From: Undibacterium hunanense
GTDB lineage: Bacteria; Pseudomonadota; Gammaproteobacteria; Burkholderiales; Burkholderiaceae_D
Length of the DNA: 64,000 bases
Assembly (NCBI RefSeq): GCF_014284335.1
Contig: NZ_JACOGF010000004.1
Location: 434,001-498,000, forward strand
Direction of reading: 5' to 3'
Shown here: positions 1-64,000 of the stretch, in pieces
Layout of the letters: the number at the start of each line of letters is the position of its first letter
Position numbering within the stretch: the stretch's first letter is position 1
Position numbers and translations under genes: made by a program
Notes under the pieces: model-generated
What the model was told of the DNA's origin: nothing
What the model saw: the letters and a program-made list of their open reading frames with translations, nothing else
Database searches by the model: none

Positions 1-2
1 TG

Positions 3-296
3 AGTGTCCTGTCTCATGTGAACAAGGCACGTACTGTCAAAAATCGCGTTATCAGCTTTTTGCAACAGCAAGGCGTGCTTTCAGCCAGTCATGCACAGTT
101 TGTGGCGCAGATATTTACCCGCCAGGTTCTGACGGTAGCGATACAGGACAAGGCACAGTACATTGTTGGCCTGACCCAATTACAGGACCTGTACCCGGCA
201 CTGGCACAGGAGCCGGACTGGCCGGTGCAGGTGGTGGCACCGCGCATTCTGGCAATGGCAACCGTGCAAGCTGTTATTTCTGCGGAGTCTGTATGA
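3..296 (+). CDS. 3' end of an unidentified gene upstream of the SWIM protein (partial)
   Basis: The reading frame is open to the left edge of the window, so this is probably the C-terminal ~97 residues of a longer protein. An in-frame GTG at 18 could give a 92-residue protein, but no Shine-Dalgarno sequence precedes it. The visible part is mostly helical and hydrophobic, with no motif I recognise. Its stop codon overlaps the start of the SWIM gene as ATGA (293-296), so the two are translationally coupled and probably act together. If the locus is a type XIII-like retron, the expected partner here would be an ARM/HEAT-repeat or second WH-SWIM protein; that is inference from memory of retron classification. 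Function not assigned. Confidence 0.55.
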   Translation, partial: SVLSHVNKARTVKNRVISFLQQQGVLSASHAQFVAQIFTRQVLTVAIQDKAQYIVGLTQLQDLYPALAQEPDWPVQVVAPRILAMATVQAVISAESV

Positions 297-1948
297 AGTT
301 TGAATACCGCTATTTTGGCAATAGCCAGGTGAATGACAGTGCAACTGCAACCAATATGCAGTTTGCGCCAGATACCTTGCGCACACCGACTTATTTTGCC
401 GCCACCCTGCAACCATCACTGGCCCTGGCATACCGTGAAGCCATCAGCGCCATGCATGATGTGGTGGTATCTGACCTGCGCACGCAACCCAAGGACCGCA
501 CTGGCTATTTTGCCTGGCTGGCTGAAAATGAAGCCAGCCTGCTGGCTGATTTCATGGCGCAGGAAAAAGACTTGCGTGAAAAAATCAAGCCGTTACGTGC
601 AGAACTGACCAAGGTACAAAACCAGAAACACGAAATGATGCAGCCTTTTTATAAGGCCCAGCGTGCATACTTTGATCACCTGTACCGCGAAAACCGCGAC
701 ATGTGGATCGTGCTGGATCCGGTCATTACCGTGCATCCTGACAAGGTATTTTTTGAATGTTTCAGCCGTGACGAATCGACCTATGCCAGCCTGAGCTGCC
801 GCCACGATGTCTTCAGGCATCTGGGTGAATTTGCTTGCGGCACCACGAATATCGATTACTCCGCGTCGCTGTACGAAGAATTCCAGAAGATACGCGCCTA
901 CAAGGAAACCCGCTTTGAAATCCAGGCAGATGGTTTCCAGGTCCAGACTGGCCATGATGAGCAATACCATGAAGCCAAGATCGATTTGCCCGATAGCTGG
1001 ATGCGCGGTTTCCTGCAAGTCAGTACCGCCATGTCCATGCCGGCTCACAAGCTGGAACTGCATCCCATGGATGTACACAGTATCTGCCACGTCCTGCGTC
1101 GAAAAACTGAAAGGGTAGGGCCGCGTTCGATCCGCTTTTTGCTGGAACCTGGCAAGCCGGTCAGCATGCTGTTTGAACCCTGGGGCATCAAGCTGGTGTG
1201 CCAGCGTTCCATCTTTACCGGCAACCAGGCGGCCGAAGTCCGTATCTGGGGCCGTCGCCGTTTGCTGACGCTGGAACGACTGATCGCCGTCACTGACAGG
1301 TTCAGTGTCATGCTCATGGGGACGGGTTTGCCCAGCTTCTGGATCGCACATCTGCCTGATATGGATTACACCCTGGGTTTGTCTGGCTGGACTGCGAATG
1401 ACTGGTCGCGCGCCGGCCAGTTCGATTTGCTGGCACCACGCCTCGATGTGGATGAAGCCACTTCACAAGCGGTAGCGCAAGCCTTGTCGGCACGCTGGTC
1501 AGCCAGCACTGCCAGCCTGGCGCAGCAATTGCAGATCGATGGCAAGCTGGTGGCGTCAGCCCTGACTGGCCTCATGCAGGCGGGACGGGTTGTGTACGAT
1601 GCAGTAGACCAGGTGGCGCGCTGGCGTGATCTGGTGCGTGAACCCATCAATGTCGCCAGCCTGCGCTTTGCCAGTGAACGTGAAGCCCTGGCTGCGCAAC
1701 TGGTACATAAAAACCTGTTACTTGATCTGCAGTCGGCACGCATTGCCGATGGTGGTATCGAATGGAAAGCCAGTGTCAGCGCCAGCATCACGAATACCAA
1801 GAAACTGAGCAAAACCATGATCAGGCTGGACAGTGATGACAGGCTCATTGAAGGTAATTGCAGTTGCGATTTCTATGTGCGTAACCGCATGTTTCGTGGG
1901 CCTTGTGAGCATATGCTGGCGATTAGACAAATAGCAAATATTAACTAA
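293..1948 (+). CDS. Winged-helix/SWIM zinc-finger protein (probable retron accessory)
   Basis: A 551-residue protein. The C-terminus has a SWIM zinc finger, CxC at residues 523/525 and CxH at 538/540 (CxC-x12-CxH), a fold that binds DNA or protein. Residues ~385-445 look like a winged helix: three short helices followed by a small strand-rich wing just before the SWIM module. The first ~370 residues, including a charged helical stretch at ~85-130, match no family I know. Its ATG overlaps the stop of the preceding gene. Downstream come an inverted-repeat element and then a retron RNA and reverse transcriptase on the same strand. WH-SWIM proteins are, as I recall, the named partners of type XIII retrons, so a role as effector or regulator of that retron is inferred. 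SWIM proteins also occur in MoxR/vWA conflict systems, which is the alternative. Confidence 0.75.
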   Translation: MKFEYRYFGNSQVNDSATATNMQFAPDTLRTPTYFAATLQPSLALAYREAISAMHDVVVSDLRTQPKDRTGYFAWLAENEASLLADFMAQEKDLREKIKPLRAELTKVQNQKHEMMQPFYKAQRAYFDHLYRENRDMWIVLDPVITVHPDKVFFECFSRDESTYASLSCRHDVFRHLGEFACGTTNIDYSASLYEEFQKIRAYKETRFEIQADGFQVQTGHDEQYHEAKIDLPDSWMRGFLQVSTAMSMPAHKLELHPMDVHSICHVLRRKTERVGPRSIRFLLEPGKPVSMLFEPWGIKLVCQRSIFTGNQAAEVRIWGRRRLLTLERLIAVTDRFSVMLMGTGLPSFWIAHLPDMDYTLGLSGWTANDWSRAGQFDLLAPRLDVDEATSQAVAQALSARWSASTASLAQQLQIDGKLVASALTGLMQAGRVVYDAVDQVARWRDLVREPINVASLRFASEREALAAQLVHKNLLLDLQSARIADGGIEWKASVSASITNTKKLSKTMIRLDSDDRLIEGNCSCDFYVRNRMFRGPCEHMLAIRQIANIN

Positions 1949-1951
1949 TTG

Positions 1952-2058
1952 GACTTACGCAAAATCGCCCCAGCAAGGCACAGCGACGAAGACAGTACTT
2001 TAGTACGCGGCTCCTTGGAGAGGAGCTGCAACGCAGCTGGGGCGGTTTTGCGTAAGTC
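1952..2058. repeat. 107-bp MITE-like element with 23-bp terminal inverted repeats
   Basis: Left arm 1952-1974 and right arm 2036-2058 are inverse complements at 22 of 23 positions, the single mismatch being a G-U pair in RNA. The core contains a small palindrome around 1994-2007. The flanks share the octamer TTAACTAA (1941-1948 and 2059-2066), which looks like a target-site duplication. The left copy includes the stop codon of the SWIM gene and is separated from the arm by 3 bp. No coding capacity, so a non-autonomous mobile element or a strong transcriptional terminator for the SWIM gene; both may be true. Confidence 0.7.
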
Positions 2059-2080
2059 TTAACTAAAACAATTTACAGGG

Positions 2081-2339
2081 GGTGAGATAGACAGTAAAAT
2101 CGAACAAGGCAGGAAGGCTCTTGCAATCCGGATGGTGTATCGCCATCCATGTACTTTGCTTAGCTATGCATCACTGAGTTTCTCTTCACTGTGCCGGATA
2201 CGACTGCTGGCGCAATGACGATGTGGATTCCGTGAACCCCATTCGCGCCAGCAGTCGTATCCGGCGTCGAGTGGAGCCTCTCAGTCTGAAGGCTCTTCGA
2301 TGAGCTTCCTGCCTTTTTCTTTTCTTTGTCTGTCTCACC
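2081..2339 (+). ncRNA. Retron msr-msd RNA (template for msDNA)
   Basis: It lies directly before a retron-type reverse transcriptase. The ends are complementary: 2081-2093 pairs with 2327-2339 (13 bp, one G-U), and 2106-2116 pairs with 2305-2315 (11 bp). These are the a1/a2 repeats that define a retron RNA. Inside, an msr-type hairpin has arms 2130-2135 and 2143-2148. The msd part is a long hairpin with a perfect 21-bp stem, 2193-2213 with 2245-2265, and a 31-nt loop. It extends outward with bulges to 2174-2178 paired with 2280-2284. A decamer, GAAGGCTCTT, occurs near both a1 (2112-2121) and a2 (2288-2297). The branching guanosine cannot be assigned with certainty from sequence alone. Confidence 0.88.
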
Positions 2340-2415
2340 GTTTTTTGCTTTATTTGGAAAACGTGAATTCTTACTGCATGGCTTTACCTGCGGGGGGAAT
2401 TCAGAGACCAGAGTC

Positions 2416-4419
2416 ATGACACAAAACAAGCAATCTGCTTCCGTCACGTCGCCGCCACTGTCACAGATGACACGCGACGAATTGTATGCCCACGTCCGTA
2501 CCACCACTAAAGATGCCGTGGTGTTGCAGGAAATGCGCCGCCTGGGCTTTTGGCCCGCAGACACTGGCAAGCCCAGCGTAACTGAAGAATTGATACAGCG
2601 CGAAGCACAATTGAGCAGCATGCTCAGAGAGCTGACCAGTCAGTTACAGCATGTACATGACCCCAAGGCGGCCCTGCGCGACATGCGCAAACAGCGTATG
2701 GCAGCGGCAAAAGAAAAACGTGAACAGACCCGGCAAAAACATGCGCAACTGCGCCATGCCAAAGCCCTGGCCTGGCAGGAAAAACGCCAGAACGATATCG
2801 GCTATCTGGGCGAAGCTGTTTCCAGCGGATTGAATTACACCACGACCGATATAGAAAAACTGGCACGCTATCAATTGCCAGTGCTGCAAAAAGCACCAGA
2901 GCTGGCAACGGCGCTAGGCATTCCCCTGGCAGAACTGCGTTTCATGAGTTTCCAGCGCAAGGTCAGCCAGGTCAGTCATTACCAGCGTTTTTCCATACCA
3001 AAAAAGACTGGTGGTCTGCGCTATATTTCTGCTCCGATGCCGCGCCTCAAGCGCTGCCAGTACTGGGTGCTGGATCATATACTCAGCAAGGTGCCTTGCC
3101 ATCCAGCTGCCCATGGCTTCTTGCCGCAACATTCGATACTCAGCAATGCCTTGCCACATGTTGGCCAGGCAGTCGTCATCAATCTGGATTTGAAAGATTT
3201 TTTTCCCAGCATAGAATATGCGCGTGTGAAGGGCGTTTTTAAATCGCTGGGTTATGGCGACCAGATTGCCACCTTGCTGGGTTTGCTGTGTACGGAACAG
3301 GCAAGCGAAGAAGTGCGTGTCGATACGCAAAGATATTTTGTCGCCGGTAAAAAGCGCAGCTTGCCACAGGGTGCACCTTCCAGCCCCATGATCACGAATA
3401 TTCTTTGCCATGGGCTGGACAAACGCCTGCATGCTGCCGCAAGCAAACTGGGTTTTGTCTATACCCGCTATGCCGATGATCTGACTTTTTCCAGCAAGCA
3501 GAAAGAACGTCCGCCGGTAGGAAAATTGTTGTGGCGTGTTAAACAAATCATCGCTGACGAAGGTTTTACCCTGCATCCCGACAAGCAACGCATCATGCGG
3601 CATAGCCAGAAGCAGGAAGTCACCGGCATCGTCGTCAATCACAGCCCGACGATAGACGCCAGGACCCTGCATCGTTTCCGTGCGACCTTGCATAAGGTAG
3701 AGAAAAATGGCCCGGCTGGCTATCACTGGAATGGCAATACTGATGTGCTGTCCGCGCTGGAAGGATATGCGCGCTATATCTGCATGGTCAATCCGGCCAA
3801 GGGCCAGCCATGGCTGCAACGCGTCAAACAATTGCGAGTCGTATATGCTGCGCCGACATCGGTGCCTGCGCATTCTGCACGCCCACCACGTCTGAGCCTG
3901 CGCCAGCAGGTTGCGGCCGGTAATACACCATTACGCGCTAACGGTAAGGACTGGTGGCAGGTGAAAGAAGCCGCGGTGCCGGTGCTGGAACTGACAGCGC
4001 AGCAACTGGCTGAACAGAAACAGGCTGAAAAGCAGGCCGAAAAACAGGCATTGAAAGAAGCAAAGCAAGGCAAAGATACGCAGGCTAAAGCACCAGTGCG
4101 CGAAAATCAGACACAAAGTTATGCACAACGCCAGGTGGTAACACCTCAACCAGTTCGGGCGAACGCAAGTAAGCGTAATCGCGACGATGCAGCCCCTGTT
4201 TCCGATGAGCAGCCCGTTGTTTTCAAATTACGGCCTATACCGTGGTGGTCGATTTTGTTGCAGTTTGTTGCCTGCATCATGGTCACTATCAGCTTGCGCA
4301 GTATATTTCCAGTCACACTGGGATTGTCTTTGCTGGCCATCAGCATCATTACCCGCCGCAGCATGATGGTATGGGTGATGGTCGTACTGGTATTGAGCGT
4401 GCTGTTGATCAATTCATAG
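2416..4419 (+). CDS. Retron reverse transcriptase with C-terminal coiled coil and membrane segments
   Basis: A 667-residue protein from ATG 2416. A TTG at 2326 would lie inside the a2 repeat of the RNA and is rejected. The RT core is at about residues 165-440. It has the retron NAxxH motif (NALPH, ~244-248), the first catalytic Asp in DLKDFF (~258), LPQG (~316-319), YADD (~352-355) and the VTG motif (~402-404) that recognises the cognate msr. Retron RTs are usually about 300-400 residues. Here ~165 residues precede the core, with a Lys/Arg/Gln-rich predicted coiled coil at ~95-125. About 230 follow, with an Ala/Lys/Gln coiled coil (~528-560) and hydrophobic segments at ~610-628, ~631-645 and ~650-666. 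The protein would synthesise msDNA. The membrane tail may be a fused effector, by analogy with the separate two-TM effector of Ec48-type retrons; that is inference. Confidence 0.9.
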   Translation: MTQNKQSASVTSPPLSQMTRDELYAHVRTTTKDAVVLQEMRRLGFWPADTGKPSVTEELIQREAQLSSMLRELTSQLQHVHDPKAALRDMRKQRMAAAKEKREQTRQKHAQLRHAKALAWQEKRQNDIGYLGEAVSSGLNYTTTDIEKLARYQLPVLQKAPELATALGIPLAELRFMSFQRKVSQVSHYQRFSIPKKTGGLRYISAPMPRLKRCQYWVLDHILSKVPCHPAAHGFLPQHSILSNALPHVGQAVVINLDLKDFFPSIEYARVKGVFKSLGYGDQIATLLGLLCTEQASEEVRVDTQRYFVAGKKRSLPQGAPSSPMITNILCHGLDKRLHAAASKLGFVYTRYADDLTFSSKQKERPPVGKLLWRVKQIIADEGFTLHPDKQRIMRHSQKQEVTGIVVNHSPTIDARTLHRFRATLHKVEKNGPAGYHWNGNTDVLSALEGYARYICMVNPAKGQPWLQRVKQLRVVYAAPTSVPAHSARPPRLSLRQQVAAGNTPLRANGKDWWQVKEAAVPVLELTAQQLAEQKQAEKQAEKQALKEAKQGKDTQAKAPVRENQTQSYAQRQVVTPQPVRANASKRNRDDAAPVSDEQPVVFKLRPIPWWSILLQFVACIMVTISLRSIFPVTLGLSLLAISIITRRSMMVWVMVVLVLSVLLINS

Positions 4420-4422
4420 CTT

Positions 4423-4443
4423 GAGCCGGGCATGGCCCGGTTC
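4423..4443. terminator. Hairpin after the retron RT
   Basis: Arms 4423-4431 and 4435-4443 form a 9-bp G+C-rich stem (one G-U) with an ATG triloop. It lies just after the RT stop and just before the 3' end of the convergent TPR gene, so it could terminate both. No clear T-tract follows on either strand. Confidence 0.55.
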
Positions 4444-4463
4444 GGCTGGCAGCAGCCCCGCCA

Positions 4464-5228
4464 TCAGTTGCGGCTGGAAAACGCGTTGTTGAGACGCTTT
4501 ACCAAATCACTGTTCAGGGATTTGGTATCTCTGCTCCAATGCTTCATGGTTTGCTGGATTTCTGCATACAAGCTGTCAGCAATACTTTGTTCGCCTGCCT
4601 GCAAAGCCCAGATGGCATATTCAACGCGGGTTTCCATGCTGCCAAATCTTGCAACAGCATCAGCGAATATCACACCAGCTTCTTGCTGGCGGCCAGCACT
4701 GACATAGGCCTGTCCCAGCAACAATGCCTGCTGTTCTGGCCTGTGGTTGGGCTGTTCTTTGCGTACCGCTTCCAGCAATGCAATCGCATCAGTGCTTTGG
4801 CCGTGCAGTATTTTTGCATACGCCGCATTCATGCGGATTTCTGCATCCCTGGCAAAGGGACCTTGCAGGCAAAGATCATAATGCTGTACCGCCTGTGCAG
4901 TGTCACCCGCATCCAGATAGGCCTCGGCAAGGCGTGTTTGATTTTGTGCCGTAGGTACCAGGTCATATGCTTTTTTTGCTTCACGCACATCACGTCCGCG
5001 ATCCAGTGTTTTGGCTGCTGCCGTCACGGTTTTGCGCATGCCGCGTTCCAGCTTTGTCTCTGGCAGGTATACCGCAAAAAAATACACGACGCTACCCAGA
5101 AGCGGGAACATGAATAAAATCATCAGCCAGTACATTTCGCGTCCGTTACGGACAGCATGCACTGCAAAAAACAAGGCAACCAGAATGTGAAAACCTACTC
5201 CGATATATGGCATAAAAAATAAAGGCAA
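4464..5228 (-). CDS. Membrane-anchored TPR protein
   Basis: A 254-residue protein. Residues 1-55 form two hydrophobic helices separated by a short polar turn, resembling the N-terminal membrane module of the PLDc_N type. Residues ~75-240 are helical repeats of TPR character, with alternating small and aromatic positions (the clearest around 98-130 and 165-200), facing the cytoplasm if the usual topology holds. TPR arrays are protein-binding scaffolds, so the likely job is membrane-bound assembly or quality control, but no partner is visible. It converges with the retron and stands alone. Start is the first ATG. Confidence 0.75.
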   Translation of the reverse strand: MPLFFMPYIGVGFHILVALFFAVHAVRNGREMYWLMILFMFPLLGSVVYFFAVYLPETKLERGMRKTVTAAAKTLDRGRDVREAKKAYDLVPTAQNQTRLAEAYLDAGDTAQAVQHYDLCLQGPFARDAEIRMNAAYAKILHGQSTDAIALLEAVRKEQPNHRPEQQALLLGQAYVSAGRQQEAGVIFADAVARFGSMETRVEYAIWALQAGEQSIADSLYAEIQQTMKHWSRDTKSLNSDLVKRLNNAFSSRN

Positions 5229-5374
5229 GAATAGAGGTAAATGCGCTCCATATACCTGGATACCGACAGTAAAAACGCATGCAGATCAGGATGAAAGCGA
5301 GAAGTAAAGAACAGGCTGTTTACCTGCCAGGTGCCATTTTAACATTAGATGGCCGGAGGAGATTTGATTGCCAT

Positions 5375-5405
5375 GACTGGTCGTGTTAAAAAATCACGAC
5401 CAGTC
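5375..5405. terminator. Perfect 11-bp hairpin downstream of the Cache gene
   Basis: Arms 5375-5385 and 5395-5405 are perfectly complementary, with a 9-nt A/T-rich loop. It sits about 90 bp beyond the 3' end of the Cache-protein gene and upstream of the TPR gene, on the strand both genes share. It lacks a T-tail, so it could be a terminator, a 3' mRNA stabiliser or a repeat. Confidence 0.5.
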
Positions 5406-5493
5406 CGGCAGTACGGTGACTAACAATTACGAATAAAAGGCAGAATAAAAGCAGAACAAAATGGAACAGGGCAAAGCATGAACTGGGTCAGAT

Positions 5494-5964
5494 TCATTTA
5501 TAGATACCGCAAGCAAAATAAATCTCGTCAACCCGTTCTACGTAAGTGCTTTTCTGTTCCAGCGCCTTGGTCACAGGGTTGGGCCATTTGTAGTCAACCC
5601 ATCCCTTGCCTTCTTTGCTGCCTGCGACTTCATTGATTTTCTTGACGAAGAAAACGCCATCACCATCGCGTAATTCACCCAGGGGTTTGCCCAGTAATTT
5701 GGGGTTGCCGCCGTGCGCCAGGGTAACGCCACCAGGTTTGACCGTACCGGCAAACACATACAAATCCTTGTAGATGAACTGGCCTTTGGGGTCGTTCACT
5801 GCGGCATAGGTTTTTTCGGGACCATTGGCTTTATAGTAGGCGATAACTTTTTTGATCATGTTTATCGCGTCTTGCGCCGATGCGTGTTCGTCTGCAAAAG
5901 CTAGGCCCTGAGTAAGCAGGGACAAGGATAAAGCCAGGAAAATGCTTTTGAAAAGGTGTCTCAT
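5494..5964 (-). CDS. Secreted single Cache-domain protein
   Basis: A 156-residue protein with a cleavable signal peptide (hydrophobic core ~8-22, cleavage near Ala24). The rest matches stand-alone sCache_2-type proteins: a long N-terminal helix beginning near residue 30, then the conserved 'YAAVNDPKGQF' region, strands around 65-80, and a short PNP segment followed by a YVERV strand near the end. Such periplasmic proteins usually bind small ligands and occur also as input domains of chemoreceptors. No receptor is adjacent, so the ligand is unknown. GGAGA lies 4-8 bp before the ATG, supporting the start. Confidence 0.8.
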   Translation of the reverse strand: MRHLFKSIFLALSLSLLTQGLAFADEHASAQDAINMIKKVIAYYKANGPEKTYAAVNDPKGQFIYKDLYVFAGTVKPGGVTLAHGGNPKLLGKPLGELRDGDGVFFVKKINEVAGSKEGKGWVDYKWPNPVTKALEQKSTYVERVDEIYFACGIYK

Positions 5965-6240
5965 GATGTCTCCGGTTTAATTGTTGGCATGGGTGACCAA
6001 TGCATCTTATTGTCATCAGGCACGAAACAGGTCGAACTTCAAATGTAGGACATGCAATTGCAAAGTCCAGATCTTTTTCATGCGAGGTCACGCAGAAAAC
6101 AATAACAGATTTCCGCGTGGAAATGTTGTTCCATATGAGGGCTTAAAGACCAGATGTCACACCTTACAGCGACTTATATTAATGGCAAATAGAGTGACAA
6201 AATCATACGGTCATCTCCATTTGCAAAGTTCTTTCAGTAT

Positions 6241-7005
6241 TTAAGCTGGTTTTACCGTCGCGCTGAATTCCTTGATATCTGCAAGCAAGCCATGAACTGC
6301 TGTATCAATGATTTGTTGCCCCAGCGCTATCGTCGCCAGGCTGGAATCAGCGCCAATACGCCCATCCGGGAAGCGGGCGCGGTAGTCAAGCGCGTCGAGG
6401 ATAGGTCCGGTAGGCGGGATTTTGGGTGTCAGTTCGACATGACGGACCTGATCAGGGTAGGCCGCATAGGTCACGGCAATTTCTGATGGAGTCGCATGCG
6501 AGCCGTGGCCCACCGGGAACATCGTGTGGCACAGTGTGGCAACACCAGGCAAATCCCACCAGTTTTTCAGCTTCAGTGTCAGCGGGCAGGTTTTGTTGTT
6601 GTACGAATAGTGCGAATAAATTTGTGAGAAGGCCGCTTCTATTGTGGCGATATTGCCACCGTGGCCATTCAAGAAATAAATGTGATCAAAGCCATGACGC
6701 GCCAGTGACAATACCCAGTCCTCAATTGCTGCCATGAAGGTTGATGGCCGTAGCGAAATGGTGCCGGCAAACCCCAGGTGATGTTGGGCCATGCCAATGT
6801 TAAAAGTGGGGGCCAGCATCATCGCTGCGCCAGTTTCACTCGCGACTTTTTCAGCGGCATTGGCAATGATCTCGGGGCACATCCAGTCTGTACCCAGCAA
6901 ACCCATGGGGCCATGCTGTTCATTCGAACCAATAGGAATGATGACGGTTTTTGAATCCGCCAGGAATGCAGTAATTTCCGGCCAGGTGGAATAGGCTAAA
7001 CGCAT
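6241..7005 (-). CDS. Creatininase-family amidohydrolase
   Basis: A 254-residue protein with the creatininase signature: GSNEQHGP at ~26-33 supplying Glu and His ligands, the downstream Asp of the TD pair, and the NGHGGN motif at ~112-117 with a metal-binding His. Members hydrolyse cyclic amides (creatinine, 2-amino-5-formylamino compounds) or are mycofactocin-type peptidases, and they use Zn/Mn. The neighbourhood gives no substrate hint: it stands alone and faces away from the DUF1428 gene. Length is normal for the family. Confidence 0.85.
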   Translation of the reverse strand: MRLAYSTWPEITAFLADSKTVIIPIGSNEQHGPMGLLGTDWMCPEIIANAAEKVASETGAAMMLAPTFNIGMAQHHLGFAGTISLRPSTFMAAIEDWVLSLARHGFDHIYFLNGHGGNIATIEAAFSQIYSHYSYNNKTCPLTLKLKNWWDLPGVATLCHTMFPVGHGSHATPSEIAVTYAAYPDQVRHVELTPKIPPTGPILDALDYRARFPDGRIGADSSLATIALGQQIIDTAVHGLLADIKEFSATVKPA

Positions 7006-7195
7006 GTTGATACTTTCAGGGTTTGGATGGTGGTTTTCAAATTATAGAGTGATATGGCAACACATGCCGGCTTCAGGGCAGGAAGATAAAATTACCCTGG
7101 AGAGTGGAATGAACTAGAATGAAATTTGCCTTGTACAGGCCACGTCTGGCACACCTTAGCCCACCTCAAGCTCAATTCACCCCAGGAGAATAAAG

Positions 7196-7549
7196 ATGAA
7201 ATACGTCGATGGATTTGTACTCGCTGTCCCCAATGCCAACCGTGAAGCTTACAGGCTATATTCTGAAAAATCTTCGCCGGTTTTCAAGGAGTACGGCGTG
7301 CTCAGTGTTGTCGAATGCTGGGGCGATGATGTGCCGCCAGGCAAGCTGACTTCCTTCCCCCTGGCAGTGCAATGCAAGGAAGATGAAACCGTGGTGTTTT
7401 CCTGGATGACCTGGCCGTCAAAGGAAGTGCGCAATGCGGCATGGGAAAAAGTCATGGCAGACCCGCGTCTGAATTCTGAAAGTAACCCCATGCCTTGCGA
7501 TGGCAAGCGCATGATTTTTGGCGGCTTTGAGGTGATGGTGGATTTGTGA
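7196..7549 (+). CDS. DUF1428 domain protein
   Basis: A 117-residue protein of the dimeric ferredoxin-like (ABM-like) DUF1428 family: the opening 'YVDGFVLAVP' strand, the central EC-W-DDVPPGK segment (~41-52) and the C-terminal MPCDGKRMIFGGFE block are typical. The biochemical role is unknown; related folds act as small monooxygenases or isomerases. AGGAGA upstream of the ATG supports the start. Monocistronic, closed by a hairpin. Confidence 0.85.
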   Translation: MKYVDGFVLAVPNANREAYRLYSEKSSPVFKEYGVLSVVECWGDDVPPGKLTSFPLAVQCKEDETVVFSWMTWPSKEVRNAAWEKVMADPRLNSESNPMPCDGKRMIFGGFEVMVDL

Positions 7550-7560
7550 TTTGTTGAGCT

Positions 7561-7589
7561 GATGCCGGATACAAAATTTGTCCGGCATC
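7561..7589. terminator. Terminator hairpin after DUF1428 gene
   Basis: Arms 7561-7569 and 7581-7589 form a perfect 9-bp stem just downstream of the stop codon. The following LysR gene converges on it about 100 bp further on. Confidence 0.65.
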
Positions 7590-7689
7590 AAGGGCTTAGG
7601 CTGGGCTGATTGTTTTAGCTCCTTCATATCGTAATCAAGATGTTCAGTCCTGCCTTATAGTGCCGCTATGCAAATTTCAATAAGCGCGT

Positions 7690-8613
7690 TTAAGCATTCA
7701 TTGTTACAGGTAAGACCCCAAATTTCTGCTCATACAAACTCACCAGCCAATCCACAAACACGCGCACGCGGGGTGATAACTGGCGGCGGTAAGGGTAGAG
7801 CGCGGTAACCTGCAATGGCGGGCTGTGCCAGTCAGCCAGCACTTCTACCAGGCGGCCCTCGTGCAAGGCATCTGCGATATGAAAACGTGGCAGCTGGATC
7901 AGGCCACAGCCGCTTTCTGCACAGGTGACATAGTTCTCGGCATCGTTGACTGACATCCAGCCACCGACATTAAACTCTTGCACCTGTCCATCAATGCTCA
8001 GCACAAAAGGGTAGTCTATCGTACCGGTACTGGAAAAGAACCTGACAGCCTGATGCTGCATTAAATCGTCCGGATGATGCGGTGTACCAAATTTGGCCAG
8101 ATACGCCGGGCTGGCACAAATTGCTTGCGGCATCATCGCCAGACGGCGTGCCACCAATGTTGAATCACGCGGGTTACCGCCGCGTATTACGCAGTCCACA
8201 CCTTCCCTTACCAGATCGACCAGACGGTCACCGCTGCTGATGACCAGGTCTATGCCGGGATAACGGTCACGGAATTCATGTATCTTCGGCAATACCACTT
8301 GTGTCGCATGGGTGCCGTGCATGTCCACCCGCAAGACCCCGCGTGGATTGGCGGCCACATGCCGCATCGATGCTTCGGCATCGTCCAGTTCACTGAGCAC
8401 ATGCACACAACGCTCATAAAAAGCCTGGCCATCGAGAGTAGTGCGGACCTGACGCGTGGTGCGTTCGAGCAGGCGGGTGCCCAATCGTGCTTCCAACTGC
8501 TTGATGGCATAGGTAGCGCTGGCACGGGGTACATCCAGCATATCTGCCGCCCGGCTAAAACTGCCGGTTTCGACAATGCGGGTGAATAGTTGCAAAGTAT
8601 CCAGTCTGTCCAT
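7690..8613 (-). CDS. LysR-family transcriptional regulator
   Basis: A 307-residue LysR protein: N-terminal winged helix (residues 1-60, with the RIVETGSFSRAAD helix-turn-helix) and a C-terminal substrate-binding fold (~90-295) that senses a small ligand. It is transcribed away from the adjacent SDR gene across a ~120-bp gap, the usual layout for a LysR regulator and its target. It is therefore likely to regulate the SDR and possibly itself. The CrgA/DsdC-like subgroup with 'MDRLDTLQLF' starts is common in Burkholderiales. Ligand unknown. Confidence 0.9.
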   Translation of the reverse strand: MDRLDTLQLFTRIVETGSFSRAADMLDVPRASATYAIKQLEARLGTRLLERTTRQVRTTLDGQAFYERCVHVLSELDDAEASMRHVAANPRGVLRVDMHGTHATQVVLPKIHEFRDRYPGIDLVISSGDRLVDLVREGVDCVIRGGNPRDSTLVARRLAMMPQAICASPAYLAKFGTPHHPDDLMQHQAVRFFSSTGTIDYPFVLSIDGQVQEFNVGGWMSVNDAENYVTCAESGCGLIQLPRFHIADALHEGRLVEVLADWHSPPLQVTALYPYRRQLSPRVRVFVDWLVSLYEQKFGVLPVTMNA

Positions 8614-8736
8614 GATTGTTGAGCTGTGTTGAATTATGTTCTAAGTTTATCAGTATTTATCTCATTTTATTGAATGGTTAAAGTGTATTCCAGACAGGCG
8701 ATATGGTCCTGTAGTCTTACATCACCGGAGTCAATC

Positions 8737-9477
8737 ATGAATAAAGATGCAACTAAAACAGCCATCATCACTGGCGCATCCCGTGGCATAGGCCAGGCAA
8801 TCGCGCTGCGTCTGGCGGCAGATGGTTTTGCCGTTGTGGTCAATTACGCCGGCAATGCCAGTAAAGCGCAAGAAACAGTAACTGCCATACAGGCGGCTGG
8901 CGGCAAGGCCATCGCCGTGCAGGGCGATGTTGCCAGGCCGGAGGATGTGGCGAAATTGTTTGCAACAGGCAAAGAAGTATTTGGCCGCATTGATGTGGTC
9001 GTCAATAGTGCTGGCGTCATGCCCATGGCAACCATCAATGACAGCAATCTGGATGCTTTTGACAAGGTCATTGCCACCAATCTGCGTGGCGCTTTTCTGG
9101 TACTGGCCCAGGCGGCCCAGCACGTGGAAAAAGGCGGTCGCATCATTGCATTGTCCACCAGCGTGATTGCCAAATCTTTTCCCGCCTATGGGCCGTATAT
9201 TGCCAGCAAGGCGGGGGTAGAAGGCCTGGTTCATGTACTGGCCAATGAATTGCGCGGGCGTGACATCACAGTTAATGCCATCGCCCCCGGCCCGGTGGGC
9301 ACCGAGCTGTTCTTCAATGGCAAGACCGAAGAACAAATTACCAACATCGCCAAAATGGCACCGATGGAACGCATAGGCACACCTGAAGAGATCGCTGCTG
9401 CCGTCGCCTTTCTGGCTGGCCCTGACGGTGCCTGGGTTAATTCGCAAGTGCTACGCGTCAACGGCGGCTACGTTTAA
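8737..9477 (+). CDS. SDR-family oxidoreductase
   Basis: A 246-residue classical short-chain dehydrogenase. It has the glycine-rich NAD(P)-binding motif TGASRGIGQAIA (~12-23), NSAG at ~92-95, and the catalytic Ser-Tyr-Lys triad with YxxxK in the 'YGPYIASKAG' region. The ATG at 8737 has GGAG 7-8 bp upstream, whereas the longer frame (from 8674) begins in the LysR promoter region, so 8737 is chosen. Substrate unknown. The divergent LysR regulator and nearby tautomerase suggest a small redox/detoxification module. Confidence 0.9.
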   Translation: MNKDATKTAIITGASRGIGQAIALRLAADGFAVVVNYAGNASKAQETVTAIQAAGGKAIAVQGDVARPEDVAKLFATGKEVFGRIDVVVNSAGVMPMATINDSNLDAFDKVIATNLRGAFLVLAQAAQHVEKGGRIIALSTSVIAKSFPAYGPYIASKAGVEGLVHVLANELRGRDITVNAIAPGPVGTELFFNGKTEEQITNIAKMAPMERIGTPEEIAAAVAFLAGPDGAWVNSQVLRVNGGYV

Positions 9478-9608
9478 GAACCTGCTTACGATCTTACTGC
9501 GCGAGCGCAATCGGAGTCGACTCGGGCTCATGTGCTGCTCAAAATTCTGATGACAGGTTCTAATCTGCGTCATTTTCACATTTATATTTTTACACCAAGG
9601 AGAAAACC

Positions 9609-9821
9609 ATGCCATTTGCCAATTTCAAATTCCCTGAAGGCATACTCGATGCAAGCCGCAAGGAAGAAATCATCCACCGCACTACCGCCATGTTCGTTGA
9701 GTATTTCGGTGAAGGAGTCCGACCTTATTCCATGGTGTTAGTGGAAGAGGTCAACGATGGCGGTTGGGGCCGTGCCGATGAAACCCTGACGCTGGAAAAG
9801 ATGGGTTTGCCACCCAGGTGA
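9609..9821 (+). CDS. Tautomerase-family protein (4-OT-like)
   Basis: A 70-residue protein beginning Met-Pro. Pro2 would become the N-terminal catalytic base after Met removal, as in 4-oxalocrotonate tautomerase. The length, the beta-alpha-beta pattern and the late 'VNDGGWGRAD' loop fit the family. Such proteins interconvert keto and enol forms or dehalogenate. AAGGAGA lies 6-12 bp upstream. It follows the SDR on the same strand with a 131-bp gap, so possibly co-regulated. Confidence 0.85.
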   Translation: MPFANFKFPEGILDASRKEEIIHRTTAMFVEYFGEGVRPYSMVLVEEVNDGGWGRADETLTLEKMGLPPR

Positions 9822-9856
9822 AAATGTATTACTGATTCTGTATTACTGATGTCGGT

Positions 9857-9889
9857 ACACCGGTTCGCGAATATTTTCGGGACCGGTGT
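9857..9889. terminator. Convergent hairpin between tautomerase and LysR genes
   Basis: Arms 9857-9864 and 9882-9889 (ACACCGGT/ACCGGTGT) plus an inner CGAA/TTCG pairing form a stem-loop between two convergent genes. Probably a bidirectional terminator. Confidence 0.6.
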
Positions 9890-9907
9890 GTTGACGCCAT
9901 CATCAGA

Positions 9908-10798
9908 TCACCACGGCTGACTGGCAAATTCCTCCACCAGAAAATCCAGCAAGGCCCGCACGGCGGGGGATAAGTGCCGGCGCGATGGAAACAAGGCATA
10001 AATGGTCATCACAGGGGCCGTCCATTCTGGCAATATGACTTGCAGTTGACCCTTGCTCAGGTGGTCTGCCATCAGATAGGTGGGCAGCAGGGTGATGCCG
10101 CCGTCAGCCAGCGCCGCCTGCAATAATACGGTCGCATCATTGGCGCTGAAGTGGCTGGCAATATCAACCAGTACGGCTTCATCAGCACGCTGGAAGCGCC
10201 AGGTGTTGCGGCCGTAATTGGCATGGCTCATACAGCGATGACTGGGTAGCTCTTGCGGATGTGCAGGTAAGCCAGATGTTCTGACATAAGCAGGCGATGC
10301 CACCAGGACAGAATCACATACCGCCAGTGGTCGTGCAATCAACAGCGGGTCGGGTTCACTGCTGATGCGTATCGCCAGGTCTACACGCGCCTCAACCAGA
10401 TTGACGGTGCTGTCGCCCACATGCAAATCGATCTTCAGCATAGTGTGCTGCGCCAGGAACTTGCTGATGGCACGTGCCAGATGACCAAAGGCAAATGAGG
10501 TACTGCAAGTCAGGCGTAACTGGCCGCGCAATTCAACGTTGTCGCTGCTGGTTTCTTCTTCTATGCTTTCCATCAGTGCCAGCATCTGCTGGCTGCGGCG
10601 CAGGCATTGTTCACCGGCATCGGTCAGCGTCACGCTTCGTGTGGTCCTTTGCAGCAGGCGTGCATTCAGCCAGCTTTCCAGTTCACTTACATAACGCGTC
10701 ACCATGGCACGCGACATGTCCAGCTTGTCGGCAGTGGCACTGAAACTGCCGCTGGAAGCAACCTCACAAAACACCCGCATGGCCGTCAGTCTGTCCAT
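9908..10798 (-). CDS. LysR-family transcriptional regulator
   Basis: A 296-residue LysR regulator with an N-terminal winged helix (residues 1-60, FCEVASSGSFSATADKL) and an effector-binding domain (~88-290). It is divergent from the MBL-fold gene across a 147-bp gap, which suggests that gene as its target. It resembles the LysR at 7690-8613 in architecture and subgroup, but the sequences differ clearly, so they are not recent duplicates. Confidence 0.9.
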   Translation of the reverse strand: MDRLTAMRVFCEVASSGSFSATADKLDMSRAMVTRYVSELESWLNARLLQRTTRSVTLTDAGEQCLRRSQQMLALMESIEEETSSDNVELRGQLRLTCSTSFAFGHLARAISKFLAQHTMLKIDLHVGDSTVNLVEARVDLAIRISSEPDPLLIARPLAVCDSVLVASPAYVRTSGLPAHPQELPSHRCMSHANYGRNTWRFQRADEAVLVDIASHFSANDATVLLQAALADGGITLLPTYLMADHLSKGQLQVILPEWTAPVMTIYALFPSRRHLSPAVRALLDFLVEEFASQPW

Positions 10799-10945
10799 AA
10801 TTTATTTTCTATTTGCTCTGTATTTGAAACGGTTATGCGCATTTTATCGTATTTATCTGTTCGAAAATTGAAATTAAACTACAAGCACTGAATCACTTTC
10901 TGATTCAAACCACAGCTCAAACTTAATTCAAATCAGGAGTTCATC

Positions 10946-11809
10946 ATGTTACGCACCACTGTATTAGCCGCCACACTCGCTGTCACTTTTGCCTCTGCCG
11001 AAGCCGCTACGCCCTTGCAAGTCAAAGTCTATAACGCCGATGGCAATAGTTTTAATGTCAATTCCACCCTGGTGTATGGCGAAAAAGAAGCCCTGGTGAT
11101 AGATGCCGGTTTTACCCGTGCCGATGCTTTGCGGATTGCTGCCAATGTCCTTGACAGTGGCAAGCAGTTGAAAACCATACTGGTCAGCCAGGCAGATCCT
11201 GATTATTACTTTGGCGTTGAAGCACTGAAAGAAATTTTCCCGCAGGCCGACGTCGTCGCTACCCCAGCCGTGCTGGAAAAACTGAGCGCCAAGCTGGCAG
11301 GCAAGGTTGCTTTCTGGGGCCCTAAAATGGGTGCAAATGCGCCTCGCACACCGGTCTTGCCCAAGGCATTGAGCGGCAATAGTGTGACCGTAGACGGTGA
11401 AGTGGTTGAATTGCGTGGTAACCAGGGTGTGCTGGCACACCGCCCTTATTTCTGGATACCATCAATCAAGGCCATTGTCGGCAACATCGGTGTGTTCGGC
11501 AATATGCATGTATGGACAGCTGATACCCAAACCGTGGCCGAACGCAGTGCCTGGGTCGCGCAGCTGGATGAAATGGCAGCCCTGCAACCGAAAATCGTCG
11601 TGCCTGGCCACATGAAATCCGGCACAACGGTTGATATCAGTGCAATTACTTATACCAAGGGCTATCTGCTGTCGTTTGAAAAAAATGCAGCCGCCACCAA
11701 GACCAGTGCAGAACTCATCGACGCCATGAAAAAAGCCTACCCTGATGCGCCACCAGGTTTGTCACTGGACATCGGTGCCAAGGTGAACAAGGGTGAGATG
11801 AAGTGGTAA
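10946..11809 (+). CDS. Secreted MBL-fold protein lacking most metal ligands
   Basis: A 287-residue protein with a signal peptide (residues 1-21, ending ASAEA). The fold is metallo-beta-lactamase-like: the 'LVIDAGFTRADAL' strand-loop (~51-63) and the late GHM segment (~223-225) are present. The metal motif HxHxDH, expected near residue 80, reads QADPDY, so both histidines and the last His are replaced and only one Asp remains. It may therefore be a non-metal or altered-metal enzyme, or a binding protein. AGGAG precedes the ATG by 7 bp. A divergent LysR gene suggests inducible expression. Confidence 0.82.
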   Translation: MLRTTVLAATLAVTFASAEAATPLQVKVYNADGNSFNVNSTLVYGEKEALVIDAGFTRADALRIAANVLDSGKQLKTILVSQADPDYYFGVEALKEIFPQADVVATPAVLEKLSAKLAGKVAFWGPKMGANAPRTPVLPKALSGNSVTVDGEVVELRGNQGVLAHRPYFWIPSIKAIVGNIGVFGNMHVWTADTQTVAERSAWVAQLDEMAALQPKIVVPGHMKSGTTVDISAITYTKGYLLSFEKNAAATKTSAELIDAMKKAYPDAPPGLSLDIGAKVNKGEMKW

Positions 11810-11843
11810 GACGGTTTTCATTGATGCATTGAGCAATACCTTG

Positions 11844-11871
11844 AGCATGGCGGACAACAGTTCGCCATGCT
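11844..11871 (+). terminator. Terminator hairpin after the MBL gene
   Basis: A perfect 9-bp stem, 11844-11852 with 11863-11871, 35 bp after the MBL stop. It buries the ATG at 11867, which argues against that codon as the start of the next gene. Confidence 0.65.
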
Positions 11872-11896
11872 ATTTACACATGAAAGAGGTGGGCAA

Positions 11897-12286
11897 TTGA
11901 CTAATCTGGACATCATCAAAAGTACTTATGAAGGAAAAACTTCAGAAGAAAACGGCAAGAATCTCCAACAATACCTGGCCGCCGACGCCAGGTGGACAGA
12001 GGCACAAGGCTTTCCTTATGCCGGTACCTATACAGGCTTTGCCGAGATAGCAAAAAACGTCTTCCAGCGCCTCGCCACAGAATGGTCAGACTATAAATTT
12101 ACGGTCGAAGATTATGTTGCTGGTGATGACAAGGTCGTGGCCTATGGTACTTATACTGGTACGCATAAGATCAGCCAGAAAGCTTTCAGCGCCAGGGTTG
12201 CCCACCTGTGGCAATTAAAGGATGGCAAGATCATTCGCTTTGAGCAGTTTGTTGACAGCATGCCGGTTGTTGCGGCCATGGCCTGA
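11897..12286 (+). CDS. NTF2-like (SnoaL-type) protein
   Basis: A 129-residue protein of the nuclear-transport-factor-2-like superfamily: an N-terminal helix, the 'LAADARWTEAQGFPYAGTYTG' type segment and the beta-sheet ending in LWQLKDGKIIRFEQFVDS are typical. Members are small isomerases, dehydratases or ligand binders. I chose TTG 11897 because GAGG lies 7 bp before it. The upstream ATG (11867, 10 residues longer) sits in a terminator stem and has no Shine-Dalgarno sequence. It follows the MBL gene on the same strand but is separated by that hairpin. Substrate unknown. Confidence 0.78.
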   Translation: MTNLDIIKSTYEGKTSEENGKNLQQYLAADARWTEAQGFPYAGTYTGFAEIAKNVFQRLATEWSDYKFTVEDYVAGDDKVVAYGTYTGTHKISQKAFSARVAHLWQLKDGKIIRFEQFVDSMPVVAAMA

Positions 12287-12651
12287 CGTAATCTGCATTG
12301 CACGCTTTGCACTTAGCGCCTGCGTGATCTCGTTAGCCAGTCTGAGTGTCAACCTCAACTGGGGTTGGCGCGTTTCTAAACAAAAGCCGCTGCACGTATT
12401 TATGAAATGAGTGCTAGTGTGTGAATCTGGTTTGCTGTGCAATCAATGATTTAAGTCGCAGCGCCCGTCTGTGTTGCCGCACTGTATTTTAAATGCAGTA
12501 ACTGTTGTAACAATTATTCCTGCAGTCGTGTTGCTGGCGACGGTATAGAGTATTGTTGATGAAATGAGTCAGTATTCTGTTTCGACACAATATCTGGCCC
12601 TGTGGTTGCGGCAAAAGCTTGCTGCCACAGCCCGCCACCATTGGAATAGCT
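12287..12651. other. Intergenic region without a gene
   Basis: 365 bp between the NTF2-like gene and the lipase gene. No plausible ORF, RNA or repeat seen apart from a weak G+C stem around 12603-12630 (GTTGCGGCAA / TTGCTGCCAC). It presumably holds the lipase promoter. Confidence 0.5.
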
Positions 12652-13896
12652 ATGAAACCTGATTTCTTGCATGTATCTTCGTCCCGCAAAGCATTACTCA
12701 ATAAACCTGTTATTAAACCTTTCATTGCGCCGCTGGTTACTGTTCTGGCTACATTGTTGGTTTCAGCTTGCGGTGGTGGCGGTTCTTCAAACACGGGCAC
12801 CACGCCGGTCGTGACGCCAGAAGTGGCCAACCCTCCTGGTGCCGGGCATTTTGAGGTGGCCACTTTTATTAAAACGGTCAATGTCACTGATGTCACGGCA
12901 ACACTGCCCAAAGATGTGGCAGCCGTTGTCAAACCCCTGTATTCCGTCGATACCTATAAAATCACTTACACCACGACCGATGCTGGTGGACGTACAGTCA
13001 CTGCATCCGGTCTTGCTGCCATTCCGCGCAAGACAAGTAGTCTGGCCAGCCCGGTATTAAGCTATCAACATGCCACCATCAAAACCGATAGCGAAGCACC
13101 CAGTAACCATGCTACGCCGGACGAACCTGCGGTGTTGTTTGCTTCCATGGGGTATCTGGTCAGTGCCGCCGATTATGTTGGCTATGGCACGACCAAAGGC
13201 TTGCCACATCCATATTTGCTGGCGACACCGACTGCTGTTTCTGTGATTGATTTCATGACAGCCACTGCACGGTGGCGCCAGATGAAGGCGATTGCGGACA
13301 ATGGCCAGGTGTTTTTGACGGGCTATTCTGAAGGCGCTTATGCATCGATGGCAACGTTGCGTCTGTTGACTCAAAACAAGACTGCAAGTACCGTGCTGCC
13401 AGTCAGCACGTTTCTTGGTGCAGGCCCGTACGATGTCGTGCTGACATTGAATACCATGCTGAATACCATTCGCAAGGATAATCCTGTTCTTGGCGCACTT
13501 ATCAGTCCGGGATTCTTGAAAAAACTCGGTGCCAATGACAGGGCGAACGTACGCAATCTATTGTTGTCGTCTGCCTTGGGCAGTCAGAGCGATATCAGCT
13601 TTGACCCGACATTCCTGGATAATTTCCTCAACGATGACGATGCCAGCATTGCCGTACAAAGCAATGTCTATGACTGGACGCCGCAATCACCTATCTCCTT
13701 TTTCCATGGACGTGATGACACCACTGTCCCGTATGGCAATACCGATTCAGCGTTTCAAACTATGACAAAACGTGGTGCGGCGTCGTTGATAGATCGTATG
13801 GATTGCCCGGCCAAACCTTCCGAGCATATCGCCTGTGTGCCCTCATTCCTGATCAGCGATATCACCCGGCTGGGCGCTTTGGCGCGAGGATTGTAA
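12652..13896 (+). CDS. Lipoprotein alpha/beta-hydrolase (secretory lipase-like)
   Basis: A 414-residue protein with a lipoprotein signal: hydrophobic core ~20-37, then the lipobox VSAC with Cys ~39, followed by a Gly/Ser linker. The catalytic domain is an alpha/beta-hydrolase with the nucleophile elbow GYSEG near residue 225. A late HGRDDTTVP block (~353-361) supplies the acidic residue, and a C-terminal His lies in the SEHIACVP segment. The single Cys pair there may form a disulfide. Family members are esterases/lipases exported to the outer membrane or periplasm. Start at ATG 12652; the longer frame from 12619 lacks support. Confidence 0.8.
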   Translation: MKPDFLHVSSSRKALLNKPVIKPFIAPLVTVLATLLVSACGGGGSSNTGTTPVVTPEVANPPGAGHFEVATFIKTVNVTDVTATLPKDVAAVVKPLYSVDTYKITYTTTDAGGRTVTASGLAAIPRKTSSLASPVLSYQHATIKTDSEAPSNHATPDEPAVLFASMGYLVSAADYVGYGTTKGLPHPYLLATPTAVSVIDFMTATARWRQMKAIADNGQVFLTGYSEGAYASMATLRLLTQNKTASTVLPVSTFLGAGPYDVVLTLNTMLNTIRKDNPVLGALISPGFLKKLGANDRANVRNLLLSSALGSQSDISFDPTFLDNFLNDDDASIAVQSNVYDWTPQSPISFFHGRDDTTVPYGNTDSAFQTMTKRGAASLIDRMDCPAKPSEHIACVPSFLISDITRLGALARGL

Positions 13897-13968
13897 TTGC
13901 CAGGTTGTGGTTGCTAGTCGCCGCTGCACGCATCAAGTTATTGATCTGCGTGTAGCGAACATGGCGGC

Positions 13969-14697
13969 TCAATAACGCCTGTTCAGCGTCGCCCACGGCA
14001 CTTCATGGTCATACTGACCGGCTACAACGACATCGCCGTTGATATCCGTCACGCCACGAAAGCCGACACCAAACGCCTTGAAACCCATCTGTTCGTGCTG
14101 TTTGCTGTAATCGATGCGGTCGTGGTGGTGTCCATGGAATGAGCGTGTAACGCGCATACGTCGCGCCAATTCATCAATGACTGCAAAGCCATGCGGATGC
14201 GAGCTGGGTGCTTCATGGCTTACCAGGATATCAGCGCGCTGGCTGGCCAGGTAGTTGTAGTCGGTAGGGAAGATGGAACTGTAATGCTTGCGAGGCAAGC
14301 CTTCGCGCCAGCGGTTTTCCTTGCCTGCTTTGGTGCTGTATTCTCTTTGCGTCTGAAAATGTTTGGCGCCCGGCGGCATCCAGATATGCCCGCGAAACAC
14401 CCCGCCCAGACCAGCGATCCTGTAACCCGCTATATCCACCACCCGCCCATGCAGATTACGGCCAGCCAGGGCCGAACCGAACAGATGATCATAATCTTCG
14501 TCTGTATCGGTATCATGGTTGCCATGGATGTACCAGATGTCGGTACTGCCCATAATGGCGGCCAACTCCTGCTCCAGCGGCTGCCTTGCTTGCAGATCAC
14601 CCAAAAAAATGATGGCAGCAGGGCGATTCGCCAGGACGACGTCTATCACATGCTGAAAGTTGCCATGTGTGTCGCCGCAGAAGTAGATTGCTTGCAT
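13969..14697 (-). CDS. Calcineurin-like metallophosphoesterase
   Basis: A 242-residue protein with the metallophosphoesterase motifs in order: GDTHGN (~8-13; Asp and His metal ligands), GDLQA (~33-37), GNHD (~59-62), SHEAP near 158-162 and GHHH near 197-200. The enzyme hydrolyses phosphomonoesters or diesters; the substrate cannot be inferred. It converges on the lipase gene. Length is typical for the small cytoplasmic members. Confidence 0.88.
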   Translation of the reverse strand: MQAIYFCGDTHGNFQHVIDVVLANRPAAIIFLGDLQARQPLEQELAAIMGSTDIWYIHGNHDTDTDEDYDHLFGSALAGRNLHGRVVDIAGYRIAGLGGVFRGHIWMPPGAKHFQTQREYSTKAGKENRWREGLPRKHYSSIFPTDYNYLASQRADILVSHEAPSSHPHGFAVIDELARRMRVTRSFHGHHHDRIDYSKQHEQMGFKAFGVGFRGVTDINGDVVVAGQYDHEVPWATLNRRY

Positions 14698-14958
14698 AAT
14701 GTACAGCTTGACAGTGAATTGATGGATATTGTGCTGCTCAGCTTACCGCAATGTCGCTTCCTTCACAGACGCTCGCGATATTGAGCCCATGCGCAATATA
14801 CCTTACATCAAATTTCAAATATCATGGCTGTAAGACAATTTGCATGAATTGTTGTGGAATTGACCCTTTATAAGGCGGAGCGGCCTCGCTGTTGACGACA
14901 GAGGGGAGTTTGTCTGAAGTCGCAACGGTTTTCATATCTTTTATCTACAGAGGCAAGC

Positions 14959-15552
14959 ATGTTTTCATGGCGATGGATCCTGGTGGCTTTAATTGTATTT
15001 GGTGCGATATACCAATGGCGTGGGCGGTCTGTAGCCGTGCCCCCTGGCAGCATTGCACCCAATGATCCTGTACAGACCATGCTTGATCGTGGACCCGAGT
15101 ATCAGCAAAATAATTACAAGCTCAAAGCACTGGCAGAATTTACGGTAGAAGCACGCGTACTGTCCAAAGAAACCTATTCTTCCGATCGCGAGGCTGAATT
15201 GTCACCCGTAGACCTGGCCCTGGGCTGGGGTGCGATGTCAGATTCTGCCGTGCTCGATAAACTGTCGATAGGTCAGGGCAATCGCTTCTATCACTATCAC
15301 TGGGACAATGAACCGCCACGTCCTCCAGCCGAAATAGCCAGCCACAGCGCCAATATGCACCTGATACCGACCACCCCCGAACTGGAAAAAAAGATGAAGG
15401 CAGTACGCGTCGGCCAGGTCGTCACCATACGCGGTCAACTGGTAGAAGCGACTGCTGCCGATGGCTGGCACTGGCGTTCATCGCTGACACGTGACGATAC
15501 CGGGGCTGGTGCTTGCGAAGTGATCAGGGTGGAGGCGATAGAGGTGAAATGA
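14959..15552 (+). CDS. Conserved membrane-anchored hypothetical protein
   Basis: A 197-residue protein with one N-terminal transmembrane helix (~4-19) and a periplasmic domain. I recognise it as a family of uncharacterised proteins common in Burkholderiales, marked by LGWGAMSD (~93-100), FYHYHWD (~117-123) and SANMHLIP (~136-143). The C-terminal ~60 residues are strand-rich and may be OB-fold-like. No catalytic motif is obvious and no function is known to me. It has its own upstream region and no operon partner. Confidence 0.72.
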   Translation: MFSWRWILVALIVFGAIYQWRGRSVAVPPGSIAPNDPVQTMLDRGPEYQQNNYKLKALAEFTVEARVLSKETYSSDREAELSPVDLALGWGAMSDSAVLDKLSIGQGNRFYHYHWDNEPPRPPAEIASHSANMHLIPTTPELEKKMKAVRVGQVVTIRGQLVEATAADGWHWRSSLTRDDTGAGACEVIRVEAIEVK

Positions 15553-15713
15553 TGTGCTGATATAGAAGACATCTGCAAAATGGTGCTGTTATATAGTGCT
15601 ATATGGGTGAGATTTTAGTACTTTGTTCAAAAATATAGTACCAATCACTAAAAGTGGCGACACTTTGAATTATGGTTTTGCTTGCTGTGCCAATTGAAGG
15701 ATTGGACGGTGTT

Positions 15714-15735
15714 GTTCGAGGCAAGTTCGAGGCAA
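15714..15735 (+). repeat. Perfect 11-bp tandem duplication
   Basis: GTTCGAGGCAA occurs twice in direct succession (15714-15724 and 15725-15735), about 70 bp before the next gene. One of many very short tandem duplications in this window. Confidence 0.85.
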
Positions 15736-15802
15736 GCATGAACTGATGGCATGGATACATTGTTCCCTAGCCATCCAAATAATAATTCAAGGAATCTTCA
15801 CC

Positions 15803-16621
15803 ATGCATTCTGTTTTTAGTCCTGCCCCTGCTTTCTCAAGACCTGTCGCCAAACTTGCATTCATGCTGGCATTGCTGAGCGCATCGCTGACCCTGTCAAT
15901 CGACCAGGCGCAAGCCCAGGTCAATGCGCCGGCAAGTTCAGCCGCAAGCTCGACTGCAAGCACCTCCGCCAGTGCGGCTGAAGAGTTGCCAAGTGTAGAA
16001 GTCAAAGCCGTCAGGGACCCGGCCATTCTGCCTTATAAAGTTGCGTATGAGCTGATATCCAAAGTACGTGGCGCAAGCAAGGACAAGGTACAGATACTGA
16101 TACGCATTACTTCTGCCAAATCCCATGCACCGCTACCCAATCTGAATATTTATCTCGACGGTAAGAATACACATCAACAACTGGACATATCGCCCACCGG
16201 TTATGTCACCGTACCGCTGGATGCTACGGCCTATGCGGACGGTGCAGAGTTTGTGACCAACCAGAAAAAAGGGTCGATGGAAGTCAATATCCTGCTCTTG
16301 CCAAAATTGCCGCAAGATATCTTCAAATATGCCGACATCAGCGAAAGCATAGAAGCGGCACAATCCGCCATCAAGGAACTGGTACCCTGGTACTTGCGCC
16401 TGTTCATGCCATCGGTTAACGGTGTGGGAATTTGTTATGCAGACCAAAACCAGATCGTACTGGTCAAGGGTAGCGAAGAAGTCCATCTGCCAGCAAATAA
16501 CGACGCCATCGACCCTTTGAAAAACAAGGTCCACTGCACCAGATTTTCTGCCAAGGATGTGGCCAGGGAAAAAGAAAACCTGATCATGCCAGCGAGTGGC
16601 TGGCAGGCGATTTTTATGTAA
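15803..16621 (+). CDS. Secreted hypothetical protein (DUF2987-like)
   Basis: A 272-residue protein with a clear signal peptide (hydrophobic ~12-30, cleavage after AQA ~36) and an Ala/Ser-rich low-complexity linker (~37-58). The mature part begins with 'LPYKVAYELISKV' and continues as a beta-rich domain; this resembles DUF2987, a periplasmic family of unknown role. Two Cys residues near the C-terminus (in GICYAD and HCTRFS) may pair. Start at ATG 15803 because AAGGAA lies 8-13 bp upstream and the longer frame adds non-signal-like residues. Confidence 0.72.
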   Translation: MHSVFSPAPAFSRPVAKLAFMLALLSASLTLSIDQAQAQVNAPASSAASSTASTSASAAEELPSVEVKAVRDPAILPYKVAYELISKVRGASKDKVQILIRITSAKSHAPLPNLNIYLDGKNTHQQLDISPTGYVTVPLDATAYADGAEFVTNQKKGSMEVNILLLPKLPQDIFKYADISESIEAAQSAIKELVPWYLRLFMPSVNGVGICYADQNQIVLVKGSEEVHLPANNDAIDPLKNKVHCTRFSAKDVAREKENLIMPASGWQAIFM

Positions 16622-16752
16622 GATTCGTGAATAGGGCTGTGGGGCAGTGCCATAATACGGTTCGCTCGCCGTCTTTACGCTGTCACAAAATCCGCTCTGC
16701 CTGTATCTGATGATAAGAATCGTTGGATTAATAATGTGAATTCAAATTGAAA

Positions 16753-17052
16753 ATGAATGGCATGAATCACTTTGAATATTTTGAAGAGTTTGTAAAACCG
16801 AAGATTCCGGGCGATTATTTGCTTACCTGGTCAGATTTTCCAAATGGTGACTTTGGTGACCTGAAAAGAGCCGAATTTGCATCCTCTTCATTGCTTGGCT
16901 CAATTGAATTCTGGTCAAAAGGCTGGCTGGGTGTAGATGTTGTTGACCTTCGTATAGATGACCAGGTACTGGTTATATTGTGCAGCCCGGAGGATGAAGA
17001 TGGAATCAAGCATGCTTTTGATGGCTTATTAGAAATTCTGGTAGATGTGTAA
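16753..17052 (+). CDS. Small acidic hypothetical protein (immunity-like)
   Basis: About 99 residues from ATG 16753 (ATG 16762 is an alternative). Aromatic- and Asp/Glu-rich, with the layout of small bacterial immunity-type proteins: an N-terminal amphipathic helix, the central 'GSIEFWSKGWLGVDVVDL' strands, and a C-terminal helix after an EDEDG turn. I do not recognise the family. Its end overlaps the macrodomain gene by 8 bp, so the two are translated together. Base composition is more A+T-rich than the flanking genes. Confidence 0.65.
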   Translation: MNGMNHFEYFEEFVKPKIPGDYLLTWSDFPNGDFGDLKRAEFASSSLLGSIEFWSKGWLGVDVVDLRIDDQVLVILCSPEDEDGIKHAFDGLLEILVDV

Positions 17053-17572
17053 CATTATTGTTTTGAAAGGCGATATCACCGTATATCCCGCAGATATCAT
17101 CGTCAATGCAGCGAATTCTTCATTATTGGGCGGTGGCGGTGTTGACGGAGCCATACATCGTAAAGGTGGAGCAGCAATACTGGATGAATGCCAAAAGATC
17201 AGAGCGCGACAAGGCGGTTGTTATGCCGGCAATGCAGTCATAACGACAGCAGGATTATTGCCTGCCAAATATGTCATCCACGCCGTTGGACCCAGGTGGA
17301 ATGACGGAACGAAAGGTGAAGCTGAATTACTGCAACAGACTTACCAGAGATGTTTGCATTTAGCTGTAGAGCACAATGCGCGTAGTATGTCTTTCCCCAA
17401 TATTTCAACCGGCACTTACCAATTTCCCAAAGAGTTGGCTGCACAGATAGCAAGCGATACGATATTTGCTTTTTTTGAAGACAATCAAAGTATAGAGACG
17501 ATCAATATCGTTTGCTACGAACAGGATAATTACGATATTTATCAGGCAATCATAAAGCGTAGAGAAATTTGA
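17045..17572 (+). CDS. Macrodomain protein (O-acetyl-ADP-ribose deacetylase type)
   Basis: A 175-residue single macrodomain. Residues ~9-40 contain the MacroD ADP-ribose-binding signature: GDIT, VNAANSSLLGGGGVDGAIH, with the catalytic Asn and the Gly-rich loop. A second loop, FPNISTGTYQFP (~117-128), contacts the distal ribose. Enzymes of this class hydrolyse O-acetyl-ADP-ribose or remove mono-ADP-ribose from proteins or nucleic acids. It overlaps both neighbours (8 bp upstream, TTGA downstream), making a tight three-gene cassette. In such company it could reverse ADP-ribosylation by a toxin; this is inference. Confidence 0.9.
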   Translation: MCNIIVLKGDITVYPADIIVNAANSSLLGGGGVDGAIHRKGGAAILDECQKIRARQGGCYAGNAVITTAGLLPAKYVIHAVGPRWNDGTKGEAELLQQTYQRCLHLAVEHNARSMSFPNISTGTYQFPKELAAQIASDTIFAFFEDNQSIETINIVCYEQDNYDIYQAIIKRREI

Positions 17573-18105
17573 CGTGTGGTGTACTAATACTGTTTGGAGA
17601 CATATTTTTTAACATCAGCAATTCCGAAGTCGCAATAAATGCATGGAAAAATCTTGGATCACCACAATTCATGAATGATTTTTATTTTCTGCCACCTGAG
17701 TATGTAAAAGACGAGCATGGTGCGCTTGGTGAATGTATTTCTGGTGTTTTATATCTTATTAAAGAATCTGCGGCAAGTCCGGATGATCTGTTTTGTGCAC
17801 AGGCGTTATTTGATCGCGTATTTAACGGATTAGGTCAAGGCGGAGAGAGTGTTGATCAATGGGATATTGCGAAATGGAAATACCGACACACCACGGAAGC
17901 AGGGAATTTGGCAGGTAATTTTGATGACAATGATTTCTTAGTGTGGGTTGATGAAACTTCATTCTTCAAACCCAACTGGCGTGTGTACAAAGAGGCTGAA
18001 TTCAAGAAAATATTTGAAATGACTTGTCGGAATTTTTCGGCTGAATATCCGCATCACGCTGATGCGATCTCTAAGGCCTTATCTGAAAATGGCATGAATT
18101 TATAA
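17569..18105 (+). CDS. Hypothetical protein in macrodomain cassette
   Basis: A 178-residue acidic, aromatic-rich protein I do not recognise. It starts at TTG overlapping the macrodomain stop (TTGA at 17569-17572), so expression probably depends on translational coupling. No signal peptide beyond a weakly hydrophobic N-terminus, no zinc or catalytic motif seen. A+T-rich codon use matches the two genes before it and differs from the rest of the region, suggesting joint acquisition. Confidence 0.62.
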   Translation: MTCGVLILFGDIFFNISNSEVAINAWKNLGSPQFMNDFYFLPPEYVKDEHGALGECISGVLYLIKESAASPDDLFCAQALFDRVFNGLGQGGESVDQWDIAKWKYRHTTEAGNLAGNFDDNDFLVWVDETSFFKPNWRVYKEAEFKKIFEMTCRNFSAEYPHHADAISKALSENGMNL

Positions 18106-18291
18106 ACGCCTAATGGATGCAATGGTTAGTGATGAATGATTTCAAATGTTCTTCTTCAAAGTAAGATCAATAAAATTGTCAAAATCAGCTGCATAAAAAA
18201 TAAATCATCTTCACACCCAGCGCATACCCACTTCACAATCCCTCGCTAAGCTAGCGCAGTCCTTGTTACTTGCCGTTTGGCTGTTTTCATT

Positions 18292-18879
18292 ATGTCGTCA
18301 CTGTTGGCACATGTCGTTGTCGGGGCGAGTCTGTATCTTTGCAATGACGACAGCTCGCAGCGGCGATCACCTGCCGCTGTGGTCTTGCCAGTCTCGTTGG
18401 CCATATTGCCCGATTTTGATTATTTTGCGATCTGGTTTTTGGGTGTACGGTTTGAGCAGCGTTACACGCATTCGCTATTCTTTTGCCTGGCAATGAGTTG
18501 CCTGGCCTGGCTGATGACAAGGCGATGGTGTAGATCACGCAATCTGATATTGAGTTTCTGGCTTTTGCTGCTGGCGAGTTGTTCGCATTTACTGCTTGAT
18601 CTGCTGGTTGGACGGTGTTTGCCTTTGTTGTGGCCATTTTCTGTTGTTGAACTGTGCTTGCCTGTAGCTGTACTGCCAGGTGCTGCCCATACCGGGTTGA
18701 TCAGCTATGTATTCTGGCGTAACCTGGCCATTGAATCCTGTCTGCTCTTGCCTGTATGCGTAGCGCTCATTGCGAGCGTCCGGCGGCTATCACTACGCAG
18801 GTATGTGCCTGAAATTATATTGGTGTTGACGATGTGGTTGGGTTTGTTATTTTGCAGTAGCAGTTTGACGACAATGTGA
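18292..18879 (+). CDS. YdjM-like membrane metal-dependent hydrolase
   Basis: About 195 residues, all membrane: four to five hydrophobic segments. It has the family's polar motifs, an early His in the first helix (SSLLAHVVVG), LPDFDY (~43-48) and RYTHS (~61-65) with Asp/His ligands, and SHLLLD (~104-109). This is the PF04307 (YdjM/YvsG) type, putative membrane-bound metal hydrolases of unknown substrate; E. coli YdjM is LexA-regulated. ATG 18292 chosen over TTG 18277 because it starts the first conserved helix. Monocistronic. Confidence 0.82.
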   Translation: MSSLLAHVVVGASLYLCNDDSSQRRSPAAVVLPVSLAILPDFDYFAIWFLGVRFEQRYTHSLFFCLAMSCLAWLMTRRWCRSRNLILSFWLLLLASCSHLLLDLLVGRCLPLLWPFSVVELCLPVAVLPGAAHTGLISYVFWRNLAIESCLLLPVCVALIASVRRLSLRRYVPEIILVLTMWLGLLFCSSSLTTM

Positions 18880-18908
18880 GCGCTTGAGATGCTGGTTGAT
18901 CCAATGCG

Positions 18909-21122
18909 TCACACAAAACTGAATCCCGCTTTCGACAATGGCAATGCACGCACACGCTTGCCCTTCGTGGCTGCCGCAATCGCATTGCACAGAGCGGGTG
19001 CTATCGAAGGTACGGCCGGTTCACCGGCACCGGCAGGGGATTCTTCGCTATCGATGACGATGATTTCCATCGGTGGCAATTCATTCAGACGCAATACCTG
19101 ATAGTCAGAAAAATTCTGTTGCTCCACTGCGCCGTCTTTTACCGTGATTTCGCCTTTCATCACGGCAGACAAGCCCCACACCATGCTGCCTTCAATCTGC
19201 GCTCTGAAGCCGGATGGGTCAACTACCACGCCGCAGTCAGTGACGCACACTGTCTTGTGTATTTTCACGACATTTTTAGACGAGACGCTGATTTCAAATG
19301 CATGTGCGGTATAGGCATGGGTGTGGGTGTAGACGCAACAGGCAATGCCGCGATAACGGCCACGTGCTGCGGGTTTGCGCCAGCCTATGGCATCGGCACA
19401 TCGTAGCAGCACCGCTTCCATGCGCTTGCGGTGGGTCGCCTGCACGGTGTCGTTACCATACTGGCGCAGCAGCATCAGCCGGTATTCCAATGGGTCGGCC
19501 TTGTTGCGAACAGCCAGTTCGTCGATGAAAGATTCCACCGCAAATACATTCTGGCTATATGAAATGGAACGCCATGAACCAACCGGGATGGGTGACTCTA
19601 CCGGGTAAAAGCCACTTTGGTAATCTGCCGCAGGATAAATCAGATCATTCGATGGCCCGCCATAAATATGCTGGGCCGAGGCGATGGTTTTGGCCGGGAA
19701 GGTGCTGACAGCAAGCTGATGATGCCATGCCTGTATGCCCGATTTGTCGGCCCTGGCTGACAGGCGATGGAAGGTGGCGGGGCGGTAAAAGCTGTTGCGC
19801 ATATCGTCTGGCCGCGAAAAAATCAGTTTGACGGGTTTGCCAAGGGCCTTGGACAACTGCATGGCTTCTGCTGCATTATCGACTTTTTCCTTGCGGCCAA
19901 AGGCACCACCCATGGGCAACAGATGGGCAAAAATGGCGGACTTGTCGACCTCGAATGCCTTGGCCAGTGTGCTGGCAAAAAAACCGGGGGCCTGGAAACC
20001 ACCCCAGATGTCATATTTACCGTCTTGATAACTGGCGACGCAATTCGGCACTTCCATCGGTGCCTGGTTCAGGAAGGGCAATTCATACTCGGCACTGAAA
20101 CTGGCATCGGGGGCCGCAATGTAGGCTTTGCTTTTGCCCTGCTTGTCATAACTGAGAGCTGGCGTGTCGTTTTTGATGGTCGCACGCATGGAAACCGACA
20201 GGGTGGCGCTGTCCGGGTTGGTAAGGGCTGGCCCCTGATCCCATTCCACTTTTAATAGCGACTGGCCTTGCAGGGCCAGCCAGGTGTTGCTGGCGACAAT
20301 CGCGACACCGTTACGGTTATCACAGCCATTCATTTGTTTAACTTCCAGCACCGCAATGATGCCCGGCCCCAGCGCTTTTACAGCGCTATCGTCAAAGCTG
20401 CGTACCTTGCCAAAAAATGTGGGGGATCGCACGATGGTCGCCATCAGCATGCCGGGCAGGCTGAAATCCATGCCGAACTGTTCCTGTCCATTGCCTTTCT
20501 CTTCGGCGTGGTAGCGTTTGACGGGCTTGCCTATCAGTTTATATTCGCTACGCGGCTTTAATGCTGGGTTGGCTGGTACAGGCAGTTTGCTGGCAGCTTC
20601 GATCAGGGCGGCATATGGCAATACCGCATTGGTATCAAGATTGATGACCGTGCTGTTGCTGGTTTTCACCCGTTCGACAGAGATATTCCATGTGCTGGCA
20701 GCGGCGCTGGCCAGCATGGCACGGGCTGCGGCACCCGCCTTGCGCAAGCTGCCCCAGCCACCCTTGACGCTGGCGCTGGCCCAGGTGTTGTACTGGCCTG
20801 CGCTGGCGGCGTCATAGGGCAGGGCTTCGATTGTTATCTTGTTAAAATCGGCATCCAGTTCTTCTGCCAGCAGTACCGGCATGGCAGTACGCACGCCCTG
20901 ACCCATTTCCTGCTTTTGCACGAACAGGGTAATCTGGCCATTGGCTGCAATGCGTATCAGTGGTGAAGGGTGAAAGGCCACACCTGAGACTGCACCTGAG
21001 GCTGCAACTAAGCCTGTATTTGAGCCTGACTCTGTCTGTGCCAGTGCAGCGGGCAGCGCTTCTGACAGCAGCCATGCACCGGCGCTGAAAGAAGAAAGTC
21101 GGAGAAAACTTCTGCGATCCAT
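18909..21122 (-). CDS. Molybdenum hydroxylase large subunit (IorB-like)
   Basis: About 737 residues of the xanthine-dehydrogenase/isoquinoline 1-oxidoreductase beta-subunit family. A Tat signal with RRSFLR at residues 3-8 directs export of the folded cofactor-containing protein. The molybdopterin motif GGAFGRK (~403-409) and the C-terminal GEPAV segment with the catalytic Glu (~703) are present. These enzymes hydroxylate N-heterocycles or aldehydes and normally work with a small 2Fe-2S subunit (IorA). None is encoded next to it, so the partner must be elsewhere. Start placed at ATG 21122, which begins the Tat signal. Residues just after the signal are encoded by a degenerate 12-bp tandem repeat. 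Confidence 0.88.
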   Translation of the reverse strand: MDRRSFLRLSSFSAGAWLLSEALPAALAQTESGSNTGLVAASGAVSGVAFHPSPLIRIAANGQITLFVQKQEMGQGVRTAMPVLLAEELDADFNKITIEALPYDAASAGQYNTWASASVKGGWGSLRKAGAAARAMLASAAASTWNISVERVKTSNSTVINLDTNAVLPYAALIEAASKLPVPANPALKPRSEYKLIGKPVKRYHAEEKGNGQEQFGMDFSLPGMLMATIVRSPTFFGKVRSFDDSAVKALGPGIIAVLEVKQMNGCDNRNGVAIVASNTWLALQGQSLLKVEWDQGPALTNPDSATLSVSMRATIKNDTPALSYDKQGKSKAYIAAPDASFSAEYELPFLNQAPMEVPNCVASYQDGKYDIWGGFQAPGFFASTLAKAFEVDKSAIFAHLLPMGGAFGRKEKVDNAAEAMQLSKALGKPVKLIFSRPDDMRNSFYRPATFHRLSARADKSGIQAWHHQLAVSTFPAKTIASAQHIYGGPSNDLIYPAADYQSGFYPVESPIPVGSWRSISYSQNVFAVESFIDELAVRNKADPLEYRLMLLRQYGNDTVQATHRKRMEAVLLRCADAIGWRKPAARGRYRGIACCVYTHTHAYTAHAFEISVSSKNVVKIHKTVCVTDCGVVVDPSGFRAQIEGSMVWGLSAVMKGEITVKDGAVEQQNFSDYQVLRLNELPPMEIIVIDSEESPAGAGEPAVPSIAPALCNAIAAATKGKRVRALPLSKAGFSFV
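20981..21040. repeat. Degenerate 12-bp tandem repeat inside the IorB-like gene
   Basis: Five 12-bp units starting at 20981, 20993, 21005, 21017 and 21029, the first two nearly identical. They encode the low-complexity Gly/Ser/Ala linker after the signal peptide and keep the frame, so copy number could vary without breaking the gene. Confidence 0.7.
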
Positions 21123-21290
21123 GAATTGTTTACCTGACAATGGCGTCTGGGATTGAGTTAAGGAATTATGCAGGGTTTGCTACCAAAACCTGCTCAAGAA
21201 GATGATTTTTAGGTCTGCGGTATCGTCCGCTCTTTTAGGCTGACTTACTATTGCCAGTCTTATTTATCCCGTTTTTTAGGCGACTGTCTC

Positions 21291-23732
21291 ATGGGCTTGA
21301 TCCGTATTTTCCTGCTGTCACTGTTGTGCACTCTTGCTATCAGCCAGTCGATGGCCGCCACCGAAAATACGCCGCGCAGCGTGCAATTGCTGTCTGAAGG
21401 ATGGCGCTTCAGCAAGGGCGATGTCAGCGGCGCCGAACAAACAGGTTTTGATGACAGCAAATGGCGTCGCGTTAGCGTACCGCATGATTACAGTATAGAA
21501 GGACCGGTAGCTCAGGATAATCCATCCGGGCCTGCTGGTGGATTCTTTCCCGGTGGTGTGGGCTGGTACCGCCAGACTCTGCATATCGATGCATTGCAGC
21601 CGGGCAGGCGCAGTTTCATTGTATTCGATGGGGTAATGGCGAATAGCGATGTCTGGATCAATGGCCAGCATCTGGGTCGTCGTCCGAATGGTTATGTCAG
21701 CTTTGTACATGATCTGACTGCCTATCTTAAACCTGGCGACAACATCATCGCTGTGCGCTGTGACAATGCGAATGAACCTTCATTGCGCTGGTATCTGGGC
21801 GCAGGCATTTACCGTCAGGTGCGTCTGGTCAGCACGGGCGATACCCATATCGAACCCTGGGGTACTTTTGTCAGCACACCCAAACTGACGAATGACAAGG
21901 CGACCGTGCATGTACGCAGCAGCATCATCAGCCCGGATGGTGGCAAGCTGGCATTGCAAGTGCGCCTGCTTGATCCCAGCGGTGTGGTGTTGAAGACAGC
22001 CAGCACAAAAGCTGTACAGGCCAAACCAGGACAGACGCTGCAGCTTGAAACTGATATCACCGTAAACAAACCGCAGCACTGGGATATTGACAACCCTGTG
22101 TTGTACACAACTGCCGTCAGCTTGCTGCGCGATGGCAAAGCCGTGGACAATGAAGACGTTGCATTCGGTATCCGCAGCTTTGAATTTAATGCACCCAAAG
22201 GCTTTTTCCTGAATGGCCGTGCCTTGAAGATATATGGCGTTGGCCTGCATTCGGATGGTGGTGCCGTGGGCGCAGCCGTACCGCTGGCTGTTTGGAAGCG
22301 TCGCCTGACGGAATTGCGCAAGCTGGGTGTGAATGCCATCCGCACCGCGCATAATGCGGTTGCTCCAGAGTTTCTTGATCTGTGCGACCGCATGGGCTTT
22401 CTGGTCATGGATGAATTTTTTGATCAGTGGACCCTGGCCAAGGTACCGTATGACTACAGCCTGCATTTCAAGAATTGGGCAGAACGCGATACCGCTGATC
22501 TGGTGAAGCGCGACCGCAATCATGCCAGCATTATCATCTATTCCATCGGCAATGAAATTCGCGATACCACACAGCCGCAAGTGGCATTTGAATGGGCAAA
22601 ACGTCTGATCCAAGTACATCATGAAATTGACCCTACTCGCCCGGTCACCCAGGCCCTGTTCCGCCCCAACGTGACCAAAGATTATGACAATGGTTATGCC
22701 GATTTGCTGGACGTTGTCGGTCAGAATTATCGTGAAAAAGAAATCCTGGCGGCCTATGTACAAAAGCCCACACGCAAAATCCTGGGAACAGAAAACACGC
22801 ATGAAGTGAATCAATGGGTTGCTGTGCGCGATCATCCCGAATACGCCGGACAGTTCTTGTGGACAGGTGTTGATTATCTGGGTGAAGCCGGTCGCTGGCC
22901 AACCATAGGCACTGGTTCTGGCCTTTTGCTTAGCACTGGCTTGCAAAGGCCACGTGCGTTTGAACGCCTGTCGTGGTGGTCAAGTCTGCCCATGGTGAAA
23001 ATTGCCCGGCGCGTTGCCACGGTCGGGCAGAATGTGGTCGAGCCTGTATTTGGCCCCGGTGCTGCACCAGCTGATCAGCCAGCTCAGGCGGCAGCCACTG
23101 CTAGACCACGTTTCTCACAGCCGCTGGTGGCGGACTGGTCACCTGCCAATCGTGAATCACATACCGAGACGCTGGAGATTTATACCAATGCCGATGAAAT
23201 TGAACTCAGCCTGAACGGACAAACGGTGGCAAATGAAAAGCGCCATGCGGATGCTACGCCCATCGTCGTCAAGTTACCATTTGCGGCTGGTAGCCTGAAA
23301 GCCATCGCCAAACGTGATGGCAAGGTCGTTGCCACGGATGAATTACAAACTGCTGGCAAGGCGGCGCGCCTGCAATTATCCGCCGATACTACACTGAGCC
23401 AGCATCTGGATGATGTCGCCCATGTGACAGTCACCCTGGTTGACGACAAGGGCGTACGCATTCCGGACAACGATACCGTAGTCGAGTTTTTGGCAGAGGG
23501 CGAGGGCAAAGTCATCGCCGTCGACAACGGCAATATGCAAGATCACGACCCTTACCAGGCTAGCCGCCGCAAACTGTATGACGGCAATGCAATTGCCATC
23601 CTGCGCGCCAATGCCAGCAACGGCAAGATCACGGTACGTGTCCGTGTGCCAGCCATGCCCGATGTGCCAGAAAGTGTGGTGAGCATTCCAGTCAAACCGG
23701 CGGCAGCCCTGGTGCCACTGCGCAGTTTTTAA
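21291..23732 (+). CDS. Secreted GH2 beta-galactosidase
   Basis: An 813-residue glycoside hydrolase family 2 enzyme with a signal peptide (residues 1-22). In order: sugar-binding jelly-roll (~28-185, with RRVSVPHDYSIEG), immunoglobulin-like domain (~190-300), TIM barrel (~305-600) and C-terminal beta domains (~625-810). The acid/base Glu is in GNE (Glu ~422) and the nucleophile in the GTEN segment (Glu ~501). The DUF4982-like tail fits periplasmic or secreted beta-galactosidases that trim plant or exopolysaccharide side chains. The beta-propeller gene follows 39 bp downstream, so they form an operon. Confidence 0.9.
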   Translation: MGLIRIFLLSLLCTLAISQSMAATENTPRSVQLLSEGWRFSKGDVSGAEQTGFDDSKWRRVSVPHDYSIEGPVAQDNPSGPAGGFFPGGVGWYRQTLHIDALQPGRRSFIVFDGVMANSDVWINGQHLGRRPNGYVSFVHDLTAYLKPGDNIIAVRCDNANEPSLRWYLGAGIYRQVRLVSTGDTHIEPWGTFVSTPKLTNDKATVHVRSSIISPDGGKLALQVRLLDPSGVVLKTASTKAVQAKPGQTLQLETDITVNKPQHWDIDNPVLYTTAVSLLRDGKAVDNEDVAFGIRSFEFNAPKGFFLNGRALKIYGVGLHSDGGAVGAAVPLAVWKRRLTELRKLGVNAIRTAHNAVAPEFLDLCDRMGFLVMDEFFDQWTLAKVPYDYSLHFKNWAERDTADLVKRDRNHASIIIYSIGNEIRDTTQPQVAFEWAKRLIQVHHEIDPTRPVTQALFRPNVTKDYDNGYADLLDVVGQNYREKEILAAYVQKPTRKILGTENTHEVNQWVAVRDHPEYAGQFLWTGVDYLGEAGRWPTIGTGSGLLLSTGLQRPRAFERLSWWSSLPMVKIARRVATVGQNVVEPVFGPGAAPADQPAQAAATARPRFSQPLVADWSPANRESHTETLEIYTNADEIELSLNGQTVANEKRHADATPIVVKLPFAAGSLKAIAKRDGKVVATDELQTAGKAARLQLSADTTLSQHLDDVAHVTVTLVDDKGVRIPDNDTVVEFLAEGEGKVIAVDNGNMQDHDPYQASRRKLYDGNAIAILRANASNGKITVRVRVPAMPDVPESVVSIPVKPAAALVPLRSF

Positions 23733-23771
23733 GCTTGCAGCTTTTTGTTTAATAAAATAGAGACATCGCCC

Positions 23772-24758
23772 ATGACAAGTACATCAACTCTGGCCAAACT
23801 ACTACCTTTCGCTGCCTTCATGCTGACTGCTGCCTGTCATGCAGCAGATACGCCACCAGCCATGCCTGGCAAGGGCCTGGCCCAGCATGATTTTTTATAT
23901 GCTGGCGAAGCCAGGACCCGTGATGTGTATATCGTCCGTGGTGGCAAGGTGGACTGGGATTTTCATGATACGTCAGTAGATGGTGAAATCAGCGATGCAC
24001 TGATGGCATCCAACGGCAATATTGTCATGACACATCAGCACGGCGTGAAGGTCGTTGACCAGAACCGCAAGACATTGTGGGCATATACAGCAGAAGAAAA
24101 ACACGAGATACACACGGCGCAGTTCATCGGCAATGACAGAGTCATCTTCATCCAGAGCGGCACGCGTCCACGCATCATGGTCGCCAATATCAAGGCCAAC
24201 AAGATAGAGCGTGAAATTGCCATCCCTGCGGGTAACCTCAATAACACCCATGGCCAGTTGCGTCATGCACGTCTGACCAGCAACGGCACCTACCTGGTGG
24301 CACAGATGGACATGAAACGCGCCGTGGAATTTGACAGCAATGGCAAAGAAGTCTGGAGCCTGCCTTTCCCCGGCATCTGGTCAGCCAAACGCCTGGACAA
24401 TGGCAATACGCTCATCACCGGCAAGACCGGCGTATTTGAATATAACAGCAAGGCCGAAGTAGTCTGGAGTCTGACGCCAGAAGACCTTGCCGCCTACCAG
24501 TACACCAGCTTCCAGATCGCCCAGCGCCTGCCGAACGGCAATACCCTGTTGAACCACTGGGTCAACCAATGGAGCGCAGCCGGTGCCAACATCGACCCTG
24601 CCACAGCACCCGCACAATTGCTGGAAGTGACACCAGACAAGAAAGTGGTGTGGGCACTGCACCAGTGGAAAGACCCTAACCTTGGCCCGTCGACTACGGT
24701 GCAGCTTCTGGATAGGGCTGAAAAAGCTGAACAGGTTTATTTTGGGGATATCCGTTAA
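23772..24758 (+). CDS. Exported beta-propeller protein
   Basis: A 328-residue protein with an N-terminal signal (hydrophobic ~9-22; a Cys at ~22 in TAACHA may be a lipobox). The body is a beta-propeller with repeats containing 'LPNGNTLI'-type and 'VVWSL'-type blades, most visible at ~210-235, 255-270 and 285-300, as in PQQ-like or arylsulfotransferase-like propellers. No catalytic His cluster is certain. Because it follows the GH2 gene closely, it may bind the same glycan. ATG 23772 is preferred over TTG 23745. Confidence 0.75.
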   Translation: MTSTSTLAKLLPFAAFMLTAACHAADTPPAMPGKGLAQHDFLYAGEARTRDVYIVRGGKVDWDFHDTSVDGEISDALMASNGNIVMTHQHGVKVVDQNRKTLWAYTAEEKHEIHTAQFIGNDRVIFIQSGTRPRIMVANIKANKIEREIAIPAGNLNNTHGQLRHARLTSNGTYLVAQMDMKRAVEFDSNGKEVWSLPFPGIWSAKRLDNGNTLITGKTGVFEYNSKAEVVWSLTPEDLAAYQYTSFQIAQRLPNGNTLLNHWVNQWSAAGANIDPATAPAQLLEVTPDKKVVWALHQWKDPNLGPSTTVQLLDRAEKAEQVYFGDIR

Positions 24759-24846
24759 GACACTGTGCAATTTTTGAATAACAGACAAATTTCACGATTT
24801 TCTGAATACCTCACGAACTGAAGAATCGCCCGGTGTTTGCTCTGTC

Positions 24847-26946
24847 TTACTTCTTTTTTTCATCCTTCAGCGTCTTCATTTGTTCCGCACTGACAGCCTT
24901 GGCTGGCGCTGCTACCTGTTCAGTCTTTGGTGCGCGCATGATTTTCGTTGTCTTCGCCAGAGCGCTCGTGCAATTCGTATCTGGCGTATTACCCAGATTG
25001 ACCAGTGGTAGCACAGCCGCAAAAGGGGCAACGGCGGCAAGTGCTACTGCCGCAGCGGCTTTTAGCGCCAACGGTCCTTTATAGGGGCCGACGTCCGGAT
25101 GCTTGAATGTGCCTTTGGCATAGAGCGGAGTCCGTAAGGAAATGATCCTTACACCCTTGGTCTTGGGACGGACATCCAGGTTCAACTGTTCCTGTGCGAG
25201 ATTAATGTTGCCGCTAATGTCGATCACTGCATCATCGGTATCAATCACAAAATTTTTCACTTCCGCCAGGCCGTTTTTCACATTGAAATCACTGGCGAGG
25301 CAATTCAGGTGAACCTGTTTGTCGCCAAAGACTTTAACGAATACTGCGTTCGCGAGATTCAGACCAGCGATTTCCAGCATGAACTGGCTGACGGTGCCTT
25401 CGGTGACGACAGCGCCGATCTGACCGTTTGAGGTAGCCAGCATCGAAGAAATGGAATTGCCGTGGCCGGTTAATGCAGCATCACTATTGACTTCACCAAA
25501 GCTTGTCTTCATGGATTCCAGTGCAGGAAACAGTTCGCGTACCTTCAAATGGCGCGCGGTCAGTTTTATCTGGGCAGTAATTTTTTCCTTGCGGCCATCG
25601 AGTGAAATATTGGACGTTACATCGCCGCCTGCCATGCCGAAATTCAAAGGCGTCAGACTCAGCACCTTGTCTTTCATGTGTATGTCCGCAACGACATCCT
25701 GTAAGGGTATTTCATGCGTGCGCACCAGTTTCTTGCCTTTGAATTTGACATCTGCATCAAGCGCCCCCCAATTTGCTGTATTGAATTGCGCCACTGGCAG
25801 CACTTTCTGATCTGGCTGTAGCGACACCTTGTTTTGGGCGGCTTTGGAGGCTTTGCTTTCTGCACCTATCGTCGGCCCCAGGTCTTCCAGCCGCAATTGC
25901 TGCGATGTGATTGTGCCACTTAACAAAGGGCGGGGCTGCTGCTGCTGGTACTGCAAGCTACCGGCTACATCGCTGCCACCCACGGTGCCGCTAAAGTCCT
26001 GGTACCGCCAGTTCCATAAAGCATTGACTTTCTTGCCCATCAAACGGCCCTTGATGGCGTAGGCAGGCGTTTCAGGCAACAATACGCCCGTCAGCGGATA
26101 CAGATCTGCCATGCTGGCACCACCCAGTGTCAGTTGAAGATCGATGCCTGCGAGCGATTTGGGGTCTGTCAACGTGCCGGCAATGGCCATTTTGTTCTTG
26201 CCAATATTGGCATGTGCCTCGACCGGATAAATCGTATGCTCGTCTTTCAGCGACAGCAGCGCGCCAGCCTGGCCGCTACCGGTGATGGGGGCATTGCGGT
26301 AGCTGCCACCGAGATCAATCTTCAGGGCAAATTTTTGGATCTGCGTTTCCTTGGTGGAGACGTCTGCGCCGACTTTGGCGATAGCATCTTTGTCGACAAG
26401 GGATGATATCTTTGCCTGCAGGTCGAGTTTGATACCTTCGTCCAGATAACGCACATTGCCGTCGGTTAAGGCCATGCGCTGGATTTCTACGTTCCAGTTG
26501 GAAGAACCGCTGTTTTTCATCGTCCATGAATTGCTGCCATCTGCCCGCCGCTGCAACGCCAGCAAGGCAGAAGTAAGGGAAAGCTCAGTTACCACGATGT
26601 TTTTGCGCAGCAAAGGAAGCGGATGCAGGGTGATCATGATACGGTTGGCGTTGGCCATTTGCGGGCCTGCGGTGCTCCATGCAGGATTGCTTATTTGCAC
26701 ATCTTCGGCGCTGATTTCCAGTCTTGGCAGCCAGCCGGGCTGCATGTCAGACCCCTGTGTGAACCGTACTTTCAGGTCGCCCCCAATGGAAAATTCGCGT
26801 CCCGTACTTTCTGAAACTTTGCGATTCACATAGGGCCGCGCCAGATTCCAGTCGAAGGTCACAATGAAAATAATCATGGCCACAATTGCCACCAACAAAC
26901 TGGCAAAGGTCCAAAATATGATTTTTACTGGCCTGGGAGTTGCCAT
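24847..26946 (-). CDS. AsmA-family protein
   Basis: A 699-residue protein with one N-terminal transmembrane helix (~7-30) and a long periplasmic part. It has the AsmA hallmarks: an N-terminal segment with GREFSIGGDL (~49-58), repeated amphipathic beta strands forming a bridge-like groove, and a C-terminal part with 'DDAVIDISGNINLAQEQLNLDV' and a final 'PLKALGTFKHPDVG'-like motif. AsmA relatives are proposed to carry phospholipids between the membranes. Its 3' end is Lys/Glu-rich. It converges with the propeller gene and stands alone. Confidence 0.9.
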   Translation of the reverse strand: MATPRPVKIIFWTFASLLVAIVAMIIFIVTFDWNLARPYVNRKVSESTGREFSIGGDLKVRFTQGSDMQPGWLPRLEISAEDVQISNPAWSTAGPQMANANRIMITLHPLPLLRKNIVVTELSLTSALLALQRRADGSNSWTMKNSGSSNWNVEIQRMALTDGNVRYLDEGIKLDLQAKISSLVDKDAIAKVGADVSTKETQIQKFALKIDLGGSYRNAPITGSGQAGALLSLKDEHTIYPVEAHANIGKNKMAIAGTLTDPKSLAGIDLQLTLGGASMADLYPLTGVLLPETPAYAIKGRLMGKKVNALWNWRYQDFSGTVGGSDVAGSLQYQQQQPRPLLSGTITSQQLRLEDLGPTIGAESKASKAAQNKVSLQPDQKVLPVAQFNTANWGALDADVKFKGKKLVRTHEIPLQDVVADIHMKDKVLSLTPLNFGMAGGDVTSNISLDGRKEKITAQIKLTARHLKVRELFPALESMKTSFGEVNSDAALTGHGNSISSMLATSNGQIGAVVTEGTVSQFMLEIAGLNLANAVFVKVFGDKQVHLNCLASDFNVKNGLAEVKNFVIDTDDAVIDISGNINLAQEQLNLDVRPKTKGVRIISLRTPLYAKGTFKHPDVGPYKGPLALKAAAAVALAAVAPFAAVLPLVNLGNTPDTNCTSALAKTTKIMRAPKTEQVAAPAKAVSAEQMKTLKDEKKK

Positions 26947-27004
26947 GATGATCCTGTCTGAGAAAAAGCCAGGCCCGTTTTTGGGGTTAAGTCCATTTCA
27001 GGCC

Positions 27005-27044
27005 AGAAGTTTTTCAAGGATACCTTGGTAAGAGAAAAACTTCT
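27005..27044. terminator. Nested hairpin between AsmA and the organosulfur cluster
   Basis: A perfect 11-bp stem, 27005-27015 with 27034-27044, enclosing a second possible stem (CAAGG / CCTTG, 27015-27027). It lies ~120 bp past the 3' end of the long minus-strand cluster and ~60 bp before the AsmA start. It may end cluster transcription or regulate AsmA. Confidence 0.55.
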
Positions 27045-27165
27045 GTGCGTTTTCAGACAGAAGGTTTGTTATAAAAATCAGAATTAAAAGAAAAACTTGA
27101 AATCAAACAAGATTGCTTGGAATTATCGGATAATTCGACCTGATTATTGCAGGAATGCTGCTGCT

Positions 27166-27762
27166 TCACCTCAACGCTAACTCTGCTGTCGCAGACGGAG
27201 TTCTGTGCAGAAACTCTTTGTTGTCAACATAGTATCGCCTGGATTCTGAATGCAGCCTGGCTATCCCTCGTTCCAGTCGCGTCGCCAGTGCCGCTTCCAC
27301 TGCATAAGCCTGGCCTCCTGCACCTTTCAATTGTGCTGACGTGGCGTAGATGCCGGGTAGAACCAGTTCCGCAGACAGCGCCTGCAATACCGGTCGCAAG
27401 GCATAATCGATCGCCAGCATGTGTGACTGGCTGCCACCTACCGCCAGTGGTAACACCAGCTTATTCTTCAGCCCGTCCTGTGGCAGGATATCCAGAAATA
27501 CCTTCAATATGCCGGTGTAAGACGCCTGATAGACGGGCGTGGCGATCACCACTGCCTCTGCCTCTTCCACTTGGGCAAGTGCGGCAAGGATATCTGCGTT
27601 GTGAAAGTCGGCGTGCAGCAGTGCCTGTGAAGGCAAATCGCATACTTCCAACCAGGACAGGTGGTGCCCCAGGCCCGCCAGACGTTCGCCCACGTCTGCC
27701 AGCAAGGCTCTGCTGCTGGAGGTCCGGGATGGGCTTGCACCCAGTAACAAGATATTCAACAT
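27166..27762 (-). CDS. ssuE: NADPH-dependent FMN reductase (SsuE-like)
   Basis: A 198-residue flavodoxin-fold reductase. The flavin phosphate loop is at ~8-17 (GASPSRTSSS), TPVYQASYTGILKVFLD is at ~75-91, and the GG-SQSH segment lies near 109-114. SsuE-type enzymes supply reduced FMN to two-component LLM monooxygenases such as SsuD. Two LLM monooxygenases lie in the same cluster, so this is their probable reductase. It is the last gene of the cluster, 52 bp after the rhodanese gene. Confidence 0.88.
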   Translation of the reverse strand: MLNILLLGASPSRTSSSRALLADVGERLAGLGHHLSWLEVCDLPSQALLHADFHNADILAALAQVEEAEAVVIATPVYQASYTGILKVFLDILPQDGLKNKLVLPLAVGGSQSHMLAIDYALRPVLQALSAELVLPGIYATSAQLKGAGGQAYAVEAALATRLERGIARLHSESRRYYVDNKEFLHRTPSATAELALR

Positions 27763-27780
27763 GAACTCCTTTCTTAAGCG

Positions 27781-27810
27781 ATATTAAGCAATATCGAGCA
27801 ATATCAAATA
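27781..27810. repeat. Three 10-bp tandem units in the spacer
   Basis: Three consecutive 10-mers beginning ATAT at 27781, 27791 and 27801 (7-8 of 10 positions shared by neighbours) fill most of the spacer before the SsuE-like gene. Confidence 0.7.
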
Positions 27811-27814
27811 GTGA

Positions 27815-29434
27815 TCAGATCACCCGGAAGCCGTGTGTGCCATCGCGCCCCAGTTGGTCCACCAGCCCGAACTCCCAGTCAAGATAAGCCTGCATCGCTT
27901 CGGCGCGATTATCAGTGCCTTCGTAGGGGCGGCGATAGCGGTCTATCAGCGGCGATGCCAGTCGCGTTGCGCCGGATTCCACCGGCAAGCCTGCTGCTAC
28001 CCATGCGCCGGTACCGCCGTCCAGAACATGTACCGGTAGTTCGGTCAGGGTGCGCAGGTCGGCTGCGGCATAGCGTGCCAGCAGGCTGCTGCCACAGGTA
28101 AGCACATAGCGTCGGACGCTTTTAGGCAGCGTCGTCAGTATGGCCGCAAGTTCCGAACGCAGCGCAAACCAGGCGCCAGGAATGTGACGCTTCTGATAGT
28201 TGACACCGGAGGTAAAGTCCAGCACCGCGATTTCTTCCGGTGTTTCGGCCAGCCATGTCGACAAGGTGGCGGCATCAACCTCGGCCACCTGCGGCTGCGG
28301 TGCCAGTTCGGCCTTCCATGGTTCAGTGACATTGAAATCTGCCGCTTGCAGGCCATCCACCACATATACCTCGTGGTTCATCTGCCGTAACCAGTGCGCC
28401 GTCAGGTTGGCGCGAACGCCGTCGCTGTCTGCCAGCACGATGCGGGCGCCACGCACAGGCGCAAATTGCTCGGTCTCCTGGACCAGTTGGCCGCCGGGGG
28501 CTGAGCGGAAGTGTAGCAGCCGCCCATGGTCAAATTCTGCCGGGCTACGGACGTCGAAGAAATAAGTAGTGCGTGTTGCATCAGCATGCAGCTCACCCAG
28601 TCCCGCATGTTCCAGTCGCAGCACGCCGGCGCGGTCGGCCAGTGCTCTTGCATCCTGCGCTGCCTGTGTGCGGTTGGTTTCTGATGCTGGTGGATAAGTG
28701 CGTGACTGACCATGTTCCAGTTTTTGCTGCGCCAGCGTCCAGCCTATGGTGCCGTTGCGTAACGCTGCAATCGGGTTCGGCACACCGGCGTTGATCAGGG
28801 ACTGTGTGCCGATGATGCTGCGGGTACGACCGGCGCAGTTAACGATGATGCGTGTGCTGGCATCGGGTGCCAGTTCGCGTGCCCGCAACGCCAGCTCGGC
28901 ACCGGGCACACTGACGCTGCCAGGAATGCTCATGGTCTGGTATTCGTCATAACGGCGTGCGTCGAGAATGACAATGTTGTCGCCGTTATCGATCAGTGCC
29001 TGTACTTCTGGTGCCGACAGGGACGGCGTATGCCGCACTGACTCCACCAGTTCACCGAATGCCTTGCTGGGTACATTCACGTCGCGGAACAACTCGCCGC
29101 CGGCCGCATGCCAGCCTTCGACGCCACCTTCCAGCAGTGAGACATTGGAATAGCCAAGCCGACGCAGGCGGCTGGCGGCGGAAATCGCCAGACCCTCACC
29201 GCTGTCCAGCACCACAATGGATACGTCGTGGCGTGGCAGCTTGCTGTAAGCGTCCAGTTCAATGCGGCCATAAGGCAGGTTGGCGGCGAACAGCGGGTGG
29301 GCCTGGGCATGTGGATCTTCTTCGCGTACGTCCAACAGGGCGATCTCGTCGCCAGCCAGCAGCGCTTCGCGAACCTGATGGTAGCTTCGGTAAGGGAAAT
29401 CAAAAAGGCCGGATTGAAGCAGGTTTTTAGTCAT
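27815..29434 (-). CDS. Four-domain rhodanese-type sulfurtransferase
   Basis: A 539-residue protein made of four rhodanese domains (~12-118, ~138-240, ~270-370, ~385-480). Active-site Cys is present in the second (Cys ~200, CAGRTR loop) and fourth (Cys ~447, CGSS loop). In the first and third it is replaced by Asp (Asp ~77, DSGEG; Asp ~336, DSDGV). Alternating inactive and active domains is the classical rhodanese arrangement, here duplicated. It would move sulfane sulfur, for example thiosulfate or persulfide released by the cluster's oxygenases, to cyanide, sulfite or thiols. The thiol dioxygenase gene precedes it by 21 bp. Confidence 0.88.
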   Translation of the reverse strand: MTKNLLQSGLFDFPYRSYHQVREALLAGDEIALLDVREEDPHAQAHPLFAANLPYGRIELDAYSKLPRHDVSIVVLDSGEGLAISAASRLRRLGYSNVSLLEGGVEGWHAAGGELFRDVNVPSKAFGELVESVRHTPSLSAPEVQALIDNGDNIVILDARRYDEYQTMSIPGSVSVPGAELALRARELAPDASTRIIVNCAGRTRSIIGTQSLINAGVPNPIAALRNGTIGWTLAQQKLEHGQSRTYPPASETNRTQAAQDARALADRAGVLRLEHAGLGELHADATRTTYFFDVRSPAEFDHGRLLHFRSAPGGQLVQETEQFAPVRGARIVLADSDGVRANLTAHWLRQMNHEVYVVDGLQAADFNVTEPWKAELAPQPQVAEVDAATLSTWLAETPEEIAVLDFTSGVNYQKRHIPGAWFALRSELAAILTTLPKSVRRYVLTCGSSLLARYAAADLRTLTELPVHVLDGGTGAWVAAGLPVESGATRLASPLIDRYRRPYEGTDNRAEAMQAYLDWEFGLVDQLGRDGTHGFRVI

Positions 29435-29455
29435 GGTATTGGATTCTTTATTGAG

Positions 29456-30025
29456 TCATGTGGCATTGGCATAGCCGGAACGGAAAGGCTTGATCTTGCC
29501 ATCGGTGGTAAATACGCTGCGGTCTACGGCACCGATGTCGGCACCGTAGACGTGAATGCCGATCGAGACGCGGTCATTATAGGCGTTGAAAACCTGGTGG
29601 ATGTCGCCCAGCGATGGCGAAACTGCTGTCACTACACCGGTTTCCAGACGTTGTGGCGTGCCGGCTTTCTCCAGCACACCGCTGGTGTTGCGGCGGTAGT
29701 CCTGCGATATCTCGGCGCCACGCAGCAGGCCGATCAGGCCCCATACGGTGTGGTCGTGGATGGGTGTCGATTGCCCGGGACCCCAGACAAAGCTGACTAC
29801 TGAAAAGCGTGCGGCTGGATCGCGGTATAACAAATACTGCCGGTAATACTGCGGGTCTGGCAGCGATGCAGATTGCGGTAGCCAGTCGTCGTGTGCCACC
29901 AGATCGCTTAGCAATATTGATCCCTGCTCGACAATATGTGGCTCGTCCTGGCCGATCAGGTTTTCCAGCCCTTCGACGAAGCCCAGCAATCGTGGTGGCA
30001 GGTCGCTTTTTTTTATATCGCTCAT
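29456..30025 (-). CDS. Cysteine-dioxygenase-type thiol dioxygenase
   Basis: 189 residues from ATG 30025, which has GGAG 6-9 bp upstream; the TTG 30 bp earlier is less likely. A cupin with the iron ligands of the family: HxH at ~90/92 (IHDH) and a third His at ~143 (DIHQV). These enzymes add O2 to a thiol to make a sulfinate (cysteine, 3-mercaptopropionate or a similar small thiol). Alone, the sequence does not tell which. In an organosulfur cluster it may oxidise a thiol intermediate for further desulfurisation. Confidence 0.85.
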   Translation of the reverse strand: MSDIKKSDLPPRLLGFVEGLENLIGQDEPHIVEQGSILLSDLVAHDDWLPQSASLPDPQYYRQYLLYRDPAARFSVVSFVWGPGQSTPIHDHTVWGLIGLLRGAEISQDYRRNTSGVLEKAGTPQRLETGVVTAVSPSLGDIHQVFNAYNDRVSIGIHVYGADIGAVDRSVFTTDGKIKPFRSGYANAT

Positions 30026-30044
30026 CTTGCTCTCCGGGGTCAGG

Positions 30045-30068
30045 CAATCAGACAATCAAACAATCAGG
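30045..30068. repeat. Three 8-bp tandem units at a gene border
   Basis: CAATCAGA, CAATCAAA and CAATCAGG follow one another at 30045-30068, spanning the stop region of the LLM monooxygenase gene and the leader of the thiol dioxygenase gene. Confidence 0.75.
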
Positions 30069-31392
30069 CCACCTGGCGACGGGCAGCGGTGTAGCGGTTT
30101 TCCGGCACTTCCAGGCCCAGATTACCACGCAGCGTACTATGTTCATATTCCTGCCGGAACAAGCCGCGCTGCTGCAGCACAGGCACCACTTCGGCGATGA
30201 AGGCATCCAGCTGGAACGGTAGTGATTCGAACAGGATGAAGCCGTCAGCAGCACCACCATCGAACCAGCGCTGGATTGCGTCCGCTACCTGCACTCCAGT
30301 GCCGACGAATTCCCGGCGTGGACTGGCGTAGCGTAGCGCAGTCTGGCGCAGCGTCAGGTTTTCTTCGCGTGCGGTGCGGACAATGCGCTCCGATGCGCTA
30401 CGGTTGCTTTCGCTGCCGAAATGGGCGATGTCGGGAAACGGACCATCCAGCGGGTACTGACCCAGGTCATGTTCGTTGAAAGAACGTGCAAGTGCCACCA
30501 GTGCATCTTCAATGCGTATCAGCGCCACGGCTTCCGAGTACAGGCGTTCTGCATCCTCTGCGGTACGACCAACGATGGCGCGCAGCGCCGGCAGCACAGC
30601 GAGACGTTGGGCAGGACGGCCAAAGGTGGCTGCCCGCTTCTTGATGTCGGCGTAATATGTCTGCGAAGATTCGAAGGTTGAACCTTCGGTGAAAAATGCT
30701 TCGGCATGGCGCGCCGAGAAATTGCGACCATCTTCCGATGCACCGGCCTGGAAAATCACCGGCTGGCCCTGTGGTGAACGGCTGATGTTCAACGGTCCGC
30801 GCACCGAGAAAAATTCGCCCTGGTGGTGTAGTGTATGCAGCTTGGAAGGGTCCAGAAATTCACCGCTGGCCTTGTTACGCACCAGCGCATCGTCTTCCCA
30901 CGAATCCCATAGGCCCTGTACCGTCTGCAAGTGTTCGGCCGCAATGCGGTAACGTACCTCATGTGGTGGATGTGAAGGTTTGCCATAGTTTTCTGCACTG
31001 CCTGATAGCCATGAGGTAACTACGTTCCAGCCCGCACGGCCACGGCTGATGTGATCCAGCGATGCGAACTGGCGTGCTACTGTATAAGGCTCGCTGTAGC
31101 TGACCGTCAGCGTGCCGACCAGGCCGATATGCGTGGTTGCGGTAGCCAGCGCCGACAGAATGGTCAGGGGTTCGAAGCGGTTAAGGTAGTGCGGGCTGGA
31201 TTTTTCGGTGATGTGGACGCTGTCAGCCACAAACAGAAAATCGAATTTTCCCTGTTCGGCCAGTTTTGCCTGGCGCAGGTAGAAATCGATGTTGGTACTT
31301 GCTGTCGGGTCGGCGTCGGCATGCCGCCAGTCGCCCCAACCGGGGCCTACGCCATGCAGGATAAAGCCGAGTTTCAATTGTCGTGTGCTCAT
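30064..31392 (-). CDS. LLM-class FMNH2 monooxygenase (NtaA/SnaA/DszA type)
   Basis: A 442-residue flavin-dependent monooxygenase of the bacterial-luciferase superfamily, NtaA/SnaA/DszA branch: opening LGFILHGVGPGWGDWRH (~8-24), DFLFVADSVHI (~51-61), GLVGTLTVSYSEPYTVARQFASLDHIS (~94-120) and GWNVVTS (~125-131). Relatives oxidise sulfones, nitrilotriacetate or similar compounds with FMNH2 from a partner reductase, here probably the SsuE-like enzyme. AAGGA precedes the ATG by ~8 bp. Confidence 0.88.
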   Translation of the reverse strand: MSTRQLKLGFILHGVGPGWGDWRHADADPTASTNIDFYLRQAKLAEQGKFDFLFVADSVHITEKSSPHYLNRFEPLTILSALATATTHIGLVGTLTVSYSEPYTVARQFASLDHISRGRAGWNVVTSWLSGSAENYGKPSHPPHEVRYRIAAEHLQTVQGLWDSWEDDALVRNKASGEFLDPSKLHTLHHQGEFFSVRGPLNISRSPQGQPVIFQAGASEDGRNFSARHAEAFFTEGSTFESSQTYYADIKKRAATFGRPAQRLAVLPALRAIVGRTAEDAERLYSEAVALIRIEDALVALARSFNEHDLGQYPLDGPFPDIAHFGSESNRSASERIVRTAREENLTLRQTALRYASPRREFVGTGVQVADAIQRWFDGGAADGFILFESLPFQLDAFIAEVVPVLQQRGLFRQEYEHSTLRGNLGLEVPENRYTAARRQVA

Positions 31393-31413
31393 GATTGTGT
31401 TCCTTGAGTGGGT

Positions 31414-32412
31414 TCAGACGGGGCGATACAGCGTGGCGTCGACCAGCAGGCTGGCATCGACCCGGCGCGGGAATAGTTTGGCTTCAAAAAACGTGTCGGC
31501 CACCAGTTGCAACTGACGCACGATTTCGCCGTCAACTGCGCGCAACTGGGGGCGGTCGCGACTGACCGCCAGCCTGGCCACATCGGCTGGCAGACCAGTC
31601 AGGCGCTGAAAGACCTCACCGTATTCTTCAGGATGGGCGTTGGCCCAGGTGTTAGACAGCGCCAGGCGACGCAGCACGTCCGCCAGCGCCGCACGCTTGC
31701 CTGCATCGGCCAGTGCGGCATCGGATGCAGCGATGACGCCGATGCCGGAATTGATGCCAACGCCGTTGCGCAGCACGCGCGCACCGTTGATTTCGGCGCT
31801 GGCCTGGTAGGTGCCAAAGGTAGCCCAGGCTTCGATTTTGCCGCTGGAAAAAGCAACAGCCGCATCGCTGGGCAGCAGAAAGCCAGTATTGACATCTTCC
31901 GTTTTCAAACCTGCTTCACGCAGCGCACCGAACAGCAGGTAATGCGCCACGCTGCCACGCGCCGACGACACGATGACATTGCGGCCTTTGAGATCGGCCA
32001 CTGTTTTGATCGGTGAACCGGGCGGGACCAGTATCGCTACACCCGTCGGTGACGATACGCTGGCCGCCACTACTTTCACCCGTGCGCCGCCCGCTGCTGC
32101 AGCCAGTGCCGGGGTATCGGCTGCCATTGCGGTATCGACGTCGCCCGACACTACCGCCTCGAATAGCGGTGCAGCGCCCTGAAAGCTGGCCCACTCGATC
32201 TGGTACGGTATGCCTTCCAGCACCCCGGCCGCTTCTGCCTTGGTGCGTAGCAGCTTGACCTGGTCACCCAATACCAGTTTGACTTTGGACAGGTCTGGTG
32301 CAGCAACCGGGCCGCTTGCCTGTGGTGTCGCCGCCTTGCCGCAGGCACCAAGCAATGCGGCTGCCGGCAACATCGTCAGCAAGCGCCGGATTCTATTGGG
32401 ATCAGAAGTCAT
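31414..32412 (-). CDS. Lipoprotein substrate-binding protein, sulfonate type
   Basis: A 332-residue ABC binding protein of the SsuA/NMT1-like family, with a lipobox (LLGAC, Cys ~24). Two lobes are linked by hinge strands; the 'FQGAAPLFEAVVSGDVDTAM' (~80-98) and 'RGSVAHYLLFGALREAG' (~150-166) segments are characteristic. Expected to deliver a sulfonate-like ligand to the permease/ATPase at 42378-44167. Its start overlaps the end of the TonB receptor gene by 11 bp, so the pair is translated together. A second binding protein lies on the other side of the receptor. Confidence 0.87.
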   Translation of the reverse strand: MTSDPNRIRRLLTMLPAAALLGACGKAATPQASGPVAAPDLSKVKLVLGDQVKLLRTKAEAAGVLEGIPYQIEWASFQGAAPLFEAVVSGDVDTAMAADTPALAAAAGGARVKVVAASVSSPTGVAILVPPGSPIKTVADLKGRNVIVSSARGSVAHYLLFGALREAGLKTEDVNTGFLLPSDAAVAFSSGKIEAWATFGTYQASAEINGARVLRNGVGINSGIGVIAASDAALADAGKRAALADVLRRLALSNTWANAHPEEYGEVFQRLTGLPADVARLAVSRDRPQLRAVDGEIVRQLQLVADTFFEAKLFPRRVDASLLVDATLYRPV

Positions 32413-34915
32413 ATGTCACCTTGGCGTAGTAGTAGGCACCAGTCGGCGCGAACGGCGCCGGACCGTAGACGAAACTGTTGCCGCCGGAATTGGCATCACC
32501 AGGACCATTCTTGTCTGGCTTGACGTTGAACAGGTTGGCCGCTCCCACCACCAGTTTGGCGCGCTTGGTAATGCCATAACTGACATCCAGGTCGGTCAGC
32601 CACTTGGCACCGAAATGGTAGTCCTGTGCACGGTTGGCGGTTGTCTGCCACAGGTAGGCATCGTAGCGCGTGGTTTGCAGATTGGTTTCCAGTGCGCCGA
32701 CAGACCAGCGTGCCGACAGTATCAGCTTGGTGCGCGGCGTCGCGCTCAGGTCGCCGATGCCGCCACCGGCTGCGTAGCCGAACCATACCGAGCTGCCGCC
32801 TGGATTGGCACCCAGGCCGGTGATTTCGGACGGTGTGGCATTGATACGGGTGACCGTCGTGCGGTTCCAGTTTGCCGCTGCACCCCAACGTACCACGCCA
32901 TATTTGCCGTAGTCGCTGGTGATGTCAGCTACCAGGTCGGCACCTTCCGTGCGCGTGTCGACCGCATTGGCGAAGTACTGTATCCATTCGGTTCCGGTCA
33001 GCCCTGCCGCGATCAGCGTCGGTGCGAAGGCCGGACCGAACATGTAGCCGGTGCGGACGATGCGGTCCTTGACCTTGACCTGGTAGCCGTCCAGCGTCAC
33101 ATTGATATTATCGGCCGGTTTGAGCACCACGCCGATACCGAAGTTGACTGATTTTTCAGGTACCAGATCGCGCGCGCCAAACGTGTGTGCCAGTGCAGAA
33201 TCATTGCGCAGCAGCTTGGACAGACTGGGGCCGACGACACCGGTGACGGGATTGATATTGGTGCGGTTATCGGTCTGCGAATAGCCGCTCTGCGTCAGTG
33301 ATGGCGCACGGAATCCGGTGCCGACAGTGCCGCGTATCGCCAGCACCGGTGTGAAGTCGTAGCGGCTGTTGATCTTGCCGCTGGCGGTGTTTCCTGCGCT
33401 GTCATTATAGTGTTCGGCACGTACCGCGCCATCGACAAACAGGTTTTCGACTGGATAGAAACCGAGATCGTTATACACCGCCAGCACCGTGCGACGGATG
33501 CTGGTGGCATCAGCGGGCGACAGTGCCACACCGGCTTGTGCGCCTACTGCTGCCGGTTTGCCGACGTTGGGATTACCTTCCTGGTCGCCAGTCTTGAAGA
33601 TGTAGCCACCATTGATATAGCCCAGCGGATCACCGGCATAGGTACTGAAGCGTTCGATACGCTGCTCCAGCCCCCATGACCATTGCAGCGGTTTCTTCAG
33701 GCCAATATCCACCGTCCGGGTGAAATCTTCATTGGTGGTCCACTGCTCGAACTGGTAGGTTGCCAGGTTGTCGAAACTGGTCGGCGAGCTTGGTCCCAGC
33801 GAAGGATTCGATGTCAGGTTGCTGTATTGACGGGCACGGTTCCTGCCATAGCCCGAGCTGATATCCCAGACCCAGCCAGCATTGCGGCCACGCGCACCGG
33901 CATTCAACTGGAAGTCGTAGGCACTCATATTATTCAGGGCGAAATACCCATCCGGGAACAACTGTCCTATGGTTGCCAGTCCGTTCGGACGACGGAAGTT
34001 ATTGCCCGCCACCGTGTTGCGTGTGCCTGCGGTACCGAAGGCATACAGCGTGATGTCCTTGTCATACGGTTTTTCGGCATTGAAGGCGACGTCGTAGGCT
34101 TCGATACCAGGGTCACCATTGTGCGCGCCGTCACGGTCCCAGGTAGCATTTTTCGGATTCGAGGCCGGTGAATACGCTACCAGGTTAGTGGATGGGAAGT
34201 TGTACCAGGCCTGACCGCGCTTGCGCAGCACAGCACCAAGGTGTATGAAGCCGTCGTCGCCCAGTGCGAAGCCAATGTCAGCTTCCAGCTTCTTGCTGGT
34301 CAGATCGCCCTGGCCATCTTTCAGCTTGCCGTAGCTGGCCGAGATCGAGCCACCATGATTGCTGCTCTTGAGAATGACGTTGACCACGCCGGCCACCGCA
34401 TCCGAACCATATTGTGCAGCAGCGCTGTCCTTCAGTACTTCGATGTGGTCGATGGCGCTGAGCGGAATGGTGTCCAGGTCGATGGCATTGACACCGCTGG
34501 TATCGCCGCCGCCGTTGGTCAATAAGGCCGCATTGTGGCGACGTTTGCCGTTGACCAGCACCAGCGTATAGGCCGGACCCAGCCCACGGTTGCTGACCGG
34601 GCGCACCACTGAGTTGACACCGGCCTGGTTGGTACCGAAATTAAACGACGGCAGCAGACGCGCAAGTGCTTCGGCCAGCTCTGCACGTCCGGTGTGTATC
34701 AGTTGTTCACCGCTGATGACATCGATGGGGGCAGGGCTGTCCGCTACGGTGCGGGCTTCGCCGCGCACGCCCGTGGTCACTACCACATCCTGCACCTGGC
34801 CGACGCCGGTCTGTGCCATCGCCGCGCTACCACCCAGAAGACCCGCCGCCAGCAGCGTCCGGTGCAAGGTGGTCAGTCGCGGTGCGCTTCTCTTATTATT
34901 CTTTGATTGCTGCAT
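32402..34915 (-). CDS. TonB-dependent outer-membrane receptor in organosulfur cluster
   Basis: An 837-residue receptor with a signal peptide (hydrophobic ~20-34), a TonB-box-like VQDVVVT (~41-47), a plug domain (~55-185, including the conserved 'VLKDSAAAQYGSDAVAGVVNVILK' block) and a 22-strand barrel ending in a C-terminal Phe. It is of the iron-siderophore-like TBDT class, but its neighbours point to uptake of a bulky sulfur compound. TonB, ExbB and ExbD from the same cluster can energise it. Confidence 0.9.
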   Translation of the reverse strand: MQQSKNNKRSAPRLTTLHRTLLAAGLLGGSAAMAQTGVGQVQDVVVTTGVRGEARTVADSPAPIDVISGEQLIHTGRAELAEALARLLPSFNFGTNQAGVNSVVRPVSNRGLGPAYTLVLVNGKRRHNAALLTNGGGDTSGVNAIDLDTIPLSAIDHIEVLKDSAAAQYGSDAVAGVVNVILKSSNHGGSISASYGKLKDGQGDLTSKKLEADIGFALGDDGFIHLGAVLRKRGQAWYNFPSTNLVAYSPASNPKNATWDRDGAHNGDPGIEAYDVAFNAEKPYDKDITLYAFGTAGTRNTVAGNNFRRPNGLATIGQLFPDGYFALNNMSAYDFQLNAGARGRNAGWVWDISSGYGRNRARQYSNLTSNPSLGPSSPTSFDNLATYQFEQWTTNEDFTRTVDIGLKKPLQWSWGLEQRIERFSTYAGDPLGYINGGYIFKTGDQEGNPNVGKPAAVGAQAGVALSPADATSIRRTVLAVYNDLGFYPVENLFVDGAVRAEHYNDSAGNTASGKINSRYDFTPVLAIRGTVGTGFRAPSLTQSGYSQTDNRTNINPVTGVVGPSLSKLLRNDSALAHTFGARDLVPEKSVNFGIGVVLKPADNINVTLDGYQVKVKDRIVRTGYMFGPAFAPTLIAAGLTGTEWIQYFANAVDTRTEGADLVADITSDYGKYGVVRWGAAANWNRTTVTRINATPSEITGLGANPGGSSVWFGYAAGGGIGDLSATPRTKLILSARWSVGALETNLQTTRYDAYLWQTTANRAQDYHFGAKWLTDLDVSYGITKRAKLVVGAANLFNVKPDKNGPGDANSGGNSFVYGPAPFAPTGAYYYAKVTYDF

Positions 34916-34950
34916 GTCGTCATTCCTTCTGATTTCAAGTAGGGTTAAAA

Positions 34951-35028
34951 ATAAGTGATAGGTAAGTAATAGCTAAGTAATGGATCAGTTAAAAAAATAA
35001 GCTAAAAATAAGTTAAAGATAAGAAGCG
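34951..35028. repeat. 11-bp-phased tandem repeat before the TonB receptor gene
   Basis: TAAG recurs at 34952, 34963 and 34974, then at 34998, 35009 and 35020: two triplets with exact 11-bp spacing inside 11-bp units. The right triplet extends across the stop codon of the downstream-numbered binding-protein gene (stop at 35013). It lies in the leader of the receptor gene. One turn of B-DNA per unit makes a bend or a protein array possible; replication slippage is the simpler explanation. Confidence 0.75.
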
Positions 35029-36020
35029 AAACTGCGGTCCCACAGTGGGCGCACGTCGAGGCGGCGTGACAGCAGGCCGGCATCTGCAAATACATCGGCC
35101 ACCTGTTGTTGCGAGCGAATTGCCGCATCGTCCACTGCCACCAGCTTGTAGGGTTGGCTGCGCTGGCTGACCTGATTCAGGAACAGTTGCGAGGGCACAC
35201 CGGCGATCTGGCCGCTCTTGGTGGCCCAGGGTTTTGGATTGCGGTTGATCCAGTCGTAGACCTTGGCCAGGCGTTGCAGGTAGTCGCCGATGGCGGCATG
35301 CTTGAGCGGATCGGCTATCGCCTTGTTCGATGCGCTGATGACGTAATTGCCGGACAGGTAGCCGTCGGCGGTACGCAGCACGCGTGCGCCCTGGTTCTTG
35401 GCCAGTTCTACCACCAGGCCATAGATCACCCATGCATCCAGCTGGCCGCTCTTGAATGCTGCCAGGGCATCCTGTGGCGGTAGTGCCACTGGCTGGATAT
35501 CCTTGAAGCTCAGACCATTTTCCTTCAGCATTTGCAGCAGGAAGTAGTGCGATGTGGTCGAACGCGCATAACCGATGCGCTTGCCTTTGAACTGTGCCGG
35601 GTCGGTAATCGGCGAATCCTTTGGTACCAGCACCACCTGATTATTGACATCGCCGCGCAGGACCGCGATGACCTTCATTGGTGCACCGCTGGCGGCGGCA
35701 AAAATAGGCGGGATTTCGCTCATGCTGCCAAAGTCCAGTGAATCCGCCGCCAGTGCTTCGACGATCAGATTGCCGGCTGCAAATTCGGCCAGTACGGTTT
35801 TGTACGGTATGTTGGCGACGCCGGCTTCGCTGAAATAACTGGAGTCACCGCCTTTATAGGTACCGACGCGCAACGTCGTGTCTCTTAACTGTGTCGCTGC
35901 AGCACGGGTGGCATTGCTCCAGCTGCCGAACAGCGCGGCCAGGCCAGCACCGGCACCGAGTTTTGCGCTATGTCGCAAAAATTGACGGCGAGCGTCGCCC
36001 TTCGAAATGATCGAATCCAT
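35013..36020 (-). CDS. Sulfonate ABC transporter substrate-binding protein (Tat-type signal)
   Basis: 335 residues from ATG 36020, which has AGGAAC ~6 bp upstream; the frame extends 25 residues further but into ExbD-coding sequence. Signal with RRQFLRH (~10-16), twin-arginine-like, followed by a hydrophobic Gly/Ala stretch ending near ATRA. The mature protein is SsuA-like: GTYKGGDSSYFSEAG near 52, 'EFAAGNLIVEALAADSLDFGSMSE' near 80 and 'GYARSTTSHYFLLQMLKENGL' near 150. Periplasmic binding of an aliphatic sulfonate is likely. It differs strongly from the binding protein at 31414-32412, so two ligands or two affinities may be served. Confidence 0.88.
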   Translation of the reverse strand: MDSIISKGDARRQFLRHSAKLGAGAGLAALFGSWSNATRAAATQLRDTTLRVGTYKGGDSSYFSEAGVANIPYKTVLAEFAAGNLIVEALAADSLDFGSMSEIPPIFAAASGAPMKVIAVLRGDVNNQVVLVPKDSPITDPAQFKGKRIGYARSTTSHYFLLQMLKENGLSFKDIQPVALPPQDALAAFKSGQLDAWVIYGLVVELAKNQGARVLRTADGYLSGNYVISASNKAIADPLKHAAIGDYLQRLAKVYDWINRNPKPWATKSGQIAGVPSQLFLNQVSQRSQPYKLVAVDDAAIRSQQQVADVFADAGLLSRRLDVRPLWDRSFASYL

Positions 36021-36045
36021 TTTTTGTTCCTGTTCAAATAAGGGT

Positions 36046-36468
36046 TTAGTGCTGCGGCGCTTCCGACACCAGGGCGATGCGGGCATACCCTGCATCGTTC
36101 AGCGTCCCCATGGTTTGTACGATGCGGCCATAGGCCAGTGTCTGGTCGCCGCGCAGGTGGATACGGCGTTCCTTGTCGCCACTGGCCTCTTGCGCCATCA
36201 GGGTTAGCAGGGTCTCCGCTGTGGTAGCTGCCTGGTTGACATAGACCGTGCCGGCCGCATCAATGCTGACGACGATGGGCGGCTTGGGTTCCTGTAGCGG
36301 CTTGGCGCTGGAGGTTGGCAAGTCAACTTTGACGCCAGCCGTCATCATCGGCGCGGCCACCATGAAGACGATCAGCAGTACCAGCATTACGTCCACCAGT
36401 GGTGTGACGTTGATGTCACTGACAGGACCAACCCGGTGCGAAGGCCCGGAAGATAAGCGCACTCCCAT
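36046..36468 (-). CDS. exbD: ExbD-type biopolymer transporter
   Basis: 140 residues from ATG 36468 (the longer frame overlaps exbB). One transmembrane helix (~18-38) preceded by SDINVTPLVDVMLVLLIVFM, carrying the proton-pathway Asp of the family (VDVML). The periplasmic part ends in the typical 'GRIVQTMGTLNDAGYARIALVSE'. Works with ExbB to drive TonB with the proton gradient. Start is 1 bp after the exbB stop. Confidence 0.92.
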   Translation of the reverse strand: MGVRLSSGPSHRVGPVSDINVTPLVDVMLVLLIVFMVAAPMMTAGVKVDLPTSSAKPLQEPKPPIVVSIDAAGTVYVNQAATTAETLLTLMAQEASGDKERRIHLRGDQTLAYGRIVQTMGTLNDAGYARIALVSEAPQH

Positions 36469-36469
36469 G

Positions 36470-37261
36470 TCAGGCTCCCTGCGCCGCCAGCGGCGTGACG
36501 TTGTGGGTACTGCGTTCGGCCTTTGCCGGTGGTGGTGCAGTTTCGGATACTTCGGCAAGCGCTTCACCCGAATCGAGTTGACGTGACAACTGCACCTCGA
36601 CCAGCCCGGTCAGCGTCGCCAGGCGCGCTGCATAACTGTTCAAATCGCCGGAGGCGCGGTTATATGCCACCACGGCAGGAATCGCCGCGACCAGGCCCAG
36701 CGCGGTGGCAAACAGTGCCTCTGCAATACCTGGCGCAACCACCGCCAGGCTGGTGTTGTTGTTGGCAGCGATGCCCTGAAAGGCATTCATGATGCCCCAC
36801 ACGGTACCGAACAAACCGACGAAAGGCGCTACCGATCCTATTGTTGCCAGTATGGACAAGCCTTTCTGCAACTGTTCGGTTTCGACATTGCCAGCGATCT
36901 GGCCGACCCGGTTGATGCGTTCCTTCAAGTTGTCGCGTCCTGTTGCATCCAGGTGCAGACGCTGACGGTGGCTGACGTGCCATTCTTCAGTGATGGTGGC
37001 GAAGATGCGGGCGAACGGATCCAGTGGCTGCTGTCGCAGTTCTTGTGATAACCGTGCCAATGAGCGTTGTCCGGATAGTGCAGTGCTCCAGGCCGCCGCA
37101 TTGCGGCGCAGACGGGCAAAGCGCAGCAGCTTGTCGACAATGACACCCCAGCTTACGAAGGAGGCCAGGGCCAGCAAGACAAGGATGGACTTGACGATAA
37201 AATCAGCCTGCTCGAACAGTTCCAGCGGCGACAGGTGTGCGGCAATAGGTGTGGTACTCAT
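36470..37261 (-). CDS. exbB: ExbB/TolQ-type proton channel
   Basis: A 263-residue MotA/TolQ/ExbB protein with three transmembrane helices (~20-40, ~125-155, ~165-190). Key segments are 'LSILATIGSVAPFVGLFGTVWGIMNAF' (~134-160, with the conserved Thr/Pro) and 'APGIAEALFATALGLVAAIPAVVAYN' (~172-197). Energises the TonB protein encoded just upstream (14-bp gap). Being inside an organosulfur operon means this ExbBD pair is probably dedicated to the adjacent receptor. Confidence 0.92.
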   Translation of the reverse strand: MSTTPIAAHLSPLELFEQADFIVKSILVLLALASFVSWGVIVDKLLRFARLRRNAAAWSTALSGQRSLARLSQELRQQPLDPFARIFATITEEWHVSHRQRLHLDATGRDNLKERINRVGQIAGNVETEQLQKGLSILATIGSVAPFVGLFGTVWGIMNAFQGIAANNNTSLAVVAPGIAEALFATALGLVAAIPAVVAYNRASGDLNSYAARLATLTGLVEVQLSRQLDSGEALAEVSETAPPPAKAERSTHNVTPLAAQGA

Positions 37262-37275
37262 GATGTTTCCTTGAT

Positions 37276-38028
37276 CTAGTTGATTTTGAAAATGATATTT
37301 CCGGCCAGCAGATAGCTGCTGCCACCCAAATCGGGCAGGCGCGGGAAGGGTGCTGCACGGCGTATGGCTTCGCGGGCCGCTTCGTCCAGCACATCCAAAC
37401 CGGACGACTGGATATCGAACGAGATCAGTGCACCTGCCGGATTCAGTGTCAGCTTGTAGCCGACCTTGCCCTGCTGGCGACGTATCTTGGCTTCACGCGG
37501 ATAGTCGGTATTGCTGTTGATACGCGCATACACCTGGTTCACATAATCTGTCGGTATGCCTTCATTGCTGATTTGCTTTGGGGTGGCTGCTACCGGTGTG
37601 GGTGCAGGTGCAGGTGCTTGTGCCGGAGCCGGGGTTGCTGCAACCGGAGTCACCGGTAATACGGGTATGGCTTCGGCATGAACTGGCGCTGCGGGCGGCG
37701 TATAGGTTTCGGCCTTGGCCGCGGATGTCTCCACGGTCTTCGGCACTGGAACCGTCTGTGCTACCGGTGTGGGTGGTGCCAGTTCTACTGGCGCTTTTTT
37801 AGGTTCAGGCTTTGGCGGTACAAGCTCCTGTCTGGGTTCTGCCTGCAGGCGTATCAACTCTACCACTGCCAGTGGCGGCGCTACCTGCACGGTGCGGCCA
37901 GACCAGCCCCAGATAGCCAGCAATGCCGCTCCGTGTATCAGTACCGATATCGCGGCACCTGGCTTGCGCAGGCTGCCGCCTGTGTTACCCGCCTGTGCGT
38001 CGTACTGCAATAGAATGGCGCTTGTCAT
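37276..38028 (-). CDS. tonB: TonB energy-transducing protein
   Basis: A 250-residue TonB: N-terminal membrane anchor (~28-43, ISVLIHGAALLAIWGW), a long Pro/Ala/Val-rich spacer (~60-155) that crosses the periplasm, and the C-terminal TonB domain (~165-250) with 'YPREAKIRRQQGKVGYKLTLNPAG' and the late 'EAIRRAAPFP'. Couples ExbBD to the TonB receptor in this cluster. The spacer is repeat-rich at the DNA level (PAPAQAPAPAPTPVAAT). Confidence 0.92.
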   Translation of the reverse strand: MTSAILLQYDAQAGNTGGSLRKPGAAISVLIHGAALLAIWGWSGRTVQVAPPLAVVELIRLQAEPRQELVPPKPEPKKAPVELAPPTPVAQTVPVPKTVETSAAKAETYTPPAAPVHAEAIPVLPVTPVAATPAPAQAPAPAPTPVAATPKQISNEGIPTDYVNQVYARINSNTDYPREAKIRRQQGKVGYKLTLNPAGALISFDIQSSGLDVLDEAAREAIRRAAPFPRLPDLGGSSYLLAGNIIFKIN

Positions 38029-38042
38029 GTTTATTTTCCTCG

Positions 38043-38072
38043 CTGAATCGAACTGAATTTAACTTAAGCGAA
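38043..38072. repeat. Three 10-bp tandem units at the aldolase 3' end
   Basis: Units at 38043, 38053 and 38063 (the first two share CTGAAT and a closing AA) span the stop codon of the aldolase gene at 38064 and the spacer before tonB. Confidence 0.65.
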
Positions 38073-38957
38073 CAGGTCCGGCTCTTCGCGGGTGATTACG
38101 TCCCACAAGGGCTGGAAGCTGAACCAGCCGCCGGCATCGGATCCGATTTGTTTGGCTGTGTGGCGCGCCACCTCATGCGGTATCGGTTTGGTCGGACCAG
38201 CCGCTTCCGACAACAGTTGCGCCTGTGCCGCGTTTTCAAAGGCGATGTAACGCCATACTGCCGATTCCACCGATGCGCCTACTGTCAGCAGGCCGTGGTT
38301 TTGCAGAATGACTGCCTTGCGTGCGCCCAGCGTGGTGGCGATGCGTTCACCTTCACTTGAATCCAGAACCACGCCGCTAAAGTCGGAGAAAACCGCATGG
38401 TCTTCGTAGAACGCGCATGAATCCTGGGTCAGCGGATCGAGCAGGCGACCCTGCGCGGCGAATGCCTTGCCATACAGGCCGTGCGAATGGGCGGCGGCGA
38501 TCACGTCTGGACGCGCCTTGTGCAGTTCGGAGTGGATCGCAAAAGCGGCGCGGTTCAACAGGCCATCGCCTTCCACAACCTTGCCGTTGTGGCTGACCAG
38601 AATCAGGTCCGACACGCGGATATGGCCGAAATACACACCGGCAGGATTGACCCAGAAATGATCCGGAAACTCGGGATCACGCGCCGTGATGTGGCCGGCG
38701 CCGCCCATGTCGTAGCCATAGCGGGCAAACAGGCGGAACGATACGGCCAGCCTTTCCTTGCGATGCTGGCGTTGTTCTTCCACCGTGGGTGGCGGTGGTG
38801 GTTCGGCGAAGATGATGCCGCCGTTGGCATCACGCGGTGCGCTGTAGATGGCCGGACGCGGATACTGATGCTGGTGCTGGTGCTGATGTGTATTGCCAAC
38901 CTGGCGCAGATGGGGCCGCGACAGTGGCGCGGAATATAAAGGCGAAGAACTGCTCAT
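38064..38957 (-). CDS. Class II aldolase/adducin-family protein
   Basis: A 297-residue class II aldolase/adducin-fold protein. The zinc site is visible as AHSHG (~157-161) and NHG (~233-235) with a central His; the catalytic acidic residue is less certain. The first ~45 residues contain a His/Gln-rich low-complexity stretch. Relatives split or isomerise hydroxy-acid or sugar-phosphate substrates. Placed next to a D-2-hydroxyacid dehydrogenase, it could process the carbon skeleton left after desulfonation. Confidence 0.85.
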   Translation of the reverse strand: MSSSSPLYSAPLSRPHLRQVGNTHQHQHQHQYPRPAIYSAPRDANGGIIFAEPPPPPTVEEQRQHRKERLAVSFRLFARYGYDMGGAGHITARDPEFPDHFWVNPAGVYFGHIRVSDLILVSHNGKVVEGDGLLNRAAFAIHSELHKARPDVIAAAHSHGLYGKAFAAQGRLLDPLTQDSCAFYEDHAVFSDFSGVVLDSSEGERIATTLGARKAVILQNHGLLTVGASVESAVWRYIAFENAAQAQLLSEAAGPTKPIPHEVARHTAKQIGSDAGGWFSFQPLWDVITREEPDLFA

Positions 38958-38979
38958 GATGTTTCCTTATTGGTCGTTT

Positions 38980-39960
38980 TCAGTAGCCGCGTGCAGTATC
39001 GACCACGTCGGCCAGCGGTTTTCCGCTACGGAAGCGGTCCAGGTTGAGTACAAATTTTTCTATCAATGCGGGCACGATCTGGTCGGTACTGGGCGAAATA
39101 TGTGGTGACAGACGTACCTGCGGATGGCTGTAGAAGGCATGGCCCGCTGGCAGTGGTTCGGGGTCAGTCACATCCAGTGTCGCCAGGGCCAGCTTGCCTT
39201 CGTCCAGTGCATCCAGCAGCGCCTGGTGATCGACCAGGTTACCGCGTGCGATATTGATCAGGTGCAGACCGGCTCTGGCGTGCTTCAGCGAAGCACGGTT
39301 GATGGCGTGACGGGTTTCTGCGGTTGACGGTGCTGCCAGCACCAGATGGTCGGAACGTTGCAGCAGTTCTTCCAGCGTGGCAACGCGTTCCACGCCATCC
39401 ACTTCAAACGGCGTGTCGGAGCGGCGTAGCGCGATTACCTTGATGCCCAGCGCCAGTGCACGTTGTGCCAGCGCCTGACCGATGGAACCAAAACCATACA
39501 GGCCCAGGGTGCTGCCCTGGACCAGGCCGAGCGACAGGCGGCGCCAGTCGGCTGCCTGTTTCAGCCAGATATCCGGGATGCGCTTGGCCGCGCTGAAGAT
39601 TGCTGCCAGTACGTATTCGGCGATGGCGATGGATGCCGTACCTCGCGCCGAAGTCACCACCGGGCCATCGAACAGCCAGTCCGGGTAGTAGTCGATGCCA
39701 ACGGAAGCCAGTTGCACCCAGCGTACTTTGTCCCAGCCCCAGGGTGCTGGTGTCTGCAGCAGTGTCTGCCCGTTAGGTGCCGGTAGCACGAACAGCACAT
39801 CCGCACCCGGCGGCAATTCGGTCAGGGGGCCAAGTGGTACATCATGCACTGCCAGACCGGTACGCTGTGCCAGCAACTGGTTCACCCTGGGGTCGAACTG
39901 GCTGGCTACAATCAGCTCGCTCTTCGACGCGTTCCTTGACTCAATCTTTGACTCGCTCAT
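38980..39960 (-). CDS. D-2-hydroxyacid dehydrogenase
   Basis: 326 residues from ATG 39960 with AAGGAG ~7-12 bp upstream; the 21-residue longer frame runs into the preceding gene. NAD-binding GxGxxG (LGLYGFGSIGQAL) near 145-157, the catalytic region with Arg in 'INIARGNLVDHQAL' (~230-243), Glu in 'VTDPEPLPAGH' and His in 'SPHIS'. The enzyme would reduce a 2-keto acid or oxidise a D-2-hydroxy acid. Residues 2-13 are encoded by three near-identical 12-bp units. Confidence 0.88.
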   Translation of the reverse strand: MSESKIESRNASKSELIVASQFDPRVNQLLAQRTGLAVHDVPLGPLTELPPGADVLFVLPAPNGQTLLQTPAPWGWDKVRWVQLASVGIDYYPDWLFDGPVVTSARGTASIAIAEYVLAAIFSAAKRIPDIWLKQAADWRRLSLGLVQGSTLGLYGFGSIGQALAQRALALGIKVIALRRSDTPFEVDGVERVATLEELLQRSDHLVLAAPSTAETRHAINRASLKHARAGLHLINIARGNLVDHQALLDALDEGKLALATLDVTDPEPLPAGHAFYSHPQVRLSPHISPSTDQIVPALIEKFVLNLDRFRSGKPLADVVDTARGY

Positions 39961-39973
39961 CGCCGGCTCCTTA

Positions 39974-41077
39974 TCAGGCGGCCAGGCGCTGTACCTGCGC
40001 CTCGCGTTCCGCCACGGCGGCACGCACCAGCGGTATCAGGTCACGACCGTACTGCAGCGCGTCCTGAACAGGATCGAAGCCGCGGATCAGGAAGGTGGTG
40101 ACGCCCAGTTCCCAGTACTTGAGCAATGCGTCGCGCACCTGTTCTGGCGTGCCCACCAGCCCAGTGGAATTACCAGCAGCCTTGGTCAGTGCAGTGATGC
40201 CAGTCCACAGGCGTTCGTCGACCACTTTGCCTTGTGCCGCGGTTTCCAGCAGTCGCTTGGCACCTGTATTCTGAGGTTCCTGCGGACGCTTGCTGAAATG
40301 GGCATTGTGTTTGACGCGATCAGTAGCGGCAGCGAGGATAGCGTCGGCCTTGGCCCATGCAGCTTCTTCAGTTGCGGCCAGCACCGGACGCAACGACAGG
40401 CTGAAACGGATTTTGTCGGCGCGGCCATGTTTGGCAGCAGCAGCGCGCACGCGGGCGATGGTGTCTGCAACCTGGGCCAGCGATTCACCCCACAAGGCAT
40501 AGACATCGGCGTGCTTGCCAGCGACCTCGATAGCGACGTCGGACGAACCACCAAAGTAGATCGGCAGGTGCTGGTTGTGCAATGGGCGTACGCCTGCATT
40601 TTGACCTTTCAGGCGGTAGTTGGCGCCTTCATGGTCGAACGGGCCTTCCGAAGTCCAGGTTTTTTTGACCACGTCGAGATATTCTTCTGTGCGTGCGTAG
40701 CGTTGGTCATGGTCGAGATAATCGCCGTCGCGTTGCTGCTCAGTGTCATCACCGCCGCTGATGATGTGTACCGCCACGCGGCCATCGCTGAAGTGGTCGA
40801 GTGTGGCCAGTTGCCGCGCTGCCAGCGTCGGTGCCACGAAGCCGGGACGATGCGCCAGCAAAATGCCGATTTTCTCAGTTTGCGAAGCGATGTACGAGGC
40901 AACCTGAAAACCGTCTACAGAGCCGCTGCTGTGAGCTACCAGCACGCGGTCAAAACCTGCGTACTCGTGGGCATTGGCGACCGCCGCGAGAAAACTCTTA
41001 TTCACAACTGCGCCTTGCGGCAACACTGTTTCAGACACTTCCTGGGTGGCGCTAAAGCCGATGAATTCGATGCTCAT
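39974..41077 (-). CDS. LLM-class monooxygenase (SsuD-like)
   Basis: A 367-residue FMNH2-dependent monooxygenase of the alkanesulfonate-monooxygenase branch: MSIEFIGFSATQEVSET at the start, 'EYAGFDRVLVAHSSGSVDGFQVASYIASQT' (~38-67), 'AHRPGFVAPTLAARQLATLDHFSDGRVAVHIISGGDD' (~74-110) and a YFGGSSDVA stretch near 173. SsuD releases sulfite and an aldehyde from sulfonates. It overlaps the preceding dehydrogenase-like gene by 4 bp (ATGA). The name SsuD is not certain because several LLM subfamilies share these motifs. Confidence 0.87.
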   Translation of the reverse strand: MSIEFIGFSATQEVSETVLPQGAVVNKSFLAAVANAHEYAGFDRVLVAHSSGSVDGFQVASYIASQTEKIGILLAHRPGFVAPTLAARQLATLDHFSDGRVAVHIISGGDDTEQQRDGDYLDHDQRYARTEEYLDVVKKTWTSEGPFDHEGANYRLKGQNAGVRPLHNQHLPIYFGGSSDVAIEVAGKHADVYALWGESLAQVADTIARVRAAAAKHGRADKIRFSLSLRPVLAATEEAAWAKADAILAAATDRVKHNAHFSKRPQEPQNTGAKRLLETAAQGKVVDERLWTGITALTKAAGNSTGLVGTPEQVRDALLKYWELGVTTFLIRGFDPVQDALQYGRDLIPLVRAAVAEREAQVQRLAA

Positions 41078-42375
41078 GATGCTTCCTTTGCAGAGATGGA
41101 TGAAATGCCGGCCGCGCCGGCGAGAGGGGTGTTATGTATGGCATTTGCAGCACCTGTAGCACCTACGGCACCTACGGCACCTACGGCACCTACGGCACCT
41201 GAGGCACGTGCTGCAAATGCCGCACGGCCGCTATTGACAAGAATCGTGTCGTTCTGTGGCGTGTGGATGCGGCTGCACAGTACGTCTCGGTAGTGGCGTT
41301 GCAAGGGGTTGCTGCGTGACAGACCTGGATTGCCGCTTAATTCGATGGCCTTTTCCACTACCCGGATCGCCTGGTTGGTCACCAGATACTTCACCCGGAA
41401 ACCGTCAGATGCTGCTATCGCACCGCTGGTAGCTGCATCAATCAGTACCCGGTTGGAAAACAGCCATGCATCCAGCTCGCCCAGTGCCTCCTGGAAGCGC
41501 GGCAGGCTGGCAAGTGGCGCACCCAGATTGGCCGGAACGCGTCCTTCCAGCCATCCGGCCAGCCAGTCACGCGCCGAGCGGGCCACGGCATCATAGATGG
41601 CAGATAGCAGTACCGACATCCATAGCAGCAGCGAGGCATCAATATCAGGCGCGGATCCGGCTGGCGCCACTTCGACTGCGTGGTCAAGTGGCACCAGCAC
41701 ATCGTCGAACACCACTTCGTGGCTGCCGGTGGCGCGCATGCCAAGGTGATCCCAGGTTTCAATCACACTGATGCCCGGCGTATCGCGCCGCACCAGCCAA
41801 CTGCCGACCAATGGTTCAGCATCGTCACTGCGGGCCCACACACCCAGCCAGGTCAGACGTGGTATGCCGGTCGAGTAGATTTTACGACCACTGATGCGCC
41901 AGCCCTCTGGCGTGCGTCGCGCGATGGTATCTGGCAGGCCACCACGTGCAGGCGTGCCCAGTTCAGGCTCCACGCGCAGTGCATTGATCAGGGCACCATC
42001 GCGTAAGGTCTCGTCGATTACCCGCTGCAGCAGATGTTGTGGCCAGCGTGTCTTGCGGTCGGATGCGTGGTGCAGGTATTGCATGGTCAGTACCAGCGCG
42101 GTGGATGGCTCGCCGCGTGCGACAGCAGCCACCACGCGTGTAGTCTGTGCCAGGTTGGCACCCAGGCCACCCAGGGCACGCGGTACTGTCAGGCCGAGCA
42201 GACCCAGTTCGTGCAGCCGCTCGAAATTCCGGTGCGGGAAGCTGGCGTCGCGGTCATGCTGTTCGGCGGTGGCGGAAAATTCCGCCGTCAGCGTTTTCAG
42301 CAACGCGGCAAATTCCGGGCTATCCAGCTGGTGGGCATTTTGGACGGAAGGCAGGCGAAGGACAGAAGTAGACAT
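41074..42375 (-). CDS. Acyl-CoA-dehydrogenase-fold oxidoreductase (SfnB/DszC type)
   Basis: A 433-residue protein of the acyl-CoA dehydrogenase superfamily in the flavin-dependent monooxygenase-like SfnB/DszC branch: N-terminal helical domain with LGLLGLTVPRALGGLGA (~54-70), beta domain with 'GWRISGRKIYSTGIP' (~161-175), and a C-terminal helical domain. DszC/SfnB proteins take part in sulfur acquisition from thiophene sulfones or DMSO2-type compounds. The last ~30 residues contain GAVGAVGAVGAVGATGAANA, coded by a perfect 9-bp repeat, a likely hypervariable tail. It follows the ABC ATPase gene closely. Confidence 0.82.
   Translation of the reverse strand: MSTSVLRLPSVQNAHQLDSPEFAALLKTLTAEFSATAEQHDRDASFPHRNFERLHELGLLGLTVPRALGGLGANLAQTTRVVAAVARGEPSTALVLTMQYLHHASDRKTRWPQHLLQRVIDETLRDGALINALRVEPELGTPARGGLPDTIARRTPEGWRISGRKIYSTGIPRLTWLGVWARSDDAEPLVGSWLVRRDTPGISVIETWDHLGMRATGSHEVVFDDVLVPLDHAVEVAPAGSAPDIDASLLLWMSVLLSAIYDAVARSARDWLAGWLEGRVPANLGAPLASLPRFQEALGELDAWLFSNRVLIDAATSGAIAASDGFRVKYLVTNQAIRVVEKAIELSGNPGLSRSNPLQRHYRDVLCSRIHTPQNDTILVNSGRAAFAARASGAVGAVGAVGAVGATGAANAIHNTPLAGAAGISSISAKEAS
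41161..41196. repeat. Four perfect 9-bp tandem units coding a GAV repeat
   Basis: The unit ACCTACGGC occurs four times in a row at 41161-41196, flanked by degenerate copies at 41152-41160 and 41197-41205. It lies in the C-terminal end of the SfnB-like gene, in frame, so copy-number change would lengthen or shorten the tail by three residues per unit. Confidence 0.85.
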
Positions 42376-42377
42376 GA

Positions 42378-43271
42378 TCAGATCGAGAAGTTACTGAAGT
42401 TGAAAGGCATGACTACCGGCGCTGGTGCATTCTCTGTTGTGACCGGAGTGTCAATTTCGACACCCAGCAGCTCCAGCAATTGCGCGCGCACCTGCTGGAA
42501 TTGCGGTAGTTCGGCGCTGCGTGGACGTGGCTGGGTGATGGCGATATCAGAGACGATGCGGCCCTGTTCCAGCACCAGCACGCGGTCGGCCAGCAGTACG
42601 GCTTCGTCGACGTCATGTGTGACCAACAGTACCGCCGGGCGGTGCTGCCGCCACAGTGAAAGAATCAACTGATGCATACGGATACGGGTCAGTGCATCGA
42701 GTGCGGCAAAGGGTTCGTCCAGCAGCAGTAGCTGTGGCTCGCGCACCAGTGCACGTGCCAGCGCTACGCGCTGTGCTTCGCCACCGGACAAGGTGCCAGG
42801 CCAGGCGTTCTCGCGATGCGCCAGCCCTACTTCGGCCAGAGCCTGGCGTGCGTGCTGTCGCGGCTGATCCAGCTTCAGACCCAGCGTCACGTTGCGCCAG
42901 GCGCGTTTCCAGGGCATCAGGCGTGGTTCCTGGAAAACTGCAGTGCAGGCTTTAGGTACTTCCAGCGTACCCGAAGTGATGCGATCCAGTCCCGCCAAAG
43001 CGCGTAACAGCGTGGTTTTGCCAGAACCGCTGCGGCCCAGCAGCGCAACAAATTCACCGGCACGAATATCAAGGTTCAGTTGATCAAGGATGACGTTGTC
43101 GCCAAAACGCTTGGTTAACTGACGCGCGTGCACTGGAGTATGCGCCGGGGTATGTGTCGGCGTGTGCGTTGGCGTGTGCGTTGGCGGCAGCGTTGGCGTA
43201 TCAGCGCGCTGGCCCACCGTACTGTCATTGCGAAGCTGCACGTCTAACAGATTGAGTTGTATGCTGGTCAT
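42378..43271 (-). CDS. ABC transporter ATP-binding protein (SsuB-like)
   Basis: 297 residues from ATG 43271, two bases after the permease stop. Walker A GRSGSGKT (~79-86), signature LSGGEAQ (~160-166), Walker B LLLLDEP (~180-186) and the switch His in VTHD (~214). A 12-bp-repeat-coded Pro/Thr/His stretch (PTHT units, ~27-46) precedes the ATPase domain and is absent from most family members; it may be unstructured. Pairs with the permease upstream as a sulfonate-type importer. Confidence 0.88.
   Translation of the reverse strand: MTSIQLNLLDVQLRNDSTVGQRADTPTLPPTHTPTHTPTHTPAHTPVHARQLTKRFGDNVILDQLNLDIRAGEFVALLGRSGSGKTTLLRALAGLDRITSGTLEVPKACTAVFQEPRLMPWKRAWRNVTLGLKLDQPRQHARQALAEVGLAHRENAWPGTLSGGEAQRVALARALVREPQLLLLDEPFAALDALTRIRMHQLILSLWRQHRPAVLLVTHDVDEAVLLADRVLVLEQGRIVSDIAITQPRPRSAELPQFQQVRAQLLELLGVEIDTPVTTENAPAPVVMPFNFSNFSI
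43135..43194. repeat. 12-bp tandem repeat coding PTHT units
   Basis: Five consecutive 12-bp units at 43135-43194, two of them identical (43159-43170 and 43171-43182), encode the N-terminal Pro-Thr-His-Thr stretch of the ABC ATPase. Confidence 0.75.
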
Positions 43272-43273
43272 GT

Positions 43274-44167
43274 TCAGTCCTTGATAAAAGTCGGTCGCCA
43301 TGCCAGCAGATAATGTTCGATCGTACGCACCAGCAAATCAGTGGCAAGACCCAGCAGGCTATACACCAGCAGGCAGACCACGATGACGTCAGTACGCATG
43401 AAGTCGCGGGCGTTATTGATCAGGTAGCCGAGGCCGGCAGTGGCATTGATCTGTTCTACCGCCACCAGTGACAACCAGCCTACACCCAGCGAGTAGCGCA
43501 AGCCGATCAGGAAAGATGGCAGAGCACCAGGCAGTATCACATGGACGATCAGTTGCGGATAGCTCAAGCCGAATAGCCGGGCTGCTTCCACCAGCTTTGC
43601 ATCAATGCCACGGATGCCGCTGTATAAGGTCAGGTACATCGGGAAGGTGGTAGCAAAGGCAATCAGTGCGATCTTGGTGAACTCGCCAATGCCGAACCAC
43701 AAGATGAACAGCGGTACCAGCCCCAGGAAGGGCAGGGTACGCGCCATCTGCATGGTCGAATCTATCGCGATCTCACCCTGACGCGACAGACCGGATGCCA
43801 GCGCCAGTGCCGTACCCAGTGATAGCGACACTACCAGACCAGTGACCACGCGCTGCAGGGACACCAGCACATTGGCACCCATCTCGCCAGAAACAATCAG
43901 GTCACCAAGCGTGACGAATATTTGCGAAGGCGCTGCCAGTATGCGTTCTGGCAGCACGCCGGTGCGAGAAGCAAGCTCCCACAGCGCAAGCAACACCAGT
44001 GGACTAAGGGCGCGGCGAAACAGGGAAACGAGAATCGAACGCTGAATTGATATCCGAGACACTTGCGACGCTCTCGAATCTTGCGGATTTTGCGAAACTT
44101 TAGAAACCGGCGCAGCATCATGCACAGATGCGGGAGCGGCGCCGTAAGAGTGGGTGGAAACCGACAT
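43274..44167 (-). CDS. ABC transporter permease (SsuC-like)
   Basis: A 297-residue inner-membrane permease of the aliphatic-sulfonate/nitrate/taurine family, with about six transmembrane segments from ~50 to ~285. The EAA loop (EAARLFGLSYPQLIVHVILPGALP, ~190-213) contacts the ATPase. A long N-terminal cytoplasmic tail (~1-45) is rich in Ser/Gln/Arg. First structural gene of the cluster, 129 bp after the LysR gene, with an operator candidate between them. Confidence 0.88.
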   Translation of the reverse strand: MSVSTHSYGAAPASVHDAAPVSKVSQNPQDSRASQVSRISIQRSILVSLFRRALSPLVLLALWELASRTGVLPERILAAPSQIFVTLGDLIVSGEMGANVLVSLQRVVTGLVVSLSLGTALALASGLSRQGEIAIDSTMQMARTLPFLGLVPLFILWFGIGEFTKIALIAFATTFPMYLTLYSGIRGIDAKLVEAARLFGLSYPQLIVHVILPGALPSFLIGLRYSLGVGWLSLVAVEQINATAGLGYLINNARDFMRTDVIVVCLLVYSLLGLATDLLVRTIEHYLLAWRPTFIKD

Positions 44168-44180
44168 ATCTTTGCTTTCC

Positions 44181-44253
44181 TATACTGTTGATCCGAAGGC
44201 TTTTCTAGCCATTGAAATCAGTATAGAGAGCAAATGATTATGCTAAAACTAAT
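44181..44253 (-). promoter_or_regulatory. Candidate LysR operator before the organosulfur cluster
   Basis: The A+T-rich spacer between the LysR gene and the permease gene holds an inverted repeat TATACTG (44181-44187) / CAGTATA (44219-44225). Nearer the LysR side it holds a LysR-type box, ATTA-N9-TAAT (44237-44253), 70-86 bp before the permease start. The contrast with the G+C-rich genes on both sides supports a promoter here. Binding is inferred from the LTTR consensus. Confidence 0.55.
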
Positions 44254-44296
44254 TGTTTCTACTATTGATATATGATTTTCAGGAATAATCTTAATG

Positions 44297-45211
44297 TCAG
44301 CGTGCGACTACCTTGAGTGGCGTCTCTGCAAAGGCATGCTGCACCGCCTCGGCAAAAAAATCGATCGCATGCTGCACCGGGCCTGGCTGCAAGGGTTGCA
44401 CCAGCCAGATATCGAGTACCGGTTTGAAATCGCTGACGTTGACGATATCGAGCTGCGAGCGATGACGGCTGTGCTCGAAAATAGGGCGCGGCATCAGTCC
44501 CAGGCCCATTTCATTGGCGACCAGGCCCAGTTGCAGGTCGGTACCGAAGGTTTCCAGGTTGATTTTGAACGACAGACCCTGTTCTGCCAGCGCACGTGCC
44601 AGACCCGCGCGGAAACCGCAACCGTCAGGATTGAGCACCCAGCCGATACTAAAAATATCGCGAAGCTTGTAAGAGCGCTTGGGCATTGCATTCTTTTTTG
44701 CGACAACGACCAGCTCGATGCTGCCCAGCCCGCGACCTCGTAATCCCTCTGGCAGCACCTTGGTGGCCGGGAACAGCGCTACCGCAGCGTCGATTTCGGC
44801 CTTGGCGACGCGTTCCACCAGTTGCGAGCCCCAGCCAGAAGATACTTCGGTATGAAGGCCTTCGAAGTTGCGGCTTAGTCGTTGCAAGGTATCGAGCAGC
44901 ACCACATCGCCGATGGTCTGTATCACGCCGATGCGGAACACCCCGGTTGGTGCATGGTCGTCCTGCACCAGGTTGCGAAGGCGGTCAACCTCCTGCAGCA
45001 CTTTGCCGCATTGATCGAACACCTGCCGCCCCATTGCACTGGGTTTGGGCGGCTTGACGCTGCGGTCGAGCAGTTCCACGCCCAGCGCGTGTTCGAGGTT
45101 CTGTACCCGGCGTGTAATGGCAGATTGGGTCAAGCCCAGTGCGTCGGCTGCGGCACTGATCGACTGGTTGCGCACAACTGCGACGAAGGCGCTGATGTCA
45201 TCTATTTTCAT
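44297..45211 (-). CDS. LysR-family regulator of the organosulfur cluster
   Basis: 304 residues from ATG 45211, seven codons after the longest start. N-terminal winged helix (1-60, 'SISAAADALGLTQSAITRRVQNLEHAL') and a substrate-binding domain (~92-290). It is encoded immediately upstream of the permease on the same strand, so it probably controls the 17-gene cluster in response to sulfur limitation or a cluster substrate, as CysB/Cbl-type and SftR-type regulators do elsewhere. It is not itself close to CysB in its N-terminus. Confidence 0.88.
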   Translation of the reverse strand: MKIDDISAFVAVVRNQSISAAADALGLTQSAITRRVQNLEHALGVELLDRSVKPPKPSAMGRQVFDQCGKVLQEVDRLRNLVQDDHAPTGVFRIGVIQTIGDVVLLDTLQRLSRNFEGLHTEVSSGWGSQLVERVAKAEIDAAVALFPATKVLPEGLRGRGLGSIELVVVAKKNAMPKRSYKLRDIFSIGWVLNPDGCGFRAGLARALAEQGLSFKINLETFGTDLQLGLVANEMGLGLMPRPIFEHSRHRSQLDIVNVSDFKPVLDIWLVQPLQPGPVQHAIDFFAEAVQHAFAETPLKVVAR

Positions 45212-45628
45212 GTCGTTGTAGGGATATTCCATGCAAAATCAGTCGTCATCTTACCAGCATCAGAATTTGTAACTGAGGGGTACACGATAGTCGCCCCCAT
45301 CTGGTAGTCTCTGGCAACCTCGCTTGAATGCTGTCTGTGCAGCTACTGCTTGTGGCCAGGCGCATAACGAGTGCTTGACGTATTACTGTCATAGTTATTT
45401 TCCATAAGATGATTAAGTCGAACTGATCTTATGTTGCAAAAGATTATGTGCAAAGTAATTCTTTATTATATTGAAATATAAATATTGAGAATAATCAATG
45501 TGCAGATGGCATAAGAATTGAGGCCGGTAGCGATTTCTGTCAAAAGCATCGATTTTCCTGCCTTCAGATGTGATTTACTGGCAATATTGCAATGACAGCA
45601 ATTGGCAAGTTTTATGTGAATCAGCAAC
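45212..45628. other. A+T-rich intergenic region without a gene
   Basis: About 415 bp between the LysR gene and the Nudix-like gene, strongly A+T-rich from ~45390 on. No ORF of note and no RNA structure recognised. It must contain promoters in both directions; I see no clear operator. Confidence 0.5.
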
Positions 45629-47791
45629 ATGCAAGAAATTCTTACGGAAAATAATATGACATTGAATGCGTCTACACCGACCCCCGGGCTACCGGATAAC
45701 ACGGAATCCTCAGAAAAGATGCTCAATCTGTCGCCTTCGCTCTCAGACATGCAGGCAGCAGAGGCCAGTGCAGCGCATATCGTTTTTGAGATACTGAATC
45801 AACACGCGGTAAGCGTCGATACGCAAAGCCATTCGGCAAGTCTGTATGCAGAATCGCTCCTGTATATGGTGTACTGGTTTCATCGTCTGCGTGATCCCAT
45901 CCGCAAGAATGGGATCGAAGATTGCGTGGCAAACTATTTAAATGTGGATCGTCAATCCGCAGTAGTGAGCGCCTTATTGTCCGATCAGAGGCTTAAAGTC
46001 CAGGCGAAGCAGCGAATTGATCAGGGGGTCATGGTTCGCAAGACTGTTGACGTGCTTGTGATGCGCGACGGCCAGCAAGGACGGGAATTTCTTGTCCTGG
46101 ACCGGACGTTTTTCCCTGAAGGCATGTCCCTGCCGGGTGGGCTACTGCAAGATGAAGATGAACAAAACGAATTTGGAATACCGGGCAATATTTTTGCGGC
46201 ACTCCGGGTAACAGGCAGCAAAGTGTTCGGATCTGTAACACCCGAATACGGGATTTCAGAAAAAGACGGGCGTAAATATTATTTTGTACAGGGCAAGGCA
46301 AAAGACGCAGGGACGAAGGATGCGAAAAATGAAGAGAAAAACGAAGCCCGCATCTACATGGACAGAACCGTTTCTCACGGATATCGCGACCATCTCAAAG
46401 AGATTGCCCTGCCATCAGATCCGCGTCATATCGTGGACACGATCGGGTTTCTCGTAGAAATTGCCGACACAGAAGGCGTGCAGGGCAGGTGGCTGCCCGA
46501 GAGTGTGATGACCACACCAAATGCGAAAGAAGGTTCTTTTGCCTTTGGTCATCACAAACAGATTGCCGCTGCGCTGGTGGCAAAAAACTTCAGCAAAACG
46601 CAGGGTATTTCCCATCACGAATGGATACGGGAATGGGTCAGGAATCCCGTGGAGTTATATCGCGGATTACGTGCACGGTTTGAGTTGCATAATGGCAGCC
46701 TGGATACGCCAGTGCTGGAACTCTTGCCAGTGGTCGATTATTTCCGTAGCCAGATGACCCTGGCGGCGATGGATGAGAAGTGCCGCGACAATGCTGCTCT
46801 TTCCTTTATGCGCGATCAGTTGCTGCATAAATTCCATCATGTGACGATACAGAACGGCGCGATGTGTCCCTATGCCCCGACCTTGCGTGTCCTGTTCGAA
46901 GCAGTAGGCTTCTTTGATATCGCATGCCGTACCGAGAAAAACCTGAGTACCCATTTCCAAAAGAAGTACTGGTACCGCTACGAAGAGTTGATGCGGCGGA
47001 TTCCCGAAGTCATCATCATCCCTACGTTCGACAATATCTCTGCTACTGACCTCATGAAAATACGGGGCACACCAGTCTATTTTATCGGCGTATCAACCGA
47101 GCCTGTGTACGTCGATGAATTCTGGCAGTCTCCGCTCGAATTCCTCATTCATGACCTCAATCATGCCTGGAAGATGATGGACATGGATGACCGTTTCTTC
47201 CAGCACCGGCCAGAGACCAGCAGAGATGAACTGATCAGTAAATCCAATGCCTTCATCCGCGAATACTTCCCGACTATTGCCATTCAAAAGACCGACACGG
47301 AAGAGCAGAAAGAAATGAAGAAACTCAAGAAAATTCTTTTGTTCGAAGTGGGTCATGAGGATGCCAGACCGCTGTTGCCACATATCGTCAGCGAAGCGCT
47401 GCTGGAAGATGAAGGATACGAGTTTCCGGATATCGTCGTCCGTTATGATGAGACTGGCAAACAGGCCTATCTGGAACAGCGTACCATCCCTGGTATCACT
47501 GCGCTTTCTTACGTCAGACACAAACTGCAGCATGGTTTCTTTGATCAGACTGATTCGCAAAATATCCAGATCGTCTCGCCCAAGTATCGCAGCGTGGAAT
47601 GGATAGTCAGAGCGACGGAAGAATTATTGAGTGAAATGCAGGCGACGATTCCACCTGCCGTACAAGCCGAAGGTTTGACAGAATACCTGACCAGACAGGC
47701 TTGCTCCAGAGGGCCTGCGATACTCCATGCACCTGAAAACCTGGACCCTGCGGTAGAAGAATATGGAGATGGAACGGTTTCTATGGAATAG
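45629..47791 (+). CDS. Large protein with degenerate Nudix-like domain, function unknown
   Basis: A 720-residue cytoplasmic protein (no signal, no membrane helix). Residues ~138-315 resemble a Nudix fold: a VDVLVMRD strand (140-147), then FFPEGMSLPGG (161-171) as the start of a Nudix box. The helix that should carry REUxEExG reads ALRVTGSKVFG, so the metal-binding Glu cluster is lost. The C-terminal ~400 residues match nothing I know; HDLNH at 508-512 could be a metal site. The start may be ATG 45656, which has GGA 7 bp upstream. It is monocistronic and ends in a strong hairpin. Confidence 0.65.
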   Translation: MQEILTENNMTLNASTPTPGLPDNTESSEKMLNLSPSLSDMQAAEASAAHIVFEILNQHAVSVDTQSHSASLYAESLLYMVYWFHRLRDPIRKNGIEDCVANYLNVDRQSAVVSALLSDQRLKVQAKQRIDQGVMVRKTVDVLVMRDGQQGREFLVLDRTFFPEGMSLPGGLLQDEDEQNEFGIPGNIFAALRVTGSKVFGSVTPEYGISEKDGRKYYFVQGKAKDAGTKDAKNEEKNEARIYMDRTVSHGYRDHLKEIALPSDPRHIVDTIGFLVEIADTEGVQGRWLPESVMTTPNAKEGSFAFGHHKQIAAALVAKNFSKTQGISHHEWIREWVRNPVELYRGLRARFELHNGSLDTPVLELLPVVDYFRSQMTLAAMDEKCRDNAALSFMRDQLLHKFHHVTIQNGAMCPYAPTLRVLFEAVGFFDIACRTEKNLSTHFQKKYWYRYEELMRRIPEVIIIPTFDNISATDLMKIRGTPVYFIGVSTEPVYVDEFWQSPLEFLIHDLNHAWKMMDMDDRFFQHRPETSRDELISKSNAFIREYFPTIAIQKTDTEEQKEMKKLKKILLFEVGHEDARPLLPHIVSEALLEDEGYEFPDIVVRYDETGKQAYLEQRTIPGITALSYVRHKLQHGFFDQTDSQNIQIVSPKYRSVEWIVRATEELLSEMQATIPPAVQAEGLTEYLTRQACSRGPAILHAPENLDPAVEEYGDGTVSME

Positions 47792-47805
47792 ACAGGCGCA
47801 TTTGC

Positions 47806-47836
47806 CGGGAATGTCATTACCTGAATGACACTCCCG
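47806..47836. terminator. Terminator hairpin between convergent genes
   Basis: Arms 47806-47817 and 47825-47836 pair at 11 of 12 positions with a short loop. It lies 15 bp past the Nudix-like gene and 55 bp past the end of the convergent beta-helix gene, so it probably serves both. Confidence 0.65.
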
Positions 47837-47890
47837 ACAAGGGGGCGGAACGTATTTCAGCAGCAGGAGCGAACAGCAGAAAAATAGGTT

Positions 47891-50716
47891 CTACCGTCCT
47901 TTGATCACAATGAGTACTGTTTCCCAACCCGGATACCCGGCACCGCTACCGCTGACGGTTCCGGAAATGTTGAATACCCCTGTGGTGCCCGGTTGCCATT
48001 CATAGAGACGCGAAGTGATGCCTGTGCCTGCCTGTGGGCTTACCAGTTGCCACGATCCCGTTGGGCTAAACGGAATGGCATTGCCGATACCCAAATCAAC
48101 CAGTGCAAGAATAAGATCATTGGTCCTGGTGGTGATCTGCGTTGGTGAAGATTGTGCAGTAGTTGCAAATCGTGGGCCAGCACTGGTCGCCAAAGGAACA
48201 TCCAGCAAATTAACCGCGTCTGCATTCTGGATTTCCAGCATGTGTATGCTGCCCTGGTTTGGAATCGCTACGGTCAATGTGTACGCACCCGATGTCGATA
48301 CCTTCACCGCATAGACATCGGTGCCCATACCGTCAACATAAATGTTGCCCAGCGATGTGAAAGCGCCGATATCGGTATGGCCCTGGTTGTCGGACAGTGT
48401 GCCTGATACACCGACCGCATTATTGTTCACGCCCACTGTCACCAGTATCCAGTTACCCGCCGACACGTTACCCGCAAAATGATGTGTGCTTGATCCTGGT
48501 GTAATGACGCCGGAGTATTGCTGCCGGACGCTGGGTGGGGTGGATGGATCAGGATTTGAAGCGACTGTCGCGCTGCAACTTGCTGTCGCTCCTCCATTCG
48601 ATCCCGCACAACTCCAGGCCCATGATCCGCTCCCGCTACCACCACCACTGCTATTGATTAATGATACGGATGATGCGATGCCTGTCGAACAAAGATTACT
48701 GCTGGGTGCCACACTGAATGACTGAGTGTTCGCACTACCGCACAGGCCACTGACAGGTGTTGAAACGGGTACCGTGCCCCCACCGATGAGTTCAAACGCA
48801 CCAATGTCCTTGACGGCACCTTGCGGACGTGCGGCATTGACCATGTCGTCATCGACGGCAAACAGACCTGGCTGGCTGGCCGCATCCACCGCCGGGCTGG
48901 TCGCCTGCAAAGAATAATTTCCTGCGCTGGCATTATTGAACAGCGGATTGGTAGAAATAGCCGCGTTGTCGCCCAGTGTGGCCGGTGATGGCACAGCTTG
49001 TCCATTGCTGAAGTAAAGGTTCTGCTTGAAGTCATAACTGGTGGTTGTGGATGGCGTACTGTAATCAATCAGCCATGTGGTGCCGGCCTGAGTATCAGGA
49101 CCGAATGCAAAAATATTGTTATAGAACTTGTTGTGAATACCCGCACCACTGCCAAAGCCTTCATCCATGATGTAGGCTTTATTTCCGGCCGCACCGGTCA
49201 TGGCGTTGTAGACCGTGTTAAAGGCAAACCACATGTTTTGTGTGGTGGCTGTTGAATTGATACGTATCGGGTAGAGCTTTGTGCCGGTAATGACATTGTT
49301 CCAGCTCTGGGCTTCATAAGTTCCCTTATGTGTGCTGCCCTGGTCATTGAAATTGATACCATATTTGGCGGCGTTTTCCAGCCAGTTGTGATGTATCCGT
49401 ATGCCGGTGAAGCCCTGCCAGATGCCGCCGTGCGGCAGCGTAACTGAGCCTGCACCGCCTTCATTATCATTGAACTGTACGGCTGAACCGCCAGTAATAT
49501 TGTGTATCCAGTTATAGGCAACTTCCCAGTTTTGTGCCGTGGTGTCGGCATAGATGCCATGATTCTGCAGTTCAGACGTACCGGCAATGTCATGGATGTG
49601 ATTACCCAGAACCTTGTTGCCGTTACCGTGGCCAGAAACGCCCGCAGCGTTCAGCGTGGCAGAATTGCCGGCAACCCATGGGCCAAGCTCATTGTTGACT
49701 ACGCGCCATGGGCCTGCGGTGTATTGCAGGTTAATCGGGGCAGCATCACGGCTGGCACCACCCGCCACATCCATCCTTAAATTGGACACCGCGATGAACT
49801 CACCTGACGTACCTGCGATGGCGGACCAGGGGCCAGCGATACCGCCTGATGCACCGGCTGGCGTCGTATAGTGCACATCTTCTATGGCGTTGCCGTTGAT
49901 GGGGCCGGGATAGGCGGTGATATGTATCCATGCTGAAGCACTGCCGTTTCTGGCATAGATACCGCTGCCAAAACGCATCCATGTTTTATCCTGGCCGTTG
50001 GTGTCGTGCCAGGCACCGCCGCGCAATACGATCTGGTCGCCAGCCTGCATGGCAAAGTAGGCACCCTTTAAGGTACTCATGTTCTGAAGCGAGCGCCATG
50101 GTTTGGCAATATTATTTGCTACCGCGCTGGTGTCAGAACCAGACAATGCAACGAAAAGGATACGTCCGGAACTGGGTGTAAAGCTATTGTCTGTGTTGGA
50201 AGCTGCACCGTTAAACACGATTTTTACGGGCAGTGCCGTCCCGGCAGGGGCACCTGCAAGTGAGCCCACCTGTACGGTGATCTGTTGCAAGCCCGTCTTG
50301 TCGCTTGATTTCGCGTTTCCTAAATAGCGATAGTTAGCGACTTCGTTGTCACCTATATAGACTTTCGTATTTGTGCCCAGGTCGCTGGCAGAGCCAAAAT
50401 TTCTGCCGAAAATAGACAGATAGGCGCCCAGGTTGTTTTCTCCACCCGTGGTCGGCCCGCTGAGGGTATCTGTATACAAGACTTGCGGCACGAGGCTTAA
50501 AATTGTAGACGTACTTTTTGTGGTTTGCGTCAATGCGCTCAATGTGCCAGGCGATGAAGAACTGGCAGTAGACGCTGGTGGTGGGTTGGAGATGACTGCC
50601 TGCGGGCTGCCCGAAACTGCCTTATCGTTTGCGCCTCCGCATGCACTTAACAGGGCGACCATGCTCGCTTGCAGCATCCACGACATCCATCCAGACTTGC
50701 GAATTGTGTACATCAC
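47891..50716 (-). CDS. Right-handed beta-helix lipoprotein with TIG-like domain
   Basis: A 941-residue surface or periplasmic lipoprotein: signal with lipobox LLSAC (Cys ~26), Ser/Pro linker, an IPT/TIG-like domain (~85-180) and a right-handed parallel beta-helix (~200-640). The beta-helix has Asn/His-containing repeats such as HGIYADTTAQNWEVAYNWIHNI and GIRIHHNWLENAAKYGINF. A Cys-paired Gly/Ser-rich module (~658-715) and a C-terminal beta-sandwich (~735-941) follow. Beta-helix proteins of this layout are often polysaccharide lyases or pectin-binding proteins. No catalytic set is certain, so substrate is unknown. Confidence 0.82.
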   Translation of the reverse strand: MMYTIRKSGWMSWMLQASMVALLSACGGANDKAVSGSPQAVISNPPPASTASSSSPGTLSALTQTTKSTSTILSLVPQVLYTDTLSGPTTGGENNLGAYLSIFGRNFGSASDLGTNTKVYIGDNEVANYRYLGNAKSSDKTGLQQITVQVGSLAGAPAGTALPVKIVFNGAASNTDNSFTPSSGRILFVALSGSDTSAVANNIAKPWRSLQNMSTLKGAYFAMQAGDQIVLRGGAWHDTNGQDKTWMRFGSGIYARNGSASAWIHITAYPGPINGNAIEDVHYTTPAGASGGIAGPWSAIAGTSGEFIAVSNLRMDVAGGASRDAAPINLQYTAGPWRVVNNELGPWVAGNSATLNAAGVSGHGNGNKVLGNHIHDIAGTSELQNHGIYADTTAQNWEVAYNWIHNITGGSAVQFNDNEGGAGSVTLPHGGIWQGFTGIRIHHNWLENAAKYGINFNDQGSTHKGTYEAQSWNNVITGTKLYPIRINSTATTQNMWFAFNTVYNAMTGAAGNKAYIMDEGFGSGAGIHNKFYNNIFAFGPDTQAGTTWLIDYSTPSTTTSYDFKQNLYFSNGQAVPSPATLGDNAAISTNPLFNNASAGNYSLQATSPAVDAASQPGLFAVDDDMVNAARPQGAVKDIGAFELIGGGTVPVSTPVSGLCGSANTQSFSVAPSSNLCSTGIASSVSLINSSGGGSGSGSWAWSCAGSNGGATASCSATVASNPDPSTPPSVRQQYSGVITPGSSTHHFAGNVSAGNWILVTVGVNNNAVGVSGTLSDNQGHTDIGAFTSLGNIYVDGMGTDVYAVKVSTSGAYTLTVAIPNQGSIHMLEIQNADAVNLLDVPLATSAGPRFATTAQSSPTQITTRTNDLILALVDLGIGNAIPFSPTGSWQLVSPQAGTGITSRLYEWQPGTTGVFNISGTVSGSGAGYPGWETVLIVIKGR

Positions 50717-51064
50717 TTTACCTTTTGAAAGAGTGATTCCCGGTAGAACAGGCAGGGCCTTGTCATGTTGAAAAAATACAAAGCAAATGCTGGCAGATTT
50801 AGCATTTATTCACAATCGCAATGATTTTTTGTTACCAAAACCTACAATTGGTAACCAGGCACTGTATGGAATTCGAAAAGTTCAGAGCAAAATGAACAAC
50901 ATTGGCTGATATGAAAATGTCGATTTTCTATCAGTTTTAGCTGGGCGGCGACCCACTTGCTTTCCTTGCAAAATCCTTGAAGGTCAAGGCGCAATAATTT
51001 ACAAAAAAAGTAGCGAATCCGCCATATATTGAAAGTGAAATTGCGCAGAAATACCATAAAATAA
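50717..51064. other. Divergent intergenic region with an 8-bp inverted repeat
   Basis: 348 bp between the beta-helix gene and the diguanylate cyclase gene. GTTACCAA (50831-50838) and TTGGTAAC (50848-50855) form an inverted repeat with a 9-bp spacer, a possible operator. Otherwise A+T-rich with no gene. Confidence 0.5.
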
Positions 51065-52510
51065 ATGGAACGTATAAAAACTGTCTGGGATCGGAAAATG
51101 AAGAAAAGCAAAAGGCAACTTGACCGGTTAGAGCGAATCATTGAGACACAATCACTCCTCGCCCTGGCAGATCTGGATCTTGTGGCATTCATGCAGCTTG
51201 TCGTAAACACATTGCAAGAATTGACCGACGCCAAAGGTGCGGTAGTTGAACTGGTAGATGGTGATTACATGGTTTACCGTTCCGCCAGCGGTGCGATATC
51301 CCAGCATGTTGGTTTGCGCCTGTTGAGAGCGAATAGCTTGTCAGGCTTATGCGTCAGCAGCGCAGAGATTCTTCGGTGTGACGATGCAGAAACCGATCCG
51401 CGCGTTGATGCAAATGCCTGCAAAAGAGTAGGTGTTCGTTCCATGATTTGTACTCCCCTTTTTGAACGTGGCCTGCCAGTTGGTGTTCTTAAAGTCATGT
51501 CGGAGCAGGCAAACGGTTTTGATGAGGAAGATTTACAGACGCTGGAACTCATGGGAGCTGCGCTGGGAGCTGCGCTTGGCAAGCAGGTCGCCTTTGACGA
51601 GATGCTGCGTGTGCAGGCGCAACTTCGTGCAAGTGAAGAACGCATACGCACTATCCTGGAGCACGCCAACGACGCAGTGATATCGATAGACAATGCAGGA
51701 ATTGTGACGCAATGGAATCGTTCTTCCGAATCCCTGTTTGGCTGGAACAATCATGAAGCCATGGGACGCAATATCACCGATCTGATCGTGCCGCCTGCTT
51801 TCAGAAATTCCTTTGTCAATATCTTGAAGCATCTGGATAAATTTGCAAAAACAGCAACGACTGCGCGGCGGGAATTCCTCGCTGTTGACCGAGACGGCAA
51901 AGAAATTTCCGTTGAGGTAAGTTTGAACGTCAATAATGTTGCAGACCGGCTTGAATTCACTGCTTTTTTGCACGATATTTCTGAACGCAAGAAATGGGAA
52001 GAGGCGCTGAATGAAATGGCCTTGTCGGACGGATTGACCGGACTCCCGAACCGGCGGCACTTTATGGAAGTCTTGCATCAATCGATTGTCCGGCAACTAC
52101 GACAAAACAATGGCCTGGCTTTATTGTTCATGGACTTGAACGGTTTTAAAAAAATAAATGACACTAACGGCCATGACACTGGCGATCAGGTCCTGAAAGA
52201 ATTTGCAAAAAGAGTTTCTGGCTGTTTGCGTGAAAGTGACACGATGGCCCGCCTCGGGGGCGATGAATTTGTCGTGCTTGCCGAAGGTGTGCGGGTATTG
52301 GAACATGCCCAGATCCTGGCACGGAAAATTGTCACGACACTGGACGTGCCGGTACCTGGTTCTGCGATTATGATGTCAACCAGTATTGGGATCAGCATTT
52401 ACGATTCCCCGGCGGATGCCGAGCAGTTCCTGAAAGAAGCCGACATCGCCATGTACAAGGCAAAACAGGCTGCATCCAGCAGCAGCGCCATTGCTGCATT
52501 TGTAGAATAA
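51065..52510 (+). CDS. Diguanylate cyclase with GAF and PAS sensory domains
   Basis: A 481-residue cytoplasmic protein: GAF (~32-175), PAS (~190-312, with 'AVISIDNAGIVTQWNRSSESLFGW') and GGDEF (~318-478). The active loop is intact (GGDEF, in ARLGGDEFVVL), and RESD five residues before it is a product-inhibition I-site. It should make cyclic di-GMP in response to a small ligand or redox signal sensed by the N-terminal domains. Start at ATG 51065 or ATG 51098; neither has a strong Shine-Dalgarno sequence. Monocistronic. Confidence 0.9.
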   Translation: MERIKTVWDRKMKKSKRQLDRLERIIETQSLLALADLDLVAFMQLVVNTLQELTDAKGAVVELVDGDYMVYRSASGAISQHVGLRLLRANSLSGLCVSSAEILRCDDAETDPRVDANACKRVGVRSMICTPLFERGLPVGVLKVMSEQANGFDEEDLQTLELMGAALGAALGKQVAFDEMLRVQAQLRASEERIRTILEHANDAVISIDNAGIVTQWNRSSESLFGWNNHEAMGRNITDLIVPPAFRNSFVNILKHLDKFAKTATTARREFLAVDRDGKEISVEVSLNVNNVADRLEFTAFLHDISERKKWEEALNEMALSDGLTGLPNRRHFMEVLHQSIVRQLRQNNGLALLFMDLNGFKKINDTNGHDTGDQVLKEFAKRVSGCLRESDTMARLGGDEFVVLAEGVRVLEHAQILARKIVTTLDVPVPGSAIMMSTSIGISIYDSPADAEQFLKEADIAMYKAKQAASSSSAIAAFVE

Positions 52511-52633
52511 AGCCTGCTTGATAAATTGAGCTTGCTGTTGATTCGCCCTAAAATTTGAACCGCGTTTGGTAAGCTATCCTGCCTGTTATAGGCGCGTTGC
52601 TTTTTGGAAGCTTATCGCATTGCCTTTCTGCTC

Positions 52634-54829
52634 TTACAGCTTGTGCTCGTAGGCGATGCGCCAGCCCGGACGCACTGGGCTGGTCGACATACTCTCGTAG
52701 CTGCCATTTGGATCATCGAAGCGCAATTTACTCACATTGTCAGGGCGCAGCAGGTCGCGCACCGTGATTCGCAACTGGATCTTCGGCGTGAACTTGTATA
52801 GCAGGTACGCTTCAAGGTCGCGCCGCGAGGAATTGAAGCGCGAATCTGTCAACGAGGTGCGGGACCACGAACCTTCCACATACGAGAAACTGGCCCCGCC
52901 ATTCCATTGGCCAAGCCTGACGTCAGCGCCAAAGTTGGCCGAGATGCGTGGCTGGTTATCGAGGCGACTGCCTGGGCCTGGCACGCCATCGACGATAGAC
53001 CAGTTGCGGCTGACGCTGGCGCGCACGTCAACGTTTGGTGCATCCTTCATTACGGCCTTGAGCGGAAATTTCGCTTCCAGTTCCAGGCCCTTGACGTGGG
53101 CCTTGCCCTGGTTATACGGTGCCGACACATAGTGGTCGCCGACGGGAAGTACTTCATTGCGTATCAAACTTTCGATCTCGCGCGACGACACCGCAATCGA
53201 CAGCAATGCGCCCTCGGACCAGTAGTGTTCGAAGGCAGCATCGATGCCCAGTGCCAGTTCTGGCTTGAGGTTCGGATTGCCGCTGGAGTCAGGTGAGACA
53301 GCAGTGTTGAACGAACTGTAGAAATGGCGTGGTACCAGTTGCCACAATCCTGGTGCCTTGTAGGTCCTGGTCAGCGCGAAACGCAGCTGGTCGCCTTTGC
53401 GGCCCGGGATCTTGTACAGGGTCTGCATCAGTGGACTCAGCACCGACAGATGCGAGCCCGAATCAATGCCAATGGCCGTTGCATGGGTGCGCACGCCTTC
53501 CCATCGTGCGCCGAGGTACAGTGACAAGTCCTTGGTAATGTCCCACTCGTCCTGCGCAAACGCAGCGAGGCGGGTGATGGTCGCGCTGAAGTTATTGTTG
53601 AAGTCTAGCTTCACGTCGGTGTCATCCTGCACTTCGTTTTCGTGATATCTGGCGTAGCCGAAGTCCCAGCCAAACGCGATTGAGTGGCCGGTCAGCCAGG
53701 GCGCCGTGTATTTACCGGTCGTGCTAACGCCACGGTCGTTACCGCGCGTGGTGTAGTCGCGGTCAAGCACCCGGGCGTTGGCCGTGCTGCGACCCTGGCG
53801 CCCAACGAAGCGCTCATTGTCCGAACCGGAGACACCCAGCTTGGCATCAAGCGTGCCACCGTCAACAAACTTGGCCACCCAGTTCATATCGCTGCGCAGG
53901 TTGCGGAACATGCCGTTGAAGTTAGCCACCAGCAAGGGGTAAGGGTAGGCCGGTTCCGTCAAGGTCGCAGTGCGGTCGTCGTTGTTGCCCTTGAAGTATC
54001 CTTGATTGGCAAAGGTTTGCCAGGTAAAGCTGTCTTCTCCTTTTAGCTTCCAGCTCAAACGGCTATTGAGATTGATACCCTCGGCTTGACTGGTGTTGAC
54101 TGAGGTCGTGTTACGCTTTTCGGTCAGCGCACCATCGACAGCGTGCCCCTCAACCGTGGCGTACGATGGATTGGCATTCTGGTTGAAATTCAAGTTAGCG
54201 CCAAGCGTATAGGACAGATTGTCCGAGCGGTCCGATGTCGACAAATTGGTACTGGCGTTGTGCTGGCCATGCGCACCACCGGCGAGCACTTTCACTTCGC
54301 TGGCACCCTTGGTAACTGCCTTCTTGAGCACGATGTTGATGGTACCAGCGATCGCCTGGGTACTGAATTCGGCAGTGGCAGCACGCACGATCTCGACCCG
54401 CTCCACCATGTCCGGCGCCAACGTATCGAGCGAGAAGCCAGCCGATGGACGCTCTCCATTGACCAGGATCTGGGTGTAGCCATTGCCAAGGCCGCGCATA
54501 CGCACACTGGTGCCTTGCACGGTCACACCTGGTAAGCGCTTCATTGCGTCGAGCACATTCGGGTCGCCGTATTTGACCAGTTCTTCATTGGGAACGACGA
54601 TTTTGGTGGCGGTTTCGTTGCGACGTATTGCATCGACGGCACCACGAATTTCAACGGACGGCGCCGCCGGCGCAGCATCGGCTGTGGCTGGTTCATTTTT
54701 CAGCGCGGGCGCAGGCACCGCGTCTTTTCGCACAACTACTGGCGCGGTATCAACCGGTGCTGCGGTTTCCTTTTGAGCGTGACTGCTACCAGTGGCGAGC
54801 AAGAAAACGAGAAGGAGACGACGAGGCAT
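52634..54829 (-). CDS. TonB-dependent receptor
   Basis: A 731-residue outer-membrane receptor with a signal peptide (1-18, ending SHAQ), a plug domain (~55-175, 'YGDPNVLDAMKRLPGVTVQGTSVRMRGLGNGYTQILVNGERP' region), and a large barrel ending HKL. The plug resembles FepA-like/outer-membrane-beta-barrel proteins. No ligand can be named, and no TonB or ABC gene is adjacent. It converges with the cyclase gene and diverges from recA. Confidence 0.85.
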   Translation of the reverse strand: MPRRLLLVFLLATGSSHAQKETAAPVDTAPVVVRKDAVPAPALKNEPATADAAPAAPSVEIRGAVDAIRRNETATKIVVPNEELVKYGDPNVLDAMKRLPGVTVQGTSVRMRGLGNGYTQILVNGERPSAGFSLDTLAPDMVERVEIVRAATAEFSTQAIAGTINIVLKKAVTKGASEVKVLAGGAHGQHNASTNLSTSDRSDNLSYTLGANLNFNQNANPSYATVEGHAVDGALTEKRNTTSVNTSQAEGINLNSRLSWKLKGEDSFTWQTFANQGYFKGNNDDRTATLTEPAYPYPLLVANFNGMFRNLRSDMNWVAKFVDGGTLDAKLGVSGSDNERFVGRQGRSTANARVLDRDYTTRGNDRGVSTTGKYTAPWLTGHSIAFGWDFGYARYHENEVQDDTDVKLDFNNNFSATITRLAAFAQDEWDITKDLSLYLGARWEGVRTHATAIGIDSGSHLSVLSPLMQTLYKIPGRKGDQLRFALTRTYKAPGLWQLVPRHFYSSFNTAVSPDSSGNPNLKPELALGIDAAFEHYWSEGALLSIAVSSREIESLIRNEVLPVGDHYVSAPYNQGKAHVKGLELEAKFPLKAVMKDAPNVDVRASVSRNWSIVDGVPGPGSRLDNQPRISANFGADVRLGQWNGGASFSYVEGSWSRTSLTDSRFNSSRRDLEAYLLYKFTPKIQLRITVRDLLRPDNVSKLRFDDPNGSYESMSTSPVRPGWRIAYEHKL

Positions 54830-54920
54830 TAGAAATTTTTATGAAAATCAAATCAATATGATACGGTGTTATATCTTCCTCCCGGGAAATTATCTGGCGC
54901 TATATCAGTGTCGTTCAGGG

Positions 54921-54958
54921 TTCAGAGTTAAGTGAAAAAATTCAGAGTTAAATGAAAA
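54921..54958. repeat. Two 18-bp direct repeats with 20-bp period
   Basis: TTCAGAGTTAAGTGAAAA (54921-54938) and TTCAGAGTTAAATGAAAA (54941-54958) differ at one base. They lie between the TonB receptor start and recA, 90-130 bp from the receptor, and could be a pair of operator half-sites or a slippage product. Confidence 0.75.
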
Positions 54959-55064
54959 TCGACAAGAAATTTTGTCAAACGAATAATAATTAGATGATTA
55001 CCAACACTTCACTGTAAAATCCCCCCGTTCAACAATCAATGCAAAAAGTCTCTTGCATAAATCA

Positions 55065-55080
55065 CTGTTTTTTTATACAG
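55065..55080 (+). promoter_or_regulatory. LexA box in the recA promoter
   Basis: CTGT-N8-ACAG at 55065-55080, with flanking bases making a 20-bp near-palindrome. It overlaps a plausible -10 (TATACA, 55074-55079); TTGCAT (55053-55058) could be the -35. This is the expected SOS control of recA in betaproteobacteria. Confidence 0.88.
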
Positions 55081-55150
55081 TGCTGCAAAACGCAGGAAAT
55101 TAAATCTGCGCTTCATTTTTCCACCCGCCGCTTATTGAATGAAAGAATGT

Positions 55151-56191
55151 ATGGACGATAAGAAACCAGAAAATGCCTCAGAAAAAGCAAAGGCACTTGC
55201 TGCCGCACTGGCACAGATAGAAAAGCAGTTTGGTAAAGGTTCGGTCATGCGTATGGCCGATGGCGAGGTGGTGGAAGAGGTGCAGGTTGTGTCCACAGGT
55301 TCGCTGGGTCTGGATATTGCACTGGGCGTCGGTGGCTTGCCACGTGGTCGTGTGGTCGAGATTTATGGTCCTGAATCCTCAGGTAAAACCACATTGACAC
55401 TGCAAGCTATTGCTGAAATGCAAAAACTGGGTGGTACTTGTGCATTTATCGATGCAGAACATGCGCTGGACGTGGGCTATGCCCAGAAGCTGGGTGTGAA
55501 TCTGTCTGATTTGCTGATTTCTCAGCCAGACACTGGTGAGCAGGCGCTGGAAATTACGGATGCGCTGGTGCGTTCCGGCAGTGTTGACCTGGTGGTCATC
55601 GATTCTGTGGCAGCCTTGACGCCACGTGCGGAGATCGAAGGCGACATGGGTGATTCCCTGCCTGGTTTGCAGGCACGTCTGATGTCTCAGGCTTTGCGTA
55701 AGCTGACAGGCAGTATCAAGCGCACTAATACGCTGGTAATCTTTATTAACCAGATCCGTATGAAGATTGGTGTCATGTTTGGTAGCCCGGAAACAACGAC
55801 AGGTGGTAATGCCCTGAAGTTTTATGCTTCTGTGCGTCTGGATATCCGTCGCACTGGCTCTATCAAGTCTGGTGATGAAGTGGTCGGCAATGAAACCAAG
55901 GTGAAAGTTGTCAAGAACAAGGTGGCGCCACCATTTAAAGAAGCACACTTTGACATCATGTACGGCGAAGGGACTTCCCGTGAAGGTGAGATTCTGGATC
56001 TGGCGGCAGATGCCAAGATCATAGAGAAAGCCGGTGCCTGGTATAGCTATAATGGTGAGCGCATTGGTCAGGGTAAGGATAATGCACGTACATACCTGAA
56101 AGAGCGTCCTGAACTGGCATTTGAAATTGAAAACAAAGTGCGTCTGCATCTGGGGGTGCCTTTGTTGGTGGCGGCAGCAACGACTGAATAA
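55151..56191 (+). CDS. recA: Recombinase A
   Basis: 346 residues from ATG 55151 (GAAAGA 6 bp upstream; a second ATG lies 12 bp earlier). Walker [10 protein letters not shown] (~65-73), the Walker B region [11 protein letters not shown] (~139-149) and the L2 loop '[27 protein letters not shown]' are fully conserved, as is the C-terminal domain. It forms DNA filaments for homologous recombination and triggers LexA cleavage. Followed by recX on the same strand (156-bp gap). Confidence 0.98.
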
Positions 56192-56209
56192 GCGGTTTGA
56201 TTGAATAGT

Positions 56210-56235
56210 TTAACTAAGCAACTTAACTAAGCAGT
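56210..56235 (+). repeat. 13-bp tandem duplication after recA
   Basis: TTAACTAAGCA plus two bases is duplicated at 56210-56222 and 56223-56235, 19 bp beyond the recA stop. Confidence 0.75.
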
Positions 56236-56347
56236 TTCGCTATTTGGCTACTCGCTTTATGTTTGCTCTTTAAAATAATGCCAGTTGGCTGGTGCGATGT
56301 ACTTCAATGTACTTGTGCTGTCCGACTGGCATTTTTGTATCCGAAGT

Positions 56348-56806
56348 ATGAAAAAACCTGCCATTAGCCTGAAAGCCCGTGCCCTTCGTTATCTGTCCAT
56401 GCGTGAACATAGCCGCATGGAGCTGGAGCGCAAGCTGGCACGGTATGCGGAAGAGGGCGATGATGTGGCTGCCGTGCTGGATTTTTTGGAGGCGGCAAAA
56501 TATCTGTCAGGCGAGCGTTTTTCTGAATCGCTGGTGAACCGGCGGCAGGCCAGGTTTGGCAATAACCGTATCCTGGCGGAGTTACAAAGCCATGGCCTGG
56601 ATGCGCAGGATATAGAAAACGTGAAAGAGGATTTGAAAGAATCTGAGGCGGAGAGGGCAGTTCAGGTCTTGCACAGGAAATTCCCGCATGCACCGCAAGA
56701 TCATCAGGAGAAAATGAAGCAGGCAGCGTTTTTGCAGCAGAGGGGATTTTCCAGCCGGGCGACGCAGGCAGCGATGCGGGCATCGCGGGATGAGGATGAT
56801 GAATAG
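56348..56806 (+). CDS. recX: RecX regulator of RecA
   Basis: 152 residues from ATG 56348 (the frame is open 63 bp further upstream but without conservation). The three-helix RecX repeats are seen as '[23 protein letters not shown]', '[33 protein letters not shown]' and the C-terminal '[19 protein letters not shown]'. RecX binds RecA filaments and limits recombination. Its place after recA is standard. Confidence 0.95.
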
Positions 56807-57403
56807 TATTCACAATTTCAACGTGCCGCAATTTCAATAAGGTCGACCCAGCCTAAGCTGGGGCCTGGCGGCTTTGCCTGATTACATTTGCCCATCATTT
56901 ATTTGTAAAAACTCAAAAGCCCAAACTCAAAAAATCCAGGAAAAGATCATAGTGAATCAAGCGCTTAGGGCTTTAATCCCATGGATTACTGCCTTCGCAG
57001 GAATGACGAAGTGAAAGATATTCATATTTACTAAGGATTGACGAGTGCAAGAGTGTCAAAGTTTCAGATCAGGCTTTCAGATATGCTTTGGCTTGTGCCA
57101 AGAATAAGCGGGCACTTAAATCACATGTTGATTTTGCAAGAGTAGAAATTTATCTGAAAATTGCTCGCTGCTTGCCTGCTTTTTACCTCTTATACTACAA
57201 AAAACTTAATTTTCTGCTTAGATTTCTGCATAAGCATACTCAGAAAACTGCTTAAATTGTAGTCATATGATGAGTTCCCGGCTGGTCTGTGCTAAACTCT
57301 GCTGGTTTTTTTGCAGGGCCGCAGGAGCGGCTGTTATCGTAGAAGCTGCGGTAACGACACGCAATTGTGGCTATTTATCCAGAATGAGCCGCCAGCAGGC
57401 ATG
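56807..57403. other. Long intergenic region with hairpin, dRS3-like palindrome and CTGC repeats
   Basis: Nearly 600 bp without a gene. CCCAGC/GCTGGG (56847-56862) is a hairpin after recX. ATTACTGCCTTCGCAGGAAT (56985-57004) is an imperfect palindrome like the widespread 'ATTCCTGCGAAGGCAGGAAT' repeats. Three CTGC(T/A)TA copies at 57214, 57226 and 57248 precede the DUF2889 gene and may be regulator sites. The A+T-rich stretch 57180-57300 probably holds that gene's promoter. Confidence 0.6.
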
Positions 57404-57988
57404 ATGCCCTTATCTTCGTCAACCAACAGACGCGCCTTGAAGCATACGCGTACTATCCAGATCGAAGCGTTCGCGCGCGATGATGGATTGTGGGATCTTG
57501 ACGCCCGTATTACTGATTACAAGCCACGCGATATCACTCTTGCCTCCGGCACGCGCCCGAATGGTGCGGCTCTTCACGACCTTAATTTACGCCTGACCAT
57601 CGATTTGCAGCTCAATGTCGTGGATGTTGAGGCGGCTTCCGACGCGGTTCCTTATCCTGGTTATTGTGAAGAAATTGCTCCCGATTACAAAAAGTTGATC
57701 GGTTTGAATCTGCTGCGGCAGTTTCGCCAGGGCGTGAAAGAGCGTCTTTCCGGCACTCATGGCTGTACCCATTTAACCGAAATGGCGCAAATTTTACCCA
57801 CTGCAGCAGTCCAGGCTTTCGCCGGTGATGTGATTGACACCCGCGATGGCGCGACCGATGACGCGCAGCAGTCAGAACAACCTTTTCAACTCGATCGCTG
57901 CCATGCCCTGCGTACTGATGGGCCTGCGGTTGTCAAGTATTACCCGCGCTGGTCAAAGACCTTGTCCAGCGTGAAATCACCCAGCTAG
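57404..57988 (+). CDS. DUF2889 domain protein
   Basis: 194 residues from the second of two adjacent ATGs (57401/57404). The family hallmarks are the N-terminal 'HTRTIQIEAFARDDGLWDLDARITDYK', central 'LTIDLQLNVVDVEAASDAVPYPGYCEEIAP', 'FRQGVKERLSGTHGCTHLTEM' and the final 'QLDRCHALRTDGPAVVKYYPRW'. Conserved Cys and His in GTHGCTH suggest a metal or catalytic site. Function unknown; in Oxalobacteraceae it usually sits between recX and sucC as here. Confidence 0.88.
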   Translation: MPLSSSTNRRALKHTRTIQIEAFARDDGLWDLDARITDYKPRDITLASGTRPNGAALHDLNLRLTIDLQLNVVDVEAASDAVPYPGYCEEIAPDYKKLIGLNLLRQFRQGVKERLSGTHGCTHLTEMAQILPTAAVQAFAGDVIDTRDGATDDAQQSEQPFQLDRCHALRTDGPAVVKYYPRWSKTLSSVKSPS

Positions 57989-58034
57989 TTTGTTTGTTTA
58001 ATTATTTATACCTCAGTGTCTGAAGGGAAGTCGT

Positions 58035-59204
58035 ATGAAAATTCATGAGTATCAGGGTAAAGAAATCCTCCGCAAATTCGGAGTGACAGTACCGCGCGGT
58101 ATTCCATGCCTGTCTGTTGACGAAGCTGTCAAAGCAGCTGAAACACTGGGCGGACCAGTCTGGGTTGTTAAAGCCCAGATTCATGCCGGTGGCCGTGGCA
58201 AGGGTGGTGGCGTGAAAGTCGCCAAATCCCTGGAACAAGTGCGTGAATACGCAGATGCCATCCTGGGTATGCAACTGGTCACGCATCAGACCAGCCCTGA
58301 AGGTCAAAAGGTTCGTCGCCTGCTGATCGAAGAAGGCGCAGATATCAAGAAAGAACTGTACGTGAGTATGGTAACTGACCGTATCAGCCAGCGCGTGGTC
58401 TTGATGGCTTCCAGCGAAGGCGGTATGGATATTGAAGAAGTGGCAGAAAAACATCCTGAGCTGATCCACAACCTGGCGATTGACCCGACCAATGGTCTGC
58501 AAGATGCTGAAGCTGACGACATCTCCCGTAAAATCGGTGTGCCTGAAGGTTCTATCGCTGATGCGCGCGTACAGTTGCAAGGTTTGTACAAAGCCTTCAT
58601 GGAAACTGACTGTTCCCTGGCTGAGATCAATCCTTTGATCCTGACCGGCTCCGGCAAAGTCATCGCACTGGATGCAAAATTCAACTTCGACGCGAATGCA
58701 TTGTTCCGTCAACCAGAAATCGTGGCTTACCGCGATCTGGATGAAGAAGATCCAGCTGAAATCGAAGCGTCCAAATTTGACCTGGCTTACATCTCCCTCG
58801 ACGGCAATATTGGCTGCCTGGTCAACGGTGCTGGTCTGGCGATGGCAACGATGGATACCATCAAACTGTTCGGCGGCGAACCAGCCAACTTCCTCGACGT
58901 AGGCGGTGGCGCGACTGCAGAAAAAGTAACAGAAGCCTTCAAGATCATGTTGAAAAACCCAGGCCTGAAAGCCATCCTGGTCAACATTTTCGGCGGCATC
59001 ATGCGTTGTGACGTGATCGCTGAAGGCGTGATCACTGCATCCAAGGCAGTTTCCCTGCAAGTACCACTGGTTGTGCGTATGAAGGGTACTAACGAAGACA
59101 TCGGCAAGAAGATGCTGGCTGACTCTGGCCTGCCTATCATCGCGGCTGACACGATGGAAGAAGCAGCGCAGAAGGTTGTTGCCGCTGCTGCAGCTCAAGC
59201 TTAA
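58035..59204 (+). CDS. sucC: Succinate-CoA ligase beta subunit
   Basis: A 388-residue ADP-forming succinyl-CoA synthetase beta subunit: ATP-grasp domain (N-terminal ~240 residues, opening [17 protein letters not shown]) and a C-terminal CoA-ligase domain with '[19 protein letters not shown]'. Together with SucD it makes ATP and succinate from succinyl-CoA in the TCA cycle. GAAGG lies 8-12 bp upstream. sucD follows after 18 bp. Confidence 0.97.
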
Positions 59205-59222
59205 TAATCGCAAGGAACAGAT

Positions 59223-60104
59223 ATGTCCATCCTGATCAATAAAGACACTAAAGTCATCACCCAAGGTATTACTGGCAAAACTGGCCAGTTCCATACTCGC
59301 ATGTGCCGCGATTACGCAAACGGTAAAAACTGTTTCGTCGCTGGCGTGAACCCGAAAAAAGCTGGCGAAGATTTCGAAGGCATCCCGATTTTTGCTAACG
59401 TATCTGAAGCCAAGGCAGCAACTGGTGCGACAGTTTCCGTTATCTACGTTCCACCAGCAGGCGCAGCTGCTGCCATCTGGGAAGCTGTTGAAGCTGACCT
59501 GGACCTGGCAATTTGCATTACTGAAGGCATCCCTGTCCGTGACATGATGATGTTGAAAGACCGCATGGCAAAGTCCGGCAGCAAAACAAAATTGCTCGGC
59601 CCTAACTGCCCAGGTCTGATCACGCCAGACGAAATCAAGATCGGCATCATGCCAGGCCATATCCACCGTAAAGGTCGTATCGGCGTGGTTTCCCGTTCCG
59701 GTACGCTGACTTATGAAGCAGTGGGTCAATTGACTGCACTGGGTCTGGGTCAGTCTTCTGCTGTAGGTATCGGTGGTGATCCTATCAATGGTCTGAAACA
59801 CATCGACATCATGAAGATGTTCAATGATGATCCAGATACTGACGCCGTCATCATGATCGGTGAAATCGGTGGTCCTGATGAAGCCAATGCTTCTTACTGG
59901 GTACGCGACAACATGAAGAAACCAGTTGTTGGTTTCATCGCTGGTGTGACGGCGCCTCCAGGCAAGCGCATGGGCCATGCAGGCGCCCTGATTTCTGGTG
60001 GTGCTGATACAGCACAAGCCAAGCTGGATATCATGGAAGAATGTGGCATCAAAGCAACCAAAAACCCATCTGAAATGGCACGTTTGTTGAAAGCCATGCT
60101 GTAA
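59223..60104 (+). CDS. sucD: Succinate-CoA ligase alpha subunit
   Basis: A 293-residue alpha subunit with the CoA-binding Rossmann domain (ITGKTGQFHTRMCRDYANG near 14-32) and the ligase domain containing the phospho-histidine in 'GKRMGHAGALISGGADTAQAK' (His ~250). AAGGA precedes the ATG. Last gene of the operon, followed by a strong terminator. Confidence 0.97.
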   Translation: MSILINKDTKVITQGITGKTGQFHTRMCRDYANGKNCFVAGVNPKKAGEDFEGIPIFANVSEAKAATGATVSVIYVPPAGAAAAIWEAVEADLDLAICITEGIPVRDMMMLKDRMAKSGSKTKLLGPNCPGLITPDEIKIGIMPGHIHRKGRIGVVSRSGTLTYEAVGQLTALGLGQSSAVGIGGDPINGLKHIDIMKMFNDDPDTDAVIMIGEIGGPDEANASYWVRDNMKKPVVGFIAGVTAPPGKRMGHAGALISGGADTAQAKLDIMEECGIKATKNPSEMARLLKAML

Positions 60105-60130
60105 GGTTTTTTTGGTAAAAAAAGTTGGTC

Positions 60131-60165
60131 AAAAAAAGAGTCGCAGATTTTGCGACTCTTTTTGT
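60131..60165 (+). terminator. Rho-independent terminator after sucD
   Basis: An A-run, a 9-bp stem AGAGTCGCA / TGCGACTCT (60137-60145 and 60151-60159) and a T-run. A textbook intrinsic terminator for sucCD. Confidence 0.92.
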
Positions 60166-60307
60166 TTATGCTTGCATTTACTGAGGATATCCAGTGCAAA
60201 TAGATTTCCTTAATGTTAAGCTTAACTTATAGAGAAAAAATCAATCCAGTTTTTGGGTTTGATGATTGTTAATTAATTTGCAAAAAATTTTAGTCAGCCG
60301 TTTATTG

Positions 60308-61114
60308 ATGCCATACCAGCGTGTTTTAGAATTTGCCGCCTTGTCTGATACCGGGCGAGTCAGAGCGCATAACGAAGATGCTATCGTTGTTTGCGCTGAT
60401 TATGGCTGCGCCGTGCTGGCGGATGGCATGGGTGGGTATAACGCCGGTGAAGTGGCCAGTGCGATGACGTCGCAAATCGTCGCCGAATATCTGTGTACCA
60501 AAATGGATGGCCTGTGGTTTCCATCCATGGGGCCCAGACCGGTTGCCATGGCGCGCTGGATGACAGAGGCGATTGAATCCGCCAATCGTAACGTCTTGAA
60601 TGTCGCACAAACCAATCCCGAATGTGCGGGCATGGGGACAACAGTAGTAACCGCCTGTTGTCTGCAGGATAAGCTTTTGCTGGCTCATGTGGGTGATTCC
60701 AGGGCATACCGCTATCGTGACGGTGATCTGACCAAACTCACAGAAGACCACTCTGTACTGCAAGAACAACTCAATGCCGGCCTGATTTCAGAAGCCGATG
60801 CCCGTTTCTCATCGATCAAGAACCTGATCACCCGCGCCGTCGGCACACAGCAAGAACTATTGGTGGAGTTGCATATACACCATACCCAGGATGACGATCT
60901 TTACCTGATTTGTTCGGATGGATTGACCGATATGCTCAGTCATGATGAAATCCTCACCATCCTTAGTCGCTACGGTTCGGATATGCGGTTATGTTGCGGT
61001 GCACTCATCGATCATGCGAATGATCGTGGCGGCCTCGACAATATATCGGTTATCCTGTTCAGACTGGTTGGCGAAGAAAACAAATCCTGGTTGCAAAGAA
61101 CCTTTACCCGGTAG
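60308..61114 (+). CDS. PP2C-type serine/threonine phosphatase
   Basis: 268 residues from ATG 60308 (frame open to 60266 but the motif set begins here). All PP2C metal motifs are present: RAHNEDA (~21-27), LADGMGGYNAG (~38-48), HVGDSRAY (~126-133), SDGLTDML (~206-213) and GGLDNISVI (~244-252). A cytoplasmic Mn/Mg-dependent phosphatase. The FHA protein gene follows 30 bp downstream, a pairing typical of Ser/Thr-kinase signalling; no kinase is in the window. Confidence 0.92.
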   Translation: MPYQRVLEFAALSDTGRVRAHNEDAIVVCADYGCAVLADGMGGYNAGEVASAMTSQIVAEYLCTKMDGLWFPSMGPRPVAMARWMTEAIESANRNVLNVAQTNPECAGMGTTVVTACCLQDKLLLAHVGDSRAYRYRDGDLTKLTEDHSVLQEQLNAGLISEADARFSSIKNLITRAVGTQQELLVELHIHHTQDDDLYLICSDGLTDMLSHDEILTILSRYGSDMRLCCGALIDHANDRGGLDNISVILFRLVGEENKSWLQRTFTR

Positions 61115-61144
61115 TTCTGGGGCTTACGAATTGATGAGAGATTT

Positions 61145-61783
61145 ATGGCGAAAATTGTCGTCACCTTTAATGGTCTGGTACAACAAGAACTGACAATCAC
61201 CAAATCAAGGCTGACCATAGGTCGCAGGCCAAGTAATGACGTGGTCATTGATCACCTGACAGTCAGCGGCCAGCATGCTGCGATCGATACTTCTTCGAAC
61301 GGTTCATTTGTGCTTGATCTGGGCAGTACCAATGGCACCATGGTCAATGGCCAGCCGGTAAAAAAGCATTTGCTGCAACATGACGATATCATCGACATCG
61401 GCAAATACAAATTGCGTTTCCAGGTTGAAAAAGATACCCAGGGCAAGGTCACCCAGTCAGTGAGTCCAACTGCACAGGTTGCTGCTGGGGTTGCTGCCTC
61501 TGTTGCAGCACCCGCCGCAGCGAATATGCCTGCCAAAGTCAAAGTGTTGACAGGTGCCAATGCCGGTAAGGAGCTGGTGCTATCCAAGCCTGTCACTACC
61601 ATAGGAAGCCCCTCGGTTCAGGTGGTCGCCATTACGCGGCAGGATAAGAATTATTTTATTGCTCATGTCGAAGGCACTACCAAACCGAAACTGAATGATG
61701 TTGTTATTGAGTCCAAGCCGGTGCAACTCAAAAACAATGATGTCATAGAGCTGAACAGTGCAAAGCTGCAATTCATGGGATGA
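61145..61783 (+). CDS. FHA-domain protein
   Basis: 212 residues: an FHA domain at ~20-95 with the phosphothreonine-binding set (GRRPSND, S..H, GSTNGTMVNG), an Ala/Val-rich linker (~105-130), and a second, degenerate FHA-like beta sandwich (~135-212). It should recognise phosphothreonine on a partner, probably a substrate of the adjacent PP2C phosphatase. Forms an operon with it. Confidence 0.9.
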   Translation: MAKIVVTFNGLVQQELTITKSRLTIGRRPSNDVVIDHLTVSGQHAAIDTSSNGSFVLDLGSTNGTMVNGQPVKKHLLQHDDIIDIGKYKLRFQVEKDTQGKVTQSVSPTAQVAAGVAASVAAPAAANMPAKVKVLTGANAGKELVLSKPVTTIGSPSVQVVAITRQDKNYFIAHVEGTTKPKLNDVVIESKPVQLKNNDVIELNSAKLQFMG

Positions 61784-61950
61784 AATTCTGTTCCATTTAT
61801 TCTTGTGTGGCGACTGACTGTTACCGTGCAAGTGGCTGGACGTAGTCGGTACGGTCTGTGTTATTGCTATGGCGTGCGTATCATATCTATGATGCAGATC
61901 ATTCTCTCATGCGCGTCGACACAGGTCTTTAGCGCACCTTTGATCTCTCT

Positions 61951-62919
61951 ATGACATCCACACGCATCTCGATTGCTTTGTGTACCTACAATGGTGCCAC
62001 TTATTTGCAGGAGCAATTGCAGAGTTTTCGTACGCAATCCCATAGGCCGTATGAGCTTGTCGTCTGCGATGATCAATCCACGGATGCAACCACAGAGCTG
62101 ATTCGTGCTTTCGCCAGCGAGGTCGCATTTCCCGTGCGTCTTTCTATCAACCAGGACAGGTTGGGTTCAAGGCTTAATTTTGCCAGGGCAATCGCCCTGT
62201 GCAGCGGTGATGTCATTGCCTTGTCGGATCAGGATGATGTCTGGCGTGGCGACAAACTGGAAAAAATAAGCCAGACGTTTATCGATGACAGCGTCACTGC
62301 CGTTTTCAGTGATGCCGAAGTTACCGATGCATCATTGCAATCGCTTGGCTACAGCATGTGGCAAGGGCTTAAATTTGATGCCCATGCCATACAGTATATG
62401 CAGGCGGGCGCCGGTTTCGAACTCTTGCTCAAGCGTTTTTTGGTGATGGGGGCCAGCCTGGCGTTTCGTACCTCGTTGCGGGAAATGATTTTGCCAATTC
62501 CTCCGGCCTGGCACCACGATGCATGGATAGCCTTGCTGGCAGCTGCTTGCGGCAATATTGCGCCGATTGATGAATGTCTGCTGCAATACCGGCAGCACGG
62601 CAATAATCAGATCGGCGGACGGAAAAAATCCCTGCTGTCGCAGATACAGAATGCCCTGCAAGTAGATCGCGAGACATATCTGCGCGATGAACTGGCATTG
62701 TGGACTACGCTGCAGCAACGCCTGCCGCGCAGTGGGCAGGTCATCCCGGAACACCTGTCTGGCATTGATGATAAATGTGCTCATCTGCAGAGACGCATGG
62801 ATTTTCCCAAGCCAAGATGGCGGCGTCTGCCAGCAATCGCCGCAGAACTGCAGTCAGGCGCTTATGCACGCTATGCGCGCAACTGGGGCAGTGTCGCTTT
62901 GGATGTGTTGATGAAGTAG
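61951..62919 (+). CDS. GT2-family glycosyltransferase
   Basis: A 322-residue GT-A glycosyltransferase: ALCTYNGATYL (~10-20), VVCDDQSTDATTELI (~42-56) and ALSDQDDVW (~88-96, nucleotide-sugar DxD region). The rhamnosyltransferase-like subgroup is suggested by the C-terminal layout ('WHDAWIALLAAACG' near 188-201), but the sugar is uncertain. Cytoplasmic face, cell-surface glycan synthesis. Confidence 0.85.
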   Translation: MTSTRISIALCTYNGATYLQEQLQSFRTQSHRPYELVVCDDQSTDATTELIRAFASEVAFPVRLSINQDRLGSRLNFARAIALCSGDVIALSDQDDVWRGDKLEKISQTFIDDSVTAVFSDAEVTDASLQSLGYSMWQGLKFDAHAIQYMQAGAGFELLLKRFLVMGASLAFRTSLREMILPIPPAWHHDAWIALLAAACGNIAPIDECLLQYRQHGNNQIGGRKKSLLSQIQNALQVDRETYLRDELALWTTLQQRLPRSGQVIPEHLSGIDDKCAHLQRRMDFPKPRWRRLPAIAAELQSGAYARYARNWGSVALDVLMK

Positions 62920-62952
62920 CGTGACCCACCTATCTTCACGTCCCTGGTCAGT

Positions 62953-63966
62953 TTAAAGAAAGCGGTATTTTGTCCAGCGATTGATACTGTTGAATGCCCT
63001 GACGCAAAAGAAAGCAATCTGTCTCGTCAGCCAGGAGCCGGTCAGGATAGGTTTCAGGAAAATATGAAATAGTGGATAAGCGCTGAAACATTTCGTGCTG
63101 ACATCGACAATATCTTCATCAAGAAATTTATTTTTACTGGCAGCATTGCTGAACTGACTCATCAACTGACGTGGGAAAAAACGGGTAATCACGGCATTGG
63201 CCATGATACGTTCTGCGTCCGGTATGCTGGCGCCCAGATGTTTTTTGGTCATCTGTACCAGATTGACACCAAACACTTCGACCAGGCGATAGCCGCTGCT
63301 GTTTTCTCTCAGTGCTGCAAAGATTCGGCTATTCACATACAAATGCTGCCTGCATGCCTTGATTGCCGTGAAGGTCCAGGTAAGCTGGACCAGATAGGTA
63401 TTGAGTTCAGTGCTGGGATCAAAGTCTGGTGTGTAGGCGAGCACGGCCTCGCGATTGATGACGTTCGCCGAAATAAATGTCAGAAAGACGTTGGTTGATT
63501 TGAAAAAATCATTTGAGTTCAGTAATCTTGCGCTGATCTCTTTGGGGGCCTTACGCTCCAGGATGTGCTCTTGCTCATTGTGACCAAAACCATCATTGGC
63601 AAGATATAAAACGCCAATGTCCAAAGACCGGCATTGCTCCAGTACATAGTTAACCGTTCCCTGGTACAGGATTTCATCATCACCGATTACCCAGAAATAT
63701 TTTCCGTTTGCCTTGCTAAAGCCCTGGCAAAAATTTCTGTCAGCCCCGATATTTTCAGCGTTACGCAGGCTGATGAAAGGAAAGCCTTGCTGGATAAAGT
63801 TAGCTACCACTTCCTGGGTGTTATCTGTTGATGCATTGTCTGAAACAATCAGTTCCAGATCATCTGGCCATGCCGTCATTCCCGCGACAATAGACTTTAG
63901 CAAATGCTGCAATAAACCCGCTCTGTTATACGTGGGAATATAAATGGATAGCGCCAGTTTAGACAA
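62953..63966 (-). CDS. GT2-family glycosyltransferase (TTG start)
   Basis: A 337-residue GT-A glycosyltransferase: SIYIPTYNRAGLL (~7-19), LELIVSDNASTDNTQEVV (~37-54), and IGDDE (~93-97) as the metal-binding DxD. The start codon is TTG at 63964-63966, supported by AGGAG 6-10 bp upstream. It converges on the other glycosyltransferase gene and may belong to a polysaccharide locus that continues to the right of the window. Confidence 0.85.
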   Translation of the reverse strand: MSKLALSIYIPTYNRAGLLQHLLKSIVAGMTAWPDDLELIVSDNASTDNTQEVVANFIQQGFPFISLRNAENIGADRNFCQGFSKANGKYFWVIGDDEILYQGTVNYVLEQCRSLDIGVLYLANDGFGHNEQEHILERKAPKEISARLLNSNDFFKSTNVFLTFISANVINREAVLAYTPDFDPSTELNTYLVQLTWTFTAIKACRQHLYVNSRIFAALRENSSGYRLVEVFGVNLVQMTKKHLGASIPDAERIMANAVITRFFPRQLMSQFSNAASKNKFLDEDIVDVSTKCFSAYPLFHIFLKPILTGSWLTRQIAFFCVRAFNSINRWTKYRFL

Positions 63967-64000
63967 TCTGTTCTCCTTTGTTTGTTGCCTGCCATTCCTG

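Follow-up and report, generated by a model that had tools for sequence, protein, structure and literature searches.

Is a metallo-beta-lactamase (MBL)-fold protein that lacks the hallmark motif of its superfamily a broken enzyme or one with a rebuilt active site? The question arises at a locus of Undibacterium hunanense, within a 64,000-nt stretch of DNA that we analysed as a whole (hereafter the window), where HxHxDH is replaced by QADPDY. A passage in the superfamily review PMC7785958 gives HxHxDH as the superfamily hallmark and lists the metal ligands as His/Gln116, His118, His196, Asp120, Cys221/His121 and His263. A previous sequence-only reading had described the metal site as erased, with one ligand left, in a gene that kept its fold and signal peptide, stood under a divergent LysR regulator and was maintained by selection. 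The gene and its putative export signal are as follows:

10946..11809, plus strand: Vmh-like MBL-fold protein of the DPD type, ATG start, 287 aa
10946..11008, plus strand: probable signal peptide, aa 1-21, from the sequence, the low pLDDT and the similar N-termini of eight relatives

An AGGAG (10935-10939) lies ahead of the open reading frame (ORF), whose product matched the Pfam model Lactamase_B (PF00753) over aa 36-106 with 38.7 bits (cut-off 22.7). The AlphaFold2 model, for which we supplied a 98-row alignment, had a mean pLDDT of 94.9 and a pTM of 0.89, its low-pLDDT part being aa 1-20. Its best match among solved folds was 8D2Z (Z 24.8, rmsd 2.7, 252 residues aligned), and the comparison with CphA (3F9O) gave Z 21.8, rmsd 2.9 and 212 aligned residues; a PDB sequence search with the single protein returned no relevant match. 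As modelled, the product has the alpha-beta-beta-alpha fold of the MBL superfamily, in agreement with what had been read from the letters. We judged the N-terminus, MLRTTVLAATLAVTFASAEAA, to be signal-peptide-like, as had been claimed, and the protein looks exported, to the periplasm. The genome holds one copy of this protein by protein search and 15 matches to the Lactamase_B model. Among the best 80 of 310 matches, the nearest named relatives were from Undibacterium umbellatum, U. pigrum and a Burkholderiales MAG, each with 95% protein identity. Scans of the window for tRNAs and Rfam families found none.

We placed the ligand positions on the protein, whose motif stretch is ILVSQADPDYYFG, by a profile alignment with CphA. 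In our assignment, H116 corresponds to Q82, H118 to D84, D120 to D86, 121 to Y87, H196 approximately to V162, C221 to I181 and H263 to H222. The positions and their states among aligned rows were:

11189..11206, plus strand: QADPDY replacing HxHxDH, aa 82-87, from the sequence and the family counts
11195..11197, plus strand: D84, the H118 position; Asp in 134/148 rows, His in 14/148
11201..11203, plus strand: D86, retained equivalent of the canonical D120 ligand; Asp in 147/148 rows
11438..11440, plus strand: H165, fixed in the window's subclade (97/97); mostly D, Y or N in other subclades
11486..11488, plus strand: I181, the D221 ligand position; Asp in 14/14 canonical rows, I/V/T/L in 134/134 Asp-84 rows
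11609..11611, plus strand: H222 of VPGH, the canonical H263 ligand; His in 148/148 rows

HxHxDH is absent from the window protein, and His occurs at neither 84 nor 87 in any of the 134 Asp-84 rows. All 134 have Tyr or Phe at 87 and lack Asp at 181, whereas all 14 His-84 rows combine H87 with D181, so that the states of positions 84, 87 and 181 are coupled with 0 exceptions in 148 aligned rows (window included). The close-relative search, which kept the best 80 of 310 matches, used peptide seeds including QADPDYYF, and therefore its 70 non-redundant rows, all QADPDY, give no measure of motif frequency. This bias does not touch rows obtained by whole-protein or family searches, and in these alone (n = 77, window not counted; 63 Asp-84 and 14 His-84) the coupling was the same. 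The rows more than 50% identical to the window protein numbered 97, with Gln at 82 in 96 and Asn in one; the remaining Asp-84 groups comprised 20 HxDPD, six SGDPDF, six QxDPDYYFS and five other rows. Because rows below 50% identity were grouped by motif, the fixity of D84 and D86 inside such groups is partly a matter of definition, and we relied on the coupling between positions instead. After thinning, which left 85 Asp-84, 12 sister and 17 remote canonical rows, a His anywhere at 158-164, the H196 region, occurred in three of 85 Asp-84 rows versus 25 of 29 canonical rows. The canonical ligand at 196 is gone in nearly all Asp-84 rows, and position 116 varies (Q, H, S and others). The coupling of 84, 87 and 181 thus indicates that at least three ligands were lost together, one Asp was gained and two ligands were kept. 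Within the motif only D86 remains of four ligands, as had been stated; the word "erased" goes too far, since H222 is kept outside the motif and D84 is a conserved new Asp, a combination that argues for a rebuilt site. Searches of the open-access literature for the motif strings and for the NCBIfam/CDD names gave no match, which does not by itself make the variant unpublished.

The possibility that the motif reflects a degenerating gene or a sequencing artefact found no supporting point; we regard it as refuted and extremely improbable. Restored His residues in close homologues would have spoken for it, and 0 of the 96 other rows above 50% identity has His at 84 or 87. Its genus-level distribution also argues against an artefact: 26 of 43 genomes in the genus search gave matches and 25 of 43, this genome included, encode an Asp-84 type protein, while genome G438 had only a 30% canonical relative. 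In a sample across the phylum, 44 of 398 genomes matched NF040580 at E 1e-20. The dN/dS ratios against seven relatives were 0.024-0.068, values that are rough because dS was high (0.9-2.2); one relative, L008, was omitted for length. Among close relatives the codons of D84, D86, Y87 and H222 vary synonymously while the residues stay unchanged. The gene is under strong purifying selection, and the earlier view that selection maintains it holds.

The Asp-84 rows also hold together in trees. With the motif columns removed, a careful tree of 56 rows, ten of them HDHPDH sisters, placed all Asp-84 rows on one side of a branch with 92/84 support (not starred), recovered in 94% of bootstrap trees; the sister clade had 100/98. 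When L144 was the single, long canonical row, trees put it in the window's subclade (95/89 in one), and an AU test on that set did not reject a single DPD clade (p 0.163). Reversion to the canonical site in L144 was considered and dropped, as this row left the window's subclade to join its relatives once they were added. The L144-only tree omitted eight remote canonical rows and the 56-row tree omitted 11 (L178-L185, L203-L205), and both were thinned at 80% identity. Judged from these trees, a single origin of the Asp-84 site is favoured, not proved.

Upstream of the gene, the divergent LysR regulator reported earlier is present, together with a conserved stretch between the two genes:

9908..10798, minus strand: divergent LysR-type regulator, conserved partner, 147-nt gap to the MBL gene
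10811..10859, no strand assigned: conserved intergenic block, candidate LysR or promoter site, ATTTGCTC...TGAAAC...ATTTTAT...TTTATCTG

The block was compared in the window and 22 loci picked by hand from the 75 with LysR. Of the 80 closest named loci (best 80 of 310), 75 have a divergent LysR gene within 500 nt, its product being 54-89% identical to that of the window; one of the five without it, L042, has just 133 nt of upstream sequence. By our own count, 13 of the 20 HxDPD rows had LysR (for one of the other seven, the upstream sequence is 217 nt), as did 6/6 SGDPDF rows and 3/5 other DPD rows. We found no divergent LysR in the six QxDPDYYFS rows or the 12 sister rows, and none in the 11 listed remote canonical rows (two more are unlisted, and several have just 387-650 nt upstream). 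The pairing is thus not universal, as LysR is missing from 7/20 HxDPD and 6/6 QxDPDYYFS rows. DPD-type rows L134, L135, L138-L140, L142, L143 and L176 read QSDPDYYFS, QADPDYYFS or xNDPDYYFG, and no LysR partner was found for them. We chose 37 partner rows (36 distinct) for a LysR protein tree, where they fell on one side of a branch (100/99) versus 11 paralogues, which came from the window's own genome only and left out one match with a stop codon. The window carries the module, in which an Asp-84 MBL gene is accompanied by a divergent LysR gene of this one group. This genome also contains another divergent LysR-MBL pair, L211 (G000:C16:96507-99500), in which the MBL motif is canonical (THLHPDHVGG). 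Near the MBL pair in the window, a LysR gene (7690-8613, minus strand) and a short-chain dehydrogenase gene (8674-9477, plus strand) are divergent in the same layout.

The genes on the other side differ among relatives. By BLAST, 57 of the 80 named loci (best 80 of 310) have a DsbA-like gene (PF01323, CGWC) no more than 2.5 kb downstream and on the strand of the MBL gene; it lies within about 100 nt in 22 of them, and one of the 23 loci without it has zero downstream sequence. Clustering of ORFs with the LysR and MBL ORFs removed, with full 4-kb flanks in 61 of 80 loci, found it in 55 of 80; the next plus-strand neighbour clusters reached 20 of 80, and one 49-locus cluster consisted of minus-strand frames of the same stretch. 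We therefore dropped the idea of a bare two-gene LysR-MBL module. Among 121 further loci, a total that includes repeated entries of one gene, the DsbA-like gene was also found at 18, beside some HxDPD-type genes; no SGDPDF row and no canonical row was among those 18. No obvious signal peptide was seen in the DsbA-like CGWC proteins L013:5193-5837, L006:5350-5991 and L118:838-1488. The DsbA-like gene is absent beside the window's MBL gene and those of its nearest relatives L002-L005, and the only matches in the genome, at 35% and 28%, lie elsewhere. The 35% paralogue (G000:C86:179506-180087) adjoins a divergent LysR gene (C86:180237-181100). Ancestrally, LysR, MBL and DsbA-like genes may have formed one module in this part of the family, and the window's lineage would then have lost the DsbA-like gene. 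The place of this gene is occupied as follows:

11867-12286: SnoaL-like gene, separated by 57 nt from the MBL gene upstream of it, at the site taken by the DsbA-like gene in most relatives

SnoaL-like matches were found at nine of the 80 named loci, two of them at 81-85% and seven at 35-40%, and were separated from the MBL gene by 84-964 nt; the SnoaL-like gene is thus no general partner. Carriage by a mobile element was also considered: a phage search returned two records, both from Acinetobacter, at 44%, and a plasmid search returned 210, of which 209 were below 60% identity (66 from Pantoea and 64 from Rhizobium), with no sign of mobility for the window's copy.

Among named families, the best NCBIfam model was NF040580 (Vmh family MBL fold metallo-hydrolase), with 297.2 bits, under its cut-off of 430. 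The window protein shares with its members full-length homology, the DPD core, VPGH/IPGH and a GEMKW C-terminus, and their neighbourhoods agree as well, with a divergent LysR in the 6/6 SGDPDF rows and in a Pantoea record. It differs from Vmh in falling below the equivalog cut-off and in having QADPDY and H165 versus SGDPDF and mostly Y165. All seven Vmh-family proteins over the NCBI cut-off that we read carry SGDPDF, namely six loci and the Pantoea record, which is annotated as Vmh family and scored 475.8 bits; members of the named family thus also lack most canonical ligands. The class B metallo-beta-lactamase models of NCBIfam (core, B1 and B3) gave 24.9, 18.1 and 14.5 bits against cut-offs of 100, 200 and 240, and none was reached. 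An excerpt of the review PMC9604146 places Vmh in several Vibrio species and credits the description of its kinetics and beta-lactamase activity, with a sigmoidal curve for carbapenems, to Lu, Hsu and Lin, and a passage in PMC10740994 lists VMH as a Vibrio vulnificus metallohydrolase.

The nearest clade in the tree, the HDHPDH sisters (L144, L190-L200), has a C-terminal Trp and many fixed positions in common with the window protein but keeps HxHxDH, Asp at 181 and, in 12/12, His at 163. The subclass B2 enzymes CphA and Sfh-I have the same fold (Z 21.2-21.8), and position 116 is likewise not His (NxHxDR); their one-zinc site uses D120 and H263. The window protein differs from them, at 15-19% identity, by Asp in place of H118 and by the loss of H196 and C221. 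8D2Z, a Burkholderia cenocepacia MBL superfamily protein, is non-canonical as well but in the opposite pattern, with HYHAVR and, as we judged the alignment, Arg at the H263 position. In Vibrio cholerae VarR-VarG, a LysR gene is likewise divergent from an MBL gene, although VarG, according to part of PMC5595328, retains the ligands His152, His154, Asp156, His238, Asp257 and His301.

A widespread family with the same swap, often beside the same control gene, looks like a rebuilt active site and not like a broken enzyme. As the best explanation we tentatively favour, at a little under an even chance, an exported enzyme under LysR control whose active site, formed by D84, D86 and H222, was rebuilt and probably takes one metal; the alignment puts this trio at the metal site of the fold. 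The two-zinc site would have been rebuilt, probably once, and then kept in a large Vmh-like clade. Near the former Zn2 site, the trio would bind one divalent ion or else an activated water, and positions 82 and 165, which vary, would shape the substrate pocket. Being oxygen-rich, such a 2-Asp-1-His site might prefer Mn, Fe, Ca or Mg to Zn. The LysR protein would sense a compound and switch on the MBL enzyme and, in many relatives, the DsbA-like thiol-disulfide protein too; the latter gene hints at reactive, oxidising or thiol-active compounds. The old LysR partner and the putative signal peptide fit an inducible exported enzyme. By analogy with the activity reported for Vibrio Vmh, we would guess at a lactam- or lactone-like ring as substrate. 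Against a one-metal site, three ligands (two Asp, one His) are few, 87 (Y/F) and 181 (I/V/T/L) add no obvious further one, and D86 and H222, being invariant or nearly so in canonical rows too, may be retained for structural reasons.

The main rival, which the earlier reading had allowed for, is a metal-free enzyme in which D84 or D86 forms with H222 an acid-base pair, or acts as nucleophile, in the old metal pocket. We consider it rather unlikely. In its favour, every Asp-84 row has replacements at three ligand positions, two being filled by Tyr/Phe or hydrophobic/Thr residues, and the trio is still conserved; against it, the two retained residues are Zn2-type ligands. That same conservation counts against a non-catalytic pseudoenzyme that binds or senses a periplasmic ligand, as does the activity that the excerpt of PMC9604146 reports for Vmh. 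Strong constraint is possible without catalysis, and part of PMC4390876 describes cyanobacterial Flv1/Flv2 as lacking canonical ligands at the diiron site; we nevertheless hold this reading to be unlikely. An ordinary two-zinc MBL that draws its ligands from unusual positions (Q82 or H82, H165 and H188) seems very unlikely, although Gln116 is among the zinc ligands in the passage of PMC7785958. In the thinned Asp-84 rows, H82 (17/85) and H165 (52/85) exclude each other, which may reflect a single His exchanged across the pocket, and H188 is present in 81/85. This 82/165 pattern follows subclades, though, 16/85 rows have neither His, and no Asp-84 row has an acidic residue at 181.

It is possible, and on balance somewhat doubtful, that the whole branch, the Vmh group filed as a carbapenem-hydrolysing metallo-beta-lactamase included, abandoned the two-zinc machinery for metal-free Asp-His chemistry or for a site of two Asp and one His with a single hard metal. 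The label "metallo-hydrolase" on Asp-84 genes is an assumption. A conserved, regulated clade without the hallmark HxHxDH, whose namesake is reported to be a beta-lactamase, raises the testable question of what replaces the two zincs.
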